Origin: Acidithiobacillus acidisediminis
GTDB lineage: Bacteria > Pseudomonadota > Gammaproteobacteria > Acidithiobacillales > Acidithiobacillaceae
Direction of reading: 5' to 3'
Assembly (NCBI RefSeq): GCF_023277115.1
Contig: NZ_JALQCS010000001.1
Location: 1,730,001-1,794,000 of the forward strand
Length of the DNA stretch: 64,000 bases
Of the stretch, positions 1 through 64,000 are shown piece after piece. The translations under genes were made by a program, and so were the position numbers. Numbering within the stretch: the stretch's first letter is position 1; the number at the start of each line of letters is the position of its first letter. The notes under the pieces are model-generated. The model had not been told where the DNA came from, searched no databases, and was given only the letters and a program-made list of their open reading frames with translations.

Positions 1-1
1 C

Positions 2-376
2 AGCGACCTTGCTTCCCAAGGCTGGCTCTACACACCACCTCAAGGCACCACCATCAGCCCAGATGATCATCGCTATGATCGCGATCAAGCCCTCTTCCCG
101 CCGGATCTGCTGGACTGGATACAAGAGACCCAACCCCAGAGCTGGGAGCGCTTGCAGAAGGCCCTCAGCCGGGACAAGATCATTGCCTGCACCCTGCAGA
201 CCTTTCCGACCTTGCTGAAGAAAATCCGTAAGCTGAACGAGGCAGAGGCCTCCCGGGGGGAACGGATACGCCGTTTTTGGGACCCGCGGGTCTGTATGAG
301 GCAGTGCGGGGCAGGGCGGAATAACAGACTGGTGGAGCGTAGAGTGATGCACCATGGACGAGTCTACTGGTACTAG
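2..376 (+). pseudogene. hsdR remnant (type I restriction subunit), internally deleted and truncated
   Basis: An open frame enters from the left edge. Its first ~55 codons (ASQGWLY, YDRDQALFPPDLLDWIQ, TQPQSWERL) resemble the N-terminal nuclease part of type I restriction subunit HsdR. The next ~30 residues (IIACTLQTFPTLLKKIRKLN) resemble the helicase motor several hundred residues further on in normal HsdR, so a large internal deletion fused the two. After about position 277 the frame reads into unrelated sequence and stops at 376. No HsdM or HsdS is visible. Homology is from memory of the family; the fusion point near the QKALSRD residues is inference. Confidence 0.6.
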
Positions 377-465
377 TCCACGACGCTACAAGCAGCTGCA
401 GATTTCTCTTGTACTCCGATAAATGGAATTGGACGCCAAGCGCCTACCATGTGTCTACCGGATAG

Positions 466-497
466 AAAAATGGCACCCAGCTTATTTGCTGAGTGCC
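466..497 (-). terminator. Rho-independent terminator of tRNA-Arg
   Basis: On the minus strand, 9 nt after the tRNA CCA end, a stem of 10 bp with one G-U pair (GGCACTCAGC / GCTGGGTGCC, loop AAATAA) is followed by five T residues. It fits an intrinsic terminator for the tRNA transcript. Confidence 0.8.
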
Positions 498-506
498 TGT
501 TTTATA

Positions 507-583
507 TGGTGCGCTCGGAGAGATTCGAACTCCCGACCTACTGATTCGTAGTCAGTTGCTCTATCCGGCTGAGCTACGAGCGC
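507..583 (-). tRNA. tRNA-Arg (anticodon ACG), CCA encoded
   Basis: The minus strand folds into a full cloverleaf: acceptor GCGCTCG/CGAGCGC, D arm GCTC/GAGC, anticodon stem ACTGA/TCAGT with loop CTACGAA (anticodon ACG), T loop TTCGAAT, discriminator A, then CCA in the DNA (507-509). The ACG anticodon reads CGN arginine codons after A34-to-inosine editing. A strong promoter lies directly upstream and a terminator directly downstream, so it is a single-gene transcript. Confidence 0.95.
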
Positions 584-595
584 TACGGTCCGCGA

Positions 596-624
596 AGCAT
601 ACCTACCACTACCGCCGGAGTCAA
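596..624 (-). promoter_or_regulatory. Sigma-70 promoter of tRNA-Arg
   Basis: Minus strand: -35 TTGACT (619-624), 17-bp spacer, -10 TATGCT (596-601), about 12 bp before the tRNA 5' end. The IS target-site copy (625-641) abuts the -35 box, so the insertion spared the core promoter but replaced everything upstream of it. Confidence 0.8.
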
Positions 625-641
625 TGCGCCGTAGAAGCTCT

Positions 642-2075
642 TGTTAGCCCCAAGCAGTAATGTCCCCTTTGTCCAATTCTAGAATGTCCCCTTTTGCGTT
701 GTGGGGGCGGCATGGGCGAGGAGTACAACACGATGAGCTATCGAGAGATGGATCGACTGGAGTTGCTGCAGGCTCTGATGGGTAAGCAGCTCCGGCAACG
801 GGAGGTCGCCGAGCGGCTGAGTCTGAGCGTGCGCCAGGTCAAACGCCTTGTCGCACGGTATCGGGCCGAAGGGGCCGCCGGGCTGGTGTCCCGGCAGCGC
901 GGCAAGCGGCCCAACAACCGGATTTTGGACTCGGTCCGTGAATCCGCCATCCAGTTGGTGCAGACGCACTACGCAGACTTTGGGCCAACGCTGGCTCGGG
1001 AGAAATTGGAAGAACGACATGGCTATCAGCTCTCTACGGAGACGTTGCGCCAGTGGATGATGGCCGAAGGTCTGTGGGTGGCGAAGCGGCGCAAGGCGGC
1101 CCGTATCCACCAACGACGGCCCCGACGCCCTTATCTCGGTGAACTGGTACAGATCGACGGCTCGCCCCACGACTGGTTCGAGGAGCGTGGCCCCCGCTGT
1201 ACCCTCATCGTCTTCATAGACGATGCTACTAGCCGCCTGATGGCTTTGCATTTCGTACCAGCCGAGACTACCCAAGCGTATATGGAGACGCTGCGAGCGT
1301 ACCTGAAAGCGCATGGTCGCCCGGTAGCCCTGTACTCCGACAAGCACAGCATCTTTCGCGTCAATCACCCCGATCAGGAGGGAGTACCCACCCAGTTCAC
1401 TCGCGCCCTGCAGACCTTGGATATCCAAGCCATCCACGCCAACAGCCCGCAAGCAAAGGGGCGGGTCGAACGGGCCAATCAGACTCTACAAGATCGCCTG
1501 GTCAAGGAGCTACGCCTGCAGGGCATCTCCGATCTGGAGGCTGCCAACGCCTTCCTGCCGGAGTTCCTGGCCGATTACAACCGGCGCTTTGCTGTCTCCC
1601 CGCAACATCCCCAGGATGCGCATCGTCCCGTACTGCACAACCCAGAAGAATTGTCCCTGATCTTCTGCCTGCAGCACACCCGCAAGCTCTCCAAAAACCT
1701 GAGTTTTCGCTTCCAGAACCGCGAATACCAACTCACGAATTACAGCAGTGGCTACCGCCTACGCGGTGCCAGTGTAACCGTCTGCCAAGCCTTCGACAGC
1801 AGCATTACCTTGCTGTATCAGGGACAGCCCCTAACCTACCGGATCCTCGCCGAGGGTGAGCCCCCCATCCCCTTGGACGATGAGAAAAGCCTGCACTTAC
1901 GTATTGAGCAAGCTGTGAAGGAGCAGGCCCAACGGAGCCACTGGAAACCCGCGCCCGACCATCCCTGGCGACGATACCCTCAGTCTAAGCCCGCTCACAC
2001 ATCCACCCCCTGAACTCCCTCCAAGGGGACATTCCTGTCTTGCTCAAAAGGGGACATTCCTGCTTTGGGTTGACA
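642..2075 (+). mobile_element. Complete insertion sequence, IS1202/ISNCY type, 1,434 bp
   Basis: The ends are 5'-TGT...ACA-3' inverted repeats: left TGTTAGCCCCAAGCAGTAAT, right (reverse complement) TGTCAACCCAAAGCAGGAAT. Each end carries two copies of AATGTCCCCTT about 22-26 bp apart (left at ~659 and ~683, right at ~2022 and ~2048), a likely transposase-binding arrangement. The flanks are a 17-bp imperfect direct repeat: TGCGCCGTAGAAGCTCT at 625-641 and TGCGCCGTAGGTGCTCT at 2076-2092 (15/17). Long target duplications are known for the IS1202 group; the two mismatches suggest an old insertion or later drift. One transposase gene fills the element. The right target copy overlaps the stop codon of the neighbouring pseudouridine synthase gene. 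Confidence 0.85.
733..2013 (+). CDS. IS1202/ISNCY-family DDE transposase
   Basis: Catalyses cut/paste or replicative movement of the surrounding IS. The N-terminus has a helix-turn-helix (QREVAERLSLSVRQVKRLVARY) followed by an integrase-type catalytic core. The DDE residues read as D142 (QIDGSPHDW), D203 (YSDKHS) and E246 (GRVERAN). A ~100-residue beta-rich C-terminal part follows. I chose ATG 733 because GAGGAG lies 9-10 nt before it; ATG 712 and TTG 694 are in frame and would add 7 or 13 residues. The frame is intact, so the element may be mobile. Confidence 0.85.
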   Translation: MSYREMDRLELLQALMGKQLRQREVAERLSLSVRQVKRLVARYRAEGAAGLVSRQRGKRPNNRILDSVRESAIQLVQTHYADFGPTLAREKLEERHGYQLSTETLRQWMMAEGLWVAKRRKAARIHQRRPRRPYLGELVQIDGSPHDWFEERGPRCTLIVFIDDATSRLMALHFVPAETTQAYMETLRAYLKAHGRPVALYSDKHSIFRVNHPDQEGVPTQFTRALQTLDIQAIHANSPQAKGRVERANQTLQDRLVKELRLQGISDLEAANAFLPEFLADYNRRFAVSPQHPQDAHRPVLHNPEELSLIFCLQHTRKLSKNLSFRFQNREYQLTNYSSGYRLRGASVTVCQAFDSSITLLYQGQPLTYRILAEGEPPIPLDDEKSLHLRIEQAVKEQAQRSHWKPAPDHPWRRYPQSKPAHTSTP

Positions 2076-2090
2076 TGCGCCGTAGGTGCT

Positions 2091-2807
2091 CTACCGAGGG
2101 TATAGGGTTTCGATTTCACTTTTGCTGAGTTCGCGCCACGCACCTGGGGCAAGTGGACCGAGTTCCACTGGGCCGATCGCTATTCGAATCAGACGCAAAA
2201 CGGCGCTGCCTTGGCTGGCTAGGAGTCGGCGAATTTGCCGGTTGCGCCCTTCGGTCAACGCAAATTCCAGCCACTGCGTCTTACCGCCACAGCGTAATTC
2301 CGCAATTTTCATTGGTCGGTAGCTGATTTCATCAACCGTTACTCCACGCGCCAGCGTCGCTATTTGGCTTGCTGTTAGGGGTGGGCGAATTTGTACGTGA
2401 TAGCGTTTGACGAGGTGTGTCTCCGGATCCAGCAATCCCTGGGCCCAGGCGGGATCATTCGTGAATAAAAGCACGCCACTGCTCGCCTGATCCAGTCGGC
2501 CAATCGGGGCCAACCAGAGATCGTCGGGCAGGAGATCGTAGACCGTTTGCCGGTCCTTACTGTCTTCTCGGGTAACCAGATAGCCGCGGGGCTTATGCAG
2601 AAGGATAACCTGGCGCTTCGGCTTGGTTACGATCTCGCCAGCGACGGTGATGGGCGCTTGATCCAAGGGAAATCCTTGTTCCGGATCAAGAATGATCTCC
2701 CCGTCTACCCGCACCCTGCCTTCCCGGATCCACTGCGCCGCCACCGTGCGCGAGCAGAATCCGCGCTTGGATAGAATGCGTGCGAGGCCGAAGCGTCTTT
2801 CTGGCAT
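2091..2807 (-). CDS. rRNA pseudouridine synthase, RsuA/RluB/RluE family
   Basis: Converts a specific uridine of 16S or 23S rRNA to pseudouridine. An N-terminal S4 RNA-binding domain (~1-60; RILSKRGFCSRTVAAQWI) precedes the catalytic domain with the family motif GRLD (Asp nucleophile; PIGRLDQASSGVLLFTND) and the C-terminal EGRNRQIRRLL signature. The 238-aa length fits RluE/RluB better than RluA types; the exact target base cannot be read from sequence. I chose ATG 2807 because GAGGAT lies ~8-10 nt upstream; an upstream ATG at 2846 would add 13 atypical residues. The IS right flank touches its stop codon, but the protein end looks normal. Confidence 0.88.
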   Translation of the reverse strand: MPERRFGLARILSKRGFCSRTVAAQWIREGRVRVDGEIILDPEQGFPLDQAPITVAGEIVTKPKRQVILLHKPRGYLVTREDSKDRQTVYDLLPDDLWLAPIGRLDQASSGVLLFTNDPAWAQGLLDPETHLVKRYHVQIRPPLTASQIATLARGVTVDEISYRPMKIAELRCGGKTQWLEFALTEGRNRQIRRLLASQGSAVLRLIRIAIGPVELGPLAPGAWRELSKSEIETLYPR

Positions 2808-2866
2808 CCCGAGAGATCCTCGCCTATTCTTAGCAACGGACATCAAGAAACCTACGGAGATGACTC

Positions 2867-3178
2867 ATGGCCCACGAAAGCATACATGAAGCGCTGGATA
2901 CATTGCGTCCCGAGACTCTGGATATACACCGCGCCATCTCTTCCTTAATGGAGGAGTTCGAGGCTGTAGACTGGTACCAGCAGCGTGCTGATGCTTGCCA
3001 AGACCCCCAGCTCAGGGCGGTGTTGGAACACAACCGTGACGAGGAGATTGAGCATGCCGCCATGGTACTGGAATGGTTGCGCCGCAAGTTGCCGCGGCTT
3101 GATAAAGAACTACGGGAATATCTCTTTACCGAAGGATCCATTACCGGTCACGAGGCGGAGGCGATGGGCCGCGACTGA
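2867..3178 (+). CDS. Encapsulin-cargo-type ferritin-like protein (EncFtn family)
   Basis: A 103-aa two-helix ferritin-like protein matching the encapsulated ferritin (EncFtn) family, which forms annular decamers with ferroxidase centres at subunit interfaces. The diagnostic pattern is visible: E29/E30/E32, W36-Y37, then E59-E60, E62, H63 (NRDEEIEHAAMVLEWLRR), aligning by memory with E31/E32/E34, W38/Y39, E62 and H65 of the Rhodospirillum rubrum protein. Known members usually carry a C-terminal tag for docking into an encapsulin shell encoded next door. Here the protein ends ITGHEAEAMGRD with no obvious tag, and no shell gene is adjacent or in the window. It overlaps the end of hemW (convergent) by 31 nt. 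Function in iron storage or oxidation is inferred. Confidence 0.8.
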   Translation: MAHESIHEALDTLRPETLDIHRAISSLMEEFEAVDWYQQRADACQDPQLRAVLEHNRDEEIEHAAMVLEWLRRKLPRLDKELREYLFTEGSITGHEAEAMGRD

Positions 3179-4347
3179 GTCTTCGCGCCTGCGTCTGGAA
3201 GAAATCGCTGGCAAAGTTGATTCAACCAATTCATACCCAACGATGTGGGGCGCCAATGGCGCCCTTCTCTTTGCATCAGCCCCTCCTGCGCGGCCTGACG
3301 GAGGCGCGGCTCCACGAGCAGAAAACTCACCCCAGTGCGTTCCTCAAACATGGATTCGTCGAAACCCTCCAACAGACGCAGCGCGTTGAGGAAGAACTCG
3401 AATGGTCGGTCTGCAACAGGCACCCAGTGACCTTCCCCAAAACGTTCTCCATCTTTCAAACAGCCATCCATGTAACTCTCAGGGCGAGGCGTCTTGCGGC
3501 TGCGCCAGATGCCCTGCCCTGGAACAGTGATCTTGCCATGCGCACCGGCACCAATACCCAGGTAATCGCCAAAGAGCCAATAGTTGCGATTATGCCAGCA
3601 CTGATGTCCTGCCCGTGCATGCGCCGAAACCTCATAGCGTTGTAGTCCTGCGTCTGCGAGTTCGGCACGCAGTGCTTCTTCCATCTCTGCGGCAGTATCG
3701 GCATCAGGCAAGCCCTGCGGCGCCTGATGCGCAAAGGGTGTGCCTGGCTCCAGAGTCAGCTGATATAAGGACAAGTGCGGTGGCCGATGTTGCAAGGCTG
3801 CACGCAGGTCGCTTTGCGCGGCGCTCAGATCCTGCTTGGGCAAGGCAAAGATCAGATCCAGGTTCCAGTTGCTGAATCCGGCCTTTTGCACGGCTTCGAT
3901 CGCTGCGTGGGCTGCCCGCGCATCATGAATCCGGCCCAGCGTTTGCAGGGCAGAATCAGTGAAGGATTGTACGCCCAGGGAAAGACGGTTGATGCCTGCG
4001 CCACGAAAGTCGACAAAGGCCGCCGCATCCACCGCCCCGGGATTGGCTTCTAACGTGATTTCTGGTTCCGAAACCAGACGCAGGCGCGCACGGATGGCGG
4101 AAAGCAGTCGATCCAGACTGTTCGGCGGAAAGAGGCTTGGGGTGCCGCCGCCAAAGAATATGCTGTGCACCTGCCGTCCCCAAATCCGCGGCAGTTCCTG
4201 TTCGAGGTCAACGATCAACGCATCCACATAGCGTTCCGCCGGAAAATCACTCGCCGCATAGGAATTGAAATCGCAATAGGGACACTTGGCTTTACACCAA
4301 GGCAGATGCAAATACAGTGAAAGGGGCGCTACACTAAGTTCAGGCAT
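3148..4347 (-). CDS. hemW: HemW, heme chaperone / HemN-like radical SAM protein
   Basis: Radical SAM protein of 399 aa. The CxxxCxxC cluster motif is C18-C22-C25 (PWCKAKCPYC), followed by GGGTPS and the HNRNYW motif typical of HemW rather than of coproporphyrinogen dehydrogenase HemN. HemW proteins bind heme and pass it to client proteins; older annotation calls them oxygen-independent coproporphyrinogen III oxidase. Start ATG 4347 gives the canonical N-terminus just before SLYLHLPWC; ATG 4392 would run into the divergent LON-domain gene. In many bacteria hemW follows rdgB; not here. Confidence 0.88.
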   Translation of the reverse strand: MPELSVAPLSLYLHLPWCKAKCPYCDFNSYAASDFPAERYVDALIVDLEQELPRIWGRQVHSIFFGGGTPSLFPPNSLDRLLSAIRARLRLVSEPEITLEANPGAVDAAAFVDFRGAGINRLSLGVQSFTDSALQTLGRIHDARAAHAAIEAVQKAGFSNWNLDLIFALPKQDLSAAQSDLRAALQHRPPHLSLYQLTLEPGTPFAHQAPQGLPDADTAAEMEEALRAELADAGLQRYEVSAHARAGHQCWHNRNYWLFGDYLGIGAGAHGKITVPGQGIWRSRKTPRPESYMDGCLKDGERFGEGHWVPVADRPFEFFLNALRLLEGFDESMFEERTGVSFLLVEPRLRQAAQEGLMQREGRHWRPTSLGMNWLNQLCQRFLPDAGAKTQSRPIASAS

Positions 4348-4368
4348 GATGGCTATAGGGGGCAAAAA

Positions 4369-4926
4369 ATGACGGCGCCGCGGGATGCGCATGAATGGTA
4401 TGACCTATTCTTACTCAGTTCCGTGTTGTTTCCTAAGGCCCAGATGGGTCTGCGCATCTTTGAGCCACGTTATCTCGACATGATCAGCCGCGCGATGCGC
4501 TCTGGCCGCCCGTTTGGCATTTGTCTTGCCGAAGTCGAGGCGACCCCCGCACAGGTCGGCACTTTGGCAGAAATTACCAACTGGGACAGTGAAAATGGCC
4601 TATTACTTCTAGAAATTACGGGCATGCAACGCTTCACCGTGCAGGAATGGCAACACGCCAACGATATCACAATAGCGCGCATTCATCTCTGGCCGGATGA
4701 GCCGGTGCTGCCGCTCGCCTTTGAACACGACTGGCTCAAGCCGATCTTGCAACAGGTTACCGAGGACCTCGATGCCGCAAACCTGGACGCCAGCCGTGCC
4801 GGGATGATTCTGGCGCAGGCATTGCCCGTGCGAGCTTCGGAGAAGCAGCAGCTGCTGCTACTGCAGGATCCCTTGGAACGGCTGCGCCGCATTGCAACGA
4901 TCCTGCGAAAGTCGGCCACTTCGTAA
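4369..4926 (+). CDS. LON N-terminal (substrate-binding) domain protein
   Basis: A 185-aa stand-alone LON N-domain protein (PF02190-like) without the AAA+ and protease domains of Lon. The pattern is visible in LLSSVLFPKAQMGLRIFEPRYLDMI near residues 14-38 and in the long C-terminal helices (LLLLQDPLERLRRIATIL). Such proteins are common in proteobacteria and presumed to bind unfolded peptides; the precise role is unknown. It is divergent from hemW with only 21 nt between the starts, and followed closely by the aminotransferase gene, possibly co-transcribed. Confidence 0.8.
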   Translation: MTAPRDAHEWYDLFLLSSVLFPKAQMGLRIFEPRYLDMISRAMRSGRPFGICLAEVEATPAQVGTLAEITNWDSENGLLLLEITGMQRFTVQEWQHANDITIARIHLWPDEPVLPLAFEHDWLKPILQQVTEDLDAANLDASRAGMILAQALPVRASEKQQLLLLQDPLERLRRIATILRKSATS

Positions 4927-4995
4927 AACAGTTGCTTTTCCATCGTGAGGGCTTACAATTTGCCGCTTTTCCGGAATACAACTGAGGACTGCGCT

Positions 4996-6177
4996 GTGGA
5001 TATTCGCCTCTCCCGCCGCGTTACAACGGTTCGCCCCTCCCCTACCCTGGCTGTCACGGCGCGCGCAGCGGAACTCAAGCGGCAGGGGAAAGATATTGTC
5101 AGCCTCGGCGCCGGAGAGCCCGATTTCGATACCCCGGAGCCGATCAAGGATGCCGCCAAGTCGGCGTTGGATCGTGGTTTTACCAAATATACCGCAGTCG
5201 GGGGCACCCCGGAGCTAAAGGCGGCAGTTGCGGCCAAGTTTGCCCGCGACAACGGCTTGGCGTATTCCCCTAAAGAAATCTTGGTTTCCGTTGGTGGAAA
5301 GCAGAGCTTTTTCAATCTCTGTCAAGCCTTACTCAATCCAGGAGATGAGGTCATCATCCCCGCACCGTATTGGGTATCCTACCCCGACATGGTGCTCCTG
5401 GCCGAAGGCAAACCCGTCATCTTGCCTACGGATGCCCGATCCGAATTCAAGATCAGCGCCGCGCAACTGGCTTCGGCAATCACCCCCGCCACGCGTCTGT
5501 TAGTCATCAACAGCCCGTCCAACCCTTCGGGCAAAGCTTACAGCGAGCAGGAGCTCGCTGCGCTGGGCGAAATACTGCGCGCGCATCCTCAGGTCCTCAT
5601 CGCCAGCGATGATATGTATGAGAAAATCCTCTTCGCTGGCCCGAGCTTTGTAAATATTGCCAACGCCTGCCCGGATCTGCGCGCGCGTTGCATCATTATG
5701 AATGGGGTATCCAAGGCCTATGCCATGACGGGCTGGCGCATTGGCTACTGCGCCGGACCGGCGGCGCTGATTGCCGCCATGGAAACCGTGCAGTCGCAGA
5801 GCACTTCCAATCCCTGCTCCATTGCGCAAGCGGCGGCGCAATTTGCCCTGGACAGCGGAGATACGCTCCTGACACCCATGCTCCAGGCCTTCGAGCGTAG
5901 GCATCAGTATGTCTATGAACGCCTGCACGCCCTGCCCGGCGTTGCGGTATTGCCCTCGGATGGCACCTTTTACAGCTTTCCAGGATTTCATGGGGTTATG
6001 GCCAGTAAGGGAATCGAAGAGGATTTGGCCCTGAGTGAAGCGCTACTGGAGGCCGGTGTTGCGGTGGTACCGGGCAGCGCTTTCGGTTGCCCTGGGCATC
6101 TGCGTTTATCGTTTGCCACCAGCGACGAGAATCTGCGCCTCGCCCTCGACCGCATCAGCGGCTTTGTCCTGTCGTGA
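4996..6177 (+). CDS. Aspartate/aromatic aminotransferase, class I (PLP)
   Basis: Fold-type I PLP aminotransferase, 393 aa, transferring amino groups between aspartate (or another amino acid) and 2-oxoglutarate. Visible landmarks: LGAGEPDFDTP near the N-terminus, NSPSNPSGKAY, SDDMYEKILF, the Schiff-base lysine K240 in NGVSKAYAMTGWRIGY, and the substrate carboxylate arginine in GHLRLSFATS. It resembles the subgroup Ib AspC found in thermophiles and many proteobacteria. I chose GTG 4996 (MDIRLSRRV) with GAGG upstream; ATG 4945 would add 17 atypical residues. Substrate range cannot be fixed by sequence alone. Confidence 0.85.
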   Translation: MDIRLSRRVTTVRPSPTLAVTARAAELKRQGKDIVSLGAGEPDFDTPEPIKDAAKSALDRGFTKYTAVGGTPELKAAVAAKFARDNGLAYSPKEILVSVGGKQSFFNLCQALLNPGDEVIIPAPYWVSYPDMVLLAEGKPVILPTDARSEFKISAAQLASAITPATRLLVINSPSNPSGKAYSEQELAALGEILRAHPQVLIASDDMYEKILFAGPSFVNIANACPDLRARCIIMNGVSKAYAMTGWRIGYCAGPAALIAAMETVQSQSTSNPCSIAQAAAQFALDSGDTLLTPMLQAFERRHQYVYERLHALPGVAVLPSDGTFYSFPGFHGVMASKGIEEDLALSEALLEAGVAVVPGSAFGCPGHLRLSFATSDENLRLALDRISGFVLS

Positions 6178-6277
6178 GCCTCTTATTCCCAATGTATTTC
6201 TCCTCCGCTGGCGAGAGTAAAGTTCTTCTGCTAGGGTAGCAACTGTCGCAAAACCGATTGGGGCAGGACTCCTGCAG

Positions 6278-7759
6278 ATGCCGATTTGCCAAGGCCGGAA
6301 CCGTGGTGATAGAGGGGCTATTGCCGCGGCCTGCCTCTTTCTTGTACTTTCGGGCAGTGCCGCCGCGGCGCCGTTGGATTTGTTATGGCATGACCCCTTT
6401 GACACTCAGGGCTTCACGCCGGAAAGACTGGGGCAACCCTGGCGCAGGAGCGTGCCGGATCTTCCACACGCGCAGCTCCCCAAAAGGCAAGTCATCCCCA
6501 AGGCCCAGAGTCTTGCCGCGCTGACGGCCTATGCCCTTGCCCACAATCCACAAAGCCGAGTTGCGTGGGAGAATCTGCGTGCCGCAGCAGCTGGAGTTGG
6601 CGTTGCCGATAGCGCCTATTTGCCCAGTCTCTCCCTCTCCGCCAATGCGGTACGCTCGCAGAGCAACACGACAGCCGGCTTCAGTATCCCGGTCTTGAAC
6701 AGTAGTTCCGAAAGCCTGAGCCTGACCTGGACGCTGTTCGAGTTTGGCCTACGCGCGGCACAAAAGGATAATGCCCTGGCACAACTGTATCTTTCGGGTT
6801 TTGAGAACAATCAGGCCCTGAGCCAAGTCGCTCTGAGTGTCACCCAAAATTATTATCAGTTGATCGGCGAACAGGCTTTGGTGGAGTCTTACCGGCAAAC
6901 GCTGCGTGAAGACAGTGCAAATCTGGATGCGGCCATACTCAAGCAGAAATCCGGTATGGCCACTATTGCCGATGTATTGCAGGCAAAATCGGCCCTGGCA
7001 CAGGCCACGGCACAGTTGCTTTCGGCGCAAGCGACACTGCGCTCGGATCAGTCGGCCTTGGCGGAAAGTTGTGGGTTGCCACCAGACAATCCAATCTCCC
7101 TGGCCCCTTTGAATGTCCACCAACTGCCACCGCCGATCCGTCCCTCCATGGCAGCACTGATCCAGTTGGCCACACGCGCCAATCCACTGGTGCAGGAGGC
7201 GGCAGCCCGTATTCTTGCCGCGCGCGCCACGCTTCGTGAGGACCAGGCGCAGGGTCTGCCAAGCCTGGGGTTCTCCGTATCCGGCGGAAAACGCTTTCAA
7301 AATGCCCTGCAACCTTCCGAAAATTGGGCGATCGCCTTTAGCTTGAAGGTGCCTCTTTTTACTGGGTTTCAGCAGAGCTATGCCATACAGGAAGCACGAC
7401 ATCAGGCACGTAGCACGCAAGCCAGTTTGCGCGAAGAGGAACAAAGCATTGCTTTAACGGTGGCGCAGGATTATCAAACGGTGTTGGGCGCCCGTTCCGC
7501 AGCTCGTGCAGCGCAGTTGGCGGTACAAAGTGCGCGCGCTTCGCTGGCAGCCATTCGCGCCCAGTACAAGGTGGGCTTGGCAACCATGCTGAACTTACTC
7601 AGTGCCCAAGCCACGCTTACCACTGCGGAGCAGACCCGCGTCCAGGACATCACCACGGCCTATACCCAACTTGCCAATCTTGCCAATGCCTTAGGGATGA
7701 TTGGCCTGCCCAAGGATCGAGCGGTCCTTCCCACCCTCGGTGCTGCGTCCAAGGAATGA
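6278..7759 (+). CDS. TolC-family outer membrane channel of an RND efflux operon
   Basis: Outer-membrane efflux protein, 493 aa, the exit duct of a tripartite pump. A signal peptide (AAACLFLVLSGSAAAA, cleavage near residue 31) is followed by two repeated OEP domains made of long Ala/Gln-rich coiled helices with short beta segments (SYLPSLSLSAN-type strands near residues 110-120 and again near 325). It heads an operon: its stop is 1 nt from the adaptor start, and the adaptor overlaps the RND gene. The first 18 residues are rather basic and the start might lie a little downstream. Transported substrate unknown. Confidence 0.85.
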   Translation: MPICQGRNRGDRGAIAAACLFLVLSGSAAAAPLDLLWHDPFDTQGFTPERLGQPWRRSVPDLPHAQLPKRQVIPKAQSLAALTAYALAHNPQSRVAWENLRAAAAGVGVADSAYLPSLSLSANAVRSQSNTTAGFSIPVLNSSSESLSLTWTLFEFGLRAAQKDNALAQLYLSGFENNQALSQVALSVTQNYYQLIGEQALVESYRQTLREDSANLDAAILKQKSGMATIADVLQAKSALAQATAQLLSAQATLRSDQSALAESCGLPPDNPISLAPLNVHQLPPPIRPSMAALIQLATRANPLVQEAAARILAARATLREDQAQGLPSLGFSVSGGKRFQNALQPSENWAIAFSLKVPLFTGFQQSYAIQEARHQARSTQASLREEEQSIALTVAQDYQTVLGARSAARAAQLAVQSARASLAAIRAQYKVGLATMLNLLSAQATLTTAEQTRVQDITTAYTQLANLANALGMIGLPKDRAVLPTLGAASKE

Positions 7760-7760
7760 C

Positions 7761-8846
7761 ATGCGTGTAGCGATGAGAGCTTTGTTTTTGGCCGGTCTTG
7801 CCCTTCTCCTTGTCGGCTGCGGGCAAGCAAAGAAGCGCCATCCGCCGCCCTTACAGGTAAGCAGTACCGATGTACAAAGCGGCGATCTAACCCTAAAGGT
7901 GCAAACCCTGGGGCAAGCGCTCGCGTCACATAGTGTGACGATCGTGCCCGAGGTCAGCGGGATCTTGCAGCAGGTTGCGATCCACTCCGGGCAGCACGTC
8001 CGGAAGGGGCAATTACTTTTTGTCATCAACCCAGCAAGCGCAGCGGCGCAAGTAGCGCAGGATCAGGCTAATGTGCAGGGTGAGATTGCCCAGCAGCGCT
8101 ATGATCAGGATCAGGTCGACGCCTATCGGCCACTGCTGCAAAAGGACTATGTCACCCGACAGACCTATGAGCAGGCCCAATCCCAGGCGCAAAGTGCTGC
8201 GGCAGCCATTGCTGCCGATCGCGCGGCTTTGCAGGCGGCGCAAATCAACTTGGCACATACCCGGATTCACGCCCCGATCAGCGGTGTCGTTGGCTTGCTT
8301 CAGGTCCGTTCGGGCAATCTGGTTACGGCGAACAGTACGCAGCTCATCACCATCCAACAGACTCAGCCCATGCAGGTTCAATTTAGTCTGCCGGAAAAAT
8401 ATCTTGCTGATCTGCGCCAAGCGGTCGCCGAAAAGACCGGAACGGTAGAAATTTGGGATGAGAACCACCAACAGAGGCTGGCGACAGGAACACTTACGGC
8501 CATCGACAATACCGTCAACAATGCCTCGGCAACGGTCACAGCGCGGGCGACGGTAGCCAATAAGGCACAGCAGCTCTGGCCCGGAGAGTATGTTCAGGTC
8601 GACTACAGCGCCAAGGTCTTGCATCACGTCGTTGTCATACCGGCCACCGCGCTGCAGCAAGGGGTTTCTGGTCCTTACGTTTATCGTATCGAGGGCGGCA
8701 AGGCGGTGATGCAACCCGTACATTTTCTCGGGCAAGACGGGCGGCAGGTGGCGATCACTGCGCCTGCGATCATCGGCAAAGAAATCATTGTCGGGGCGCC
8801 AGCGCGCCTACACCCAGGCATGAAGGTAGAGACGGAACGACAATGA
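7761..8846 (+). CDS. RND efflux periplasmic adaptor lipoprotein (MFP/HlyD type)
   Basis: Membrane-fusion protein, 361 aa, linking the RND pump to the TolC channel. A lipoprotein signal (ALLLVGC, Cys20 as the lipidated residue) anchors it to the inner membrane. Then come a barrel-sandwich half motif (VTIVPEVSGILQQVAIHSGQHVRKGQLLFVI), an alpha-hairpin (Q/A-rich, ~105-165), the second lipoyl half (RIHAPISGVVGLLQVRSGNLV), a beta-barrel and a membrane-proximal domain. I chose ATG 7761, which follows the TolC stop by 1 nt and gives the lipobox; ATG 7701 would overlap tolC. It overlaps the next start by 4 nt (ATGA). Confidence 0.88.
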   Translation: MRVAMRALFLAGLALLLVGCGQAKKRHPPPLQVSSTDVQSGDLTLKVQTLGQALASHSVTIVPEVSGILQQVAIHSGQHVRKGQLLFVINPASAAAQVAQDQANVQGEIAQQRYDQDQVDAYRPLLQKDYVTRQTYEQAQSQAQSAAAAIAADRAALQAAQINLAHTRIHAPISGVVGLLQVRSGNLVTANSTQLITIQQTQPMQVQFSLPEKYLADLRQAVAEKTGTVEIWDENHQQRLATGTLTAIDNTVNNASATVTARATVANKAQQLWPGEYVQVDYSAKVLHHVVVIPATALQQGVSGPYVYRIEGGKAVMQPVHFLGQDGRQVAITAPAIIGKEIIVGAPARLHPGMKVETERQ

Positions 8847-11800
8847 ATCTCTCGGCCCCCTTTATTCGCCGCCCTGTCGCTACGACGGTACTGGCCCTGG
8901 CGGTCGCTCTGCTTGGTCTCTTTGCCTACCTACAGCTGCCAACAGCGCTATTGCCCAATGTGAGCTTTCCCATGGTGATGGTGACGGCGCAATTGCCCGG
9001 CGCGAGCCCGAAAACCATGGCAAGTGCGGTCGCAACACCGTTGGAGCGGCAATTTGCCAGCATTCCAGGCATCAATTCGATGAGTGCGGTGAGCGAAAAC
9101 GGGGTGGTCCAAATCACCCTGCAATTCAATCTGGGCACTTCGGCACTCGGGGCCACACAGGAAGTATCCAACGCTGTGGCGCAAGCACAGCATCTCCTCC
9201 CCTCCAGCATGCCCGAGCCGCCCAGCGTGCGGCAGATGAACCCATCAGCGCAGCCAGTCTTCTACATTGGCATGTCCGCGCCGAATATGCCCCTCTACGC
9301 TCTCGACAAGTATGCGCAGACCAAGGTGGCCACTGCGCTGTCTGGTGTTGCGGGGGTTTCCAATGTGCAAATCTATGGTGCCCAGACCTATGCCGTGCGC
9401 ATCTATCTCAACCCCTACGCGCTTTCTGCGCGCGGATTGAGTCTGCAGGCGATTCAAACGGCAATCGGCAATGCGAATGTGAACCTTCCCGGTGGCACCC
9501 TCGATACCGGCCCGCAGGCCTTCGCTACGCGGGTGCATGGACAACTGCACGATGCCGCCGCTTTCAATCACTTGGTGCTTGCTTATGCCGGCGGTCAGGC
9601 CGTACCCCTGAACGCGGTGGGCAAAGCGACCAACAGCACCCAATATAATCAACAAAAGACCTGGATCAACAAAAGCCCAGGAATCGTTCTTGCCGTGGTG
9701 CGCCAGCCAGGGAGCAATACCGTCGCTATCTCCGATAAGATCCGCGCCCTGCTGCCGAAGTTGCAGGCGCAGATGCCGGGTGGGGTAAAATTGGATCCTG
9801 TTTTTGATCTGGCGGATTATGTCCGTGCCGCCATCCAAGAAGTATTGGTCACGTTGGCGATTGCGTCATTCTTGGTTGCCGGCGTGATGTGGCTGTTCCT
9901 GCGGCGGCCTTCGGCTACGTTGATTGGCGCCGTTGCCATCCCGCTCTCTCTCTTGGGCAGTTTTCTTGGGATGCGGCTTTTGGGCTTCAGTCTGAACACG
10001 CTGACACTGCTGGCGTTGACTCTGGCGGTGGGATTTGTGGTGGATGACGCGGTGGTAATGTTGGAGAACATCAACCGCCATATTGACCGTGGCGAGACAG
10101 GAATTACTGCAGCGTTGAATGGTAGCCGCGAAATCAGCTTTACCGTGCTGTCGATGACCTTGTCTCTGGCGATCATCTTTCTGCCCTTGATCTTTTTGGG
10201 CGGCTTCGTCGGTCATCTGTTTGCAGACTTTGGCGTCAGTATCGCCATGGTGATCCTGATTTCCGGCGCGGTTGCCTTAACGATAACGCCGATGCTTTGC
10301 AGCCGGTATCTGCGTCCGAATCATCCACACCACCTTGCGGAGCAGCAAGATCCGGATCGTCTGCCAGAAAATGGCTGGTTTCAACGGGCATTCAAGGCTA
10401 GCCGCGATTTCTATATGCGAACGCTGGAGCGCACCCTGCGTCATCGCAATTGGATGCTGTTTTTGGCATTTCTGTTTCTACTCGGCAGCGTGGGGATGGC
10501 CACCCTGGTACAGAAGGCGTTTTTACCCTCCCAGAATTCCGGATTTATCAATGCCAATATCGAGTACCCTTCCAATATGACCTTTGTGGAGATCGAGCTA
10601 GAACAGGGAAGAATTGCAAAGATCGTCAAAACCAACGACAAGATTCAGTCCGTTGTGTCTTCGGTTGGCCAGGGCCCCGGCGGTTTTGGGAATCGCAGCA
10701 CCGGACATATGTTCATCCACATCAAAAATGGCTTTGCCCCACAGACCGCAGAGATCATCAGCGCGTTGGACCAGAGCACGAAATTCTTTCACAATGTGCA
10801 GATTGTCTACCAAGGCCCACAAAGCGCACACTCCGGCACCGCCAGCGGCAATGGCAGTTATGTCTATGAATTGGTCGGCGGAAGCTGGGCCGAGCTGCAT
10901 CACGCCACCCGCAGAATGACCGCAGCTTTGCGGCAGATACCACAATTACGTAATGTGAACAGCAGTCTGCAAAACGATAGTCCGCAAATCATTCTGCAGA
11001 TCCATCGTGCCCGTGCCACTGCCCTGGGGGTAACTCCAGAGGCCATTGAAAAGACCCTAGGTCTTGCCTTTGGCGGCCAGGAAGTGGGGACGATCTACGG
11101 TGCGAGTGATCAGTATGAGGTCATCATGGAACTCGAGCCGCAATATCAGCAGGATATCAACGCGCTATCGACGCTCAGTGTCCCTGGTGCTGGCGGGGCC
11201 TTGGTGCCCCTTTCTGCGGTAGCGAGTTTTCGCTACAGCGCCGCGCCGGAAAATCTCATGCAGCACAACGCTCAGGCGTCGACGACGATTTCTTTTAACT
11301 TAACTCCGGGTACAACGCTTGGGACGGTTCTACCGGTCATCCAGAAACGCGCGAAACAGGTTTTGCCGGCGGGAATAGTGGGAGAATTTGGCGGTAATGC
11401 GCGCCAGTTTCAGTCGGCATTCAAAAGCCTACCATTCCTGCTCGTGGCTACGGTGTTGTTGATCTATGTGGTGCTCGCCATTCTGTACGAGCACTTTCTG
11501 CATCCTCTCACCATCCTCACGGCCCTTCCCCTCGCAGCCTTTGGCGCCTTATTTTCCCTATGGATCTTTGGCCTGCCGCTGGATCTTTATAGTTTTATCG
11601 GCATTATCATGCTGCTCGGGTTGGTCAAGAAGAACGGGATCATTCTGGTGGATTTTGCCGTTAGCCGACGGCGCGAAGGTGCCTCGGCACAGCAAGCAAT
11701 TCTTGATGCCTGCCGGATTCGCTACCGCCCGATCATGATGACGACCTTTGCCGCAATTCTGGGTGTCTTGCCCATTGCCATCGGCTTTGGTGCCGGTGCC

Positions 11801-11953
11801 AACAGCCGCGTGCCACTGGGTGTTGCGGTCGTGGGCGGCCTGCTGTTTTCGCAGTTCCTGACCCTGTACATTACGCCGGCATTCTACCTATGGTTTGATC
11901 ATTGGCGCAGCAAGAAATCGACGCAAACAGCGGTCATGCAAAGCGCATCATGA
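8843..11953 (+). CDS. RND multidrug efflux permease (HAE1/AcrB-like)
   Basis: Proton-driven inner-membrane pump, 1,036 aa, the standard AcrB length. The N-terminus NLSAPFIRRPVATTVLALAV is typical of the HAE1 family. The TM4 proton-relay aspartates are D401-D402 (GFVVDDAVVMLENI), equivalent to AcrB D407/D408. There are two 6-TM halves with large periplasmic loops; the second half contains VVLAILYEHFLHPLTIL and GLVKKNGIILVDFA. It is the third gene of the tolC-adaptor-RND operon and ends 5 nt from the convergent GGDEF-EAL gene. No local regulator is present. Substrate class (drugs, solvents, fatty acids) cannot be read. Confidence 0.9.
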   Translation: MNLSAPFIRRPVATTVLALAVALLGLFAYLQLPTALLPNVSFPMVMVTAQLPGASPKTMASAVATPLERQFASIPGINSMSAVSENGVVQITLQFNLGTSALGATQEVSNAVAQAQHLLPSSMPEPPSVRQMNPSAQPVFYIGMSAPNMPLYALDKYAQTKVATALSGVAGVSNVQIYGAQTYAVRIYLNPYALSARGLSLQAIQTAIGNANVNLPGGTLDTGPQAFATRVHGQLHDAAAFNHLVLAYAGGQAVPLNAVGKATNSTQYNQQKTWINKSPGIVLAVVRQPGSNTVAISDKIRALLPKLQAQMPGGVKLDPVFDLADYVRAAIQEVLVTLAIASFLVAGVMWLFLRRPSATLIGAVAIPLSLLGSFLGMRLLGFSLNTLTLLALTLAVGFVVDDAVVMLENINRHIDRGETGITAALNGSREISFTVLSMTLSLAIIFLPLIFLGGFVGHLFADFGVSIAMVILISGAVALTITPMLCSRYLRPNHPHHLAEQQDPDRLPENGWFQRAFKASRDFYMRTLERTLRHRNWMLFLAFLFLLGSVGMATLVQKAFLPSQNSGFINANIEYPSNMTFVEIELEQGRIAKIVKTNDKIQSVVSSVGQGPGGFGNRSTGHMFIHIKNGFAPQTAEIISALDQSTKFFHNVQIVYQGPQSAHSGTASGNGSYVYELVGGSWAELHHATRRMTAALRQIPQLRNVNSSLQNDSPQIILQIHRARATALGVTPEAIEKTLGLAFGGQEVGTIYGASDQYEVIMELEPQYQQDINALSTLSVPGAGGALVPLSAVASFRYSAAPENLMQHNAQASTTISFNLTPGTTLGTVLPVIQKRAKQVLPAGIVGEFGGNARQFQSAFKSLPFLLVATVLLIYVVLAILYEHFLHPLTILTALPLAAFGALFSLWIFGLPLDLYSFIGIIMLLGLVKKNGIILVDFAVSRRREGASAQQAILDACRIRYRPIMMTTFAAILGVLPIAIGFGAGANSRVPLGVAVVGGLLFSQFLTLYITPAFYLWFDHWRSKKSTQTAVMQSAS

Positions 11954-11958
11954 AAAAC

Positions 11959-14697
11959 TCAAGACAGCGGATTTTCGTCGGCTCTCCACGTTTCCAACTC
12001 CGCCGCTGTCATCGGGCGAGCATAATAATACCCTTGATAAAGTGGACAACGAAGCTGATGTAGCGCCTGGATTTGTCCAACTGACTCTACGCCCTCCGCG
12101 ACTACTGGCAAATCCAGCATCTCTGCCACGTAAATCATTCCGGAAACGATGGCGTAATCCTTGGGATCCTGCAGAATGTCACGAATGAAGCTCTGATCTA
12201 TTTTCAGGGAGCTGACAGGCAGTTTCTGCAAATAGCTGAGCGACGCATTACCGGTACCAAAGTCATCCAGCGATACTTTACAGCCGAGCGCTCGGCATTG
12301 GGTCAAGGTCTCCCGCGCGCGTTCAAAATCCAGCATCGGCGCCGACTCGGTAATTTCCAGTACAAGATTTTGGCGAACGACCTCGCTGTACTCGCCCAAG
12401 GTCGCCTCCAAATCTTCCAAGAATTTTGGGTCCAGCAAATACTGGGCACTGATATTGATCGAAATTTGCGGAAAGAAAGAATGAGATGCCCACTGCCGCA
12501 TATGCTCGAGTGCATGACTGAGAACAAAACGACCGACACGTGGTGCCAACTGCGGATGATCCAGCGCCTCGCTGAATTCCGCGGGGCTGAGCAGTCCGCG
12601 GAGAGGATGCTGCATACGCAGCAACGCCTCTGCACCAACCAGTTCGCCGCTGATCTGCACAATCGGTTGGAAATATAGTTGCAGATAATCATGAAGGAGG
12701 GCTGCTTCCATCAGGCGTAAACATTCCACCTGCCTGTCCTGCTGCTCTTCCATGTCGATGGTAAAAATCGAGATGGTATTCCCGCCTCGATTCTTGCTGG
12801 CATACAGAGCCAAATCCGCATGCCGTATCAGATCGCCGCAGGATTCCACCACATCAATCGGGAAAAAGGTCATACCGATGCTCGCGCGCGCAGTAATTTT
12901 TTCCCCCGCAACATCTACAGGAAGACCGACCTTCTTCACGATTCTCCGTGCGAGTATTTCCGCCTCCTGGGTATTGCGAATATCGTTCACGAAAAAGGCA
13001 AACTCATCACCCCCAAATCGGCACAACAGGTCTCCCCCACGAAGTTCGTCGCGGAAGCAACGAGCGACGTGTTGCAAGAGGCTATCGCCGGCGGCATGGC
13101 CGAGGCGATCATTCACCAACTTGAAGTTATCCAGATCCAGGAAGCCAACCATCAATAATGTGTCATGCCGTCTTGCTTGGCGCATGGCCTGCTCTAGGTG
13201 TTCCTGATAGAGAGCTCGATTGGGAAGCCCTGTCAGAAGATCATGAGTGGCCTGATAGGAGAGTCGGGAGAGAAGATCGTGCTTCTCAGTGACATCGTGG
13301 AACACCAGCACCGTGCCTAACACCACATTCTGTAGATCGCGAATAGGCGCCGCAGAATCTTCAATACTCCTCCGGTTCCCGTGGCGATCGATCAGGATGG
13401 TATGATTGGCCAGCCCGACGATCCGACCTTCCCGCAGAGCCCGTTCGGCAGGATTTTCCACGCTGCGACCATCTGCCTCATTGACGATGCGGAAAATTTT
13501 CGTTATCGGCTTCCCTCGACCTTCAGCCAAGGTCCAGCCAGTCAGCTCTTCCGCTATGGGGTTCATATTGGTAACGAGGCCGTTGCAATCGGTGCTGATG
13601 ACCCCATCGCCGATCGACTGCAATGTCACCTCCGCATGTTCCTTCGCTTCCCAGATCACGTTTTCCGCATGCGCGCGTTCGGCTTCGCGGGTGCGGTTCA
13701 AGCGCGCCAGGTAGCGATAGGCTGCGCCACCCAGCAACAGCAGCATAATCGCCCCCCAGGTAGGCCACTGCATGGCTTTCCACCAGAGTCCGGCAAGGCC
13801 CGATCGACCAATGCATTGGCCGGCGATCAAATGATAGTCAGTAACGGAGCGGGCCGCACACACCCGCCAGGCATGCGCTGCAGAGCTATAGCCAGAAAAG
13901 GCATGGATTTCCGGTGCGGAGGTTCCCAACCAGTGCCGGACTACGGTGCCAGTTTGAATTTCCGCGTAGTTCACGCGAGCGGAATACGGATATCGGCTGA
14001 GGAGCATCCCATCTTCACGCAAGAGAAAGGAGGCGCCCGGGTGAAGAATGGGAAGTCCGGTCCAGGCGGGAAACAGGCCGTCTGCCAGAGGAATCCAGCC
14101 AATCAAAAAGGAGGGGTGCGGTAATTGTTGAGATAGGGGTTGAAAGACTGGAAATCCGAGTGAAGAGGAGGCAGAGGACCGCGTACCATCGCGTAATAAG
14201 GGGCCGATACAAAACGTCTGACTGGCCAAGCAATGTTGCAGGCCCGCCTGTTGCGCCGGCGACCACTGCTTCCCCTGTGATGGGCCATGCAAGGTCCAGA
14301 CTTGGCGCAAAACGCTGGGCACCTTGCCTTCGATCAGAATCTCGTTTGTGGTGAACACGCCTACGGTATTGATCGGTGTCAACTGCGTAAGGCGCCGTAG
14401 CGCTGGCTGCAGGTTGTGTTCTCCATGCAAGTACTCTGCGCGGAGCAGGGAAAGATTCGCTTGAATGCCGTCCAGTTGCAGACTCGCCGAATGCGCCAAG
14501 GCGATGGCGTTTTCCTGGAGTGCTTGCCCCTGTCGCGCCGTCGCCTCGTTCCAGGTGCTGAAAGCAAGGATCAGCCAGGCAAAGATCACCAAAAGCGACG
14601 AGATCAGCCACGCCCACCAGAGCCATCTTGTGGAATAATAGTTCGAGGTCGCAGACTGCCTCCCCGGGAGATCAAGCGCTGATTCAGACTCGGTCAT
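11959..14697 (-). CDS. Membrane-bound PAS-GGDEF-EAL cyclic-di-GMP enzyme
   Basis: A 912-aa c-di-GMP turnover protein. TM1 (~24-45), an extracytoplasmic sensor of ~260 residues, TM2 (~310-330), a PAS domain (~350-470; GVISTDCNGLVTNMNPIAEELTGW), GGDEF and EAL domains. The cyclase signature is intact (GGDEF at 562-566, preceded by TGLPNRAL). The phosphodiesterase motifs look intact: E690 in GAEALL, NISAQYLL, DDFGTGNASL and VAEGVE. Both activities are therefore possible; which dominates cannot be judged. It is convergent with the RND operon and divergent from the SCP2-domain gene. Confidence 0.9.
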   Translation of the reverse strand: MTESESALDLPGRQSATSNYYSTRWLWWAWLISSLLVIFAWLILAFSTWNEATARQGQALQENAIALAHSASLQLDGIQANLSLLRAEYLHGEHNLQPALRRLTQLTPINTVGVFTTNEILIEGKVPSVLRQVWTLHGPSQGKQWSPAQQAGLQHCLASQTFCIGPLLRDGTRSSASSSLGFPVFQPLSQQLPHPSFLIGWIPLADGLFPAWTGLPILHPGASFLLREDGMLLSRYPYSARVNYAEIQTGTVVRHWLGTSAPEIHAFSGYSSAAHAWRVCAARSVTDYHLIAGQCIGRSGLAGLWWKAMQWPTWGAIMLLLLGGAAYRYLARLNRTREAERAHAENVIWEAKEHAEVTLQSIGDGVISTDCNGLVTNMNPIAEELTGWTLAEGRGKPITKIFRIVNEADGRSVENPAERALREGRIVGLANHTILIDRHGNRRSIEDSAAPIRDLQNVVLGTVLVFHDVTEKHDLLSRLSYQATHDLLTGLPNRALYQEHLEQAMRQARRHDTLLMVGFLDLDNFKLVNDRLGHAAGDSLLQHVARCFRDELRGGDLLCRFGGDEFAFFVNDIRNTQEAEILARRIVKKVGLPVDVAGEKITARASIGMTFFPIDVVESCGDLIRHADLALYASKNRGGNTISIFTIDMEEQQDRQVECLRLMEAALLHDYLQLYFQPIVQISGELVGAEALLRMQHPLRGLLSPAEFSEALDHPQLAPRVGRFVLSHALEHMRQWASHSFFPQISINISAQYLLDPKFLEDLEATLGEYSEVVRQNLVLEITESAPMLDFERARETLTQCRALGCKVSLDDFGTGNASLSYLQKLPVSSLKIDQSFIRDILQDPKDYAIVSGMIYVAEMLDLPVVAEGVESVGQIQALHQLRCPLYQGYYYARPMTAAELETWRADENPLS

Positions 14698-14815
14698 TTG
14701 CGTATTATATCAAGAGTAGCTTTGCGCACACTTATAGCGAATCTACAGGAAGATGTCCAAAGCACTTGGCCCGAGGCTTTGCGGCGCGCCCAGAAGAGTG
14801 GGTTCCCAAAAAATC

Positions 14816-14844
14816 GTTGCATTTGCTTTGGGTCTACCGTTGCA
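14816..14844. promoter_or_regulatory. Candidate enhancer motifs (2 x GTTGCA) upstream of the SCP2-domain gene
   Basis: GTTGCA occurs at 14816-14821 and again at 14839-14844, 83-111 bp before the -24 element at 14927. The same hexamer and its complement TGCAAC are clustered between the other two sigma-54 promoters (18589-18776). Likely binding sites for the activator encoded at 27496; inferred. Confidence 0.5.
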
Positions 14845-14925
14845 GGTGACCTCAGATGAAACGCCATGCACCGGCCAGGAAATGGCATCCATTTGTTTAG
14901 TTGGCAGAAATCACGAGATAAAATT

Positions 14926-14940
14926 TGGCACTGATCGTGC
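14926..14940 (+). promoter_or_regulatory. Sigma-54 (-24/-12) promoter of the SCP2-domain gene
   Basis: TTGGCACTGATCGTGCTT: GG at 14927-14928 and GC at 14939-14940, with the required 10-bp gap. Expected start of transcription ~14952, 43 nt before the ATG. Nearly the same as the promoter at 18828. Confidence 0.75.
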
Positions 14941-14994
14941 TTATCTTTCTTCAGGCTAGTCTGGCCGGATACGCAAAACTTAGGAGAGTACGAT

Positions 14995-15390
14995 ATGGCA
15001 GAACTATTTTCTCCCCCCTGGATGGAACGATTCGCCGCTGAATGGAACAAAGAGCCTGAATTGGCCACCGCTTTGGCGCAAATCGACTTCGCTTCCAATA
15101 TTGCTTATGGCTTTGTCGAAGAAGAGGGTCCGCGCGGATTTTTACAGGTAACGAAGGGGCAAGCGGTAGCCGCTGGTCCCTATCAGGGTCAGTCGGTGAA
15201 CTGGGACATTCGCGCCAGTGTGGATCAGTGGATGAAGTGGATATCCAGCCCGCCGGGAATGACCGGTCTGGGAATGGCCTTTACCACTGGCAAGATCAAG
15301 TTCAAGGTAGGGGACTACAAAAGCATGTTAAAAGACCCACGCATGGCTGGTCCCTTTGTGAAGAGTTTCTCGGTGATGGGACGCGTATAA
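14995..15390 (+). CDS. SCP2 sterol-binding-domain protein
   Basis: A single-domain protein of 131 aa resembling the SCP2 (sterol carrier protein 2) fold: NIAYGFVEEEGPRGFLQVTKGQ, then SVNWDIRASVDQWMKWISSPPGMTGLGMAFTTGKIKFKVGDY, the usual hydrophobic-pocket half ending in a short helix. No signal peptide, so cytoplasmic. Such proteins bind hydrophobic ligands (lipids, acyl groups, polyisoprenoids); the ligand here is unknown. AGGAGAG precedes the ATG. It is driven by a clear sigma-54 promoter and stands alone, which ties it to the RND/TPR regulon downstream. Confidence 0.7.
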   Translation: MAELFSPPWMERFAAEWNKEPELATALAQIDFASNIAYGFVEEEGPRGFLQVTKGQAVAAGPYQGQSVNWDIRASVDQWMKWISSPPGMTGLGMAFTTGKIKFKVGDYKSMLKDPRMAGPFVKSFSVMGRV

Positions 15391-15397
15391 GGGCCGC

Positions 15398-15423
15398 AAA
15401 AAAGGGGCAGAAACCACTGCCCC
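15398..15423 (-). terminator. Rho-independent terminator of the TPR gene
   Basis: Perfect 7-bp stem GGGGCAG / CTGCCCC with a 6-nt loop (15404-15423), followed on the minus strand by six T residues (15398-15403), directly after the stop of the minus-strand TPR gene. On the plus strand there is no T run, so it chiefly serves the minus strand. Confidence 0.75.
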
Positions 15424-15446
15424 AAGATACAGCGGAGTGCACTCAA

Positions 15447-16289
15447 TCAGCCATTGCCATTTTCTGCGTAGCCATCGTCCTCAGGGCTGTGCGCCAATGC
15501 TACCTGCACCTTCTGAGCCAATGCCGGGTCCAGAGCCCCGAGAACAGGAATCAAGCTTGCCGCACGTTGTGCTTGCCCCTGCTGGATCAGGAGCATGGCA
15601 GCATGTTCAAAGCTTTGCGCTGCCTTTTCCCGCTCCCCGTTCATATAGTAAACATTGCCCAATTCGCCGTAGGCGAAGGCCGCATCTGGTACCTGCGAGA
15701 TGAGACTCTGATAGCCCTTGATTGCAGCAGGAATATCATGATGCCAGTAGGCAGAGCGCGCGGACATGAGTTCCTGGTGTTGATCTGCGGTCAATTTGGG
15801 TGCTGGTTGAGCAGTAGCCATGCCCGGGGCTGCGACAGGCGCTACGTTTAGCGTCTTTTGTGCAGCTTGCGCCTTGGGTTTGACTGTTTGGGCTTGTTCC
15901 TCGTGCGCGGTAATGCCCCAGATGAACAAAATGATGATCACGACGACCAGCAGAAACACCAGGGATGGCCAGGAGAAGACCCGACTGGCGACACTCTTTT
16001 TCGGTTGTCGTGGGGGTAAAGGCGGGTAGCTTGAACCACCTGGCGGAAACGTTCCTGCACCACCCGAACCCACAGAAGGTGCGCTGGTTCCCGAGCCACC
16101 CACGCTCGGCGCGGCAGTTCCTGACGACACTTCCGGCTCTGCTTGGGCATGCTGCTCGGCAACTACGTCCTGCTCTGGAGCGACATGAGCCGCGCCCGGC
16201 GATTCGGTAGCAACGACCTCTACAGGTTCTGCAGTGGTCGGGGTACTCCCTTCCTCTTCTACAATTGGTCCTGCATCTTTCTTCGTCAT
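15447..16289 (-). CDS. Membrane-anchored TPR protein with long acidic/Pro-rich cytoplasmic region
   Basis: 280 aa: an acidic, Pro/Gly/Ser-rich low-complexity N-terminal ~95 residues, one TM helix (VFLLVVVIIILFIWGI, ~110-130), a Gln/Ala linker, then a TPR-like domain (SARSAYWHHDIPAAIKGYQSLISQVPDAAFAYGELGNVYYMNGEREKAAQSFEHAAMLL in pieces) of ~100 residues. The C-terminal domain is clearly paralogous to those of the proteins at 25738 and 26343 (AYW.GDI, YGELGN, L.P.L..LDP). No known function. It follows the IS-split Trp/Gly-rich gene on the same strand, the same pair order as at 25199-26346, so the two pairs are duplicates. Expression should depend on the sigma-54 promoter at 18521, but the IS in between may be polar. 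Confidence 0.75.
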   Translation of the reverse strand: MTKKDAGPIVEEEGSTPTTAEPVEVVATESPGAAHVAPEQDVVAEQHAQAEPEVSSGTAAPSVGGSGTSAPSVGSGGAGTFPPGGSSYPPLPPRQPKKSVASRVFSWPSLVFLLVVVIIILFIWGITAHEEQAQTVKPKAQAAQKTLNVAPVAAPGMATAQPAPKLTADQHQELMSARSAYWHHDIPAAIKGYQSLISQVPDAAFAYGELGNVYYMNGEREKAAQSFEHAAMLLIQQGQAQRAASLIPVLGALDPALAQKVQVALAHSPEDDGYAENGNG

Positions 16290-16796
16290 ACTTTACTCCT
16301 GTCTGTAGACGGACATTGAAACCTGTGGGAGATAGCCTTGTTTCATGGGCAGCGATCTCCCAGAAGCGAGCAGGATGGGCTCAGGGATATCCGTACCCGT
16401 AGGGGGAATACGTCGGGCCATAACCATAGGGCGACCCGTAGCCGTAAGGCCCAGACGGTGGCGCATAACTGGGTGCAGGCTGAGGATATTGTGGCGCTTG
16501 GTCGGGGCGCGGCCCATAGCCGGGAGCCGCCGGATAGGGAGCTTGCTGCTGGTAATTTGGATAGGCCGGCGGGTAGCCATTGTAGCCACCGTCATAGCCA
16601 CTACCATAACCACCACCGTAATAGCCATTATAGCCCTGCCCGTACCCGCCATAGCGTCCACTGCTGAAGTTCATGGGACCGCCATGCGGCCCACCGAAGC
16701 TCATGTTGCCCATGTCCCATGGACCACTGTTGCCGGTAAAGGGGCCACCATAGCCGCTGAAAGGACCACTATTTCCTGAAAAGGGATTGCTAAAGC

Positions 16797-18256
16797 CAAT
16801 ACTGTTTAGATAGATTACTTTCTGTCAGAATGCTCTCCTGTTCTGTTACTTGGGGGCATGACGATGGCACGAACCAAAGCACAACTCTCTTCGGGCGCTC
16901 GACTAGCGGACTATCTGACGGTGGGATATCTGGCAATGCGCTGTCCTATCAGCAAGGTGCGTGAGACCCTGGCGCAATATGAGGTGGAAAGCCAGCGGCG
17001 ACGTGGATTGCCACACGAAGTATTGGTCTATTTTGTGCTGGCGATGGTGCTGTATGCCAACGTAGCTTATGAGGAAGTTTTGCGCCTGGTAATCGAGGGA
17101 TTACGATCCGTTCTTGGGGATGATGGGCTGGCCCAGGCCGTCGTCAGCAAAGGGGCCATATCCCAGGCGCGGACCCGCGTAGGGGCAGGACCGTTGAAAA
17201 CGCTCTATCAACAGCAAGTCGGTCCACATGGTCCCGAGGGCATGACTGGGGTGTGGTACCGAGGCCTACGGATCATGGCCATAGACGGCTCCACGCTGGA
17301 CATGCCTGATGAAGCCCCCAATGCAGAGCGATATGGATATCCACCCTCTGCGCGAGGTGCATCCGCCTTTCCCAAGCTCCGCTTTGTCGCCATGGCGGAA
17401 TGCGGTACCCACACTTTGTGTTACGCCGAGTCGGGTCCCTATGCACAAAGTGAGAGAGAACTTGCCCGCGCTGTCATGGCTCATGCCGACGCCTCTATGC
17501 TGGTGACAGCTGACCGCGGCTTTTACAGCTACGACTTCTGGAAGCTAGCCCATGCCACCGGTGCCAACCTGCTGTTTCGCCTGAGCAGCACCCTCACCTT
17601 GCCCCGTGAACAGGAATTGCCAGATGGATCCTACCTCAGCACGATCTATCCCAGTGGAGCGAACCGAAAGCAGGATCGCCAGGGTATCCGTGTGCGGGTC
17701 ATTGAGTATACCTTACAAGGTATCCCAGACGCCGAGCCGAGCTATCGACTGATCACCAACTGGATGGATCCGGTACAAGCCCCGGCACAAGAATTGGCAG
17801 CACTATACCATCAGCGCTGGAACATCGAGTCCAGTTTTGATGAACTCAAGACCCACCTGGCGGATCGTCGTGTCGCGTTGCGGAGCAAGCGTCCGGAATT
17901 GGTCGAGCAGGAGTTCTACGCTCTTCTGCTGGTCCATGCTGCCATCCGCCACCTGATGACCGAGGCCGCAGCACAAACAGATCAAGCGGCTCAGGATCTA
18001 TCCTTCATCCATGCGGTGCACGTCCTTCATCGCCGTCTACCTGCGGTCGGCGCTATTCCCCCCTCAGGGTAGGGCAGACTGGCTTCTGGGCATCCTGAAG
18101 GAAATCGCCACGGTTCGCGCCGTCACGAGCCGGGGTAAGCGCAATCCACGGGGGGTCCGCAGAAAAATGAGCAGCTATCCGATCAGGGATCGCGGCGATC
18201 CTCTCAATGTCGACTGTAAACCAGACCCAATGGTGATCGCTAAATAAACAGTATTG
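16797..18256 (+). mobile_element. IS4-family insertion sequence, 1,460 bp
   Basis: Inverted ends CAATACTGTTTA (left from 16797, right reverse complement from 18256; 12/12 identical, then diverging). A perfect 10-bp target duplication TTGCTAAAGC flanks it at 16787-16796 and 18257-18266, so the insertion is recent. It encodes a single transposase on the plus strand, opposite to the interrupted gene. The transposase carries a frameshift (see its entry). Confidence 0.9.
16858..18072 (+). CDS. IS4-family transposase, C-terminal frameshift
   Basis: Transposase of 404 aa in this frame. DDE residues can be placed at D143 (MAIDGSTLDM), D219 (VTADRGFYS) and E324 in the IS4 signature Y-(2)-R-(3)-E-(6)-K (YHQRWNIESSFDELK). 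The frame stops at 18072 just after a run of six C (18058-18063). The sequence continues sensibly in the +1 frame to 18247 (ADWLLGILKEIATVRAVTSR and a basic tail, ~58 residues). This may be a disabling frameshift, a programmed frameshift or a base-call error in the homopolymer. The catalytic core lies upstream and is complete. Confidence 0.85.
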   Translation: MTMARTKAQLSSGARLADYLTVGYLAMRCPISKVRETLAQYEVESQRRRGLPHEVLVYFVLAMVLYANVAYEEVLRLVIEGLRSVLGDDGLAQAVVSKGAISQARTRVGAGPLKTLYQQQVGPHGPEGMTGVWYRGLRIMAIDGSTLDMPDEAPNAERYGYPPSARGASAFPKLRFVAMAECGTHTLCYAESGPYAQSERELARAVMAHADASMLVTADRGFYSYDFWKLAHATGANLLFRLSSTLTLPREQELPDGSYLSTIYPSGANRKQDRQGIRVRVIEYTLQGIPDAEPSYRLITNWMDPVQAPAQELAALYHQRWNIESSFDELKTHLADRRVALRSKRPELVEQEFYALLLVHAAIRHLMTEAAAQTDQAAQDLSFIHAVHVLHRRLPAVGAIPPSG

Positions 18257-18520
18257 TTGCTAAAGCCACTTCCCCAGGGAGATCCACCCCAGGGAGACCC
18301 GCCCCAAGGGCCCCAAGCCAACGCAGGAGCGGCCACCATAAGCGCTGATACGCCCACTGCCGCAACTGTCCCCACGAGCCACCGCTTTTTCTGTAACAAA
18401 GTCTTCATCGAAGAACTCCTATATACTTAGCTACGATCTGCATCCGACAGGATTGCGTACGCGCCGCACGTCCCTTCGGAACCCAGCAATTCAAATCCGG
18501 AATCACCGCCAATCTGATAA

Positions 18521-18535
18521 GCATATTACATGCCA
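18521..18535 (-). promoter_or_regulatory. Sigma-54 promoter of the split Trp/Gly-rich + TPR gene pair
   Basis: Minus strand reads TGGCATGTAATATGCT: GG (18533-18534) and GC (18521-18522) 10 bp apart. Predicted start of transcription ~18509, ~100 nt before the ATG at 18408. A slightly weaker match (CAT for CAC) than the two plus-strand promoters. Confidence 0.65.
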
Positions 18536-18588
18536 TTATCTAACTACTTGTTATAGTTATACTATTCTCAAGTTGAAGGAAAATAATC

Positions 18589-18776
18589 TGCAACAGACTG
18601 ATGACTCCCCCATTGTTTTCAATGGGTTATCGAGAGTTAGGCTGTTGCACGGATTGCAACGACTCCTGAGGGTCAACAAGCTTAGGCATTCGCCCTTATT
18701 TATCTGCAACGCAACAGTTGCCTTGCAACACATTAGCACATTGTTTTTTATCACGTTGTAATGAGCTTTCTGCAAC
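18589..18776. promoter_or_regulatory. Shared upstream activator region with clustered TGCAAC/GTTGCA motifs
   Basis: The 476-bp intergenic region 18409-18885 holds no gene. Its middle contains TGCAAC at 18589, 18655, 18705, 18724 and 18771, GTTGCA at 18644, and GTTGC at 18717. They include an inverted pair GTTGCA-N5-TGCAAC (18644-18660) and GCAACAGTTGC (18711-18721). Chance would give roughly 0.1 such hexamers in 190 bp. The block lies ~80-265 bp upstream of both divergent sigma-54 promoters, the usual place for enhancer sites. The activator is probably the product of 27496. Confidence 0.6.
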
Positions 18777-18827
18777 AATATCCGTCACAAATTTAATAAT
18801 TTCACTAAAATACAAACAGTTACAATT

Positions 18828-18842
18828 TGGCACGAACTATGC
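18828..18842 (+). promoter_or_regulatory. Sigma-54 promoter of the RND/TPR operon
   Basis: TTGGCACGAACTATGCTT: GG at 18829-18830 and GC at 18841-18842, 10 bp apart; close to consensus TGGCACG-N4-TTGC. Predicted start ~18854, about 32 nt before the adaptor ATG at 18886. Confidence 0.78.
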
Positions 18843-18885
18843 TTCCGTTTCGTCAGATTACGATTTCTCGAGGGTTTCGTTCGCT

Positions 18886-20019
18886 ATGCAACTCCGTCCT
18901 CTGTACTACGCTTATCTGCTGCTCGGTCTTGCTCTTGCCACCTCTTCTGGCCTTGCCTATGCGGGCCCCAGCCTGCTCCGAGTAAGCACAGCTCCAGCCT
19001 TGGGGCCAGTACTCGGGGCGCGCGCCATCCCCGGTCAAGTGGTCGTGTTGCGGGCACAGAGTGCCGGTCGCGTCGAGTACGTTGCCGGCCCCGCAGGTAC
19101 GCCCGTGCGCAGTGACGAGATTGTCGTTGGTTTGGGCACTAACGCCTTGCGCGCCCAGCGCGCGCAGGCCGAGGCAGCCTATCAGGCGGCGCAAGTGGCC
19201 TTGGGTAATGGGTACTCCCAGTATCAGGTGCAGCTCTATAACTACGGGGGCGGCAATTCCTGGAATCCCTTTTCTTGGTTCGGCCAAGCCTTTGCAGCCA
19301 TGATGGGCAACCAGCGGAACCCGTGGGCTACCTATCTCGCCGGCCTGGATAATCGTCGCGCTACCGCGTTGCAGGCGCGCAGCAATCTGGAATCGGCGGC
19401 TTGGCGCATTCGCGAGATTGATGCGGAAATCCGGGATGCCTACGGGGTCTCGCCCTTTTATGGTGTCATTCTGCAGAAGGACGTGAACCCCGGGGACGTC
19501 GTACAACCGGGGCAATCGCTCTTGGTGTTGGGAGGGGCAGGTCCGGCGCAAATTCTCGTCGAGGTGCCCACCGGCATGAGTACCGATTTGCGCTGGGGTG
19601 ACACACTGGAGGTACGCTCCCCGGAGAGTCGTGGCACCGTCAGGGCGCGTATTATTCAGATCGCGCCCGAGGCCAACGCCCAGACGCACACCATCGCGGT
19701 AAAGCTGGCCTTGCCCGGACATACCGGCATTCGCGCGGGGGATTACGTTACCGTTCGCCTTCCTGCCGTGTCGTCGGCATCCATGGGCGTTGCCATTCCC
19801 CGCTCCGCCCTTCTTCCAGGACGCAGCCTGCCTTCCGTCCTAGTGGACGTTGCCGGGGTCACGCAATTACGGGTGTTGCGCCTCGGGGAATCCCTCGCCA
19901 ATGACCGCGTGCAGGTATTGGCTGGCCTGCGTCCAGGAGAAATCATCGTCAATGATCCGCCCGCTGGCATTGGCTCGGGTTATCATCTGGTAACGTCTAG
20001 TACGGGAGCGAGTTCATGA
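18886..20019 (+). CDS. Periplasmic adaptor (HlyD/MFP) of a sigma-54-controlled RND system
   Basis: 377-aa membrane-fusion protein. Signal peptide (YLLLGLALATSSGLAYA), lipoyl-like halves (VVLRAQSAGRVEYVAGPAGTPVRSDEIVVGL; SPFYGVILQKDVNPGDVVQPGQSLLVLG) around a helical hairpin, then beta-barrel. The hairpin holds an unusual insert rich in Tyr, Asn, Gly and Trp (YSQYQVQLYNYGGGNSWNPF, about residues 108-145), absent from ordinary AcrA-like adaptors. I chose ATG 18886 because it gives the signal peptide and lies just after the sigma-54 start point, with GAGGG upstream. It overlaps the RND gene start by 4 nt. Confidence 0.82.
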   Translation: MQLRPLYYAYLLLGLALATSSGLAYAGPSLLRVSTAPALGPVLGARAIPGQVVVLRAQSAGRVEYVAGPAGTPVRSDEIVVGLGTNALRAQRAQAEAAYQAAQVALGNGYSQYQVQLYNYGGGNSWNPFSWFGQAFAAMMGNQRNPWATYLAGLDNRRATALQARSNLESAAWRIREIDAEIRDAYGVSPFYGVILQKDVNPGDVVQPGQSLLVLGGAGPAQILVEVPTGMSTDLRWGDTLEVRSPESRGTVRARIIQIAPEANAQTHTIAVKLALPGHTGIRAGDYVTVRLPAVSSASMGVAIPRSALLPGRSLPSVLVDVAGVTQLRVLRLGESLANDRVQVLAGLRPGEIIVNDPPAGIGSGYHLVTSSTGASS

Positions 20020-23000
20020 CTGCGCCAGCGTGCAACGGTAACGGCCAGCATTCGCAAGAGGACAGCCCGGTTGCGGCGAAAAATCTGGGCTTGGCAGGCA
20101 GCATTGCAAAGATTTTCATTAACTCCCCACTGGCCCCGCTGTTGCTCATCGTCTTACTTGCAGCGGGGGTGCTGGGCCTGCTCTCCACCCCTCGCGCCTC
20201 GAATCCGCAGATTTCGGTACCCATGGTCGACATCTTTGTGCCGTACTCCGGGCACTCACCGGCAGCGGTGGCACGGATGGTTGCCGATCCCCTGCAGCAG
20301 TTGATGAGTGAGCTTCCTGGTGTTCGTCATGTGTATTCCGTGTCGAATCAGGGCGAAGCGATGGTAACGGTACGCTTTGATGTGGGCGAACACATGGCCC
20401 CGTCGCTGGTAGCGGTCTACAACAAGCTGGCAGCGAATATGAACCGGATCCCTCCCGGGGCCGGTAAACCATTGGTGCGTGCCAAGGGCATCAACAGCGT
20501 ACCCTTCATGACCTTCACCCTGTGGTCGAACAACGTGGGTCCGGGAACCCTCAACGAGATCGCCCAAAGTGCGTTGAAGCGGCTGAAGGAAGTGCCCGAT
20601 ACGGGGGAGAGTTTCATTATTCACGGCCCTACCGATGCCCTGAACATTGATATCCACCCCAGCCGATTGGCAGCCTACGGCTTGACTCCTCAAGCCGTAG
20701 CCGAGACGGTGCAATCCGCCAACCAGGAGCTGCAGAGTGGCAGTGCCGAGGGGAACAATGCGCACCTCTCAGTCCTCAGCGGCGGCTTTTTGCGCAGCCC
20801 GCAGCAGGTGCAAAATCTCGTGGTGGGGGTCTTTCACGGTGCGCCAGTCTACCTTTCCCAAGTAGCAAGGGTGCGCTATGGCCCGGCAACCGCCCACAGC
20901 TTGGTCACCTACACCACAGGCAAGGGATATGGTGGCGTGCCGGTGACCAATGCCCCCGCCGTCACCATTGCCCTGGCAAAAACTGCGGGAAGCAACGCCG
21001 TGACGGTGGGCGCGGCCCTCATCGCCAAAATGAAGACCCTGGAAGGCTCGGTAATTCCTTCGGATGTCCATGTCAGCATCACGCGCAACAAAGGAAAAAG
21101 CGCCAATGACAAGGTCAATTCGCTGCTCTTCAAGCTATTGGTAGCGACGGCCGCTGTCACCCTGCTGATTTTCCTGACCCTGGGCTGGCGTGCTGCGGCG
21201 GTGGTGGTGATTACCATTCCATTGATCTTGCTCATCACGGTGTTTGCTGCATGGATCGTTGGTATCACGATCAATCGAGTCAGCCTCTTTGGCCTCATTT
21301 TCTCCATCGGCATCTTGGTGGACGATTCCATCGTCATCGTCGAAAACGTCTATCGGCGCTGGCTGTTGGAGAATGCCACTTCCACCGACACCCTCATCGA
21401 CGCCGTGCGCGAGGTTGGTAATCCGACGACCCTGGCTACCTTTACGGTGATTGCAGCACTGCTGCCTATGGGCTTTGTGGGCGGCATGATGGGTCCCTAC
21501 ATGGCACCGATCCCCGTGCTCGGCTCCGTAGCAATGTTGTCTTCCCTGTTCATTGCCTTTGCCTTGGCGCCGTGGCTGATTCTGCGTTTCAAGCCCAGCC
21601 TGAAGGTCTTAGAACGAATGCATCATCGCGAAGCCAGACAGGCGGCCTGGCTACGCAAGTTCTTCGCGCAGACCCTCATCCCTCTGGTGCGGCGCAAGCT
21701 TTATGGGCGTCTTTTTCTTACCGGCATCATTCTCGCTTTCTTTGGCAGTCTCGCGCTATTTCTGGTGGAGTGGGTTCCCTTCACCATGCTGCCGCATGGC
21801 AATTCCAACGCCTTCAACGTGGTCGTGAACCTGCCCGCCGGCACCGCGCTACCGCAAACGGCAAACGCCACCTACGCCATCCAGGAACGCTTGCGGGGTA
21901 TGCCGGACGTGTATGCCGTACAGAGCTACGTTGGCACACCAGAACCGTATGATTTCAATGGCATGGTGCGACACTACTATCTGCGCAACCAGCCTTGGCA
22001 GGCGATGATTCATGTGCAGTTGGTCAGCGGCAGTCGGCGCTCTGCTTCCAGTTCAACGCTGGCCAAGGAAGCGCGCAGCCGTATCGAACAGGTGGCTGCG
22101 AGTTGGGGGGCACGCATTCAGGTGGTACAGACACCGCCCGGGCCACCCGTGCTCGCGCCCGTGGTTGCCGAGGTCTATGGCCCGTCTACCGCTGTTCGCG
22201 ATGCCGTCGCACACCATCTGACCACGGTATTTGAACACAGCAAGAATCTGACCGACGTCAACAATACCCTGATGGCGCCTCATGATTTGCTGGCCTTTCA
22301 TGTCGACGCCACGCGCGCGGGCATGGCGGGAATCCGTAACGCAACGGTAAATCATACCCTGGCGATGGTGATGGGCGGCTACAGCTTGGGCGATTTCCAC
22401 CCATTTGGCCAGGATTTGGCGGTGCCAATGCGCCTGCAGGCGCCTTTGTACCTGCGCAGCAATGTACAAAATTTGGCCAACCTGCCCGTCCCCTCGCCCT
22501 ACTATGGCTCCGTACCGCTGTACAGCCTTGGGAATTTCTCCCGCGTTCCTGCGCAGGCACCGATCTATCAACAGGACCTGCGGCCCGTGCAGTATGTGAT
22601 GGGTGATTCCCAAGGCCGCCTGGACGCGCCCTTGTATGGGATGTTGGAGGTGGAGTCGGCCCTCAGCCAGTACGTTGCGCCTACCGGCAAGGCATTGGGC
22701 ATTGATTGGATCAGCCAACCGAGTGGCGACCAGGCAAGCATCAAGTGGGGGGGAGCCTGGACGGTGACCTACCGCACCTTTCGCGATATGGGTGCAGCCT
22801 TCATGGTTGCGTTGGTGCTGATTTACATGCTGGTGGTCTGGGAATTTGGCAACTTTGTCATTCCCGCCATCATCATGGTGCCCATCCCCCTCACCTTGAT
22901 TGGTATCTTACCGGGACATTGGCTCTTTGGTGCCAGTTTCACTGCGACCTCGATGATTGGCTTCATTGCCTTGGCCGGTATCATCGTGCGCAATTCGATT

Positions 23001-23534
23001 CTGCTCGTCGACTACTCCCAGCAGAAGGTGGCCGAGGGTTACCCCGTGCTCGATGCTCTGATCGAGGCATGTGCCACGCGCACCCGCCCTATCGTTATCA
23101 CCGCGCTGGCGTTGATGCTCGGTTCGGCAGAAATCATCACCTCACCCATCTTCCGCGGTATGGGGATCTCGCTCCTGTTTGGGGTGCTGGTGTCCACCGT
23201 TCTTACCCTTCTGGTGATTCCCATGGGTTGCGTCAGCGGTCGGCGCGCCTTTTGTCCCGCCAGTGTTGACCTTGGCGATGGCAGAAACCCAGTTCGCGCG
23301 CCCTTCCCCATGAGCCAGCGTAGGTGGATTTCAGTACAGGCCGGAGAGTATCCGTTAACGCGGACGGAGACCTTGGCGGCTGACGGGAAGCGCGCGTCTT
23401 CGCGCAATAAGCCTTCGACCAAATCCAAAGGCTTTGCACTGATTGCTCTGGTATTACATAGCTTCTGGAAAGATTTTTACCAGTTTATTGCGGCCTGGCG
23501 TCGCTTCCTTTCGCGTTATTTTTCTAAGCAATGA
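20016..23534 (+). CDS. RND-superfamily permease with extended C-terminus
   Basis: 1,172-aa RND transporter, 12 TM helices in two halves. TM4 carries the proton-relay pair D436-D437 (GILVDDSIVIVENV); the second half has FIALAGIIVRNSILLVDY. It is closer to the AcrB/heavy-metal-like RND branch than to MmpL. After the last TM (VLTLLVIPMGC) there is an atypical cytoplasmic tail of ~100 basic residues ending HSFWKDFYQFIAAWRRFLSRYFSKQ; ordinary AcrB-like proteins end within 20-40 residues. No TolC is encoded in this operon. Substrate unknown; the neighbouring secreted low-complexity proteins make an envelope-building role possible (inference). Confidence 0.83.
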   Translation: MTAPACNGNGQHSQEDSPVAAKNLGLAGSIAKIFINSPLAPLLLIVLLAAGVLGLLSTPRASNPQISVPMVDIFVPYSGHSPAAVARMVADPLQQLMSELPGVRHVYSVSNQGEAMVTVRFDVGEHMAPSLVAVYNKLAANMNRIPPGAGKPLVRAKGINSVPFMTFTLWSNNVGPGTLNEIAQSALKRLKEVPDTGESFIIHGPTDALNIDIHPSRLAAYGLTPQAVAETVQSANQELQSGSAEGNNAHLSVLSGGFLRSPQQVQNLVVGVFHGAPVYLSQVARVRYGPATAHSLVTYTTGKGYGGVPVTNAPAVTIALAKTAGSNAVTVGAALIAKMKTLEGSVIPSDVHVSITRNKGKSANDKVNSLLFKLLVATAAVTLLIFLTLGWRAAAVVVITIPLILLITVFAAWIVGITINRVSLFGLIFSIGILVDDSIVIVENVYRRWLLENATSTDTLIDAVREVGNPTTLATFTVIAALLPMGFVGGMMGPYMAPIPVLGSVAMLSSLFIAFALAPWLILRFKPSLKVLERMHHREARQAAWLRKFFAQTLIPLVRRKLYGRLFLTGIILAFFGSLALFLVEWVPFTMLPHGNSNAFNVVVNLPAGTALPQTANATYAIQERLRGMPDVYAVQSYVGTPEPYDFNGMVRHYYLRNQPWQAMIHVQLVSGSRRSASSSTLAKEARSRIEQVAASWGARIQVVQTPPGPPVLAPVVAEVYGPSTAVRDAVAHHLTTVFEHSKNLTDVNNTLMAPHDLLAFHVDATRAGMAGIRNATVNHTLAMVMGGYSLGDFHPFGQDLAVPMRLQAPLYLRSNVQNLANLPVPSPYYGSVPLYSLGNFSRVPAQAPIYQQDLRPVQYVMGDSQGRLDAPLYGMLEVESALSQYVAPTGKALGIDWISQPSGDQASIKWGGAWTVTYRTFRDMGAAFMVALVLIYMLVVWEFGNFVIPAIIMVPIPLTLIGILPGHWLFGASFTATSMIGFIALAGIIVRNSILLVDYSQQKVAEGYPVLDALIEACATRTRPIVITALALMLGSAEIITSPIFRGMGISLLFGVLVSTVLTLLVIPMGCVSGRRAFCPASVDLGDGRNPVRAPFPMSQRRWISVQAGEYPLTRTETLAADGKRASSRNKPSTKSKGFALIALVLHSFWKDFYQFIAAWRRFLSRYFSKQ

Positions 23535-23551
23535 TCTCGAGGAGACCACCA

Positions 23552-24595
23552 ATGACAGCAAAGTCTTCACCGCAACCCGGTCGCGTTCTCGCTATAGCCA
23601 TTACCCTCAGTTTTTTTGCTGCCGCGACGGCCTCTGCGGCTCCCTATGAGGGGATGTCATCTGTAGGTTCTGGGGTCTATCCAAGTTGGGATGGCAGCAG
23701 CGCTGCTGCTCCGGGACAGCCGGGACCTTCGGGAATGATCCCCTGGCAAGGCGCGCCACAGGCGAGCGCCAGGCCGACCCAATTTCCCTCCGCGCCGAAC
23801 GCCGGACCCAAAGCGCCTTGGTCAAACTACCCGAACACCCGTCCCACTGCGGCTTGGCCGGCAGCGCCCACCTGGGCGAATTCGGCCCGCTCCGAGCCTG
23901 TAGCTTATGTTCCCCCACCCCCAGGTCCCTATCCAGTGTCACCACGCGAGATGAGCGAGGGGGCAACCGGGATGCCAGCACAGGCAGCACCGCGTTCTGG
24001 CTACGGCCCAGCGGCTGGCCCCGAGGGCTATCCGGAGACTGGGCCGCAGGGGCCGATGCCCTATGGTCCCGCAGCGGAAGGAGTTGGCCCGCAAAGACCC
24101 TATCCACCGATGCCTCCGGCGGGGATGATGCCACCTGGCTATGGTTCCGGCCCCGGGCCGATGGCATACGGACCCATGCGCCCAGGCCCAGCACCCATGC
24201 CCCCCCGCTGGGCGGGACCAGAACCGTATGGGCCACCTCCCGCAGCGTATGGCCCTCCCCCGGAGGGACCCTACCCACCCGTACCGGAGATGGCTGGTCC
24301 GCGTGGCTACCCACCACCCTATCCCGGGATGATGCCACCGGCCCCCGGCTATGGGCCGATGCCGGGCCGTTTTGGGCCTCCCCCGGAAGGACCTTACCCA
24401 CCGCTGCCACAGATGAACGGTCCACGTGGCTACCCACCACCCTACCCAGGGATGATGCCCCCTCCTCCCGGCTACGGTCCGATGCCCGGTCGTTTTGGCC
24501 CTCCTCCCGCAGGGGCGTATCCGCCACCGCCGCCAATGGCTGCAGGGCCCTACGGGCCACCGCCTTGGGCACAAGGCCCGTGGGGGCCCAGATAG
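23552..24595 (+). CDS. Secreted proline-rich repeat protein
   Basis: 347 aa: a signal peptide (VLAIAITLSFFAAATASA) followed by ~310 residues dominated by Pro, Gly, Tyr and Met. From about residue 234 there are two full 41-residue repeats and a partial third, each with GPPPEGPYPP, GPRGYPPPYPGMMPP and PGYGPMPGRF. No cysteines or enzymatic motifs are seen. Such sequence is expected to be extended or disordered and extracytoplasmic. ATG 23552 has GAGGAG 8 nt upstream and starts 18 nt after the RND stop. No known family recognised; a surface, matrix or periplasm-spanning role is a guess. Confidence 0.7.
   Translation: MTAKSSPQPGRVLAIAITLSFFAAATASAAPYEGMSSVGSGVYPSWDGSSAAAPGQPGPSGMIPWQGAPQASARPTQFPSAPNAGPKAPWSNYPNTRPTAAWPAAPTWANSARSEPVAYVPPPPGPYPVSPREMSEGATGMPAQAAPRSGYGPAAGPEGYPETGPQGPMPYGPAAEGVGPQRPYPPMPPAGMMPPGYGSGPGPMAYGPMRPGPAPMPPRWAGPEPYGPPPAAYGPPPEGPYPPVPEMAGPRGYPPPYPGMMPPAPGYGPMPGRFGPPPEGPYPPLPQMNGPRGYPPPYPGMMPPPPGYGPMPGRFGPPPAGAYPPPPPMAAGPYGPPPWAQGPWGPR
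24251..24540 (+). repeat. 123-bp coding tandem repeat
   Basis: Two full copies (starting 24251 and 24374) and a partial third (from 24497) of a 123-bp unit inside the Pro-rich gene, exactly 41 codons, with synonymous differences between copies. Confidence 0.85.
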
Positions 24596-24654
24596 ATACG
24601 CAGCGTTGCCCTGATGCGCGCTGTGTTGCACGAAAAGTAGAGAGGTGAATGAAC

Positions 24655-25185
24655 ATGAAGAAGACGAGATTGATGGTTGCATTGGCTGGAGCCTTGGCGT
24701 TGGCCATACCGGTAAGTGCCCTTGCTTGGGGCCCGTGGGGGGGCGGAATGCCGTGGTCGGGATGGGGTGGTGGTTCCCCCTGGTCGAGTTGGGCTCCCTG
24801 GGACGGGGGCGGCTACAGTAATCCCTGGGATAGCAGCTCTGGGCCCTGGAGCGGCTATGGCGGCCCTTTCAACGGCAATTCTGGACCTTGGAGTATGGGG
24901 GGTTTCAGCATGCAATTCCCTCACGGTGGGCCGATGAATTTTGCCGGTGGGCCATGGAATGGCTGGGGACAGCCTTGGTCCGGCTGGGACGGCGGTGGTT
25001 CCCCCTGGTCGGGTTGGGGGGGTAACGAGATGCCCTGGTCCGGAGGCGGAATGCCGTGGTCTGGAGGCGGAATGCCCTGGTCCGGCTGGGGTGGGGGCAG
25101 TCCTTGGTCCAGTTGGGGCAGCCCTTGGGGTGGCATGAGTCCCATGTCGCCTTGGGGACCCATGTCGCCCATGGGCATGTGGTAA
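24655..25185 (+). CDS. Secreted Trp/Gly-rich low-complexity protein
   Basis: 176 aa from ATG 24655 (ATG 24649 is two codons earlier). A signal peptide (LMVALAGALALAIPVSALA) precedes a mature chain starting WGPWGGG. The mature part is composed almost wholly of Gly, Trp, Ser, Pro and Met in PWSGWGGGSPWSSW and MPWSGGG units; tryptophan is exceptionally frequent for any protein. It shares the GGPMNF/GNSGPW core with its neighbours at 25199 and the split gene. No cysteines and no charged patches. Likely an exported envelope or surface protein; glycine-tryptophan repeats suggest stacking or a sticky, hydrophobic surface (inference). AGAGAGG and AATGAAC lie before the start. Confidence 0.72.
   Translation: MKKTRLMVALAGALALAIPVSALAWGPWGGGMPWSGWGGGSPWSSWAPWDGGGYSNPWDSSSGPWSGYGGPFNGNSGPWSMGGFSMQFPHGGPMNFAGGPWNGWGQPWSGWDGGGSPWSGWGGNEMPWSGGGMPWSGGGMPWSGWGGGSPWSSWGSPWGGMSPMSPWGPMSPMGMW
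25030..25092 (+). repeat. 21-bp coding repeat, three units (MPWSGGG)
   Basis: ATGCC(C/G)TGGTC(C/T)GGAGGCGGA begins at 25030, 25051 and 25072, encoding MPWSGGG, MPWSGGG and MPWSGWG. Differences between the units are mostly synonymous. Confidence 0.8.
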
Positions 25186-25198
25186 GAGGAGCGCGGAA

Positions 25199-25672
25199 AT
25201 GAATACAACAACATCGTATCGCTTTGCCGCTTTGGCTGCTGCGCTGCTCGTTGCCGGACTAGCGAGTAGTCCGGCCCTAGCCTGGGGCCCTTGGGGCGGC
25301 TGGGGACCCTGGGACAACGGGATGGGGCCATTCTCTGGGTTTGGAGGTCCCTTTACCGGCAACATGGGGCCATGGAGCATGGGCAATATGCAGATGCAGG
25401 GCCCCCATGGCGGACCCATGCGGTTCAGCACTGGCCCCGTCGGAGGCTACGGTGAGCCCTATCAGGGGTACTATGGAGGGGCGGGTTATGGCCATTCTGC
25501 CTACTCTTCCGGCTACCGACCCTATGCACCGACTTACCCGCCGGTGGGCGAGGCCTACTACGGATATCCTGAACAGAACGGATCGGTGACGATGCCACCC
25601 GCGCCCCAGGAAGGCGCAACGCCAGCGAGCAACTTCGTTCCCCCTCCACCCGGGCCTTTCAGCCCGTACTGA
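25199..25672 (+). CDS. Secreted Gly/Trp/Tyr/Pro-rich protein, paralogue of the IS-split gene
   Basis: 157 aa. Signal peptide (FAALAAALLVAGLASSPALA), mature start WGPWGGWGPWDN, then GFGGPFTGNMGPWSMGNMQ, GPHGGPMRFS and a Tyr/Gly/Pro tail (GYYGGAGYGHSAYSSGY..) ending PPPPGPFSPY. It shares the order of motifs with the split gene at 16381-18408 and the core GPW..GN..GGPM.F with 24655. A strong GAGG/AGAGGAG lies ~8 nt upstream. Followed at 66 nt by the TPR gene, the same pair order as in the divergent copy. Function unknown. Confidence 0.72.
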   Translation: MNTTTSYRFAALAAALLVAGLASSPALAWGPWGGWGPWDNGMGPFSGFGGPFTGNMGPWSMGNMQMQGPHGGPMRFSTGPVGGYGEPYQGYYGGAGYGHSAYSSGYRPYAPTYPPVGEAYYGYPEQNGSVTMPPAPQEGATPASNFVPPPPGPFSPY

Positions 25673-25737
25673 GCTGTCCGGTGCTGCCAGGAGCGATCCA
25701 GCAGTACCGCGTAGCCTTCCGCAAGGAGGATCCAATC

Positions 25738-26346
25738 ATGGTGAAATTTCTCGGGCGACTCGTCTTCTTGGTGATTCTGGTGATCATCGTGCTGCTCGGC
25801 ATCGTCGCGATCCAGCATCCAGATACCTGGCAACACGACTGGCAGACGATGCGCAGCTTCTTTGTGCGACAGTGGAACGAGGTACAAGGGAAGGCGTCGC
25901 CACCGAGCACTGCCAAACCCGCACCTCCCCCAGAGGCGGTAGCACCCCAAGCATCGATTGCCGTTCCAGCACCAGTTCCGACATCCCCCACAGCACTTGC
26001 GCCAATTGCAGCGCCGCCGCATGCGCAGGAGGGCACCCTCAGCAATCGGCAACTGACCCTGCTGATGGCCGCGCGGCGGGCATATTGGCAAGGAGATTTC
26101 CCCGTTGCCATTACCGATTATCAGGCCCTGATTACGGCTCGGCCAGATCAAGCAGCCCTCTACGGGGAACTGGGTAATGTCTTATGGCGCTCCGGACAGA
26201 GCATCGCCGCCGCTACCGCGTATGCCCACGCGGGCAGCCTGTTGCTGATGCAGGGCAAATATCGTCAAGCAGCGGCTCTGATTCCTATTCTGAGCCACCT
26301 CGATCCGGGTGCTGCACAACACTTGCAGCAGGAGCTCGCACAATGA
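25738..26346 (+). CDS. Membrane-anchored TPR protein (paralogue 2)
   Basis: 202 aa: N-terminal TM anchor (LVFLVILVIIVLLGIVAI, ~8-25), Pro/Ala linker (~60-100), then a TPR-like domain with AARRAYWQGDFPVAITDYQALI, YGELGNVLWRSGQ and ALIPILSHLDP. Same architecture as 15447 but with a short N-terminus. AAGGAGG 7 nt before ATG 25738 fixes the start. It overlaps the next gene by 4 nt (ATGA). Probably a scaffold for assembly at the inner membrane (inference from TPR). Confidence 0.72.
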   Translation: MVKFLGRLVFLVILVIIVLLGIVAIQHPDTWQHDWQTMRSFFVRQWNEVQGKASPPSTAKPAPPPEAVAPQASIAVPAPVPTSPTALAPIAAPPHAQEGTLSNRQLTLLMAARRAYWQGDFPVAITDYQALITARPDQAALYGELGNVLWRSGQSIAAATAYAHAGSLLLMQGKYRQAAALIPILSHLDPGAAQHLQQELAQ

Positions 26347-26972
26347 CCGCTCGGAGAATGACGCATAGGAACTTAATTCATATCGTCGGTCCGGTTGCGG
26401 CGATCACCCTACTCGCTTGGGCGGTCGATGGTACTGCCGTGGCTGCGGAAATCGCGAAAGAGGCACCCGCTGCGGCGCCGACAAAGGTCTCTCCTTCTGC
26501 CCAAGCAACCGCCAAAACAGCCTCCCCTGCGCGCGTTGCTGGTCCAGCGAAGGAGAAAGCCTCCACCAAGGTGGCGCCAACGGCAACGCATCCGGTTAGC
26601 TCGGCCGTGCGCACAAAAAAATCCGTATCTGCCAAGACGCCAGCAAAACCGCCGGCAGAATCCCTGGTCGCCATGGCCGATCAGGCACGCGCCGCCTATT
26701 GGCATGGCGACATCGCCAGGGCCATTGCGGATTATCAGGCACTGATCAAACGGCACCCCCAGCCTCGCTGGTATGGTGAATTGGGCAATATCTATTACCA
26801 AACCGGACGACCCCGTCAGGCCGCAGAGAGTTACTACCATGCCGCACGCGCGCTGATCGCCAAGGGTCGCCCGTTGGAGGCTGGTGCCCTTCTGCCAACG
26901 CTGCAACGTCTTGACCCCGTGCTGGCGAATAAACTCCTCGCCAGTCAACCCTCACACAAGGAGCCTCATTGA
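26343..26972 (+). CDS. Exported or membrane-anchored TPR protein (paralogue 3)
   Basis: 209 aa: hydrophobic N-terminal segment (IHIVGPVAAITLLAWAVDGTAVAA, ~10-33; signal or anchor), Ala/Lys/Pro-rich linker to ~105, then the same TPR-like domain (ADQARAAYWHGDIARAIADYQALI, WYGELGNIYYQTGRPRQAAE, LEAGALLPTLQRLDP). Start and stop overlap both neighbours (ATGA with 25738; TGATG with 26972), showing translational coupling. The linker resembles histone-like K/A/P tracts and may cross the periplasm. No known family. Confidence 0.7.
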   Translation: MTARRMTHRNLIHIVGPVAAITLLAWAVDGTAVAAEIAKEAPAAAPTKVSPSAQATAKTASPARVAGPAKEKASTKVAPTATHPVSSAVRTKKSVSAKTPAKPPAESLVAMADQARAAYWHGDIARAIADYQALIKRHPQPRWYGELGNIYYQTGRPRQAAESYYHAARALIAKGRPLEAGALLPTLQRLDPVLANKLLASQPSHKEPH

Positions 26973-27495
26973 TGACACAGGAGCTGCGGCAAGATACTGC
27001 AGATCATCACAATCTCGCCGGCCTTTCCGATCGGCAACTCCGCCTGATCGTTTTTGCGGCCCTCGCTGCTTTTCTGGTTCTCGCGGCCTATGAATTCTAC
27101 TTAGCGGTCGAGATGAGCAGCGATCTACGTGCCATGACCAAGCAGGTGCAGGCCTTGAGCCCCAATGTACAGCGGAATATGGACAGTATGGCGGCAAACA
27201 TGCAGCAAATGACGGCTTCGACCAACTATATGGCACAGGCTACCGGGCAAATGCAGGCGGATTTCTGGAGCCTGAACAAGAATGTTTCTCCGCCCTTCTC
27301 CTTTTTCGCAGGCATGGTGCCGTGGGCAAATCAGCACAGCCCCTATTCCGGACCTGATCGTCCTTTGCCATTACCAGCACCATCGGGCTATTCTCAACCA
27401 TATGTGCCGCCACAAGGCTACACTCCTCCCCAGGCGTATGGTGGTCCCTATGACCCTTACGCAATGGACCGTCCGGCACCCATGCAGGAGGACAG

Positions 27496-27499
<4 letters not shown>
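26972..27499 (+). CDS. Single-TM coiled-coil protein with Pro/Tyr-rich tail
   Basis: 175 aa: short cytoplasmic N-terminus, one TM helix (LIVFAALAAFLVLAAYEFYLAV, ~25-46), a heptad-like helical region (DLRAMTKQVQALSPNVQRNMDSMAANMQQM in pieces, ~50-95) resembling chemoreceptor or MCE-type helical stalks, then a Pro/Tyr/Gly tail (GYSQPYVPPQGYTPPQAYGG). AAGGAG precedes ATG 26972. It overlaps the activator gene by 4 nt. Unknown function, but clearly part of the operon. Confidence 0.68.
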
Positions 27500-28851
<1,352 letters not shown>

Positions 28852-28928
28852 GCCAAGCGCGCAGTCTTCTTGGTTTATGCTGATCATTGTATTACGCTGT
28901 AACTGTAGACGATATGGAGGACTACCCT

Positions 28929-29270
28929 ATGCATACCTCGACCAAACTGGGACTCGCGTCGCTCTTCGCGCTGAGTCTCGGCAGCTTACCTTTGGCTGCT
29001 GATGCCAGCACCACCGCCGCGCCCATGAACGGGCAGCAGCAGATGTCGACAAACGGCATGCACAAGAGTGAGGGCAATTGTTCACGAACGATGGGGGAAG
29101 GCAACTGTTCCCGACGTATGGGAGAAGGAAATTGTTCTCGTCGCATGGGAGAAGGTAATTGTTCCCGCAGCAAAGGGAAGATGGCAGAATCTCATTGTAC
29201 CAGCAAGGCGCAAATCCGCGCCCACGATGGTAAATGTGGCAAGAATTACATGAATCATAAAGGCATGTAA
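28929..29270 (+). CDS. Bufferin-like RiPP precursor with four EGNCS repeats
   Basis: 113-aa secreted peptide. Signal peptide of ~26 residues (LGLASLFALSLGSLPLAADA), a Met/Gln/Asn spacer, then Cys motifs: EGNCS at C51, C60, C69 and C78 with an exact 9-residue period, ESHC at C90 and DGKC at C103. It lies directly before a DUF692 (MNIO) oxidase and a DUF2063 protein, the arrangement of bufferin and methanobactin-type clusters, where the oxidase modifies core cysteines to make a copper-binding product. Described bufferin precursors of one type carry EGKCG repeats; EGNCS is a variant I do not recognise. GGAGG lies 8 nt before ATG 28929. Metal-binding role and modification are inferred. Confidence 0.75.
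   Translation: MHTSTKLGLASLFALSLGSLPLAADASTTAAPMNGQQQMSTNGMHKSEGNCSRTMGEGNCSRRMGEGNCSRRMGEGNCSRSKGKMAESHCTSKAQIRAHDGKCGKNYMNHKGM
29070..29177 (+). repeat. Four 27-bp coding repeats of the precursor core
   Basis: Each unit encodes EGNCSR(T/R/S)(M/K)G. The units differ mainly at silent third positions (GAGGGCAATTGT, GAAGGCAACTGT, GAAGGAAATTGT, GAAGGTAATTGT), so the peptide repeat is conserved while the DNA has drifted. Confidence 0.88.
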
Positions 29271-29278
29271 CCACCAAA

Positions 29279-30088
29279 GTGGGCTCCTGGGGGCTTGGCC
29301 TGCGGCGCGAATTTCTAGCGGAATTCGCGGCGCGATCGACGGACATTCAACTGGATTTTGTGGAAATTGCGCCGGAAAACTGGTTCGGTTTCGCCGGTCC
29401 GGCAGCGCAAGAACTAGAGCGAGTTCTTGCCAATAAGACGCTGTTCTGTCACGGGTTATCACTATCGATTGCCGGTCCACAACCCCTCAACTGGGACTTC
29501 CTGGGACAATTACGGCGATTTTTGTGTGATCATAATGCGGTGGCCTACAGCGAACATCTGTCGCATTGTCAGGATTCCCAGGGCTACCTGCATGATCTCC
29601 TACCCATTCCTTTTCATGAAGAAAGTCTGCGCTGGACCGTGGCACGGATTCAGCAAGTGCAGGATTTCCTCGGCCAGCCGTTGATACTGGAAAATACGGC
29701 CTATTACGGCAGCTTTCCCGAGTCCTCCATGAGCGAACTCGAGTTTCTGTTAGCCGTTCTGGACGAAAGCGGTTGCGAATTACTACTGGACCTGAATAAT
29801 CTCTTCGTCAATGGTCACAACCACGATTATTCCAGCGAAGCGTTTCTTGCCGCCCTCCCCGCCGAACGAATTCGCTACTTTCATGTTGCGGGCCATTTTC
29901 AACACCCGGCAGGCTGGCTGATCGATACCCACGACAGTGGCGTCGCGCCTGCCGTCCGTGCGCTGCTGCGGCAGGCCTGGCATCGATTTGGACCACGCCC
30001 CACCCTGCTGGAATGGGATAACGACATACCGCCCCTCGCTACGTTGCTCAAAGAATTGGAAGCCCTGCGCCGTGGATGCGACGACTGA
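29279..30088 (+). CDS. MNIO-family oxidase (DUF692, BufB/MbnB-like)
   Basis: 269 aa. TIM-barrel multinuclear iron-dependent oxidase that modifies cysteines of a partner peptide. Visible family motifs in order: LDFVEIAPENWFG, HGLSLSIAG, YSEHLSH, LLPIPF, LILENTAYYG, LLLDLNNLFVN, YFHVAGH, IDTHDSGV and LLEWDNDIPPL; the His, Asp, Asn and Glu residues are the expected iron ligands. GTG 29279 lies 8 nt after the precursor stop; a later in-frame start is not attractive because LGLRREF is the normal family beginning. It overlaps the next gene by 17 nt. Confidence 0.88.
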   Translation: MGSWGLGLRREFLAEFAARSTDIQLDFVEIAPENWFGFAGPAAQELERVLANKTLFCHGLSLSIAGPQPLNWDFLGQLRRFLCDHNAVAYSEHLSHCQDSQGYLHDLLPIPFHEESLRWTVARIQQVQDFLGQPLILENTAYYGSFPESSMSELEFLLAVLDESGCELLLDLNNLFVNGHNHDYSSEAFLAALPAERIRYFHVAGHFQHPAGWLIDTHDSGVAPAVRALLRQAWHRFGPRPTLLEWDNDIPPLATLLKELEALRRGCDD

Positions 30089-30830
30089 GTACTTGCACCG
30101 CTTGGATGATCTCGCTGGCCGCCTGCGACAGCCGGCCGCGGCACCGCCCACTGGGATGGCACCAGAGATATTTGCCTTATATCAGGGGATGTTTCGCGCC
30201 AATTTCTTTGCCAGTTTGGCAGATGCCTTTCCCGAAAGCCGACGTCATGTCGCGCCAGCACTCTGGGAGCAATGGGTCGATGACTTTCTTGCTGGGGGCA
30301 CTTGCCCAAGTCCCAGCTTTCACGCCGTGCCGGATGCGTTTTTCGCCTTCCTTACGGGTAACCCGGCGCAATTCGAGAAAGTGCCTGCCTATCTTCCCGC
30401 CCTGCTGCATTGGGAATGGCTGACCCTCACCCTCGCCATCAGCACAACTCCCGAGCCCGTGGCTGCCTGCGGAGATCTCTGGGAGCAGTCGTTTCAGCTC
30501 GCGGACAGTGCGCGCGTGCAACACTATCCGTTTGCCGTCCATCTCCCCTTGGCGCCAGGACAGGAAGCAACGCAACGCGATTGTTATCTCTTGGTCTATC
30601 AGAATTGCCAGGGAGCGGTCATAAGTCGCGAATTGCCCCTTGCGCAGGCACGCCTCGCCACGGCCTTGGCAGAAGAGCCAAGGATCGCCCGGGAAGCGCA
30701 TACCCTCGCCTTCCCGCAGGGCGAATATTCGAGCGAGTGGACGCTGGCCATCCTAGGAGAATGGTGGGAAGACGGTATTCTCCAGGCTACGAGCCAGAGC
30801 TCTTCTCGGGTTTCGCCATCTCGGCCTTGA
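30072..30830 (+). CDS. DUF2063 partner of the MNIO oxidase (BufC/MbnC-like)
   Basis: 252 aa from GTG 30072, overlapping the oxidase gene by 17 nt. The N-terminal DUF2063 domain is recognisable (IFALYQGMFRANFFASLADAFPESRRHVAPALWEQWVDDFL, YLPALLHWEWLTLTLAI). In related systems this protein presents the precursor peptide to the oxidase. The C-terminal half is less conserved. The end of the gene overlaps the convergent pspA by 44 nt. No exporter is encoded next to it; the signal peptide on the precursor suggests Sec export after modification. Confidence 0.82.
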   Translation: MDATTEYLHRLDDLAGRLRQPAAAPPTGMAPEIFALYQGMFRANFFASLADAFPESRRHVAPALWEQWVDDFLAGGTCPSPSFHAVPDAFFAFLTGNPAQFEKVPAYLPALLHWEWLTLTLAISTTPEPVAACGDLWEQSFQLADSARVQHYPFAVHLPLAPGQEATQRDCYLLVYQNCQGAVISRELPLAQARLATALAEEPRIAREAHTLAFPQGEYSSEWTLAILGEWWEDGILQATSQSSSRVSPSRP

Positions 30831-31506
30831 GGCGAGCAAGATCATCATCGACGCCACTTTGCTCGCGCAATTGCGCCATTTCCTTATCGGTATGACTGCG
30901 GTGATCGAGGGGGTCATCTATGGCGCCCGAATCCATGAGCGACTCCATAGCCTCGGCCTTGCTCTGCGATTGCGACACGCGATCCTGCACCCGTTGCATC
31001 GCTTCGCCAGCGTCATTCATACCCTTGCCCAAACCAGAGAGGGAATTCTCTGCCTGAATTTCGGCTTGCGAAGCGGCTAGTTCGCCTTTCATGACCTCTT
31101 TCTGGGTGCGGAAGGATTCAATCTTGTCCTGCAGTTTGCTCTCAAAATCGCTGAGCTTGGCCACCTGAGCCGCGATCTTGTCATGAGCATCCTGCAATGA
31201 CTGCAGTTTACTCAGGGCGGCCTGTTTCTGTGCCAATTCCGCCTTAGCGAGGTCCTCACGGTTAGCCTGCAGTGCCGTACGGGCATCCGCCTCGGCCTGA
31301 TCGGCGACCTTCTGCGTATCGGCAATCTGATGCTCCAAACTCAATTTTTCGGTAGCAACGTCCGCCAAATGACGTTTGGTGTCTTGCAGGTTGCTCATCA
31401 TCTTTTCGTAAGATAGGTCGAGGGTTTCCGCGGGATCCTCGGCGTTATCGAGAAAATGATTGATGCGCGCCTGCATGATTTCCGAGGCATGTTTGAATAG
31501 GGACAT
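30787..31506 (-). CDS. pspA: PspA/IM30-family envelope stress protein
   Basis: 239-aa, almost entirely coiled-coil PspA/Vipp1-family protein (SLFKHASEIMQARINHFLDNAEDP at the start is the typical amphipathic membrane-binding helix, followed by the conserved LDLSYEKMMSNLQDTKRHLADV). Such proteins assemble on the inner membrane and limit proton leakage. Distal gene of an operon with two YbjQ-domain genes and a small unknown gene. No PspB, PspC or PspF is visible, so regulation differs from the E. coli psp system. ATG 31506 gives the canonical start. Confidence 0.85.
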   Translation of the reverse strand: MSLFKHASEIMQARINHFLDNAEDPAETLDLSYEKMMSNLQDTKRHLADVATEKLSLEHQIADTQKVADQAEADARTALQANREDLAKAELAQKQAALSKLQSLQDAHDKIAAQVAKLSDFESKLQDKIESFRTQKEVMKGELAASQAEIQAENSLSGLGKGMNDAGEAMQRVQDRVSQSQSKAEAMESLMDSGAIDDPLDHRSHTDKEMAQLREQSGVDDDLARLKAEMAKPEKSSGS

Positions 31507-31524
31507 GATCACACTCCTGGTCTA

Positions 31525-32343
31525 TTAATCATTGACTGGCAAAACAAGTTGCGGCCGCAAGGCATCGACGCGTGCGTCGGCATCATCCATGGCCTTCACC
31601 GCTGTCCCCACAGCAAAAAACTCAATCACATGCGGCTGCCAGTTGTGACTGCCCTCATGCAATTGAACGCCCGTGATTCCGTCTGCCTGCGCATCGGCCG
31701 CCTCCCGTTGCATACGTTCCATGGCCAACTCGCGGGCGTCATACATGGCCTGGGTAAATTGTTCCAACTCAGTATTACGGCCGATATTGCCCATACTGCG
31801 CAGCAAACCCTGATGCGCTACGTGATAGACGCAGGAACCCATTACCATCTCCATCGGTCGATAGCCAGCCTCCAGCAGCATCCAGAAATCCTGGCCAGAG
31901 AGATCGCTGGTAAAAGGCTTTCCGCCTACCCCCTTGAAACCCGCAGCGCCGGAGCGATGCGCAATCGCCGTGCCGATCGCCATGAACTCCAGAATATCCT
32001 GATCCCACTCCATGCGCTTTACCTCGAGGCGGACGCCCACCACACCATCGGCCTGCAGGATGATAGCCTCCTGCTCCATGCGACTCATGGCCAGCTCCCG
32101 TGCCTGATACATGGCTTGAGAAAGTACGTCCATCTCCATGTTTTGATTCCAGCTTCCGTACTGGATACCCATATGATAGATGCACGAGCCAACCACCATG
32201 CCGAGGGGTTCGAATTCGGCTTTGCGTACCATGACAAATTCATTGACCGATAAGTCGGAGGTAAAAATACCTTCATGGCTACCTTGGGACCGCAACCCTT
32301 TCAGGCGTTCAACGGCGTGGGGGGAGAGGGTTTCTTCAGTCAT
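31525..32343 (-). CDS. Double YbjQ/UPF0145-domain protein
   Basis: 272 aa made of two tandem YbjQ-like (UPF0145, 'heavy-metal-binding') domains, each with [56 protein letters not shown] and an [19 protein letters not shown] strand. The function of YbjQ proteins is not settled; they form pentamers in the one structure I recall. The start codon overlaps the upstream gene end by 4 nt, so the two are translationally coupled. Cytoplasmic; no TM or signal. Confidence 0.72.
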
Positions 32344-33308
32344 AGCAGATCCTTGCGATGTGGGCGATAGGAACGTAATGGGCGACCCAGAGAAACTGTA
32401 GGCAGCAGTTCGTGTTGCGGGGCAACGGCCGGTTCGTAACTGACGGCGGTGCCAATCGCGATATGCCGGCAGAGAAAGCTCTCTCCCTGATCGGCTTTGA
32501 CGCTAAACAGTTGGGAATATTGGGTATGAGCAAGGACGCCAGCACCTAATTTGCGCCCGTCCTGCTGCAGGTTGTAGAGCGCGCGGCGACGCACATTTTC
32601 CTGAAAACTCGAGAGGTCCGGAATTTCCATGTTCCAATAGCGGGCAGAAAAGGGTGCTGCCTGGTTGGCCTGGTCCAGCATGGTTCCGCCCCAGAGTTGA
32701 TACCAGTCATACTCGGTACCAATCGCAATCCCCACTGGTACTACCCCCTCTTCCAGCAGGCGCACGAACTCCAGGGAGGAGACGGTGGCGACGGCCGGCT
32801 CGCGAGAGGGAGGCAGATCCTGAATCCGCACAGCCGTGCCCATCAGAGAGTAGTCCATATCATCGCTTTCGCCGTGTCGAACCCGCATGTCGACGTTGAC
32901 CACCGCATTTGCGCCCAGGGCCACCGCCTCCAGGCGCAGGCGATCAATGGCCTGGTGCCAACCTTCATAGTGGCCTTGGGTCCAGGAGAAACCGAAGTGG
33001 TACCAGCAATTCCCCCCGACCATTCCCAGCGGATGAATCCCATGGCTGCGTTCCATCAGCAAAGCGGCAACGGGGCCACTCTGAATCCAGGGCCGCTGTC
33101 CGCTCGCCGTGTTGCGCAAGCGCTCCTGCACAAAACTCGGCAGGCGGCGCTGTTGTAACGCCATCTGCCATTCACTGGCGCGCTGCTGCGCCTCGGCGCT
33201 GGGGGTGACCGCCACCGAGCCGACTTGGCTGGCAACATTGACCACGGTCTTTTCCAGCTCTTCGCCAACCTCGTGCAAGCCTTTTTGAATCTTGTTCCAC
33301 AGTGACAT
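32340..33308 (-). CDS. Second double YbjQ-like protein
   Basis: 322 aa. N-terminal ~65 residues are a charged helix ([28 protein letters not shown]), possibly membrane-associating as in PspA-linked proteins. Two diverged YbjQ-like domains follow: one with [12 protein letters not shown] and [17 protein letters not shown], another with [12 protein letters not shown] and [15 protein letters not shown]. The equivalent Cys of the first domain is kept; the second has lost it. Operon order is small protein, this gene, the 31525 gene, pspA. Role in envelope stress inferred from context only. Confidence 0.65.
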
Positions 33309-33322
33309 CAGTGAACCCCTCT

Positions 33323-33703
33323 CTACTGCAGCAAAAATTCATGCAAGGTCTGGCTAGCAGCCTGCATCTCTGTGGAGATTCCTGCGGTATCGCGCAGTAG
33401 CGACTGCAACCACTCCGCCAGGGGAAGAACCTCCCGTTTCAGCACCACACCGCGCACTACCCGCGCGCGCAGCGTCTCCACATGGGTACCGTCAAAATTC
33501 AGGTGGTAATCAAATTCTCCGGCATGGACCAGCAAATGCACTAAATGTTGGTGATGGGAAAATAGCCCATCTTTTTTTCTTTCGGCCTCGACAAAGCCGG
33601 GCATTCCCTGTTCCAAGCGCTCCGCAAGAGCCTCCAAAAACGCTTTCATGTCGGTCTGGGAGCGTCGAATCCAAGCCGCACTTTCGTCAAAGCTGATGTC
33701 CAC
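33323..33703 (-). CDS. Small protein of unknown function heading the pspA operon
   Basis: 126 aa from GTG 33703, preceded by GAGGAG at good spacing; an in-frame ATG at 33742 would add 13 residues without an RBS. No TM or signal. Helical ends around a beta-like centre ([40 protein letters not shown]). I do not recognise the family. It lies 14 nt before the YbjQ gene and diverges from gadB, so it probably marks the promoter end of the pspA operon. Confidence 0.6.
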
Positions 33704-33840
33704 ACGTTCTCCTCGCGTTGATGCGTTGTAATTACAGACCACACGAATGCATTGTAGTTCGCTTTAGGTGGGATTTCCGGCATCCAACCGACAGAAATTT
33801 CTACTAGTCTTATAGAAGAAGCCCTAGACAGGAGTAGCCG

Positions 33841-35214
33841 ATGCCGAAAATGAGCAAGCCCGATTCTTTCCTCACTCCCACCTATGGCGCCCGCCGCATG
33901 CGCGATCCCATCCCCAAGGATCATCTGCCGGAGGGCGACCTTGACCCACAGGTGGCGTATCAGCTGATTCACGACGAGCTCATGATGGATGGCAATGCAC
34001 GCCTCAATTTGGCGACCTTCGTTACCACCTGGATGGACTCCGAAGCACGTGCCTTGATGGCCGAGACCTTCGATAAGAACATGATCGATAAGGATGAATA
34101 TCCGCAGACGGCAGAAATCGAACGTCGCTGTGTGCAGATCATTGCCCATCTGTTTCACGCCCAGGATCAGGAAAAACCCATTGGTGTATCAGCGATCGGC
34201 TCGAGTGAGGCGGTCATGCTGGCCGGTATGGCCATGAAATGGCGCTGGCGTGCCTGGCGGAAAAGCCAAGGAAAGGCCAGTGACCGCCCCAATTTGATCC
34301 TCGGTAGTAATGTCCAGGTAGTCTGGGAGAAATTTTGTCGCTACTGGGATGTGGAGCCACGCTACATCCGGATTCAGGAAGATCGCTATGTGATCAGCCC
34401 CGAGGAAGTTACCGCACGCATGGACGAAAATAGTATTGGCGCCGTGGCGATCCTGGGCACGACCTTTACCGGAGAGTTTGAGCCCGTGCGCGCCATTCAC
34501 GATGCCATGGTCGCAGAAAATGAAAAACGGGGCTTACAGGTACCTCTGCATGTAGATGCGGCGAGCGGCGGTTTTGTTGCTCCCTTTCTTCACCCCGATC
34601 TGGAGTGGGACTTCCGTCTGCCGAATGTCGTTTCCATCAATGTCTCGGGACACAAATACGGATTGGTCTATCCTGGTATTGGTTGGGCTGTTTGGCGTGG
34701 CCAGGCGTATTTGCCCGAGGACCTGATTTTTCACGTCAATTACTTGGGCGGTGATATGCCCACCTTTACCTTGAATTTCTCACGTCCAGGTAATCAGGTC
34801 GTCGGCCAATATTATAATTTTTTGCGTCTTGGACGAGCCGGATACACGCGGATCATGCAAAATCTGCAGCAAATTGCGTTATGGCTAAGCGATAATATCG
34901 CAAAAATGGGGCCGTTTACCTTATTGAGTGACGGCAAGAGCATTCCCGTATTCGCCTTCCGTTTGCGTGACGCCACGCACTTCTCCGTGTATGACATCTC
35001 GGAGCGCTTGAAGATGCGCGGCTGGCAGGTGCCCGCCTATACCCTGCCACAGGCGGCGGAAAATCTTGCGGTATTGCGTATCGTGCTGCGCGAGGGTTTT
35101 TCTCGTGACATGGGAGAAATTCTGCTGCGTGACTTACGCAATGTGCTTGAGGAGTTGAAAAATGATCCACCTCGTCATCCCAAGGAGCCTGCCGGCGTTC
35201 CATTCCATCACTGA
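33841..35214 (+). CDS. gadB: Glutamate decarboxylase
   Basis: 457-aa PLP group II decarboxylase converting glutamate to GABA while consuming a proton, a classical acid-resistance reaction. Landmarks: TTWMDSEARALMAETFDKNMIDKDEYPQTAEIE in pieces, GTTFTGEFEP, HVDAASGGFVAPF, and the Schiff-base lysine K272 in SINVSGHKYGLVYPG (equivalent to K276 of E. coli GadB). AGGAGTAGCCG precedes ATG 33841. No GadC antiporter is adjacent; the next gene is convergent. The C-terminus ends GVPFHH, matching the pH-responsive His-rich tail of GadB in general form. Confidence 0.92.
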   Translation: MPKMSKPDSFLTPTYGARRMRDPIPKDHLPEGDLDPQVAYQLIHDELMMDGNARLNLATFVTTWMDSEARALMAETFDKNMIDKDEYPQTAEIERRCVQIIAHLFHAQDQEKPIGVSAIGSSEAVMLAGMAMKWRWRAWRKSQGKASDRPNLILGSNVQVVWEKFCRYWDVEPRYIRIQEDRYVISPEEVTARMDENSIGAVAILGTTFTGEFEPVRAIHDAMVAENEKRGLQVPLHVDAASGGFVAPFLHPDLEWDFRLPNVVSINVSGHKYGLVYPGIGWAVWRGQAYLPEDLIFHVNYLGGDMPTFTLNFSRPGNQVVGQYYNFLRLGRAGYTRIMQNLQQIALWLSDNIAKMGPFTLLSDGKSIPVFAFRLRDATHFSVYDISERLKMRGWQVPAYTLPQAAENLAVLRIVLREGFSRDMGEILLRDLRNVLEELKNDPPRHPKEPAGVPFHH

Positions 35215-35246
35215 GCCAGGGCGATCCCGGCGGCTCGCGCTGTCTA

Positions 35247-36230
35247 TCAGCGTTGCGCGAGGGGATGCCGATGGATGCCCAGCCACAGCAGTGCGCCAGG
35301 CAGGCTGGTCAGCAATACCGTCGCCCCGAGAAGCAGCGAGAGGGCCAAGGCTTGGTCATGACTCATCTGCAAGGCTCCCATGTAGAGGACCAGGAGCCCT
35401 TCGCGCAGCCCCCAACCGGCCAGGGAAATGGGCAATGCCAGGAAAAGGCTGACTACCGGCCACACCACCCACAATGCAACGGCATGAGGGGGTTCTCCCA
35501 GGGCATGTGCCAAGGCCCAGAACATCAAGATGGAGCACAATTGCACAAAAATCGACACCAGGATCGTTATCAAAAGCGCCGGCGGGTTGCGTAGCAACAT
35601 GCCCATTCCCGCGCGGATGTCATGCAACTTATGCCCCACCTTACCGAGACGATGCTCGAGAAACTCCAGGCCAGGACTGAGGATCAGGAGAATGATCACT
35701 GTATACCCCACACTCATCACCGCGATCGTTTCCCCCATCCCTGGTAGGAGACTCAGTCCCCGTCCGCCAATCAGGTAAGCGACCAAGGCAATGCCAACCA
35801 ACGCGCCCATGCCAATGAAGCGATCGGCAAACACAGCCGCCAGGGCCAGGGTCGCGGATCCAGTCTGGGGGCGCGTGTACCAAGCTCTTACGACATCTCC
35901 AGACACCGAACCAGGCAATACCTGGTTGAAATAAGCGCCCACCCAATTCAGGCGCAATAGCCAGGCCGCCGGCGCATGCTTCTGTGCGGCACGCAGAATC
36001 ACCCCCCAACGCAAAGAAGAAACAGAAAGATTCATGGCGTACGCGAAGATCGCCAGCAGGAACCAAGGTATCTGCATCTGCAGAAATCGCTGCGCCAGAG
36101 ACGCCCAATCGGTTTTATGAAAAAGCCACGCAAATATAGAGAGGGTGACAACGATTTGCAGCAACAGGCTCCACGGGATCTTTTTGCGACGCTTTTCGGC
36201 GCTTAGGGCAGAGCTGGGTTCGACAGGCAT
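35247..36230 (-). CDS. Flippase-like integral membrane protein (LPG-synthase TM region/UPF0104)
   Basis: 327 aa with about eight TM helices, of the lysylphosphatidylglycerol synthase TM-region/AglD-like family. Motifs: SVSSLRWGVILRA, NWVGAYFNQVLPGSVSGDVVRAW, AAVFADRFIGMGAL and LPISLAGWGLREG, all typical. The catalytic aminoacyl-transfer domain of MprF is absent. Stand-alone members are thought to move lipid-linked glycans or phospholipids. It lies 18 nt after pabB on the same strand, probably transcribed with it. Confidence 0.82.
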   Translation of the reverse strand: MPVEPSSALSAEKRRKKIPWSLLLQIVVTLSIFAWLFHKTDWASLAQRFLQMQIPWFLLAIFAYAMNLSVSSLRWGVILRAAQKHAPAAWLLRLNWVGAYFNQVLPGSVSGDVVRAWYTRPQTGSATLALAAVFADRFIGMGALVGIALVAYLIGGRGLSLLPGMGETIAVMSVGYTVIILLILSPGLEFLEHRLGKVGHKLHDIRAGMGMLLRNPPALLITILVSIFVQLCSILMFWALAHALGEPPHAVALWVVWPVVSLFLALPISLAGWGLREGLLVLYMGALQMSHDQALALSLLLGATVLLTSLPGALLWLGIHRHPLAQR

Positions 36231-36248
36231 GGATGAGGGACTCCGAAA

Positions 36249-37616
36249 TCAGGGCGCTACTCTAGCGCAGCCCACTGTCTGCGGCAAAAATTCCTCCACA
36301 GTACTGCGGAGGATCGCTACCTTGCTCAAACACTCGGCATACTCTGCTGCACAATCAGAGTCCGCCACCACCGCACCACCGCCCTGAAAGATCAAACTGC
36401 CGTCGTCGCGCAGTTCGAGGCTACGAATCAAAATATTCCAATCCATGGCACCGTCCACCGTAACATAGCCGAAACTGCCGCAGTACAGCCCCCGCGCGCC
36501 ATGCTCCAGTTCCTCGATGATCTCCATGGCCCGCCGCTTTGGGGCGCCGGTGATGGAACCTCCAGGAAAGGCCGCGGCAAGGGCATCCCATGCGTCCCAA
36601 GCTGGTGCCAAATCTGCTTCGATGCTGCTCACCAAGTGATGAACCTGATCATAAGATTCCAGACCGAAGAGTTCTGGTACACATACGGACCCAGGACGCG
36701 CGACCTTGCCCAGGTCGTTGCGCAACAAATCGACAATCATGAGATTTTCAGCGCGGTCTTTCTCACTGCGCAGTAGCTCTTCCGTCAATGCGCGATCCTC
36801 CTGCGGATTGCTCCCGCGCCGGCGCGTGCCCTTGATGGGGCGCGCCTCCAAACGGCCGTCCTGCAGACGGAGTAGCCGCTCTGGGGAAACGCTGAGCAAA
36901 GCACCCCAGGGATGCCGGAAGAATACGGAGAATGGCGCACGGCTCTTGCCCCGCAGTTGGGCGTATAAGGTCCAGGGATCCCCGTCCCAGGTACCGGTGA
37001 AGTCCTGCGCAAGATTGATCTGATAGCAATCTCCGGCGCGAATATAGCCCTGCACTCGCGCAAAGGCAGTTGCATAATCGGCGTAAGACCAGCGCGGAGT
37101 AATCCCCGGTTCGCGCAGGGTAAAGATGCCATGCGCAGGTCGGTGCGCCAGCGCCGCAAGCCAGTCCTCCTGCGCAGCGTCATCGCCATGGATCCAGGCG
37201 CGTTGCTGGTCATGATCCTGCAATAAACCGTGATCATAGAGCGCGAACACCGCCAAAGGACGTTCCGCCGCCATCCCTCGTCCCAGTTCCTGCCGCACAC
37301 CCCAGTCATAGGACAGAAAACCACTCAGCAGGGGGAATACCTCGTTTTGCCCGCCCGACTGCGCCTGCTTCAGCGCAGCACGCAAACAATCGAACAAAGA
37401 TCCACTGCTCTGCCGAGCCGTTGCACCGGGCCGTTGGGTCCAGATCCCTGCGGCATCCTCCCAAATCCACATGCGCGGCTGGCGGAGCAACAGATCGATC
37501 TGCCGCCGAGGACTGGGGGCGAGGCCACTGTCGAGGAAGATCGTCCACGTTTCTGCAGCGAAGCGCGCAACCAACGTCGCGCTATCTGCCACATACCCAA
37601 TTTCTCGGCGCTGCAC
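36249..37616 (-). CDS. pabB: Aminodeoxychorismate synthase component I
   Basis: 455 aa; chorismate plus ammonia (from PabA) to 4-amino-4-deoxychorismate in folate synthesis. The chorismate-binding domain shows PIKGTRRRG (the lysine is diagnostic for PabB; TrpE has PIAGTR), RAENLMIVDLLRNDLGKV, SSIEADL, AAFPGGSITGAPKRRAMEII and GLYCGSFGYV. The N-terminal TrpE-like domain fills residues 1-180. No lyase (PabC) fusion. The start is GTG 37616; GAGGGAGAAGG precedes it. The 14-nt sequence GGCGAGACTCTCCC lies ~30 nt upstream and recurs before rnc. Confidence 0.88.
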   Translation of the reverse strand: MQRREIGYVADSATLVARFAAETWTIFLDSGLAPSPRRQIDLLLRQPRMWIWEDAAGIWTQRPGATARQSSGSLFDCLRAALKQAQSGGQNEVFPLLSGFLSYDWGVRQELGRGMAAERPLAVFALYDHGLLQDHDQQRAWIHGDDAAQEDWLAALAHRPAHGIFTLREPGITPRWSYADYATAFARVQGYIRAGDCYQINLAQDFTGTWDGDPWTLYAQLRGKSRAPFSVFFRHPWGALLSVSPERLLRLQDGRLEARPIKGTRRRGSNPQEDRALTEELLRSEKDRAENLMIVDLLRNDLGKVARPGSVCVPELFGLESYDQVHHLVSSIEADLAPAWDAWDALAAAFPGGSITGAPKRRAMEIIEELEHGARGLYCGSFGYVTVDGAMDWNILIRSLELRDDGSLIFQGGGAVVADSDCAAEYAECLSKVAILRSTVEEFLPQTVGCARVAP

Positions 37617-37700
37617 GCCCCTTCTCCCTCAGAAACACGCCTCATCCGGGAGAGTCTCGCCTGACTACTCTGGTTCTGTCCAGTTCTGCGCTGCTCGATC

Positions 37701-37985
37701 TCACATATTCCAGCGATCTCCACCAATTTTTTGCAAATGAACGTTATGCGCCAAGCGAATGGTCGGCCGAATCAGCAGCTGCGCGCTCCCGATCACGAAC
37801 AGCCAAACCCCCGCATTTTCGGTAGAGGCGTAAAAAAAGAAAACGCTGCCAATCAGAAAAAGGACACCAATGAGAAAATCATTTACAATGCTGAGAGTCT
37901 CATATCTTTTTTTGATGACCAATACATCTGCTCCACTCAAACGAATATCAAGCGAACGACTGTCATCTGACTGCGATTCTGCCAT
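37701..37985 (-). CDS. YrhK-like small membrane protein
   Basis: 94 aa from ATG 37985. Two TM helices (IVNDFLIGVLFLIGSVFFFY and AGVWLFVIGSAQLLIRPTIRLA) with the RYETLSIVND start and RPTIRLAHNVHLQKI end that I associate with the YrhK-like domain. Function unknown. AT content is higher than in the neighbours, and the gene is isolated between pabB and a GNAT gene. An in-frame start 14 codons upstream is less likely. Confidence 0.6.
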   Translation of the reverse strand: MAESQSDDSRSLDIRLSGADVLVIKKRYETLSIVNDFLIGVLFLIGSVFFFYASTENAGVWLFVIGSAQLLIRPTIRLAHNVHLQKIGGDRWNM

Positions 37986-38224
37986 TTTTATCCTCACACA
38001 AAACTTGTCTTGGAAATTAACCAACATTCAGGCTAACACAGACATAATACGGATGGACAATAGTGCATTGTGAGCCAGCCGGAATAGAACCCACGAATGA
38101 TGCATAGATAAATGGCGAATTCGGGAAGGATATATTTATGAATATTGAGATTTTTGCGGTTTAAACGTACAAATCGGCAGAATGATTTGGTTCTTTCGGC
38201 GCAGGAGTGGGGTAAGATATTGGC

Positions 38225-38683
38225 ATGGAGAAGCAGGATATGCAGATTCGGATAGCGCAGAACACAGATCTTGCTGGCATTCTGCAACTCTACGCCCAGC
38301 CGGAGATGGACGATGGACTTGTATTATCATTGCCAGAGGCAGAAGCCATTCTCGCGCGGATGCAGCGTTATCCGAACTACCACGTCTTTGTCGCCCAGGA
38401 CGGGGGAGCCATCGTCGGAAGTTTTGCTTTGCTAATCATGGACAATCTCGCTCATCGCGGAACCCCATCTGCCATAGTGGAAGACGTTGTGGTCGCGTCG
38501 GACCGCCAAGGTCAAGGGATCGGCAAGAAGATGATGGTATATGCCATTGCGCGGGCGAAGGCGGCCGGCTGCTACAAGCTCATGTTGTCTTCCAACGCGA
38601 AGCGAGAGGCAGCACATCACTTCTATGAGTCTCTGGGCTTCGTGCGCCACGGCTATAGTTTTCGCATGGATCTTGTCAACTGA
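38225..38683 (+). CDS. GNAT-family N-acetyltransferase
   Basis: 152 aa. Acetyl-CoA-dependent transferase fold: VGSFALLIMDNL strand, IVEDVVVASDRQGQGIGKKMMVYAI (the Q/RxxGxG/A P-loop for CoA), SSNAKREAAHHFYESLGF at the C-terminal motif. Substrate unknown (small amine or protein N-terminus). The stop codon overlaps the palindrome at 38679. ATG 38240 (MQIRIAQN) is a possible alternative start. Confidence 0.82.
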   Translation: MEKQDMQIRIAQNTDLAGILQLYAQPEMDDGLVLSLPEAEAILARMQRYPNYHVFVAQDGGAIVGSFALLIMDNLAHRGTPSAIVEDVVVASDRQGQGIGKKMMVYAIARAKAAGCYKLMLSSNAKREAAHHFYESLGFVRHGYSFRMDLVN

Positions 38684-38696
38684 CCGGACGGTCAGT
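38679..38696. promoter_or_regulatory. Perfect inverted repeat, candidate TetR-family operator
   Basis: ACTGACCGGACGGTCAGT: 8-bp perfect arms around GA, 36 nt before the tolC-like start. The shape and sequence are those of many TetR-family operators. No TetR gene is in the window, so the regulator would act in trans. Confidence 0.5.
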
Positions 38697-38731
38697 ACAC
38701 TGCGAAGAAATTTCGACGGAGCACCTTGCCC

Positions 38732-40045
38732 ATGTCTGCCTTGCGTCGTGCCATTCTTCCCAGCCTCGCGTTATTTTTATTGAGTCCCTGCGCAGTTGCC
38801 GAAGATTTACTCTCGGTTTACCAACAAGCCGTGCAGAGCGACCCGCGTCTAGCCGAGGCACGCGCGACCCTGCAGGCGGCAGAGCAAGACAAGCCCCTCG
38901 CACGCTCTGCGTACTTACCCCATCTGGGCTTGGGAGCAAGCGTTGGCTTCAATACCGGCAGTTTTTCCGGTTTCGCCGGATTGAACATCAACAAGGCCTA
39001 CCTTTCCAATAATTACAGCGTGAGCCTGAGCCAGGCAGTATTCAACGGATCGGCGCTGGCCGCCATGAAAGAGGCGGGCAGCAAGATTCAAGCATCTGCT
39101 GCCAGCCTCGCGTACACCGAACAGGACCTCGCGCTGCGCGTTGCCAAGGCCTACTTTGCAGTGTTAGAAGCGCAGGCACAGGAGGCGATCGCAAATAAGC
39201 AGCGCAAGCTGCTCGACAGCATCTATCAACAGACCGAAGCGACCTTACGGATTGGCACCGGCGATATCATTGCCGTGCGCGAGGCTCGCGCACGCTTGGA
39301 TGCTGCTCAGGCGGATGAAATACAGGCGCGAAATGCGACGGAAATTGCCCGCCAACGTCTGCAGCGATTGACCCACCAACCCGTAGGGGAATTGACCCCG
39401 TTGGCGCACTATCGGGCCCTTGGGCCGCAGCCGGATAACATGCAAGACTGGGTCGCCACCACCATGAAATCGTCACCGCAAATCCTGCAGGCGGAGGCAG
39501 AGACCCAGACCGCGCAGACCGAAGTGGAAGTGCAGCAGCGTCAGCGCTGGCCAAAACTGGAATTACAGGGTATCGCACAGCATACCCACGGCAATCCCTT
39601 TCCAGGGTTCACAGAAAACCAAGCTGGAGTGAGCCTGAATCTCTCTATGCCCCTCTTCGAAGGTGGACAGATTTCCAGTCAGGTACAGAAGGCACAAGCA
39701 CAAAGCATGGCATCGAGCGATCATCTGGGCAGTGTGCGCGATGCCGTCCGGCTGAATGTCGAGAGCGCATTCCTTGATCTCAAAAACAGTGTCGCGCAAT
39801 TGCAAGCGGCCCGCGAATCCCGCGCATCTGCCAAGGTCTCCTTGGAGGGTACACGCAAAGGCTACGAGGTGGGTACGCGCTCCATCATCGATCTGTTGCA
39901 GACCGCCACCGACTACATCCGCGCCGAGCAGCAATACAATGTGGCGTTCTATCGGCAAATCACCGCACGCGTGGCCCTGAAGGCCGCCTCGGGACAACTG
40001 AATATGGCGGATTTGCAATCAATCAACGCGCTGCTGCAGAAATAG
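38732..40045 (+). CDS. tolC: TolC-family outer membrane channel (type I secretion/efflux)
   Basis: 437 aa with signal peptide (ILPSLALFLLSPCAVA) and the classical TolC beginning EDLLSVYQQAVQSDPRLAEARA. Two OEP repeats, coiled helical hairpins and TLRIGTGDIIAVREARARLDAAQADEIQ near residues 170-200. This is much closer to E. coli TolC (general-purpose channel) than the protein at 6278. Monocistronic, with the TetR-type palindrome upstream. It could supply the missing outer-membrane component for the RND system at 18886-23534 (inference). Confidence 0.85.
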   Translation: MSALRRAILPSLALFLLSPCAVAEDLLSVYQQAVQSDPRLAEARATLQAAEQDKPLARSAYLPHLGLGASVGFNTGSFSGFAGLNINKAYLSNNYSVSLSQAVFNGSALAAMKEAGSKIQASAASLAYTEQDLALRVAKAYFAVLEAQAQEAIANKQRKLLDSIYQQTEATLRIGTGDIIAVREARARLDAAQADEIQARNATEIARQRLQRLTHQPVGELTPLAHYRALGPQPDNMQDWVATTMKSSPQILQAEAETQTAQTEVEVQQRQRWPKLELQGIAQHTHGNPFPGFTENQAGVSLNLSMPLFEGGQISSQVQKAQAQSMASSDHLGSVRDAVRLNVESAFLDLKNSVAQLQAARESRASAKVSLEGTRKGYEVGTRSIIDLLQTATDYIRAEQQYNVAFYRQITARVALKAASGQLNMADLQSINALLQK

Positions 40046-40115
40046 GATCGGGCTGCGCCGCGAGCCTCTTCAGCGTATAGTGTCGCTATTCGTTGCGGAC
40101 ATGCGGAGAGAGGGT

Positions 40116-40850
40116 ATGGTAGAACTGGTAGAAGCAAGCACCTTGTCCTTGGACCTACGCGGAATCCCCGATGCGAAGGCAGGACCGCTGCTCTTTTCCG
40201 CATCGCAACGCCTGGGAATTGGGCAACAGATTGACTTGCTGATCGATCGCGATCCACACACGCTGCTGCGTGCCACGGCCTTCCAACTCCGTGACGCGAT
40301 TTCCTGGGCCGTGCATGAGGCAGATGGACAGTGGCGGGCGACGGTACGACCACGCAAGGAAGCCGAAGCCAAAGATGTGGTGGATCTGCTGACCTGGGAC
40401 CATTATCGCTTGGATCGTCAATTTGCCGATGTGTTGGCGGCAGCCAACGCTAACCGCGTACAGGAAGCAGAGGCGATATTTCAGGATTACTGGATCGGCC
40501 TACGCCGCCATGTGCATATGGAAAACTACATTCTGGGACCGGTGCTGGGCGGCGGCGAGAAGAAAGGCCCGTTGGCAGATATGCTGTTCGAGCACGACAG
40601 CCTCATTCAGCAGTCACGCATCGTGGATGAGACCTTCCAGGAGAAAGACTACGACATGCTCCCTGCCATTTGCGCAATGCTGTCCGGTTCCTTGGCAAAA
40701 CACGAGAACCGGGAAGAAAATACCCTCTTTCCGATTTGGCAAGCGGCGAACAATCAGGACAAGTTACGGGCCGAGGAATTTTTGTCGCAGACTCGAGCGC
40801 TACTGGCAGGCGCCGATGATGCGACGGTAAAGGAACGCTTCCCCGACTGA
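40116..40850 (+). CDS. DUF2249-hemerythrin fusion protein
   Basis: 244 aa. N-terminal DUF2249 (TusA-like sulfurtransferase-fold) domain (TLSLDLRGIPDAKAGPLLFSASQRLGIGQQIDLL, ~6-75), then a hemerythrin HHE domain (~95-240) with WDHYRLDRQF, RRHVHMENYILGPVL, FEHDSLIQQS and LAKHENREENTLFP, giving the His and Glu ligands of a di-iron site. The DUF2249 part lacks the TusA Cys. Likely O2/NO or redox sensing, or repair of iron clusters (inference). ATG 40116 has GAGAGGG upstream; ATG 40101 and GTG 40080 are alternatives. Convergent with hslO at 11 nt. Confidence 0.78.
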   Translation: MVELVEASTLSLDLRGIPDAKAGPLLFSASQRLGIGQQIDLLIDRDPHTLLRATAFQLRDAISWAVHEADGQWRATVRPRKEAEAKDVVDLLTWDHYRLDRQFADVLAAANANRVQEAEAIFQDYWIGLRRHVHMENYILGPVLGGGEKKGPLADMLFEHDSLIQQSRIVDETFQEKDYDMLPAICAMLSGSLAKHENREENTLFPIWQAANNQDKLRAEEFLSQTRALLAGADDATVKERFPD

Positions 40851-40861
40851 GTCAAACAGCC

Positions 40862-41719
40862 TTAATGCAGGGATTTGCCAGGGGCGAAGAGAGTAGCTAC
40901 GGCAGCGGCGTCCAGACGGTAAATTTTTTGGCAATATTCGCAGGTCACCTGAATCACCCCCTCCGCTGCCAAGGTCTCCTCCACCTCGCTTTCGCCTAAG
41001 GCAACGAGCATCCTTTCCACGCGTTCTAGCGAGCAACTGCACTGAAATTGCAGTGGAGCCGGTTCGCGCAGACGAACCCCCACGCTAGGAAAGATTTCTG
41101 GCAAGAATTGCTCCGGACGCGCCAGCAATAAGGAGTGGTCGGAACCGATATCCAGAAAGCCCGTTGCCGTTTGCCATTCCTCTTCGCTCAGAATTCCCGG
41201 CAGGCGCTGCAAAAAATAGCCACCGGCAATGCCCTGCTGCACATCGACCACCAGGCGAAAATAGGCCGGTGCTTGCACCGATTCGAGAAAATAGGCTGCG
41301 AGAGATTCGGTAAGGGTATCGCGAAGCTGGATCACGCCCTGATAGCGATCTCGATCGAGACCCATATCGACGGTCAGCGCCAGGAGCGCCTCCGGTAAGG
41401 CAGCCAGATCGAGGCTCTCCTCTTCTCCCTGCCATCGGACATAGGCCCGCATCCCGCCCCCACTCATCATTTCTGCCACCAGCAAGCGTAAACTTCCCTG
41501 GCTTTGCGCTTGTAAGATTAAACGCTCGAAATGTTTTTGCGTACTGGAAATCAATGCCAACCCTACCAGGATCTCTCCCAATAGCTGTCGCAACTCGACC
41601 GGTCCGGACAATTCCTGAATGACCCGCTGAAAAATATGATCGACCCGACAACGAGCACCCCGCAACGGTAGGCTTTCCCAATAAAAACTTTGCAGAAAAT
41701 CTATCGCTTTCTCGCTCAT
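40862..41719 (-). CDS. hslO: Hsp33 redox-regulated chaperone
   Basis: 285 aa. Holdase activated by oxidative unfolding. Central GGGMRAYVRW and the C-terminal zinc-binding cysteines CSC (QCSCSLERV) and CEYC, matching the CxC-x27-32-CxxC switch. The start ATG 41719 overlaps the ttcA stop (ATGA). Last gene of the long minus-strand series. An upstream extension of the frame to 41920 has no RBS and lies within ttcA. Confidence 0.9.
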   Translation of the reverse strand: MSEKAIDFLQSFYWESLPLRGARCRVDHIFQRVIQELSGPVELRQLLGEILVGLALISSTQKHFERLILQAQSQGSLRLLVAEMMSGGGMRAYVRWQGEEESLDLAALPEALLALTVDMGLDRDRYQGVIQLRDTLTESLAAYFLESVQAPAYFRLVVDVQQGIAGGYFLQRLPGILSEEEWQTATGFLDIGSDHSLLLARPEQFLPEIFPSVGVRLREPAPLQFQCSCSLERVERMLVALGESEVEETLAAEGVIQVTCEYCQKIYRLDAAAVATLFAPGKSLH

Positions 41720-42489
41720 GCCGGTATTTCTCTCGCCATCAGCGGCTGCATGGCCCGCAGCAATTGCTTGAACAAACGTGGGTCCCGCTCTTCTTGCTGG
41801 GCCAGCAATTCTTTCATCCGCTGTCGTTCCGTCGGATGCTGGAAACAGGCGGGGCAATTTTCGACAATGATTGGCAACCCCTCTTCCTGCGCATAGGCGC
41901 GGGTCTGACGTTCGCGGCAATAGACGAGGGGGCGAATTACCCGCAGGTCTCCCTCCCGCACCGCATAGTGGGCCTTCATGGTACGCAATTCACCATTATA
42001 AAAGAGAGACATGAAAAAACTTTCCGCAAAATCATCCAAGTGTTGCCCTAGGGCGAGCACATTAAAGCCTTCACGTCGGGCACAGGCATAGAGCACGCCA
42101 CGCCGCATCCGAGCGCAGAAACTGCAGTAGGAAGGCCTGCCCAGATGTTTTTGGGCACGGCCAAAAATATCCTGCCGCTCCCAGAACCAGGGCAAGTCGA
42201 GGGCGCGCACATGCGCCCCCAGGGGCTCGGGATCGAAGTCTGGGCTGTTGGGATCGACGGTAGCCACGCCCAGGGAGAAGGGAACCGGGCTATGGCGCTG
42301 CAGGTCATGCAGCAAGGCCAACAAGCTCAGAGAATCCTTGCCACCGGAAAGTGCGACCAGAATCCGATCGCCAGGGCGGATCATGCCGTATTCGTGCAGC
42401 GCCTTGCCCATGCGCCGGGCCAGGAGACGCGGGACCGGCAATCGATGCCCCGCGCTGTTCCCTGCCTCCTCAAGGACTCTATCCGGCAT
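41716..42489 (-). CDS. ttcA: tRNA 2-thiocytidine synthase TtcA-like PP-loop ATPase
   Basis: 257 aa. PP-loop SGGKDSLSLLALL (ATP adenylation), followed by paired CSFC and CPAC, which hold the [4Fe-4S] cluster and persulfide, and LGQHLDDFAESFFMSLFYNGEL. It thiolates C32 of certain tRNAs. The length is a little under E. coli TtcA (311) but the core is complete. ATG 42489 overlaps the rfaE1 end by 11 nt. Confidence 0.85.
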   Translation of the reverse strand: MPDRVLEEAGNSAGHRLPVPRLLARRMGKALHEYGMIRPGDRILVALSGGKDSLSLLALLHDLQRHSPVPFSLGVATVDPNSPDFDPEPLGAHVRALDLPWFWERQDIFGRAQKHLGRPSYCSFCARMRRGVLYACARREGFNVLALGQHLDDFAESFFMSLFYNGELRTMKAHYAVREGDLRVIRPLVYCRERQTRAYAQEEGLPIIVENCPACFQHPTERQRMKELLAQQEERDPRLFKQLLRAMQPLMAREIPA

Positions 42490-43444
42490 TCGTACCCCGC
42501 AGGGCGAGCGCGAGCTCATCGCGGGAAACCGTTGCCGCCCCCAGTTTGCCGACCACGATACCCGCAGCTCGGTTGCCCAACTCCACTGCCTGATCCAGTG
42601 GCCAACCCGCAGCCACGGCTGTCGCGATGGTGGCAATGACCGTATCGCCAGCGCCGGTCACATCAAAGACTTCGCGCGCCTGCGCCGGATGGTGATGAAT
42701 CCCGTCAGCCAAGAAGAGGGTCATGCCTTCTTCTCCTCGGGTTACCAATAAGCCCTCCAGCTCCCATTCGCGGCGCCAGTGTTGCGCCAGTTCTTGAAGC
42801 TCTGCGTCACTGCGCCAAGGCCCGGCTACGGCCTGAAATTCTGCCTTGTTTGGCGTGATCAGGGTCGCACCACGATAGCGTTCGTAGTTCCGGCCCTTGG
42901 GATCCACCAGCACGGGTAGCCGACGCTCTCTACCTGCCGCAATCCATGCCGGGGCATCCCGTACCGCACCTTTGCCATAATCCGACAAGACCAAGGCAGA
43001 ACAGGGGGCACGCAATAACATATCGGGAGAAAACAGTTCCGCCAAGGCCGCATCCTGCGGATATTCCTCAAAATCGAGACGGAGGAGCTGTTGTTGCTGA
43101 CCAATCACCCGAAGTTTGACCGTGGTCGGAATCTCTGCCACGGGCAGAAAACTGCTTTCCACGCCAGCCGTAGCGAGAAGTTCTGCCAAGCGTCCCGCCG
43201 CCGCGTCCTTCCCGACCGGTGCGCGCAAACGGCAGCGCGCACCCAGGGCGGCAATATTCAAGGCCACGTTCGCTGCCCCGCCAGGGCGTTCTTCTTCTTT
43301 TTGCACCTGCACCACTGGTACTGGGGCCTCGGGCGAGATGCGTTCGACCCGCCCAAACCAATAGCGATCGAGCATTACGTCGCCAAGAACGGCGACCTGC
43401 GCCTGAGCCAGGCGTTCGAGCAAGTTATGAGCGTCCGATGGCAC
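42479..43444 (-). CDS. rfaE1: D-glycero-beta-D-manno-heptose-7-phosphate kinase
   Basis: 321-aa PfkB-family kinase (kinase half of bifunctional HldE only). Motifs: [49 protein letters not shown], and the catalytic [15 protein letters not shown]. It phosphorylates heptose 7-phosphate at C1 for the LPS inner core. The adenylyltransferase half is not here and should be encoded elsewhere. Overlaps ugd by 20 nt. Confidence 0.9.
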
Positions 43445-44747
43445 GATATTGCAGTCCAGCAGCTTTGGGTAAACGCGGATCGTAGAGGTTGCGCCCGTCG
43501 ATGATCAAGGCGTGGCGCAAACGCCGCCGCAGCTCGGCAAAATCCGGGCTGCGGAAGATCTGCCATTCGGTACAGATGACCAGGGCGTCGGCACCTTCGC
43601 AGGCGGCATAGGGATCATCACACAACAGCAAGTCCGCCATATCGCCATAAATCCGTCGCGCTTCCGCCATGGCGACGGGATCATAGGCTTGCATGATGGC
43701 GCCACGGCGACGCAAGGCATCGATCAGGGTGCGACTCGGCGCCTCCCGCATGTCGTCGGTGTTGGGTTTGAAGGCCAGTCCCCAGATGGCAATCCGTTTC
43801 TGCCGTAGGTCTTCGCCCAATTCCGCCACCAGCTTGCGTTCCAGCACCTGCTTCTGAGTATTGTTCACCGCCTCCACCGCACGAATCAGGGGCGCATCAA
43901 AACCCAATTCCTTTGCGGTATGCTCAAGGGCGCGCACATCCTTGGGAAAACAGGAACCCCCGTAGCCACAGCCTGGATAGATGAAATCAAAGCCAATACG
44001 CGGGTCGGAGCCAATCCCCACCCGCACCTGCTCGATGTCGGCACCCAAGCGCTCTGCCAGGCCAGCAAGCTCATTCATGAAGGAGATCTTGGTGGCAAGG
44101 AGCACATTGGCGGCATATTTGGTGAGTTCTGCCGATGACAGATCCATGACCAGCACGCGATCGTGATTCCGGTTGAAGGGGGCATAGAGATCGCGCATGC
44201 GCTGTGCTACCTGCTCGTCATCGGTGCCGACAATGATCCGATCCGGCTTCATGAAATCGCCGACCGCAGCGCCCTCCTTGAGAAATTCGGGATTGGAAAC
44301 CACCGAAAAAGGGATCTGCACAGCGCGCCTATCCAGCTCGCTTTGTATGGCTTTGCGCACCTTTTGTGCTGTACCAACAGGTACCGTCGATTTATTCACG
44401 ATAATCCGCGGCTGGACCAGATGTTTGCCAATATCCGCTGCAACGCCAAGCACATAGCGCAGGTCTGCAGAACCGTCCTCATCTGGCGGTGTTCCCACCG
44501 CGATGAAGAGAAATTCGCCGTGCTCAACCCCAGCGGCAATATCCGTACTGAAGCGCAAGCGTCCACCGGCAATGCCACTGCTTACGATTTCTGGAAGATC
44601 CGGTTCATGGATGGGGATTTCCCCCTGCTGTAGGCGCGCCACTTTTTCCGCATCGATATCGATGCAGAGCACTTGATTGCCCACTTGCGCCAGGCAGGCC
44701 CCGGTTACCAAGCCCACATAGCCCGTACCCACTACCGTGATCCGCAT
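43425..44747 (-). CDS. ugd: UDP-glucose 6-dehydrogenase
   Basis: 440 aa. Oxidises UDP-glucose to UDP-glucuronate with two NAD+. NAD-binding [12 protein letters not shown] at the N-terminus, [13 protein letters not shown], the catalytic cysteine in [14 protein letters not shown], and [21 protein letters not shown]-glucuronate feeds LPS or exopolysaccharide, consistent with its place next to the heptose kinase gene. Start 3 nt from the acpS stop. Confidence 0.93.
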
Positions 44748-44749
44748 TT

Positions 44750-45151
44750 CTATTCCCCCGTCACTTCTGCGGCCAAGTCTTCGATCAAGACCGTCGCCGT
44801 GGCATAGCGATGCTCATCGCTCAAGCTCAACCAGAGCCTGGCACGCCGAGCGCAGCGCCTGAGCTGCAGCTGCGCTGCCCCCGTCAGGAGCAATTCCGGT
44901 CGTCCCAGGGCATCGTGACCCACCTGGATCTCTCCCCAGGATATACCGTTGCGCAACCCCGTTCCGAGGGCCTTGAGGGTCGCCTCCTTGGCGGCAAAAC
45001 GCCGCGCCAGGAAGGCTGCACCCTGAGCAACAGGGAATTCATGGCGTTCCTGCTCGCCAAGGACGCGCTGCAGCAGCTTCTCGTCCCAACGTGCCAACAG
45101 CCCCGCCATCCGCTCGACCGAAACCAGATCCGTGCCCAGACCAACAATCAA
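44750..45151 (-). CDS. acpS: Holo-[acyl-carrier-protein] synthase
   Basis: 133 aa. Attaches phosphopantetheine to ACP. Motifs [12 protein letters not shown] at the start and [15 protein letters not shown] in the middle carry the Mg2+ Asp and Glu. ATGA overlap with pdxJ, the usual neighbour in proteobacteria (recO-pdxJ-acpS). Confidence 0.92.
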
Positions 45152-45873
45152 CTGCGCGCCTGCCGCATCAGGCGTTTCATTTCGCGTACGGCATCATCCA
45201 GGCCGCGGAAGATGGCGTGGGCAATAATAGCGTGGCCAATATTGAGTTCCGCAATTTCTGGGATGGCAGCAATGGGCTCGACATTGCTGTAATCCAGTCC
45301 ATGTCCCGCATTTACCTGCAGGCCAAGCCCATGCGCCAGGCGCGCGGCGCTGCGTAATTGTTCGAGCTGTGCTGCGACTTCGCCAGGATTGCCGGCATTG
45401 GCGTAGCTGCCAGTATGCAACTCGATCACCGGTGCACCCGTGGCAACAGCGGCGTGGATTTGCTGCGGATCAGGATCAATGAAAAGAGAGACCCGCACCC
45501 CCGCAGCAGTCAGGCGCGCCGTCGCCGCCGCCACACGATCCTGCTGTCCGGCGACATCCAGCCCGCCCTCGGTGGTGAGTTCTGCACGGCGCTCGGGAAC
45601 GAGGCAACAGTCACTGGGCCGCAGGCGCTCGGCAATGCTCAGGACATCTTCGTTCAGCGCCATCTCGAGATTGAGTCGCGTGCGCAAAGTCTGCTGTAAC
45701 AGCACAATATCGCGCTCCTGGATATGGCGACGATCTTCACGCAGATGAGCGGTAATGGCATCGGCACCCGCCCGCTCCGCCAGAAAGGCTGCCTCCAGTG
45801 GATCGGGATAGCGGGTGCCGCGCGCCTGCCGCAGTGTTGCGACATGATCGATGTTTACGCCCAAGGCTATCAT
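45148..45873 (-). CDS. pdxJ: Pyridoxine 5'-phosphate synthase
   Basis: 241 aa. TIM-barrel enzyme joining deoxyxylulose phosphate and amino-acetone phosphate to give [17 protein letters not shown] at the N-terminus, [29 protein letters not shown] and [16 protein letters not shown] are all canonical. Start ATG 45873 overlaps the recO stop by 4 nt; an upstream extension (to 46167) is inside recO. Confidence 0.93.
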
Positions 45874-46601
45874 TCGTTGTGGTCTCCCCTCTGCTTCCCG
45901 CGCTGGCGCTGCAAGTATGCCGCAAGTAGGCGGCGACTCTCCAGGGGCCGGCCCGCGAGAACTGCGTCCAACTCCGCGGCGAGAACCTTGCGCAGTTCCC
46001 CCCACAGGGGGCGAGCCGGGGGAGAGGCCATGGTGCCGGCTAACCATTGTCGCGCTTCCGCCGAGAGCAGCGCGGCAAGCACGGGTCGATGCACAGCGCA
46101 GAACATCCCTGCCCCCGCCTTGGCATAGGCCTGTTGGCCGAGTGTCGCACCACAGCTTGCACAACACTGCAGATCGGCGGCCCAGCCCAGGATCTCCAGG
46201 AGGCGCCGTTCAAGACGACGCAAACGCCAATACGCTTCGGGTTCCTCGGCTAACGCCTGCAGGGTCTGTTCATATTCGCAGAACAATTCGGGTTGTGGAT
46301 CTCCCCGCTCGGTCAGGCGCAAGAGCAATTCGTTGAGATAAAACAGCAGCAGCGCCGGTGCTGGGCGCTGGAGCAAGGGGCTCGGGATCTCTTCGCCACT
46401 CTGCAGGGCTGGTAGCGCTCCGCCGCCTGCCCAACGCGCCCAATACGGCCGACCTGCCTCCATGCGCCCGCGGCGCCGCCGACCCCGCGCCAGAACCCCC
46501 AGGCGGCCGTGCTCGGCGGTGAACAACTCCAGCACCAGGCTACCGTCACCGAAAGGGTGGTGATGCAAGACCCAGACGCGCTCGCCGCTGTTACGCTCCA
46601 T
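45870..46601 (-). CDS. recO: DNA repair protein RecO
   Basis: 243 aa. Recombination mediator loading RecA with RecR. N-terminal OB fold ([35 protein letters not shown]) and a helical C-terminal domain with the zinc motif CCASC...C. It overlaps era by 11 nt and pdxJ by 4 nt. Confidence 0.88.
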
Positions 46602-47496
46602 ACCCCATTTCGCGCAGCAGCCCTGGGTGGCGATCCCAATCCTCGCGCTCTTTTACCCAGAGTCCAAGCCAGACTCGTGCCCCGGTCTGCTGCGCAATGC
46701 TCTCCCGCGCCCGCGTCCCGATGCGCTTCAAACGCTGCCCCTTTTCACCCAGCAAAATGGCCTTCTGTCCCGCCTTGCGACAGTAGATCGTCGCTTCGAT
46801 CTCGTGACTGCCATCGGCTGCCACCCGATATTTTTCGATCGCAACCGCTGTTTCATAGGGCAGTTCGGCGCTGAGCTGGCGAAAAATCTGTTCCCGAACC
46901 GCTTCGGCTGCAAGAAAACGCATCTGCCGATCCGTCACCTCTTCCGCCGAGTACTGCGCAGGACCCTCCGGCAAGAGGGGAAGCAGGACGTCTGCCAAGT
47001 GCTCGACATCATCTCGGCGCCGCGCGCAGAGGGGGACGATTGCAACGAAGTCGGCATGCTTGGCCACCTCCTGCAGGTAAGGCAGCAGGCGCTCTTTCTG
47101 CTGGACCCGATCAATCTTATTGACCACCAGGATCAACGGTAGATCGCGTTGCTGCAGCCAGCGCAGGGCCTCGGCATCCCCCGCGTTCCACAGCGGCGCC
47201 TCGACCACCAATACGCCGAGATCCGCGGCATCGAGGGCCGAGCGGGTGGCGCGCAGGATGTGGCGATTCAGCCGGCGATGGCCTTGATGTACACCGGGGG
47301 TGTCGAGAAAGAGAATCTGCCCCTCTGGGCGGGTATAAATACCCAAGATCTGATCGCGGGTAGTTTGCGGGCGCGGCGCCGTAATACTGATCTTTTGCCC
47401 AATCAGGTGATTCAGCAAGGTAGACTTGCCCACATTGGGACGCCCGATCAGGGCAACACTGCCACAGCGATGGGACGCCAACTGCTCAGCCGGCAT
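46591..47496 (-). CDS. era: GTPase Era
   Basis: 301 aa. 16S rRNA-binding GTPase in 30S maturation. G1 GRPNVGKSTLLN, G2 region PQTTRDQI, G3 DTPG, G4 NKID, and a C-terminal KH domain (ILLGEKGQRLKRIGTRARESI). ATG 47496 overlaps the end of rnc by 11 nt; a longer frame up to 47622 lies inside rnc and is unlikely. Confidence 0.93.
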   Translation of the reverse strand: MPAEQLASHRCGSVALIGRPNVGKSTLLNHLIGQKISITAPRPQTTRDQILGIYTRPEGQILFLDTPGVHQGHRRLNRHILRATRSALDAADLGVLVVEAPLWNAGDAEALRWLQQRDLPLILVVNKIDRVQQKERLLPYLQEVAKHADFVAIVPLCARRRDDVEHLADVLLPLLPEGPAQYSAEEVTDRQMRFLAAEAVREQIFRQLSAELPYETAVAIEKYRVAADGSHEIEATIYCRKAGQKAILLGEKGQRLKRIGTRARESIAQQTGARVWLGLWVKEREDWDRHPGLLREMGYGA

Positions 47497-48181
47497 GACG
47501 TTGTTTTCCAGACTGCCCATGCAACTGCTCGAGCATGCGTTGCGCCGCCTGCTGTTCCGCACGGCGGCGGCTGCTATCCTCGGCCTCGGTCGGCACCATC
47601 CCCTCGACACTGCAGCGTGCAACGAAGCGCCGTTCGTGGGCTTGGCCTTTTTCCTCGATCAGTTCATAGCAGGGCAAGGCCTTCCCTTTCCCCTGCAGCA
47701 ACTCCTGCAAACGAGTTTTCGGATCGCGCAGTTCTTCTGCCCCGAGCGCGTCGGTAATGAGCGGCGTCATGAGATGGTCGACGATACGTCCCGCTGCAGA
47801 AAAACCACCATCGAGATAGGCCGCGCCGATAACGGCTTCCACTGCATCAGCACGAATGGACGCACGCCGTGCCCCGCCGGAGCGAATCTCTCCCGCGCCG
47901 AGAATCAGGTTGTCTGCGAGATCGATGGTTTCTGCCACCTGCGCCAAGGTCTCCTCGCGCACCAGCCGTGCCCGCATCCGCGACAGGTCACCTTCACTGA
48001 CCTTGGCAAATCGATCATATAAACGCGCAGCAACGATAAAATTCAGCGCGGCATCGCCCAGAAACTCTAGACGCTCATTGTGTTGTGCGCCGGCACTACG
48101 ATGGGTGAGGGCCTGCCGCAACAGCGCAGGGTCCTGAAATTGGTATGCGATACGGTCTTGTAAGCGTTCAAGTTTATTCAT
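47486..48181 (-). CDS. rnc: Ribonuclease III
   Basis: 231 aa. Catalytic domain with ERLEFLGDAALNF (signature box with the Glu/Asp metal ligands) and ADAVEAVIGAAYLDGG, then a C-terminal dsRNA-binding domain (DPKTRLQELLQGKGKALPCYELIEEKG). Cleaves rRNA precursors and dsRNA. Start MNKLERL, ATG 48181. The 52-nt gap to miaA is the only sizeable break in this stretch and may hold a promoter (TATACT at about -20 from the ATG). Confidence 0.92.
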   Translation of the reverse strand: MNKLERLQDRIAYQFQDPALLRQALTHRSAGAQHNERLEFLGDAALNFIVAARLYDRFAKVSEGDLSRMRARLVREETLAQVAETIDLADNLILGAGEIRSGGARRASIRADAVEAVIGAAYLDGGFSAAGRIVDHLMTPLITDALGAEELRDPKTRLQELLQGKGKALPCYELIEEKGQAHERRFVARCSVEGMVPTEAEDSSRRRAEQQAAQRMLEQLHGQSGKQRHAG

Positions 48182-48233
48182 AGAGCATAGTATACGCACG
48201 CTATGCCATCAGCGGGAGAGTCTCGCCGAACTT

Positions 48234-49172
48234 TTATCTGCTCCACCCCATCGGCTCTGCAGTCAGGCTTTGCAGACGCCTCTGCAAAGCCGCAATCAGC
48301 TGATCTACCTGTGCTTTATCCTCGGGATACAAGACCCAATCCGGAGTCTCGGCGCGGAACCAGGTTTCTTGTCGCTTGGCGAGCTGGCGGGTGGCATAAA
48401 GCGCGGCGCGCTCTGCTTCTGTGCTGGAACTTTCTCCCCGCAACCAGGCGAAGAGCTGACGGTAGCCAACGGAGCGACAGGCCGGAAGATCGAACGCGCC
48501 ATAGCGGGCAAACAGCATTTGTGCTTCCTCCCGGAAACCTGCGGCGAACATGCTTTGCAGGCGCAGCTCAATGCGTTGATGTAATTCCGTGCGTGGGATT
48601 TGCACAGTGATTTTCCAGACTGGACCGGGCAATTGCTGTTCCCAGCGCTCCGGTGCCGCTAGACCGAGATCTAGGAGCTCCAGCGCGCGCTGAATCCGCT
48701 GCGCATCGTGCGGATGAATGGCGGAAGCACGCCGTGGATCACGAGCCGCCAAGCGCTGATGCAAGGCCGGCCAACCGATCTGCTCTGCCTCCTCCTGCAA
48801 TTTTTCCCGCCCTGCCGGATCGGCGCTGGGTAACTCACCGATACCACGTTCCAGAGCCCGGAAATACAGTCCCGTGCCACCGACCAGCAAAGGAATCTGT
48901 CCAGCCGCATGGGCCGTCTGGATTTCCTGCGCCGCGTCGCGGGCAAAATCACCCGCCGAATAGGGCGCCTCCGGCTCGCGGATGTCGATGAGGGCATGGG
49001 GATAACGCTGCCGAATCGCTGCTTCCGGCTTGGCACTACCCAGATCGAAATAGCGGTACACCGCGAGGGAATCGACACTGATCAAACGCAGCGGCAAAGC
49101 GTCTGCCAGCCGTAGCGCCAACGCCGTCTTGCCGCTTGCGGTAGGTCCCTGGAGGAAGATTGTTGGTAACAT
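48234..49172 (-). CDS. miaA: tRNA dimethylallyltransferase
   Basis: 312 aa. Transfers dimethylallyl to A37 of tRNAs reading UNN codons. P-loop GPTASGKTALALRLA at the start, SVDSLAVYRYFDLGSAKP, VGGTGLYFRALERG, HDAQRIQRALEL and RQLAKRQETWFR. ATG 49172 lies 14 nt after mutL. hfq, the common downstream neighbour, is not present here; rnc follows instead. Confidence 0.93.
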   Translation of the reverse strand: MLPTIFLQGPTASGKTALALRLADALPLRLISVDSLAVYRYFDLGSAKPEAAIRQRYPHALIDIREPEAPYSAGDFARDAAQEIQTAHAAGQIPLLVGGTGLYFRALERGIGELPSADPAGREKLQEEAEQIGWPALHQRLAARDPRRASAIHPHDAQRIQRALELLDLGLAAPERWEQQLPGPVWKITVQIPRTELHQRIELRLQSMFAAGFREEAQMLFARYGAFDLPACRSVGYRQLFAWLRGESSSTEAERAALYATRQLAKRQETWFRAETPDWVLYPEDKAQVDQLIAALQRRLQSLTAEPMGWSR

Positions 49173-49186
49173 GGCTGGAGGGTGAC

Positions 49187-51001
49187 TCAACGTCCACGCA
49201 GAAACAGGCGATCTAGCTCGCCGAGATTCCACTGTACGATGGTGGGACGTCCATGATTGCACTGGGTATAGCGCGGTGTAGCCTCGAGTTGCCGCAGCAG
49301 GGCATTCATTTCTGCCAGGCTCAGGGAATGATGGTCCTTGATGGCGGCATGGCAAGCGAGCTCCGCGAGATGCTCATCTCCCCCTCCCGCTTGCCAGGCA
49401 GGCTCCGGAGCCAAGCAAGCGGCGATCAGGTCGACCAGGGCTGTACTCGGAAAACCCGGGGCACAGGCATGGATGCGGATACTCATTGGGCCGCTACGCG
49501 ACCATTCCAGACCCGCCTCCCGCAGCAGTTCAGCCCTTTCCTCCAAACGCTCTGCCTGGGCGGGACTGAGTTCCACGCCAAAAGGCAGAAGCAGATTCTG
49601 CCGCTGCCCCATGGCGCGTTGCGCCTTGAAGCGTTCGTAGAGGATACGCTCATGGGCGGCGTGCTGATCAATCAAGAGCATACCCTCGACGTTTTCTGCG
49701 ACAATGAAACGCTGATGAATCTGTCCGATCGCGCGGCCCAGAGGGTAGCCCTGCCACTCCGGTTCTGCTATCGGAAGCGAAGGCCTATCTAGCTGTTCCG
49801 GGGCAGCGTCCAGACGCTGTGCCAGGCTCGGCGCGACAAGCCCTTCCCAATAGGCAGTACCGCCTGCATCGCGCACTTGCCCGGGTTGAAAAGACGGTAG
49901 CCCAAGCTGGGCACCAGAAGGATGCGCAGCGCTCTGGCCCGAGCTCTGGCTTCTTCCTGCATCTGCCGGAAGAAAGCCCGGCGCGCGCGGACGCGATTGG
50001 TCCGCAAGGATACCCGCCAGGGTCTGGCGAACAAAATCGTGTACCTGCCGCGATTCCTGGAAACGCACTTCCGTCTTCGCCGGATGCACATTCACATCCA
50101 GCAGATCCGCAGGCAATTCCAGATAGCAAATGGCCACCGGCTGACGATCCTGAAACAAGACGTCGGCGTAGGCCGAACGCAGGGCATGACGCAAACTGTT
50201 GTCCTGTACGGCGCGACCATTGACAAAAAAGACCTGTTCGTCGGCGCGTGGACGGTTAAAACTCGGCAATCCGAGCCATCCCCAGAGCCGCCAGTCACCG
50301 AGATCCTGAGAAAAGCGCAGGGCATTGCGCAGAAAATCTTCCCCAAAGATGGCCGCCACCCGCGCATCCTGATCGCGTTCTGTCAGTGCCGCAGGATATT
50401 GCGCCAGTTGCCGCTTTCCCTGCTGCAGGCGGAGATCCACAGCGAAGGCAGCGAGGGCAAGCTGGCGCCATAGCTTCTGGATGCGCCCCAGCTCAGTGCT
50501 CGGCGACTTGAGAAATTTCCGCCGCGCCGGGACGTTGTAGAACAGATCTTCGACCCGCACCGTCGTACCCGGGGCCCGCGCTGCCGGGGCATCCTCTTCG
50601 AGGATACCTGCCGCGAGGCGCAGGCGCCGCGCCGCATTTGCGCCTGCAGAGCGACTGATAATCTCCAGACGCGCAACGGAAGCGATGGCAGGGAGTGCCT
50701 CTCCCCGAAAGCCGAAGCTCTGGATCTGCCCCAATTCGCGATCATCGTAGAGTTTACTGGTGGCGTGACGCGACAGGGCCAAGGGAAGATCCTCTGGCAG
50801 GATGCCACTGCCATCGTCCTGCACCTCGAGAACGTCGACCCCCGCCCCTTCCAGGAATACGTCGATGCGCTTGGCTCCCGCATCCAGACTGTTCTCGACC
50901 AGCTCTTTGAGCACCGAAGCAGGGCGCTCGACGACCTCGCCAGCGGCGATGCGATCAGCGAGCTGCGGGCTCATTACGCGGACCCGACGCGACTCAGTCA
51001 T
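49187..51001 (-). CDS. mutL: DNA mismatch repair protein MutL
   Basis: 604 aa. GHKL ATPase N-terminus (IAAGEVVERPASVLKELVENSLDAGAK, DDGSGI, SFGFRGEALPAIASVARL), a linker of ~100 residues, and a C-terminal dimerisation domain with LLLIDQHAAHERILYERFK. The endonuclease motif DQHA-x2-E-x4-E is visible there (DQHAAHERILYE), so nicking activity is possible, which fits an organism lacking MutH (inference). Overlaps tsaE by 8 nt. Confidence 0.93.
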   Translation of the reverse strand: MTESRRVRVMSPQLADRIAAGEVVERPASVLKELVENSLDAGAKRIDVFLEGAGVDVLEVQDDGSGILPEDLPLALSRHATSKLYDDRELGQIQSFGFRGEALPAIASVARLEIISRSAGANAARRLRLAAGILEEDAPAARAPGTTVRVEDLFYNVPARRKFLKSPSTELGRIQKLWRQLALAAFAVDLRLQQGKRQLAQYPAALTERDQDARVAAIFGEDFLRNALRFSQDLGDWRLWGWLGLPSFNRPRADEQVFFVNGRAVQDNSLRHALRSAYADVLFQDRQPVAICYLELPADLLDVNVHPAKTEVRFQESRQVHDFVRQTLAGILADQSRPRAPGFLPADAGRSQSSGQSAAHPSGAQLGLPSFQPGQVRDAGGTAYWEGLVAPSLAQRLDAAPEQLDRPSLPIAEPEWQGYPLGRAIGQIHQRFIVAENVEGMLLIDQHAAHERILYERFKAQRAMGQRQNLLLPFGVELSPAQAERLEERAELLREAGLEWSRSGPMSIRIHACAPGFPSTALVDLIAACLAPEPAWQAGGGDEHLAELACHAAIKDHHSLSLAEMNALLRQLEATPRYTQCNHGRPTIVQWNLGELDRLFLRGR

Positions 51002-51476
51002 TGCCTACCTGCTTCTGCGGAACATTGGTCAAAGCCCGCAACCACGACTCTGCGCGTACACTCTGGGCCACGGCCTCCAGGCGGTGGGCACCGCTGGGCA
51101 ATATCGACAGGCACAGCCGCAGGTCTGCGGCAGGTAGATAGTCGCCAGCGCGCTCCGGCCACTCTACCAGCCACAACGCCGGACGTTCCAGATAATCCCG
51201 GATGCCGATGTATTCCAGTTCCTCAGATTCCGCCAGACGATACAGATCGAAATGCAGTACGGTACCGGAGGGGGTCGCATATTCTTCCACCAAGGTGTAG
51301 GTTGGGCTGCGAACCACAGCCGGATACCCAAGAGCATGGATGAGGGCGCGCGCCACGGCGGTCTTGCCGGCACCCAGCTCTCCTTGGAGATAGATCACCC
51401 CTGGCAGGGGGGTACACTGCGCCAATTCCTGCGCCCAGCCCTCCGTCGTAGCAAGGTCGGGCAGCTGCCAAATCAT
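50994..51476 (-). CDS. tsaE: tRNA t6A synthesis ATPase TsaE
   Basis: 160 aa. Walker A GELGAGKTAVARALI, SPTYTLVEEY and HFDLYRL, then LVEWPERAGDYLP, all canonical. Works with TsaB, TsaC and TsaD to make threonylcarbamoyl-adenosine in tRNAs. Overlaps the CBS gene and mutL. Confidence 0.92.
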   Translation of the reverse strand: MIWQLPDLATTEGWAQELAQCTPLPGVIYLQGELGAGKTAVARALIHALGYPAVVRSPTYTLVEEYATPSGTVLHFDLYRLAESEELEYIGIRDYLERPALWLVEWPERAGDYLPAADLRLCLSILPSGAHRLEAVAQSVRAESWLRALTNVPQKQVGND

Positions 51477-51934
51477 GATGTGCTCAACAAGCCCCGCAGG
51501 ATGTCCGAGCGGCTGATGATCCCCTGTAATCTGCCCTCGCCATCCACCACCGGTAGCGCATGCAAACGGTGCTCGAACATGCGATCCGCCACCTCATCCA
51601 GGCCTTCATCCGGATGCGCCAATTGTAGATGTCGTCGGGTAGCCAACCCTTTTGCATCCACCGCCGTCACCTTGCGCAGTTCTTCGGAGTATTCGTGCAT
51701 TCCGGAGATGGGAATAACGCTATCCAAGATCGAGATCACCGTCGGTAAGTGAACCTGACGATGGGCATCGATGAGATCCCGTTCGGTAATGATGCCGCTG
51801 ACCCGGCCCTCGGCGTCGAGCACGGGCAAGCTGTGATGCCCGGATGCAAGCATTTTGTTGCCCACTTCCTCGACACCATCGTTCTCTTGCACTGCCACTA
51901 CAGAGGTGCTCATTAGCTCTCGGACCGTTTTCAT
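51473..51934 (-). CDS. Two-CBS-domain protein
   Basis: 153 aa, only two CBS domains (VREL..VVAVQENDGVEEVGNKMLASGHHSLPVLDAEGRVSGIITERDL; HPDEGLDEVADRMFEHRLHALPVVDGEGRLQGIISRSDILRGLL in pieces). Such proteins bind adenosine nucleotides and often serve as energy sensors; partner unknown. Start and stop overlap bioA and tsaE by 4 nt each. Confidence 0.85.
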   Translation of the reverse strand: MKTVRELMSTSVVAVQENDGVEEVGNKMLASGHHSLPVLDAEGRVSGIITERDLIDAHRQVHLPTVISILDSVIPISGMHEYSEELRKVTAVDAKGLATRRHLQLAHPDEGLDEVADRMFEHRLHALPVVDGEGRLQGIISRSDILRGLLSTS

Positions 51935-53292
51935 ACGCCAGTTTCCTTTGCCATGCTGTCGCGCAATACCCGCAGAATAAGGGCTATTTCCGCTGCTGTC
52001 ACCGAGAGCGGGGGAACGATGACGATACTGTCACCCAACGGGCGCAAATAGACGCCTGCCTCCCGTGCCCGTCTACAGACCGCATATTCCCGTCGGGCGC
52101 CATAGGGATACGCCTTTTTCGTGCTGGGATCGCGCAGAGGAACAGCGGCCATCAAGCCAAACTGGCGGGGCATTGCAGAGAAAGACAAATCAGCGAAGTC
52201 CTGCAAGCCTTGGCGCAGCTTGGCGATGCGCTCGCTTGCCTGCGCCAGCAGGTCAGTCTCTTGGAAAAGAGCAAGATTTTCCAGCGCCACTGCGCAGGCC
52301 AGCGGGTTCGCGGTATAGGTGTGGCCGTAGTAAAACTGCTTCGCCTCGCCAAAGGGTGCGAGGAAGGCCTGGTAGATGTGCTCCTGCGCAAGGGTGGCAG
52401 CCAGGGGGAGGTAACCGCCGCTGATGCCTTTGCCCAGGGCGAGGAGATCCGGCTGGACAGCTTCCTGCTCACAGTAGAACAGGGTACCGCTACGGCCAAA
52501 GCCGCTCGCCACCTCGTCTACAATCAACAAGACCTCATAGCGCCGGCAGAGTGCTGCTGCGCCGGCCAACAGGCCGCGTGGGTACGGAAGAATTCCCGCC
52601 GCCCCCTGCACTCCACCCTCCAGGATCAAAGCGATGAACTGCGCAGAACGCGTGCGCAGGATGTCCTCCAGAGCCTGCAACCAGTTTGCGGTAGCGGCCT
52701 CGCTGTCGCCCTGCAATTGTTCTTGCAGCAGCCAGGGGCTGGGCAAGCGCTGCACGGGGAAATGCAGATGCCCATAGACCCCATGGAACAAAGGAAACCC
52801 CCCCAGGGAGCTCGCGCCCACGGTATCGCCGTGATAGGCATCGTCTACCGAAAGAAAGACGCGCTTTTCCGTCCTGCCCAGGTTCTGCCAATACTGGGAC
52901 GCCATTTTGACGGCCACCTCGACGGCCTCGGCACCATCCTCGGAAAAAAACACTCGCTCCAAACCCGGTGGAGCGATCTCCGTCAACGCCTTCGCCAGCC
53001 GAATCGCCCCCGGATGACTGGCACCCAGCACCGTGCTGTGGGCTACGCGCTCCAACTGGGCACAGAGAGCTGCATCGAGACGGGGATGGCGATGCCCATG
53101 CACGTTGCACCACAGGCTGGCAATCGCATCCAAGGCCTTACGACCACGAATGTCATAAAGGTAGTTCCCTGCGGCTCGCTCGATGATCCAGGGATCGTCA
53201 TCCCCCCAACACGACATCTGCGTAAAGGGATGCCAAAAATGCCGTTGATCCCACTCTCGCAGTTGCTCTTCTTCCGTCAATGTGTTCTCCAC
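51931..53292 (-). CDS. bioA: Adenosylmethionine-8-amino-7-oxononanoate aminotransferase
   Basis: 453 aa. PLP enzyme making 7,8-diaminopelargonate in biotin synthesis, SAM as donor. Motifs: DQRHFWHPFTQM at the start (diagnostic for BioA), FSEDGAEAVEVAVKMA, SVDDAYHGDTVGASSLG, DEVASGFGRSGTLF, and the lysine in LLALGKGISGGYLPLA. Other bio genes are not near. Overlaps the nnrD gene by 16 nt. Confidence 0.93.
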   Translation of the reverse strand: MENTLTEEEQLREWDQRHFWHPFTQMSCWGDDDPWIIERAAGNYLYDIRGRKALDAIASLWCNVHGHRHPRLDAALCAQLERVAHSTVLGASHPGAIRLAKALTEIAPPGLERVFFSEDGAEAVEVAVKMASQYWQNLGRTEKRVFLSVDDAYHGDTVGASSLGGFPLFHGVYGHLHFPVQRLPSPWLLQEQLQGDSEAATANWLQALEDILRTRSAQFIALILEGGVQGAAGILPYPRGLLAGAAALCRRYEVLLIVDEVASGFGRSGTLFYCEQEAVQPDLLALGKGISGGYLPLAATLAQEHIYQAFLAPFGEAKQFYYGHTYTANPLACAVALENLALFQETDLLAQASERIAKLRQGLQDFADLSFSAMPRQFGLMAAVPLRDPSTKKAYPYGARREYAVCRRAREAGVYLRPLGDSIVIVPPLSVTAAEIALILRVLRDSMAKETGV

Positions 53293-54116
53293 TGTTGTAA
53301 AACTTGCGGGATTTGGGCGATCAAGTCACGCGCCAGCAGACTCGCCTGGCCCAGCTCGGCCGCCGCCAGATCCCCCGCGCGGGCGTGAATACAAACGCCC
53401 AGACTGGCGGCTGCCAAAGCGGGCAAACCCTGCGCCCAAAGCCCTGCGATGAGGCCAGTAAGCACATCACCACTCCCCCCCGTGGCCATACCAGGGTTTC
53501 CCCAGGGGCAACGGCCAAGAAAGCTGCCATCGCTGAGCAGGGTGCCCTCCCCCTTCAAAATCCAGATACCAGAATAGCTTTGCACCAGCTGCGCAATGGC
53601 GGCACTGCGATCCGCCTGCACCTGTGCCGTAGACCAGTGCAGCAGACGGGCTGCCTCTCCCGGATGCGGGGTAAAGATGCGCTCTGTTGTGGCGCTTAAA
53701 ATCCCCGGACCAAAGCGCGCCAAGATGTTGAGGGCGTCGGCATCCCAGACCTGGCGTTGGGACAATGTTGCTGCCTCGCGCACCAGATCGTGGGCGGCCA
53801 AGCCTTGCCCGAGGCCCGGACCAAGGGCCAGTATCGCTGGTTCGGGCACACGATTGATGAGCCGAGGCGGCCAATCCATCCAGGTGGCTTCCGGTACCAA
53901 CGCCGCCAGATGGATCTGCGCGTCCGGATGGCCAATACCCGTCACCAATCCTGCACCGGCGCGATAGGCCGCCAGGGCGGCAAGACTCAGGGCACCCCCC
54001 ATCTCAGGACTGCCCCCCAGCACATAGACATGGCCGAAACTGCCTTTGTGCCCTGCAGGTGGCCGGGGGGGAAGTGCGGGAAGGTTCTCCGGCAGAAGAT
54101 CACAAGGCTTGGGCAT
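53277..54116 (-). CDS. nnrD: ADP-dependent NAD(P)H-hydrate dehydratase
   Basis: 279 aa, ribokinase-like fold of the YjeF C-terminal type. HKGSFGHVYVLGGSPEMGGA, LGPGLGQ, DADALNIL, TPHPGEAARLL, KGEGTLLSDG and GMATGGSGDVLTGLIAGL. It repairs hydrated NAD(P)H. In many bacteria it is fused to the epimerase NnrE; here the epimerase half is absent and should be encoded separately. Confidence 0.9.
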   Translation of the reverse strand: MPKPCDLLPENLPALPPRPPAGHKGSFGHVYVLGGSPEMGGALSLAALAAYRAGAGLVTGIGHPDAQIHLAALVPEATWMDWPPRLINRVPEPAILALGPGLGQGLAAHDLVREAATLSQRQVWDADALNILARFGPGILSATTERIFTPHPGEAARLLHWSTAQVQADRSAAIAQLVQSYSGIWILKGEGTLLSDGSFLGRCPWGNPGMATGGSGDVLTGLIAGLWAQGLPALAAASLGVCIHARAGDLAAAELGQASLLARDLIAQIPQVLQQWRTH

Positions 54117-54121
54117 GGTCC

Positions 54122-55339
54122 TCAGGCTTTTTGAATATCTTCCTCAGGATAGGCGCTGACATGATGAATTGCCAAATCGGGGCCGAGATATTCGTCCTCT
54201 TCATCCAAACGGATACCCACTATGCTGCGCAACAACCCATAGACCACGAGGCTACCGAGCATAGCGATGATCAGGCCCAGCGCCGTACCCAGGAGTTGCG
54301 AAACGATGCTGACGCCGCCTGCCCCACCCAAGGCGCGGAGGCCAAAAATGCCAACCGCTATTCCGCCCCAGGCACCACAGACGCCATGCAGGGGCCAGAC
54401 ACCCAGTACATCATCCAGACGCAGGCGATGCTGCACGAAAGTGAACAGGTAGACGAAGATCGCGCCGGCAATGGCACCAATCGCCAGCGCGCCGATGGGT
54501 TGCACGACATCGGAGCCGGCACAGATGGCCACCAAACCGGCCAGCGCACCGTTGTGCACGAAGCCCGGGTCTCCTTTTCCCAACGCCAGGGCAGCAAGCA
54601 TTCCGCCCACCAGCGCCATCAGGGAGTTCAGCGCCACTAGCCCCTGCACCGCCTGAAGCTGCTGCGCACTCATCACATTAAAGCCAAACCAGCCGATAAT
54701 CAGGATCCAGGAACCGAGGGCCAGAAACGGGATATTGGAGGGAGGCATCGGATGGATGCTACCGTCCCGGCCATAACGCCCGCGACGCGGTCCAAGCAGC
54801 CACACCGCCATCAGCGCCATCCAACCACCAACGGCATGGACAACGACGGAGCCGGCAAAATCATGGAAAGGAGCACCGAACTGCGTGGTGAACCAAGCCT
54901 GGATCCCATAATTTCCGTTCCAGACGATGCCTTCATAAAAGGGGTAGACCAAGCCTACCAGAAAGGCGGTCGCCACCAGTTGCGGCACGAATCGGGCGCG
55001 CTCGGCGATACCCCCGGAAATAATGGCAGGTACTGCTGCCGCGAAGGTCAGCAGAAAAAAGAAACGCACCATGGCAAAGCCCTGGTCGGTGCCCGTGAGC
55101 TGGTGCACGTTACCAAAAAAGCTGATGCCATAGGCAATGTGATAGCCAATAAAGAAGTACACAATGGTGGAAATGCCAAAGTCACTGATAATCTTGACCA
55201 ATGCATTGACTTGGCTGCGGCGACGCACTGTTCCCAACTCCAGAAAGGCGAAGCCGCCGTGCATGGCGAAGACCAGAATGGCCCCCATCAGCAAAAAAAA
55301 GACATTATCCCCAGGCAGGGGCGCAGCTACCGTGTTCAT
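54122..55339 (-). CDS. amtB: Ammonium transporter
   Basis: 405 aa with about 11 TM helices. DNVFFLLMGAILVFAMHGGFAFLELGTVRRRSQVNALVK at the N-terminus, WNGNYGIQAWFTTQFGAPFHDFAGSVVVHAVGG (pore His), and GWFGFNVMSAQ are canonical Amt motifs, though without a clear signal peptide. glnK, its normal partner, is not next to it. It sits between recR and nnrD within a repair/housekeeping operon; the 44-nt gap to recR may hold a separate promoter. Confidence 0.92.
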   Translation of the reverse strand: MNTVAAPLPGDNVFFLLMGAILVFAMHGGFAFLELGTVRRRSQVNALVKIISDFGISTIVYFFIGYHIAYGISFFGNVHQLTGTDQGFAMVRFFFLLTFAAAVPAIISGGIAERARFVPQLVATAFLVGLVYPFYEGIVWNGNYGIQAWFTTQFGAPFHDFAGSVVVHAVGGWMALMAVWLLGPRRGRYGRDGSIHPMPPSNIPFLALGSWILIIGWFGFNVMSAQQLQAVQGLVALNSLMALVGGMLAALALGKGDPGFVHNGALAGLVAICAGSDVVQPIGALAIGAIAGAIFVYLFTFVQHRLRLDDVLGVWPLHGVCGAWGGIAVGIFGLRALGGAGGVSIVSQLLGTALGLIIAMLGSLVVYGLLRSIVGIRLDEEDEYLGPDLAIHHVSAYPEEDIQKA

Positions 55340-55383
55340 GATCCAGTCTTCCTCGTTTCGTTCTTTTACACTGCGTTCTTGCT

Positions 55384-55986
55384 TTACGGGTCGAGGGCGC
55401 CGCGCCCCTGCACCGCGCGGCCCAGCGTGCTCCGATCCAGATATTCCAGCTCCCCACCCATGGGGATACCGCGGGCGATACGGGTTACCCGAATCCCTTC
55501 TGGCACCATAGCGGCGACGAATTGCGCTGTCGCCTCTCCTTCCAGGGTTGAGTTGGTGGCAAAGATCACCTCCGCCAAGGCAGGCTCGGCCAGGCGTCTT
55601 TCCAACAGGTCGAGATGCAAGGCATCGGGACCAATGCCATCCAGGGGCGACAGATGACCCATGAGCACGAAGTATTCTCCGCCATAGGCGCCGGAGTCTT
55701 CAATGGCGAGAAGATCCGCCGGCGACTCGACGACGCACAGCGTTCCACGATCTCGGCGCGCACTGCGGCACAGGCTGCACAGTTCTTCTTCGCAGAGATT
55801 GTTGCAGCGCGCACAGTGGCGCACGTTGCGATACGCCTGCTCCAGCGCCTGCCCCAATTGCGGCATTAATTCTCGCTTGCGCAAGAGTAGATCTAGGGCA
55901 ATGCGCTGTGCCGAGCGCGGCCCAATGCCGGGCAGTCGGCGCAATAGCGCGACCACCTTGTCCAAGGATGGGGTGCTATCCGGCAT
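55384..55986 (-). CDS. recR: Recombination mediator RecR
   Basis: 200 aa. LRRLPGIGPRSAQRIALDLL (helix-hairpin-helix), zinc finger CARCNNLCEEELCSLC, Toprim domain (TLCVVESPADLLAIEDSGAYGGEYFVLMG) and Walker B-like end. Follows ybaB by 3 nt, the standard dnaX-ybaB-recR order. Confidence 0.93.
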   Translation of the reverse strand: MPDSTPSLDKVVALLRRLPGIGPRSAQRIALDLLLRKRELMPQLGQALEQAYRNVRHCARCNNLCEEELCSLCRSARRDRGTLCVVESPADLLAIEDSGAYGGEYFVLMGHLSPLDGIGPDALHLDLLERRLAEPALAEVIFATNSTLEGEATAQFVAAMVPEGIRVTRIARGIPMGGELEYLDRSTLGRAVQGRGALDP

Positions 55987-55989
55987 GAC

Positions 55990-56322
55990 TCAGAACGGCA
56001 AATTCAGCCCCGGAATATTCATGCCCCCGGTCACGGTAGCCAGGCGCTCCGAACTGGTCTTTTCCGCATTGCGCAGGGCATCATTGACCGCCGCCGCGAC
56101 CAGATCCTCCAGCATTTCTTGGTCTCCATCGGCAAGCAGCGACGGATCGATGCGCACCCGACGCACGTCATTACGGCAGGTCATGGTCACCTCTACCAGA
56201 TTCCCGCCCGCGTGACCCTGCACTTCCACATGCGCCAATTCTTCTTGCACCTGCTGCAAACGCTCCTGCATTTGCTGCGCCTGTTTCATGATGTTCCCCA
56301 AGCCACCTTTCATCATCGTCAC
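55990..56322 (-). CDS. ybaB: YbaB/EbfC nucleoid-associated protein
   Basis: 110 aa (ATG 56313 would give the more usual [16 protein letters not shown] start). Binds DNA as a dimer. [51 protein letters not shown] and [17 protein letters not shown] are typical. Between dnaX and recR. Confidence 0.9.
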
Positions 56323-56330
56323 ATCCTCCG

Positions 56331-57941
56331 CTACGAATTACTGGCCAGCTGCGTAATCTCCAAGCGCAGCAACCGCGCCTGCAGGACCTCCTGAAACTCC
56401 TGTAAACGCGGGTCGGCGCGTGCCGCGATCTCAATCGCCGCCTGCCGCTCCTGCTCGCGCACGCTCGCCTCCTGGGCCAAGGTACCAGCAGCGCCGGCTG
56501 CAAGCACTGTCATCTTCAGCGCTGTCCTCTGTCCCCAAAATTGTTCCAGCGCCACCTTCAGGGCACTTTCCTCCTTGCGCAGGAGCGACTCGTAAGCAGC
56601 ATCCAACGCCAGCTGCAAAAGCTTCTCATCACAATGCAGCGCACGGCTGTGGCGCAAAAACTCCTGCAAAGACGGACTCAAGTGTAGTTGAGGCAAGAGC
56701 TTTTCCCAGGCGTCCTGGGCTGTCTGCTCCGAGGTCTGTTGGGCTTGGGATGGTTTCTCTGGCGTTTCTCCGGTATCCGCAGCCTTCTGCGCTGGCGCAA
56801 CCTTCTTTCCTGCCGAAGCCGTTGGGCTGCCCTCTTCTACCCCAGGATGCGTCGGGCCTTCCGGCAACAGGAACGAGAGAAGACGCAACAGAGCCATTTC
56901 GATGGCCATGCGTGGATTCGGATAGAGAGAAAAATCGCGTCGTGCAGACAGCAACAAATGATACCAGGATTGGAGAAGAATCGGCGGCTCTTTCTCGAGC
57001 TGTTGCTGTAGCTGCGCGCTGAGTTTTGCAGAGTGCTGCGGCAACCACTGCGCCAAGCTCAGTCGGTGCAATTCCTCGATAAGCGCATCCAGCAATGCTG
57101 CCGCATCTTGCCCCAGAGCTAACTGCTCCTCCAACAAGGCAAAGACCCGGGCGCTGTCTCGTACCAGCAAAGCCAGCAATAGATTCGCCGCCACATCCTC
57201 GGGACAGAGGCCGAGCATATTCGTAACGCCATCGAGATCTACCCGCCCGCCGCCCTGCGCGATCGCTTGGTCGGTCAAACTCAAGGCATCACGTAGACTC
57301 CCATCTGCCGCCTGCGCCAAGGCCTCCAGCGCCGCATCATCAAAAGCTACTTGCTCCGCAGAAAGAATCTGTTGCAGACGTTTGACGATCAAGGGAACGT
57401 CAAGGCGGCGCAAATGAAACTGCAGGCAGCGCGAGAGGATGGTGGCGGGGATTTTTTGCGGATCGGTTGTCGCCAGCAGAAACTTTACATGTTCCGGCGG
57501 CTCTTCCAGAGTTTTCAACAAGGCATTGAAACTGTGACTGGAAAGCATGTGCACTTCGTCAATCAGATACACCTTGTAGCGCCCAGAACTGGCCGCATAG
57601 GGAACATTGTCGAGGAGCTCGCGCGTCTCATCCACCCGGGTTCGGCTTGCGGCATCCACTTCCAAGAGATCGACAAATGTCCCCGCCGCAATGCTGCGAC
57701 AGGCGCTGCATTCCCCGCAGGGGTGACTACTGACGCCTTGCTCACAATTCAGGCACTTCGCCAAGAGGCGCGCAAGTGTAGTCTTGCCGACGCCACGCGT
57801 CCCGGTAAACAGGAAGGCGTGGTGCAGGCGCCCCGAGTCCAAGGCATGGCACAGGGATTTGACGACCGTCTCCTGACCAACGAAATCCGCAAAAGACTGC
57901 GGACGCCAGCGCCTTGCCAAGGCTTGATAGGGGGTAGCCAT
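56331..57941 (-). CDS. dnaX: DNA polymerase III subunits gamma/tau
   Basis: 536 aa. Clamp-loader AAA+ ATPase: [20 protein letters not shown], Walker [17 protein letters not shown], zinc cysteines [41 protein letters not shown] and the sensor region. The C-terminal tau part (from ~365) is short, with a Gln/Pro/Thr-rich linker. I did not verify a frameshift site for a separate gamma. Follows the SRP RNA gene at 17 nt. Confidence 0.93.
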
Positions 57942-57958
57942 CAGTTATGGAATAGGGA

Positions 57959-58070
57959 GGCGACGCCAACCAGCCACACCCCGGCACCTGGATCAGTAAC
58001 TGCCGCTGCTCCCTTCCGGGCCTGACGGGGTTCATTACCTACCACTGCGAGGGGACCGATCTTTGTCGCC
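57959..58070 (-). ncRNA. ffs: Signal recognition particle RNA (4.5S, small bacterial type)
   Basis: Minus strand. The conserved apical core is GTCAGGCCCGGAAGGGAGCA (GNAR tetraloop GGAA and the asymmetric loop), with the matching 3' side CAGTTACTGATCCAGGTGCC. The terminal stem GGCGAC (58065-58070) pairs with GTCGCC (57959-57964), giving 112 nt, close to E. coli 4.5S (114). It binds Ffh and guides membrane proteins. Immediately upstream of dnaX, a common position. Confidence 0.92.
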
Positions 58071-58095
58071 ATAGTGAAAATAGAACTGCTAGAGC

Positions 58096-58112
58096 TGGCG
58101 GAGAGGGTGGGA
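58096..58112 (-). other. Isolated tRNA-Ser 3' end, candidate attachment site
   Basis: Minus strand TCCCACCCTCTCCGCCA, the T-arm/acceptor 3' end plus CCA of a typical tRNA-Ser; the rest of the tRNA is absent. Such solitary tRNA 3' ends are left as att sites when an element inserts into a tRNA gene. The interval 58113-58540 (~430 bp) holds no convincing gene, only a 14-codon frame with a strong GGGAGGAG start signal (ATG 58437). Confidence 0.5.
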
Positions 58113-58540
58113 CACTCCGTTTTCAAAAGTATTTCCTTAATATTCAGCGTATTACATCAAACCACTGCTCGCTTTTTGTACCACATTTTTGTACTGGTCA
58201 TCCACACCGAAGTTTGGAGCATAGGGCCTTTGCGAGAATGATTCAACCTCAGAGCATGCGCCCACCACCTTTGACCCCCACCCAATCCATCAATCACAGT
58301 TGATCCAAAGGGGAAGGCCAGACTCAGACGATGACTCCTGGGCAGCGTTAGCGGTCGTTCGGGCCGCCTTCTCCTTGTGAATTTATAGTGCGTAATTTAA
58401 GAACGACACAGATTGGTTTATTCAGGGAGGAGATTGATGTCTAGGACTCCGAATTCACATTTTTATGTTTTTTCCATGTGATTCATCTCACCGTGATCAT
58501 GCCATTGCCTTGACCACGAAATGGTTCCGTTGCGACGGCA

Positions 58541-59224
58541 TCAACTACAAGTCCAGCGCTGTAAGGAACTAGGATCGAGAATATGCAAGTTTCGCCCCTC
58601 GATAGTGATGATCCTTGCCTCCCGCAGTCGTCGCAGCACTCGGGACAAAGTTTCCGGTGTGATTCCAATGCGAGCGGCAACGGCAGCCTTTTTGGCCGGT
58701 AAGGAAACGCATCCCTGCCCGGTCTTCGCAGATTGGCCCAGCTCGAGCAAATACGAGGCCACCCTGGCATCTGCCGACTGCACACTACGTTGACGCAGTT
58801 CTTTCACCAAAAAATGTAAACGCATACTGAGTTGGGCGAGGATGCGACGCATGAGTTGGGGGTTGGCATCCAAGGTGGTAATTACCGGCGCAAAAGGAAT
58901 CCGTAGTACGCGCACCGCCCCGCTGCAACGCGCCGAGACCGGGTAACGGCCACCCATGAAGGCCACACCCTCGGCAAAAAGGTCCCCAGCCTGCATGATT
59001 TCGACAATCTTTTCCTTGCCCTCGGCGCTACTGCTGACCAGTTCTACCACTCCCGATTCTAAAAAGAAGAAATCCGCCGCGGGACTTTGCTCGAGGAAAA
59101 TAATCTCGCCCTCTTTCCATTCTTCCAGTTGGGTAGATGGCAGAAGCGCGCTGAGCAAAGCTGGCGGCCACGCACTAAAAATAGGCTGCTGGCGCAATAG
59201 ATCATTAATATCAGGAAGTTTCAT
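58541..59224 (-). CDS. Crp/Fnr-family regulator, DNR-like
   Basis: 227 aa. N-terminal cyclic-nucleotide-binding-type beta roll (~10-125; EGEIIFLEQSPAADFFFLESGVVELVSS), dimerisation helix (PQLMRRILAQLSMRLHFLVKELRQRS) and C-terminal winged helix with recognition helix ITPETLSRVLRRL. The E..SR pattern is that of FNR/DNR proteins, which read TTGAT-N4-ATCAA. The four N-terminal FeS cysteines of FNR are missing, so it is more like the heme-dependent NO sensor DNR or another non-FeS subgroup. ATG 59224 is chosen; an upstream start (59269) lacks an RBS. It diverges from the globin gene, with a near-perfect box between them. Confidence 0.8.
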   Translation of the reverse strand: MKLPDINDLLRQQPIFSAWPPALLSALLPSTQLEEWKEGEIIFLEQSPAADFFFLESGVVELVSSSAEGKEKIVEIMQAGDLFAEGVAFMGGRYPVSARCSGAVRVLRIPFAPVITTLDANPQLMRRILAQLSMRLHFLVKELRQRSVQSADARVASYLLELGQSAKTGQGCVSLPAKKAAVAARIGITPETLSRVLRRLREARIITIEGRNLHILDPSSLQRWTCS

Positions 59225-59292
59225 ATCAACCCCAGCTAGATGGTGATTTCGAATCGCTCTATGGTACATCGTCTACCCTTCATCTGAAATTC

Positions 59293-59306
59293 TTGACGCA
59301 GATCAA
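59293..59306. promoter_or_regulatory. FNR/DNR-type binding site upstream of the globin gene
   Basis: TTGACGCAGATCAA, a near-consensus TTGAC-N4-ATCAA palindrome, 77-90 nt before the globin ATG. Probably bound by the adjacent Crp/Fnr-type regulator, possibly controlling both divergent genes. Confidence 0.7.
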
Positions 59307-59382
59307 GGACGGTCTGGCGCAGGCGGTGCAGACTCTTCCTTGCCGTTTAGGGCAAGACCATGCAGCATTTCAGGAGAGACTC

Positions 59383-59847
59383 ATGACTATCGATATAGAA
59401 TTGATCAAAAGCAGCGGTAAAGCCGTACAGGATTTAGGAGTGCAGGTCGCGCAGCATTTTTATGACACGATGTTCAGCCACTATCCCGAGGTTCGGAAGA
59501 TGTTCCCCGGGGACATGACTGAACAGCGGGTGCGCCTCTTCAATTCCGTCATCCTCATCGCCAGTAACATCGACAACACCGACATGCTCGTACCCTACCT
59601 CAAAGATTTGGGGGTGGGACACATTCGCTACGATACCCGTCCCGAGCACTATCCCATCGTCGGCAAAAGTCTACTCCTGACCCTCAAGCACTTCTTGGGA
59701 CCGGCTTGGACGACGGCCATGGCCGAATCCTGGATCGAAGCCTATAACCTTGCCTCAACTATCTGCATTCAGGCAGCCGCCGAGGCCATGGCCCCAGAGC
59801 GCTACGTGCCCTTGGTCCTGGACGACGTTCCTCCCATTACGCAGTAA
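59383..59847 (+). CDS. Bacterial haemoglobin (single-domain globin)
   Basis: 154 aa, a three-over-three globin like Vitreoscilla VHb or the globin head of flavohaemoglobin. IELIKSSGKAVQDLGVQVAQHFYDTMFSHYPEVRKMFPGDMTEQ and the proximal-His helix region (RPEHYPIVGKSLLLTLKHFLG). It lacks the reductase domain, which is the next gene. Likely NO dioxygenation or O2 handling (inference). AGGAGAG precedes ATG 59383. Confidence 0.88.
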   Translation: MTIDIELIKSSGKAVQDLGVQVAQHFYDTMFSHYPEVRKMFPGDMTEQRVRLFNSVILIASNIDNTDMLVPYLKDLGVGHIRYDTRPEHYPIVGKSLLLTLKHFLGPAWTTAMAESWIEAYNLASTICIQAAAEAMAPERYVPLVLDDVPPITQ

Positions 59848-59864
59848 CTGATCTTCGCGCAACA

Positions 59865-59898
59865 CGCAGCGTGCCGGGCCTTCGTCCGGCACGCTGCG
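59865..59898 (+). other. Strong intercistronic hairpin between globin and reductase genes
   Basis: Perfect 13-bp arms CGCAGCGTGCCGG / CCGGCACGCTGCG with an 8-nt loop, no T-run after it, ending 3 nt before the AGGAG of the reductase. Not a standard terminator; it may set mRNA stability or partial read-through between the two genes. Confidence 0.7.
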
Positions 59899-59911
59899 AC
59901 AGGAGTTTTCC

Positions 59912-60898
59912 ATGGAACATGAGGTCATTCTGGAGCCCTCCGGGCACTGCTTGCAGGTACGGGAAGACCAATGCATTGTCGAGGCCGCCTTGGAACAGGG
60001 GGTGGCCATTCACTATGGCTGCGGTAATGGTTCCTGCGGCGACTGTAAGGGGCGGATCGTGGACGGCGAGGGTGTGCAACTCCCGTTCATGCCCCTGCTG
60101 CTCACGCCTGGGGAGCGGGCAGACAACCGAGCCATTCTCTGCAAATTACAACCACGTAGCGCCATGCGCATCGAGGCGCAGGTGGATGGCGCTGCCGAGC
60201 TGTGGACGGGGACGGTGACGACTCTCCAGCAGCTTGCCAGCACGGTGATGGAATTGCGGCTGCGCTGTGACCGCCCTTACCCTTTCCGCGCCGGCCAGTA
60301 TGCCCGGATTGCCGTTCCCGACCAGCCGGGGCAGTGGCGTTCCTATTCCATGGCCAGCCACCCCTCTGCAGCCGAGCTGGTTTTTCACATTCGCGCCGTA
60401 GCCGGCGGTGCTTTTTCCCATTGGCTCTTCGCGCAAGCGAGAGTGGGAGACACGCTCCAGTTGGGCCCTGCCCAGGGGGAATTCACTCTGCAGCAGAACG
60501 AGGAGCGGCCTCTACTGCTCGTGGCTGCTGGTACCGGCCTCGCCCCTATCGAGGCGATCGTCCAAGAGCGGATGCGGTTACCTTGGACGACCCCGGTCGC
60601 CCTCTTTTTTGGCGTCCGGCGTGCGGCTGATCTCTATCATCTCGATGTTCTTCAGAACTTGGCAGACTCCTGGCCCAATTTACGTTTAGAGATCTGCTGC
60701 TCCGACCCCCATTTCACAGGTCCCGACGGACCCCGGCGACTCCTGCCCAGCGTGTCGGAGAATGGTCCGTGGTCCCAACACGAGGTCTATCTCTGCGGTA
60801 GCCCTGGCATGATCGAGGCGGCTGTGGATCTCCTGCTCTCGCACGGTATTGTCCATGAGCGCATCCACTTCGACAGTTTTGCGCCCAGCGCCGGCTGA
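59912..60898 (+). CDS. 2Fe-2S/FAD/NAD(P)H oxidoreductase, partner of the globin
   Basis: 328 aa. N-terminal plant-type ferredoxin domain: C37-x4-C42-x2-C45 and a later Cys (ILCKLQP). Then an FNR-like FAD domain with RSYSM (flavin), and an NAD(P) domain (LLVAAGTGLAPIEAIVQE; YLCGSPGMIEAAVD). The layout matches phenol/methane monooxygenase reductases and CDP-6-deoxy-glucose reductase. Following the globin, it can act as its electron donor in a split flavohaemoglobin-like NO dioxygenase (inference). AGGAG is 7 nt before the ATG. Confidence 0.85.
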   Translation: MEHEVILEPSGHCLQVREDQCIVEAALEQGVAIHYGCGNGSCGDCKGRIVDGEGVQLPFMPLLLTPGERADNRAILCKLQPRSAMRIEAQVDGAAELWTGTVTTLQQLASTVMELRLRCDRPYPFRAGQYARIAVPDQPGQWRSYSMASHPSAAELVFHIRAVAGGAFSHWLFAQARVGDTLQLGPAQGEFTLQQNEERPLLLVAAGTGLAPIEAIVQERMRLPWTTPVALFFGVRRAADLYHLDVLQNLADSWPNLRLEICCSDPHFTGPDGPRRLLPSVSENGPWSQHEVYLCGSPGMIEAAVDLLLSHGIVHERIHFDSFAPSAG

Positions 60899-60929
60899 TC
60901 CTTGCAGTGCGGCGCCAGTACGCCCCAGC

Positions 60930-61172
60930 TCAACTATCCAGCAGTTGCAGGACTTGAGAGAGAGGTTGAACGCCCACGGTTTTCAGGGCCCCGTCGATGA
61001 CGACAGCGGGCACCGTCTTGATTCGCAAACGGCTGACCACTTCGCGCCCGGTCTTGTCGGCCACGTCAAGAATTTCCAGATCCATGGCTCGTTTTTCGGC
61101 AGCTTCCTGCCAGATGGTTTCCGCCTGAGGGCAGACCGGACACCATTTGGACACCAGCAGTTGCACTTTCAT
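60930..61172 (-). CDS. Small thioredoxin-fold protein (CPVC)
   Basis: 80 aa. Glutaredoxin/thioredoxin-like: MKVQLLVSKWCPVCPQAETIW with the redox pair C11 and C14 (CPVC), the cis-Pro loop IKTVPAVVIDG, and a C-terminal helix. It resembles thioredoxin-like proteins of the MJ0307/arsenate type. The longer frame upstream (to 61550) lies over the hemerythrin gene and is rejected. Convergent with the reductase gene and divergent from hemerythrin. Confidence 0.8.
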   Translation of the reverse strand: MKVQLLVSKWCPVCPQAETIWQEAAEKRAMDLEILDVADKTGREVVSRLRIKTVPAVVIDGALKTVGVQPLSQVLQLLDS

Positions 61173-61266
61173 TTCTTTCTCCCTCGAAAAGATCTTGGAA
61201 AGTAGTTTAAACTCCTCGGATATATTCATCCACTGATAATAGGCAGATTGCAAAGGAGTACCCGCC

Positions 61267-61716
61267 ATGGCGCACGATATCGCTAAAATTTTGCAGCAAG
61301 ACCACGAACGTCTCGATCGTCTCCTGGAGGACGCCGCCCAAGCGGTCAAAGACGAGCGTTGGGCGGACGCCGCCAAGACCTTGGAAACGTTCCGCCGGGG
61401 TATCGTCGACGGACACATGGCGGTGGAAGAGAGCCTGCTTTTCCCGGCCTTCGAGACTTGGGAAGGAGACCAGGACCATGCCCTCACGGCCTTACTACGA
61501 AAGGGGCATCGGGACCTGCAGGTATTTTTCAGCGAGATGGCCGACGCCATTGCTGCTCAAGACGCGGAGGAGTTTGACGATCTCTTGAGCACGGTGCAGA
61601 CCATCCTCAAACAACACGACGCCAAGGAAGAGAGTGAGGTCTATCCCCACTTGGCCGCGGCGGTGGCAGATGGTGGAGAAGCTGCGGCCAAACGTCTAGT
61701 TGCCGGGCAGGAGTAA
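61267..61716 (+). CDS. Hemerythrin HHE-domain protein
   Basis: 149 aa. Four-helix di-iron fold: LQQDHERLDRLLED, DGHMAVEESLLFPAF, KGHRDLQVFFSEM and LKQHDAKEESEVYPHL give the His and Glu ligands in the normal order. Bacterial members bind O2 or NO or support FeS repair. Start ATG 61267, with AAGGAG upstream. Between the thioredoxin-like gene and the lipoyl protein, consistent with a nitrosative or oxidative-stress set. Confidence 0.85.
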   Translation: MAHDIAKILQQDHERLDRLLEDAAQAVKDERWADAAKTLETFRRGIVDGHMAVEESLLFPAFETWEGDQDHALTALLRKGHRDLQVFFSEMADAIAAQDAEEFDDLLSTVQTILKQHDAKEESEVYPHLAAAVADGGEAAAKRLVAGQE

Positions 61717-61721
61717 GAATC

Positions 61722-62168
61722 ATGAGCGAATTCCGTGGCTGCGAATTACCGGAGGAACTCTTCTACGATCTCGATTATGTCTGGGTTCGTCCCGAAGGCG
61801 AGGGTATCTTCACCATCGGCGTGACTGATCCGGCCCAGACCATGTCTGGACGCCTGCAAAAAGCCCGCATCAAAAAGCTGGGCACCAAAATCGACGCAGG
61901 CCGCCATGTCGCCACCCTGGAGAGCGGCAAATGGGCGGGCGGCGTGCCCGTTCCCTTCGCGGGAGAGGTGGTGGACCGCAACGATGCCCTCATCACCGAT
62001 CCTCACCTCATCAACATCGACCCCTACGGCGATGCCTGGATCGCCCGTATCCGCGCCGATGATCCAGAACATGCCCTGGATACGCTCCACACCGGCACCG
62101 AGGCCATCGAGGCCCTGCAGGCCTGGATTCAACGCTACGACGTCCAGTGCATGCGTTGTTCCGATTAA
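61722..62168 (+). CDS. Lipoate-binding protein, GcvH-like/LbpA type
   Basis: 148 aa. Lipoyl-carrier fold resembling glycine-cleavage H protein, but the lysine motif is LESGKW (K70) instead of the GcvH VESVKA. From memory ESGKW is typical of the lipoate-binding proteins LbpA that serve the sulfur-oxidising heterodisulfide reductase-like (sHdr) pathway. The C-terminus ends CMRCSD. No gcv or hdr genes are adjacent. It lies 5 nt after hemerythrin and 2 nt before the glycosylase gene, so it is probably co-transcribed. Assignment to the sHdr pathway is inference. Confidence 0.72.
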   Translation: MSEFRGCELPEELFYDLDYVWVRPEGEGIFTIGVTDPAQTMSGRLQKARIKKLGTKIDAGRHVATLESGKWAGGVPVPFAGEVVDRNDALITDPHLINIDPYGDAWIARIRADDPEHALDTLHTGTEAIEALQAWIQRYDVQCMRCSD

Positions 62169-62170
62169 TC

Positions 62171-63088
62171 ATGGCCTATTTTACCCTCCATCCCAGCGCA
62201 CCCTTTCGCCTCGACCTCACGGTCTGGGTGCTGCGCCGTCAGGCCCACAATGCCATAGACGTTTGGGATCAGGGTACCTACCGCCGCAGCTGGATCTATG
62301 GCGAGGAGCGCTTGGCGCTGCGGTTGTGGCAGACCCGTGGGCCGATGGATCCGGTTCTGGAAGCGGAAATCTACGCAGGTCCCGATGACGACCGTGCCAT
62401 TGCCTGGGTCCGCGAGCGCCTCCAGTGGATTCTCGGGATCAATCGCGATCTGGCGCCCTTTTATGCCTTCGCAGCCAAAGATCCTCGCCTTGGGGCGCTC
62501 GTGGAGCACTACCGGGGATTTCGCCCGCCTCGTTTCGATTCCCTCTATGAGGGGCTGATCAATGCTATAGCCTGTCAGCAGCTGAGTCTGCAGGTGGGTA
62601 TCCATTTGCTCAATCGTTTATGCAGGATCTGCGAAGGAGATAGCGGCGGCCTAGATCGAGCCCTTCCTTTCCCACCCCCGCAGCAGATCCTGAACTTGGC
62701 GCCGGAATTATTGCGTGACATCGGCTTCAGCCAGCAAAAAATACGGAGTGTACGCGCCGTAGCGGAAGCCGCCAGCGCCGGTGATTGGGACGAGCGGGCG
62801 TGGCCAGGCATGCCGGTAGAACAGATTAGGGAACGCTTACTATGGATTCGGGGAATCGGGCGCTGGTCCGTAGAATATGTGCTCCTGCGAGCTTTGGGTC
62901 AGCTCGAGATCTTCCCCGGCGACGACGTGGGGGGACGAAAAAGTCTCCTGCGCTGGCTCGGTGGCGACGCCACGGTCGTCGGTTATGAAGAGACGATTGC
63001 GCATCTCAAACCCTGGGCGCCTTTCGCTGGCATGGTGTATTTTTTTATGCTCCTGCGTCGCCTGGAAGAAGCAGGCCACATCACCTAG
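62171..63088 (+). CDS. DNA-3-methyladenine glycosylase II (AlkA-like)
   Basis: 305 aa. HhH-GPD base-excision glycosylase: LINAIACQQLSLQVG, then WIRGIGRWSVEYVLLRALGQLEIFPGDDVGG with the helix-hairpin-helix and catalytic Asp. The first ~110 residues form the N-terminal AlkA domain. Start ATG 62171 (MAYFTLHPS). Removes alkylated bases; no Ada is nearby. Confidence 0.85.
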   Translation: MAYFTLHPSAPFRLDLTVWVLRRQAHNAIDVWDQGTYRRSWIYGEERLALRLWQTRGPMDPVLEAEIYAGPDDDRAIAWVRERLQWILGINRDLAPFYAFAAKDPRLGALVEHYRGFRPPRFDSLYEGLINAIACQQLSLQVGIHLLNRLCRICEGDSGGLDRALPFPPPQQILNLAPELLRDIGFSQQKIRSVRAVAEAASAGDWDERAWPGMPVEQIRERLLWIRGIGRWSVEYVLLRALGQLEIFPGDDVGGRKSLLRWLGGDATVVGYEETIAHLKPWAPFAGMVYFFMLLRRLEEAGHIT

Positions 63089-63173
63089 AATCCGAAATGC
63101 GCCAAAATCAGCGTGGAGTAGAACTTGAGAGGAAATATACCAAACAAAAATCGAGAAAGCCGCTGAGGAATTC

Positions 63174-63416
63174 ATGGTGAAAAGTAGCCCACAATTCAAT
63201 ATTGGTGACCACGTGACCTGGAACTCGGAGGCTGGCTGGATGACTGGGAAAATCATCGCCATTCACGAAAGTGACTTCTCTGTACACGGGTATATCCACC
63301 ACGCCACTCTCGACGCACCGCAATATGCCATACGTAGCGACAAAACCGCACACATCGCATATCACAAAGGGAGCGCGCTGCGTCTCTTGGAACCTGGCGG
63401 ATGCCAGCCTACTTGA
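63174..63416 (+). CDS. DUF2945-type small protein (tudor-like HVA1)
   Basis: 80 aa. FNIGDHVTWNSEAGWMTGKIIAIHESDF, YAIRSDKTAHIAYHKGSALRLL match the small 'hypervirulence-associated protein' TUDOR/DUF2945 family; function unknown. AGGAATTC precedes the ATG. It overlaps the following channel gene by 16 nt. Confidence 0.7.
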   Translation: MVKSSPQFNIGDHVTWNSEAGWMTGKIIAIHESDFSVHGYIHHATLDAPQYAIRSDKTAHIAYHKGSALRLLEPGGCQPT

Positions 63417-64000
63417 GAGCTTTTTCCCGACGGCTCGACCTTGCCGCCCAGGGTCTGGCGCCCGCGTACTTTGCCCTGGTCATGGCCACCGGTGTGTTGT
63501 CCTTGTCCAGCGATACCTTCGGTTTGCCGCTGTTGGCGCGATATCTTTTCGGACTCAATATTGTTTTTTATGCCGTCTTGTGGGTCCTTACCCTGTGGAG
63601 AAGTCTGTATTTCCCTCAGCGATTGTGGAATGATCTTCTGAACTATCAACGCGGCCCTGGCTTTTTCTCTATAGTGGCCGCATCTAGTGTGCTTGGTAGT
63701 CAGTGTATATTGTTGGTGCAGTATCGTGATATTGCTCTGGTGCTTTGGATTTTGGGTGCCGTGCTGTGGTTTCTCCTGAATTACGGTATTTTCACACTTT
63801 ACACCATTCGGCTCGACAAACCTCGGCTAGAAAACGGCATCAGCGGAATTTGGTTGCTTGCGGTGGTGGCGGCACAGTCTCTGGCAGTACTGGCGTTGCA
63901 GTTGGATGGTTCGTGGAGTGCACTACATCGTCTGGAATATAATTTTGTTGCCTTATCCCTATGGCTTTGGGGAGGTATGTTATATATTTGGATTATGGTT
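63401..64000 (+). CDS. TDT-family (TehA/SLAC1-like) transporter, partial
   Basis: 200 codons from ATG 63401, open at the right edge. RRLDLAAQGLAPAYFALVMATGVLSLSS, then repeated TM helices (LFGLNIVFYAVLWVLTLW, FSIVAASSVLGSQCILLV, LVLWILGAVLWFLLNYGIFTLY, WLLAVVAAQSLAVLALQL, FVALSLWLWGGMLYIWIMV) match tellurite-resistance/dicarboxylate transporters (voltage-dependent anion channel). Members carry anions such as malate or sulfite; the substrate is unknown here. The ATG lies 16 nt inside the DUF2945 gene, with GAACCTGGCGG upstream, so coupled translation is likely. Confidence 0.78.
   Translation, partial: MPAYLRAFSRRLDLAAQGLAPAYFALVMATGVLSLSSDTFGLPLLARYLFGLNIVFYAVLWVLTLWRSLYFPQRLWNDLLNYQRGPGFFSIVAASSVLGSQCILLVQYRDIALVLWILGAVLWFLLNYGIFTLYTIRLDKPRLENGISGIWLLAVVAAQSLAVLALQLDGSWSALHRLEYNFVALSLWLWGGMLYIWIMV

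Follow-up and report, generated by a model that had tools for sequence, protein, structure and literature searches.

An EGNCS-repeat RiPP operon of the bufferin/captophorin class conserved in the Acidithiobacillaceae

The genes at positions 28929-30830 of the window, by which we mean the whole 64,000-nucleotide stretch of Acidithiobacillus acidisediminis DNA that was analysed, form an MNIO-PME1 RiPP operon of the bufferin/captophorin class, as judged from their sequences, the invariant iron ligands of the enzyme and the predicted structure of its partner. The operon is real, conserved and functionally plausible: the order of its genes, their conservation, the families to which enzyme and partner belong, the co-occurrence of precursor and MNIO and the phylogeny are all in evidence. 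As a variation on a class of peptides that was discovered only recently, it is modest. Its setting is of interest in that the Acidithiobacillaceae include biomining bacteria, sulfur-oxidising acidophiles noted for copper tolerance. Our literature search returned no report of an MNIO or DUF2282 protein in Acidithiobacillus and none of MNIO metallophores in extreme acidophiles, although EGNCS may sit unnamed in the supplementary precursor lists of two landscape papers.

Organisation of the operon and its precursor

The features of the locus are as follows.
28916..28920, + strand: GGAGG, Shine-Dalgarno-like, 8 nt 5' of the precursor ATG (sequence reading)
28929..29270, + strand: RiPP precursor gene, 113 aa, six Cys, four EGNCS (open reading frame; 19 of the 29 family genomes have a homologue)
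28929..29006, + strand: probable Sec signal peptide/leader, aa 1-26, with putative cleavage after ADA (hydropathy)
29070..29177, + strand: core repeat, four 9-aa/27-bp EGNCS units, aa 48-83 (TRF, shuffling, silent-site count)
29187..29240, + strand: C-terminal element ESHCTSKAQIRAHDGKCG, aa 87-104 (family alignment)
29279..30088, + strand: MNIO (DUF692) maturase gene (PF05114; invariant iron-ligand residues; LRR and EWDN signatures)
30072..30830, + strand: DUF2063/PME-type-1 partner gene, encoding an RRE-containing HvfC-like protein (PF09836; AlphaFold model)

The first-pass annotation had described a bufferin-like operon in which a 113-residue precursor with four EGNCS units plus ESHC and DGKC precedes the DUF692 and DUF2063 genes, and the open reading frames, TRF and Pfam confirm this arrangement. 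The EGNCS units start at residues 48, 57, 66 and 75 and place cysteines at 51, 60, 69 and 78 with an exact 9-residue period, followed by Cys90 (ESHC) and Cys103 (DGKCG); the motif count is thus four EGNCS, one DGKCG and no EGKCG. TRF reports the 27-bp array at 29073-29167. The repeat is beyond chance: when the mature precursor was shuffled 20,000 times, no Cys-containing 5-mer was ever seen four times, the maximum recurrence being two. The four pentamers are separated by at least six changes, 100% of which are silent where the silent-site fraction is 0.20 (p ~6e-5), which supports strong selection on EGNCS, in line with the earlier proposal that the peptide is under selection. The accompanying statement that the repeats differ mostly by silent bases holds for the pentamer and fails for the whole 9-mer, in which the spacer residues vary (RTM, RRM, RRM, RSK). 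At the N-terminus the hydropathy peaks at 1.92, versus -0.33 or less elsewhere in the protein, over a hydrophobic stretch with ADA|S that is similar across all family precursors in the alignment and appears compatible with a Sec signal. The precursor has no Pfam match up to E 1, and hence no DUF2282 match.

Only 8 nt separate the precursor stop from the MNIO start, the MNIO gene runs 17 nt into the DUF2063 gene, and pspA (30787-31512, minus strand) converges on the 3' end of the operon. The maturase matches PF05114 (E 1e-92) and the HvfB-like structure 3BWW (E 6e-54), a protein reportedly 72% identical to HvfB (PMC13419390). Its iron-ligand residues H58, H93, E138, D171, N174, H202, D216, H218 and E245 are invariant across 85 MNIOs, with N174/D216/H218 corresponding to the HvfB site-3 ligands N175/D242/H244 (PMC13419390). 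The partner matches PF09836 (E 1e-12, 48.4 bits versus a cut-off of 27.2) and contains an NGO1945_C domain; the top PDB matches of its AlphaFold model (pLDDT 89) are NGO1945 (3DEE), TglHI and, more weakly, MbnABC, so that the predicted fold is as expected of a PME-type-1 RiPP partner. Domains, iron ligands and partner fold thereby support the initial assignment to the MNIO-DUF2063 RiPPs. Both proteins nevertheless score under the NCBIfam equivalog cut-offs (322.7 versus 360 for HvfB and 269 versus 310 for BufB in the case of the MNIO; 129.1 versus 142 for HvfC in the case of the partner), and we therefore regard them as a diverged branch.

Known relatives and distribution in the family

The closest characterised systems are the EGKCG captophorins or Buf_EGKCG (oxazolin HvfABC, fontiphorin FonABC and gonophorin NgoABC), with which the window operon shares a putative Sec-type N-terminus, repeated E-G-x-C 5-mers, an HvfB-like MNIO with the LRR motif, a DUF2063 (HvfC-like) partner and the group in the MNIO tree. 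It differs from them in having EGNCS for EGKCG, a 9-aa period, a fixed C-terminal ESHC...DGKCG element, EWDN for ERDF in the MNIO, scores below the HvfB and HvfC equivalog cut-offs and no adjacent DoxX. Bufferin 1 (DUF2282, BufA1/B1/C1) likewise combines an MNIO that carries EWDN, a DUF2063 protein and a secreted Cys precursor, as the window's probably is, but the window precursor lacks the DUF2282 match and its MNIO belongs to another clade, being ~38% identical to the source genome's own DUF2282-type MNIO. Methanobactin MbnABC and TglHI are related through the MNIO superfamily and through a partner fold that matches MbnC and TglI; their sequences are distant and their precursors different, and the Pfam and NCBIfam scores of the window proteins favour HvfB/BufB.

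The idea that the EGNCS precursor is unique to the window was rejected. Checking EGNCS in relatives recovered the precursor in 19 of 29 Acidithiobacillaceae genomes, with E-G-[N/G]-C-S in one to four copies. These 19 genomes, and no others, also encode an MNIO of the EGNCS clade, which in one of them (G011) is a partial match that ends at a contig end; the other ten genomes lack both. This co-occurrence gives a Fisher value of 5e-8 with the genomes treated as independent and kinship ignored. The source genome is of Igneacidithiobacillus type, its closest named loci being those of Acidithiobacillus sp. YTS05 and of Ca. Igneacidithiobacillus taiwanensis, and the tight precursor-MNIO-partner order is maintained in three genera. 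All 36 EGxCS units compared, drawn from 18 loci, keep E, G, C and S; either N or G occupies position 3, and the remaining differences are silent. EGNCS is the usual form, and EGGCS takes its place in G007 and in two genomes that belong to another genus. The family alignment consists of a common N-terminus, EGxCS in zero to four units and, at the C-terminus, the element E-x-[HK]-C ... AH[D/G]G[K/N]CG, the last being retained in orphan copies with zero or one EGNCS and lost solely in one truncated copy. Within the window's genus the EGNCS copy number is 1, 2, 2, 3 and 4, the window having the highest. The R-rich spacer, which had been taken as a hallmark of the core, is shared by Igneacidithiobacillus with two related genomes from a different genus and with a single orphan copy; in most Acidithiobacillus precursors Q/K stands there.

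In a maximum-likelihood tree, 18 EGNCS MNIOs form one clade (96/89) that joins the MNIOs of EGKCG precursors (oxazolin/fontiphorin) at 100/99, apart from the source genome's DUF2282-type MNIO and from its third MNIO, the one with an RHGCSG-repeat precursor. Wider searches with the family precursor profile, in samples of 369 class genomes and 398 phylum genomes (767), gave weak matches only, for the most part precursors of EGKCG type next to MNIOs with 44-46% identity; no EGxCS precursor was found outside the Acidithiobacillaceae in these genomes, and an EGNCG precursor does occur there (L140). Since the EGNCS MNIOs group with EGKCG MNIOs and the outside matches are EGKCG-type, we infer that the operon is an Acidithiobacillaceae-specific derivative of the EGKCG class rather than an independent invention. 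The different core proposed in the first-pass annotation is not confined to the window: the trait is family-wide in one to four copies, and the enzymes of EGKCG precursors form the sister group of its own.

Proposed maturation, metal binding and rival readings

By analogy with characterised relatives, the EGNCS peptide is most likely modified, exported and copper-binding. Taking oxazolin, fontiphorin and the bufferins as models (PMC13097082, PMC13419390, PMC12452194), we propose that the precursor would be synthesised with its putative Sec signal and presented by the DUF2063 protein to the MNIO, whose mixed-valent diiron centre would carry out a four-electron oxidation of the EGNCS cysteines to 5-thiooxazoles in the cytosol, the cysteines of ESHC and DGKCG probably being oxidised likewise. 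The modified peptide would then pass through Sec to the acidic periplasm. There its thiol(ate)s may bind, and so sequester and buffer, a soft metal, with Cu(I) the most likely candidate, and EGNCS copy number (1-4) would set the number of sites. We consider it likely that the whole of this reading is correct, that is, an Acidithiobacillaceae-specific subfamily of EGKCG-type MNIO-PME1 RiPPs with 5-thiooxazoles serving as a Cu(I) buffer in the acidic periplasm.

The identity of the metal is one point at which this scheme may fail. With the pathway unchanged, the product might instead bind or detoxify mercury, silver, arsenic, reactive sulfur or oxidants, an alternative that we consider unlikely. 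No copper gene adjoins the EGNCS cassettes, one orphan precursor adjoins a two-component system, the source genome's second, DUF2282-type cluster with DoxX could already serve copper, and clusters of this kind are also switched on by gold and by oxidative stress, their metal specificity being unsettled (PMC13097082). All characterised MNIO-PME1 products tested nevertheless bind Cu(I) (PMC13097082), and at the precursor loci examined the neighbouring genes point to no specific metal, neither copper nor any other. It seems highly improbable that the precursor, as a Cys-rich metal-binding or thiol protein, is secreted without modification and is a mere neighbour of the MNIO pair, given that an EGNCS-clade MNIO is found in every precursor-bearing genome and in none without the precursor, and that the gene order is so tightly kept. 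The evidence in favour of this rival comes from orphan copies distant from any MNIO in G009, G011, G012 and G022. Counting against the main reading, G009 has an MNIO pair without an adjoining precursor, the precursor lying on a different contig. Homologues without the DUF692/DUF2063 pair, which had been named beforehand as grounds for dismissing the operon, thus exist to the letter, yet all four genomes encode the pair elsewhere. Stand-alone precursor genes, which may be modified in trans, are moreover known from this class (PMC12452194), and for both reasons we do not count the orphans as refutation.

The nature of the modification is the other point to be weighed. FonB contacts motif Glu1 through Arg15/Arg16 and both Lys3 and Gly5 through Phe250 (PMC13097082). 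With FonB numbering placed on the window MNIO by motif rather than by sequence, the Arg pair is retained, alongside the retained motif Glu, and Asn stands at the Phe position, a substitution whose match to the altered motif positions 3 and 5 is suggestive only. In the double-variant panel of FonBC, the best-studied enzyme, only Gly or Ala was accepted at position 5 (PMC13097082), in contrast to EGNCS, and Cys-Ser is therefore a real uncertainty; Ser at this position may entail no chemistry or a different one with the window enzyme. FonBC does fully process DGKCG substrates (PMC13097082), and this motif is retained at the C-terminus of the window precursor. It is conceivable, though distinctly unlikely in our estimate, that Ser after and Asn before the cysteine lead to another heterocycle, or that ESHC/DGKCG alone are modified. 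The blocking of FonBC by position-5 variants other than Ala speaks for this, as does the finding that EGNCS-clade MNIOs carry W246 and N/H248 at the positions occupied by R and F in gammaproteobacterial EGKCG MNIOs. On the other side, DUF2282-type MNIOs share EWDN, and Caulobacter bufferin 1 carries 5-thiooxazoles (PMC13097082); N248 is also found in Myxococcota and Campylobacterota KCG-type enzymes, and residue 248 therefore does not define substrate class. The candidate explanation that a correlated F-to-N change accounts for the EGNCS substrate is weakened by the same occurrences of N with KCG precursors and in DUF2282-type MNIOs, so that N may be ancestral. It seems to us decidedly doubtful that this MNIO subfamily has an altered active-site pocket and gives EGNCS peptides either a modification unlike the 5-thiooxazole of EGKCG or a metal site whose geometry suits the very low pH of the periplasm and may serve a metal that is not copper.

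As a natural pairing of substrate and enzyme, the EGNCS system offers a direct test of how the MNIO active site selects residues around the modified cysteine, and the related species with one, two, three and four copies provide a natural series relating site number to metal capacity. The peptide is likewise a candidate metal buffer in extreme acidophiles.

Regulation, neighbourhood and other MNIO loci

A PAS-AAA+-Fis sigma-54 activator without a receiver domain lies at window positions 27496-28851, 77 bp 5' of the precursor. Because of this activator we searched for a sigma-54 promoter near the precursor and found none, and sigma-70 and terminator scans at the locus were at chance level. The window's cluster has no DoxX, ECF sigma factor or copper gene next to it. 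In YTS05 an insertion with transposase remnants stands between the cassette and the PAS-AAA+-Fis activator, and two genomes of another genus have a different, receiver-type sigma-54 activator upstream instead. The entire cassette is relocated beside pspA in the window's genus; in the other genera it sits just 5' of a recC-like gene identified by eye (L117, L118, L115, L116, L124), and among these Acidithiobacillus has an Slp outer-membrane lipoprotein gene upstream of it. The orphan EGNCS precursor of G009 (L110:5938-8302) is beside a two-component system (Fis-type regulator and histidine kinase) and near cytochrome c biogenesis-like genes, making a redox link possible. Elsewhere in the window (18718-25672), an RND efflux pair (HlyD_D23, ACR_tran) is followed by three secreted low-complexity proteins, P/G-rich and then W/G-rich, with 123-bp and 21-bp repeats and no Pfam match; the two W/G-rich proteins are conserved across the genus.

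Two further loci of the source genome lie outside the window. One, at G000:C1:555000-557500 (L001/L123), is a DUF2282-like bufferin cluster that includes DoxX and a gene resembling a sigma factor. The third MNIO (G000:C1:1843807-1844598; L003/L122, also L012 and L107) is preceded by a 104-aa precursor with two GGMMRHGCSG repeats, which may represent a further precursor type, and by a DsbG-like thioredoxin-fold protein. This locus seems to be mobile, since two other genomes hold near-identical copies of it and transposases lie nearby.
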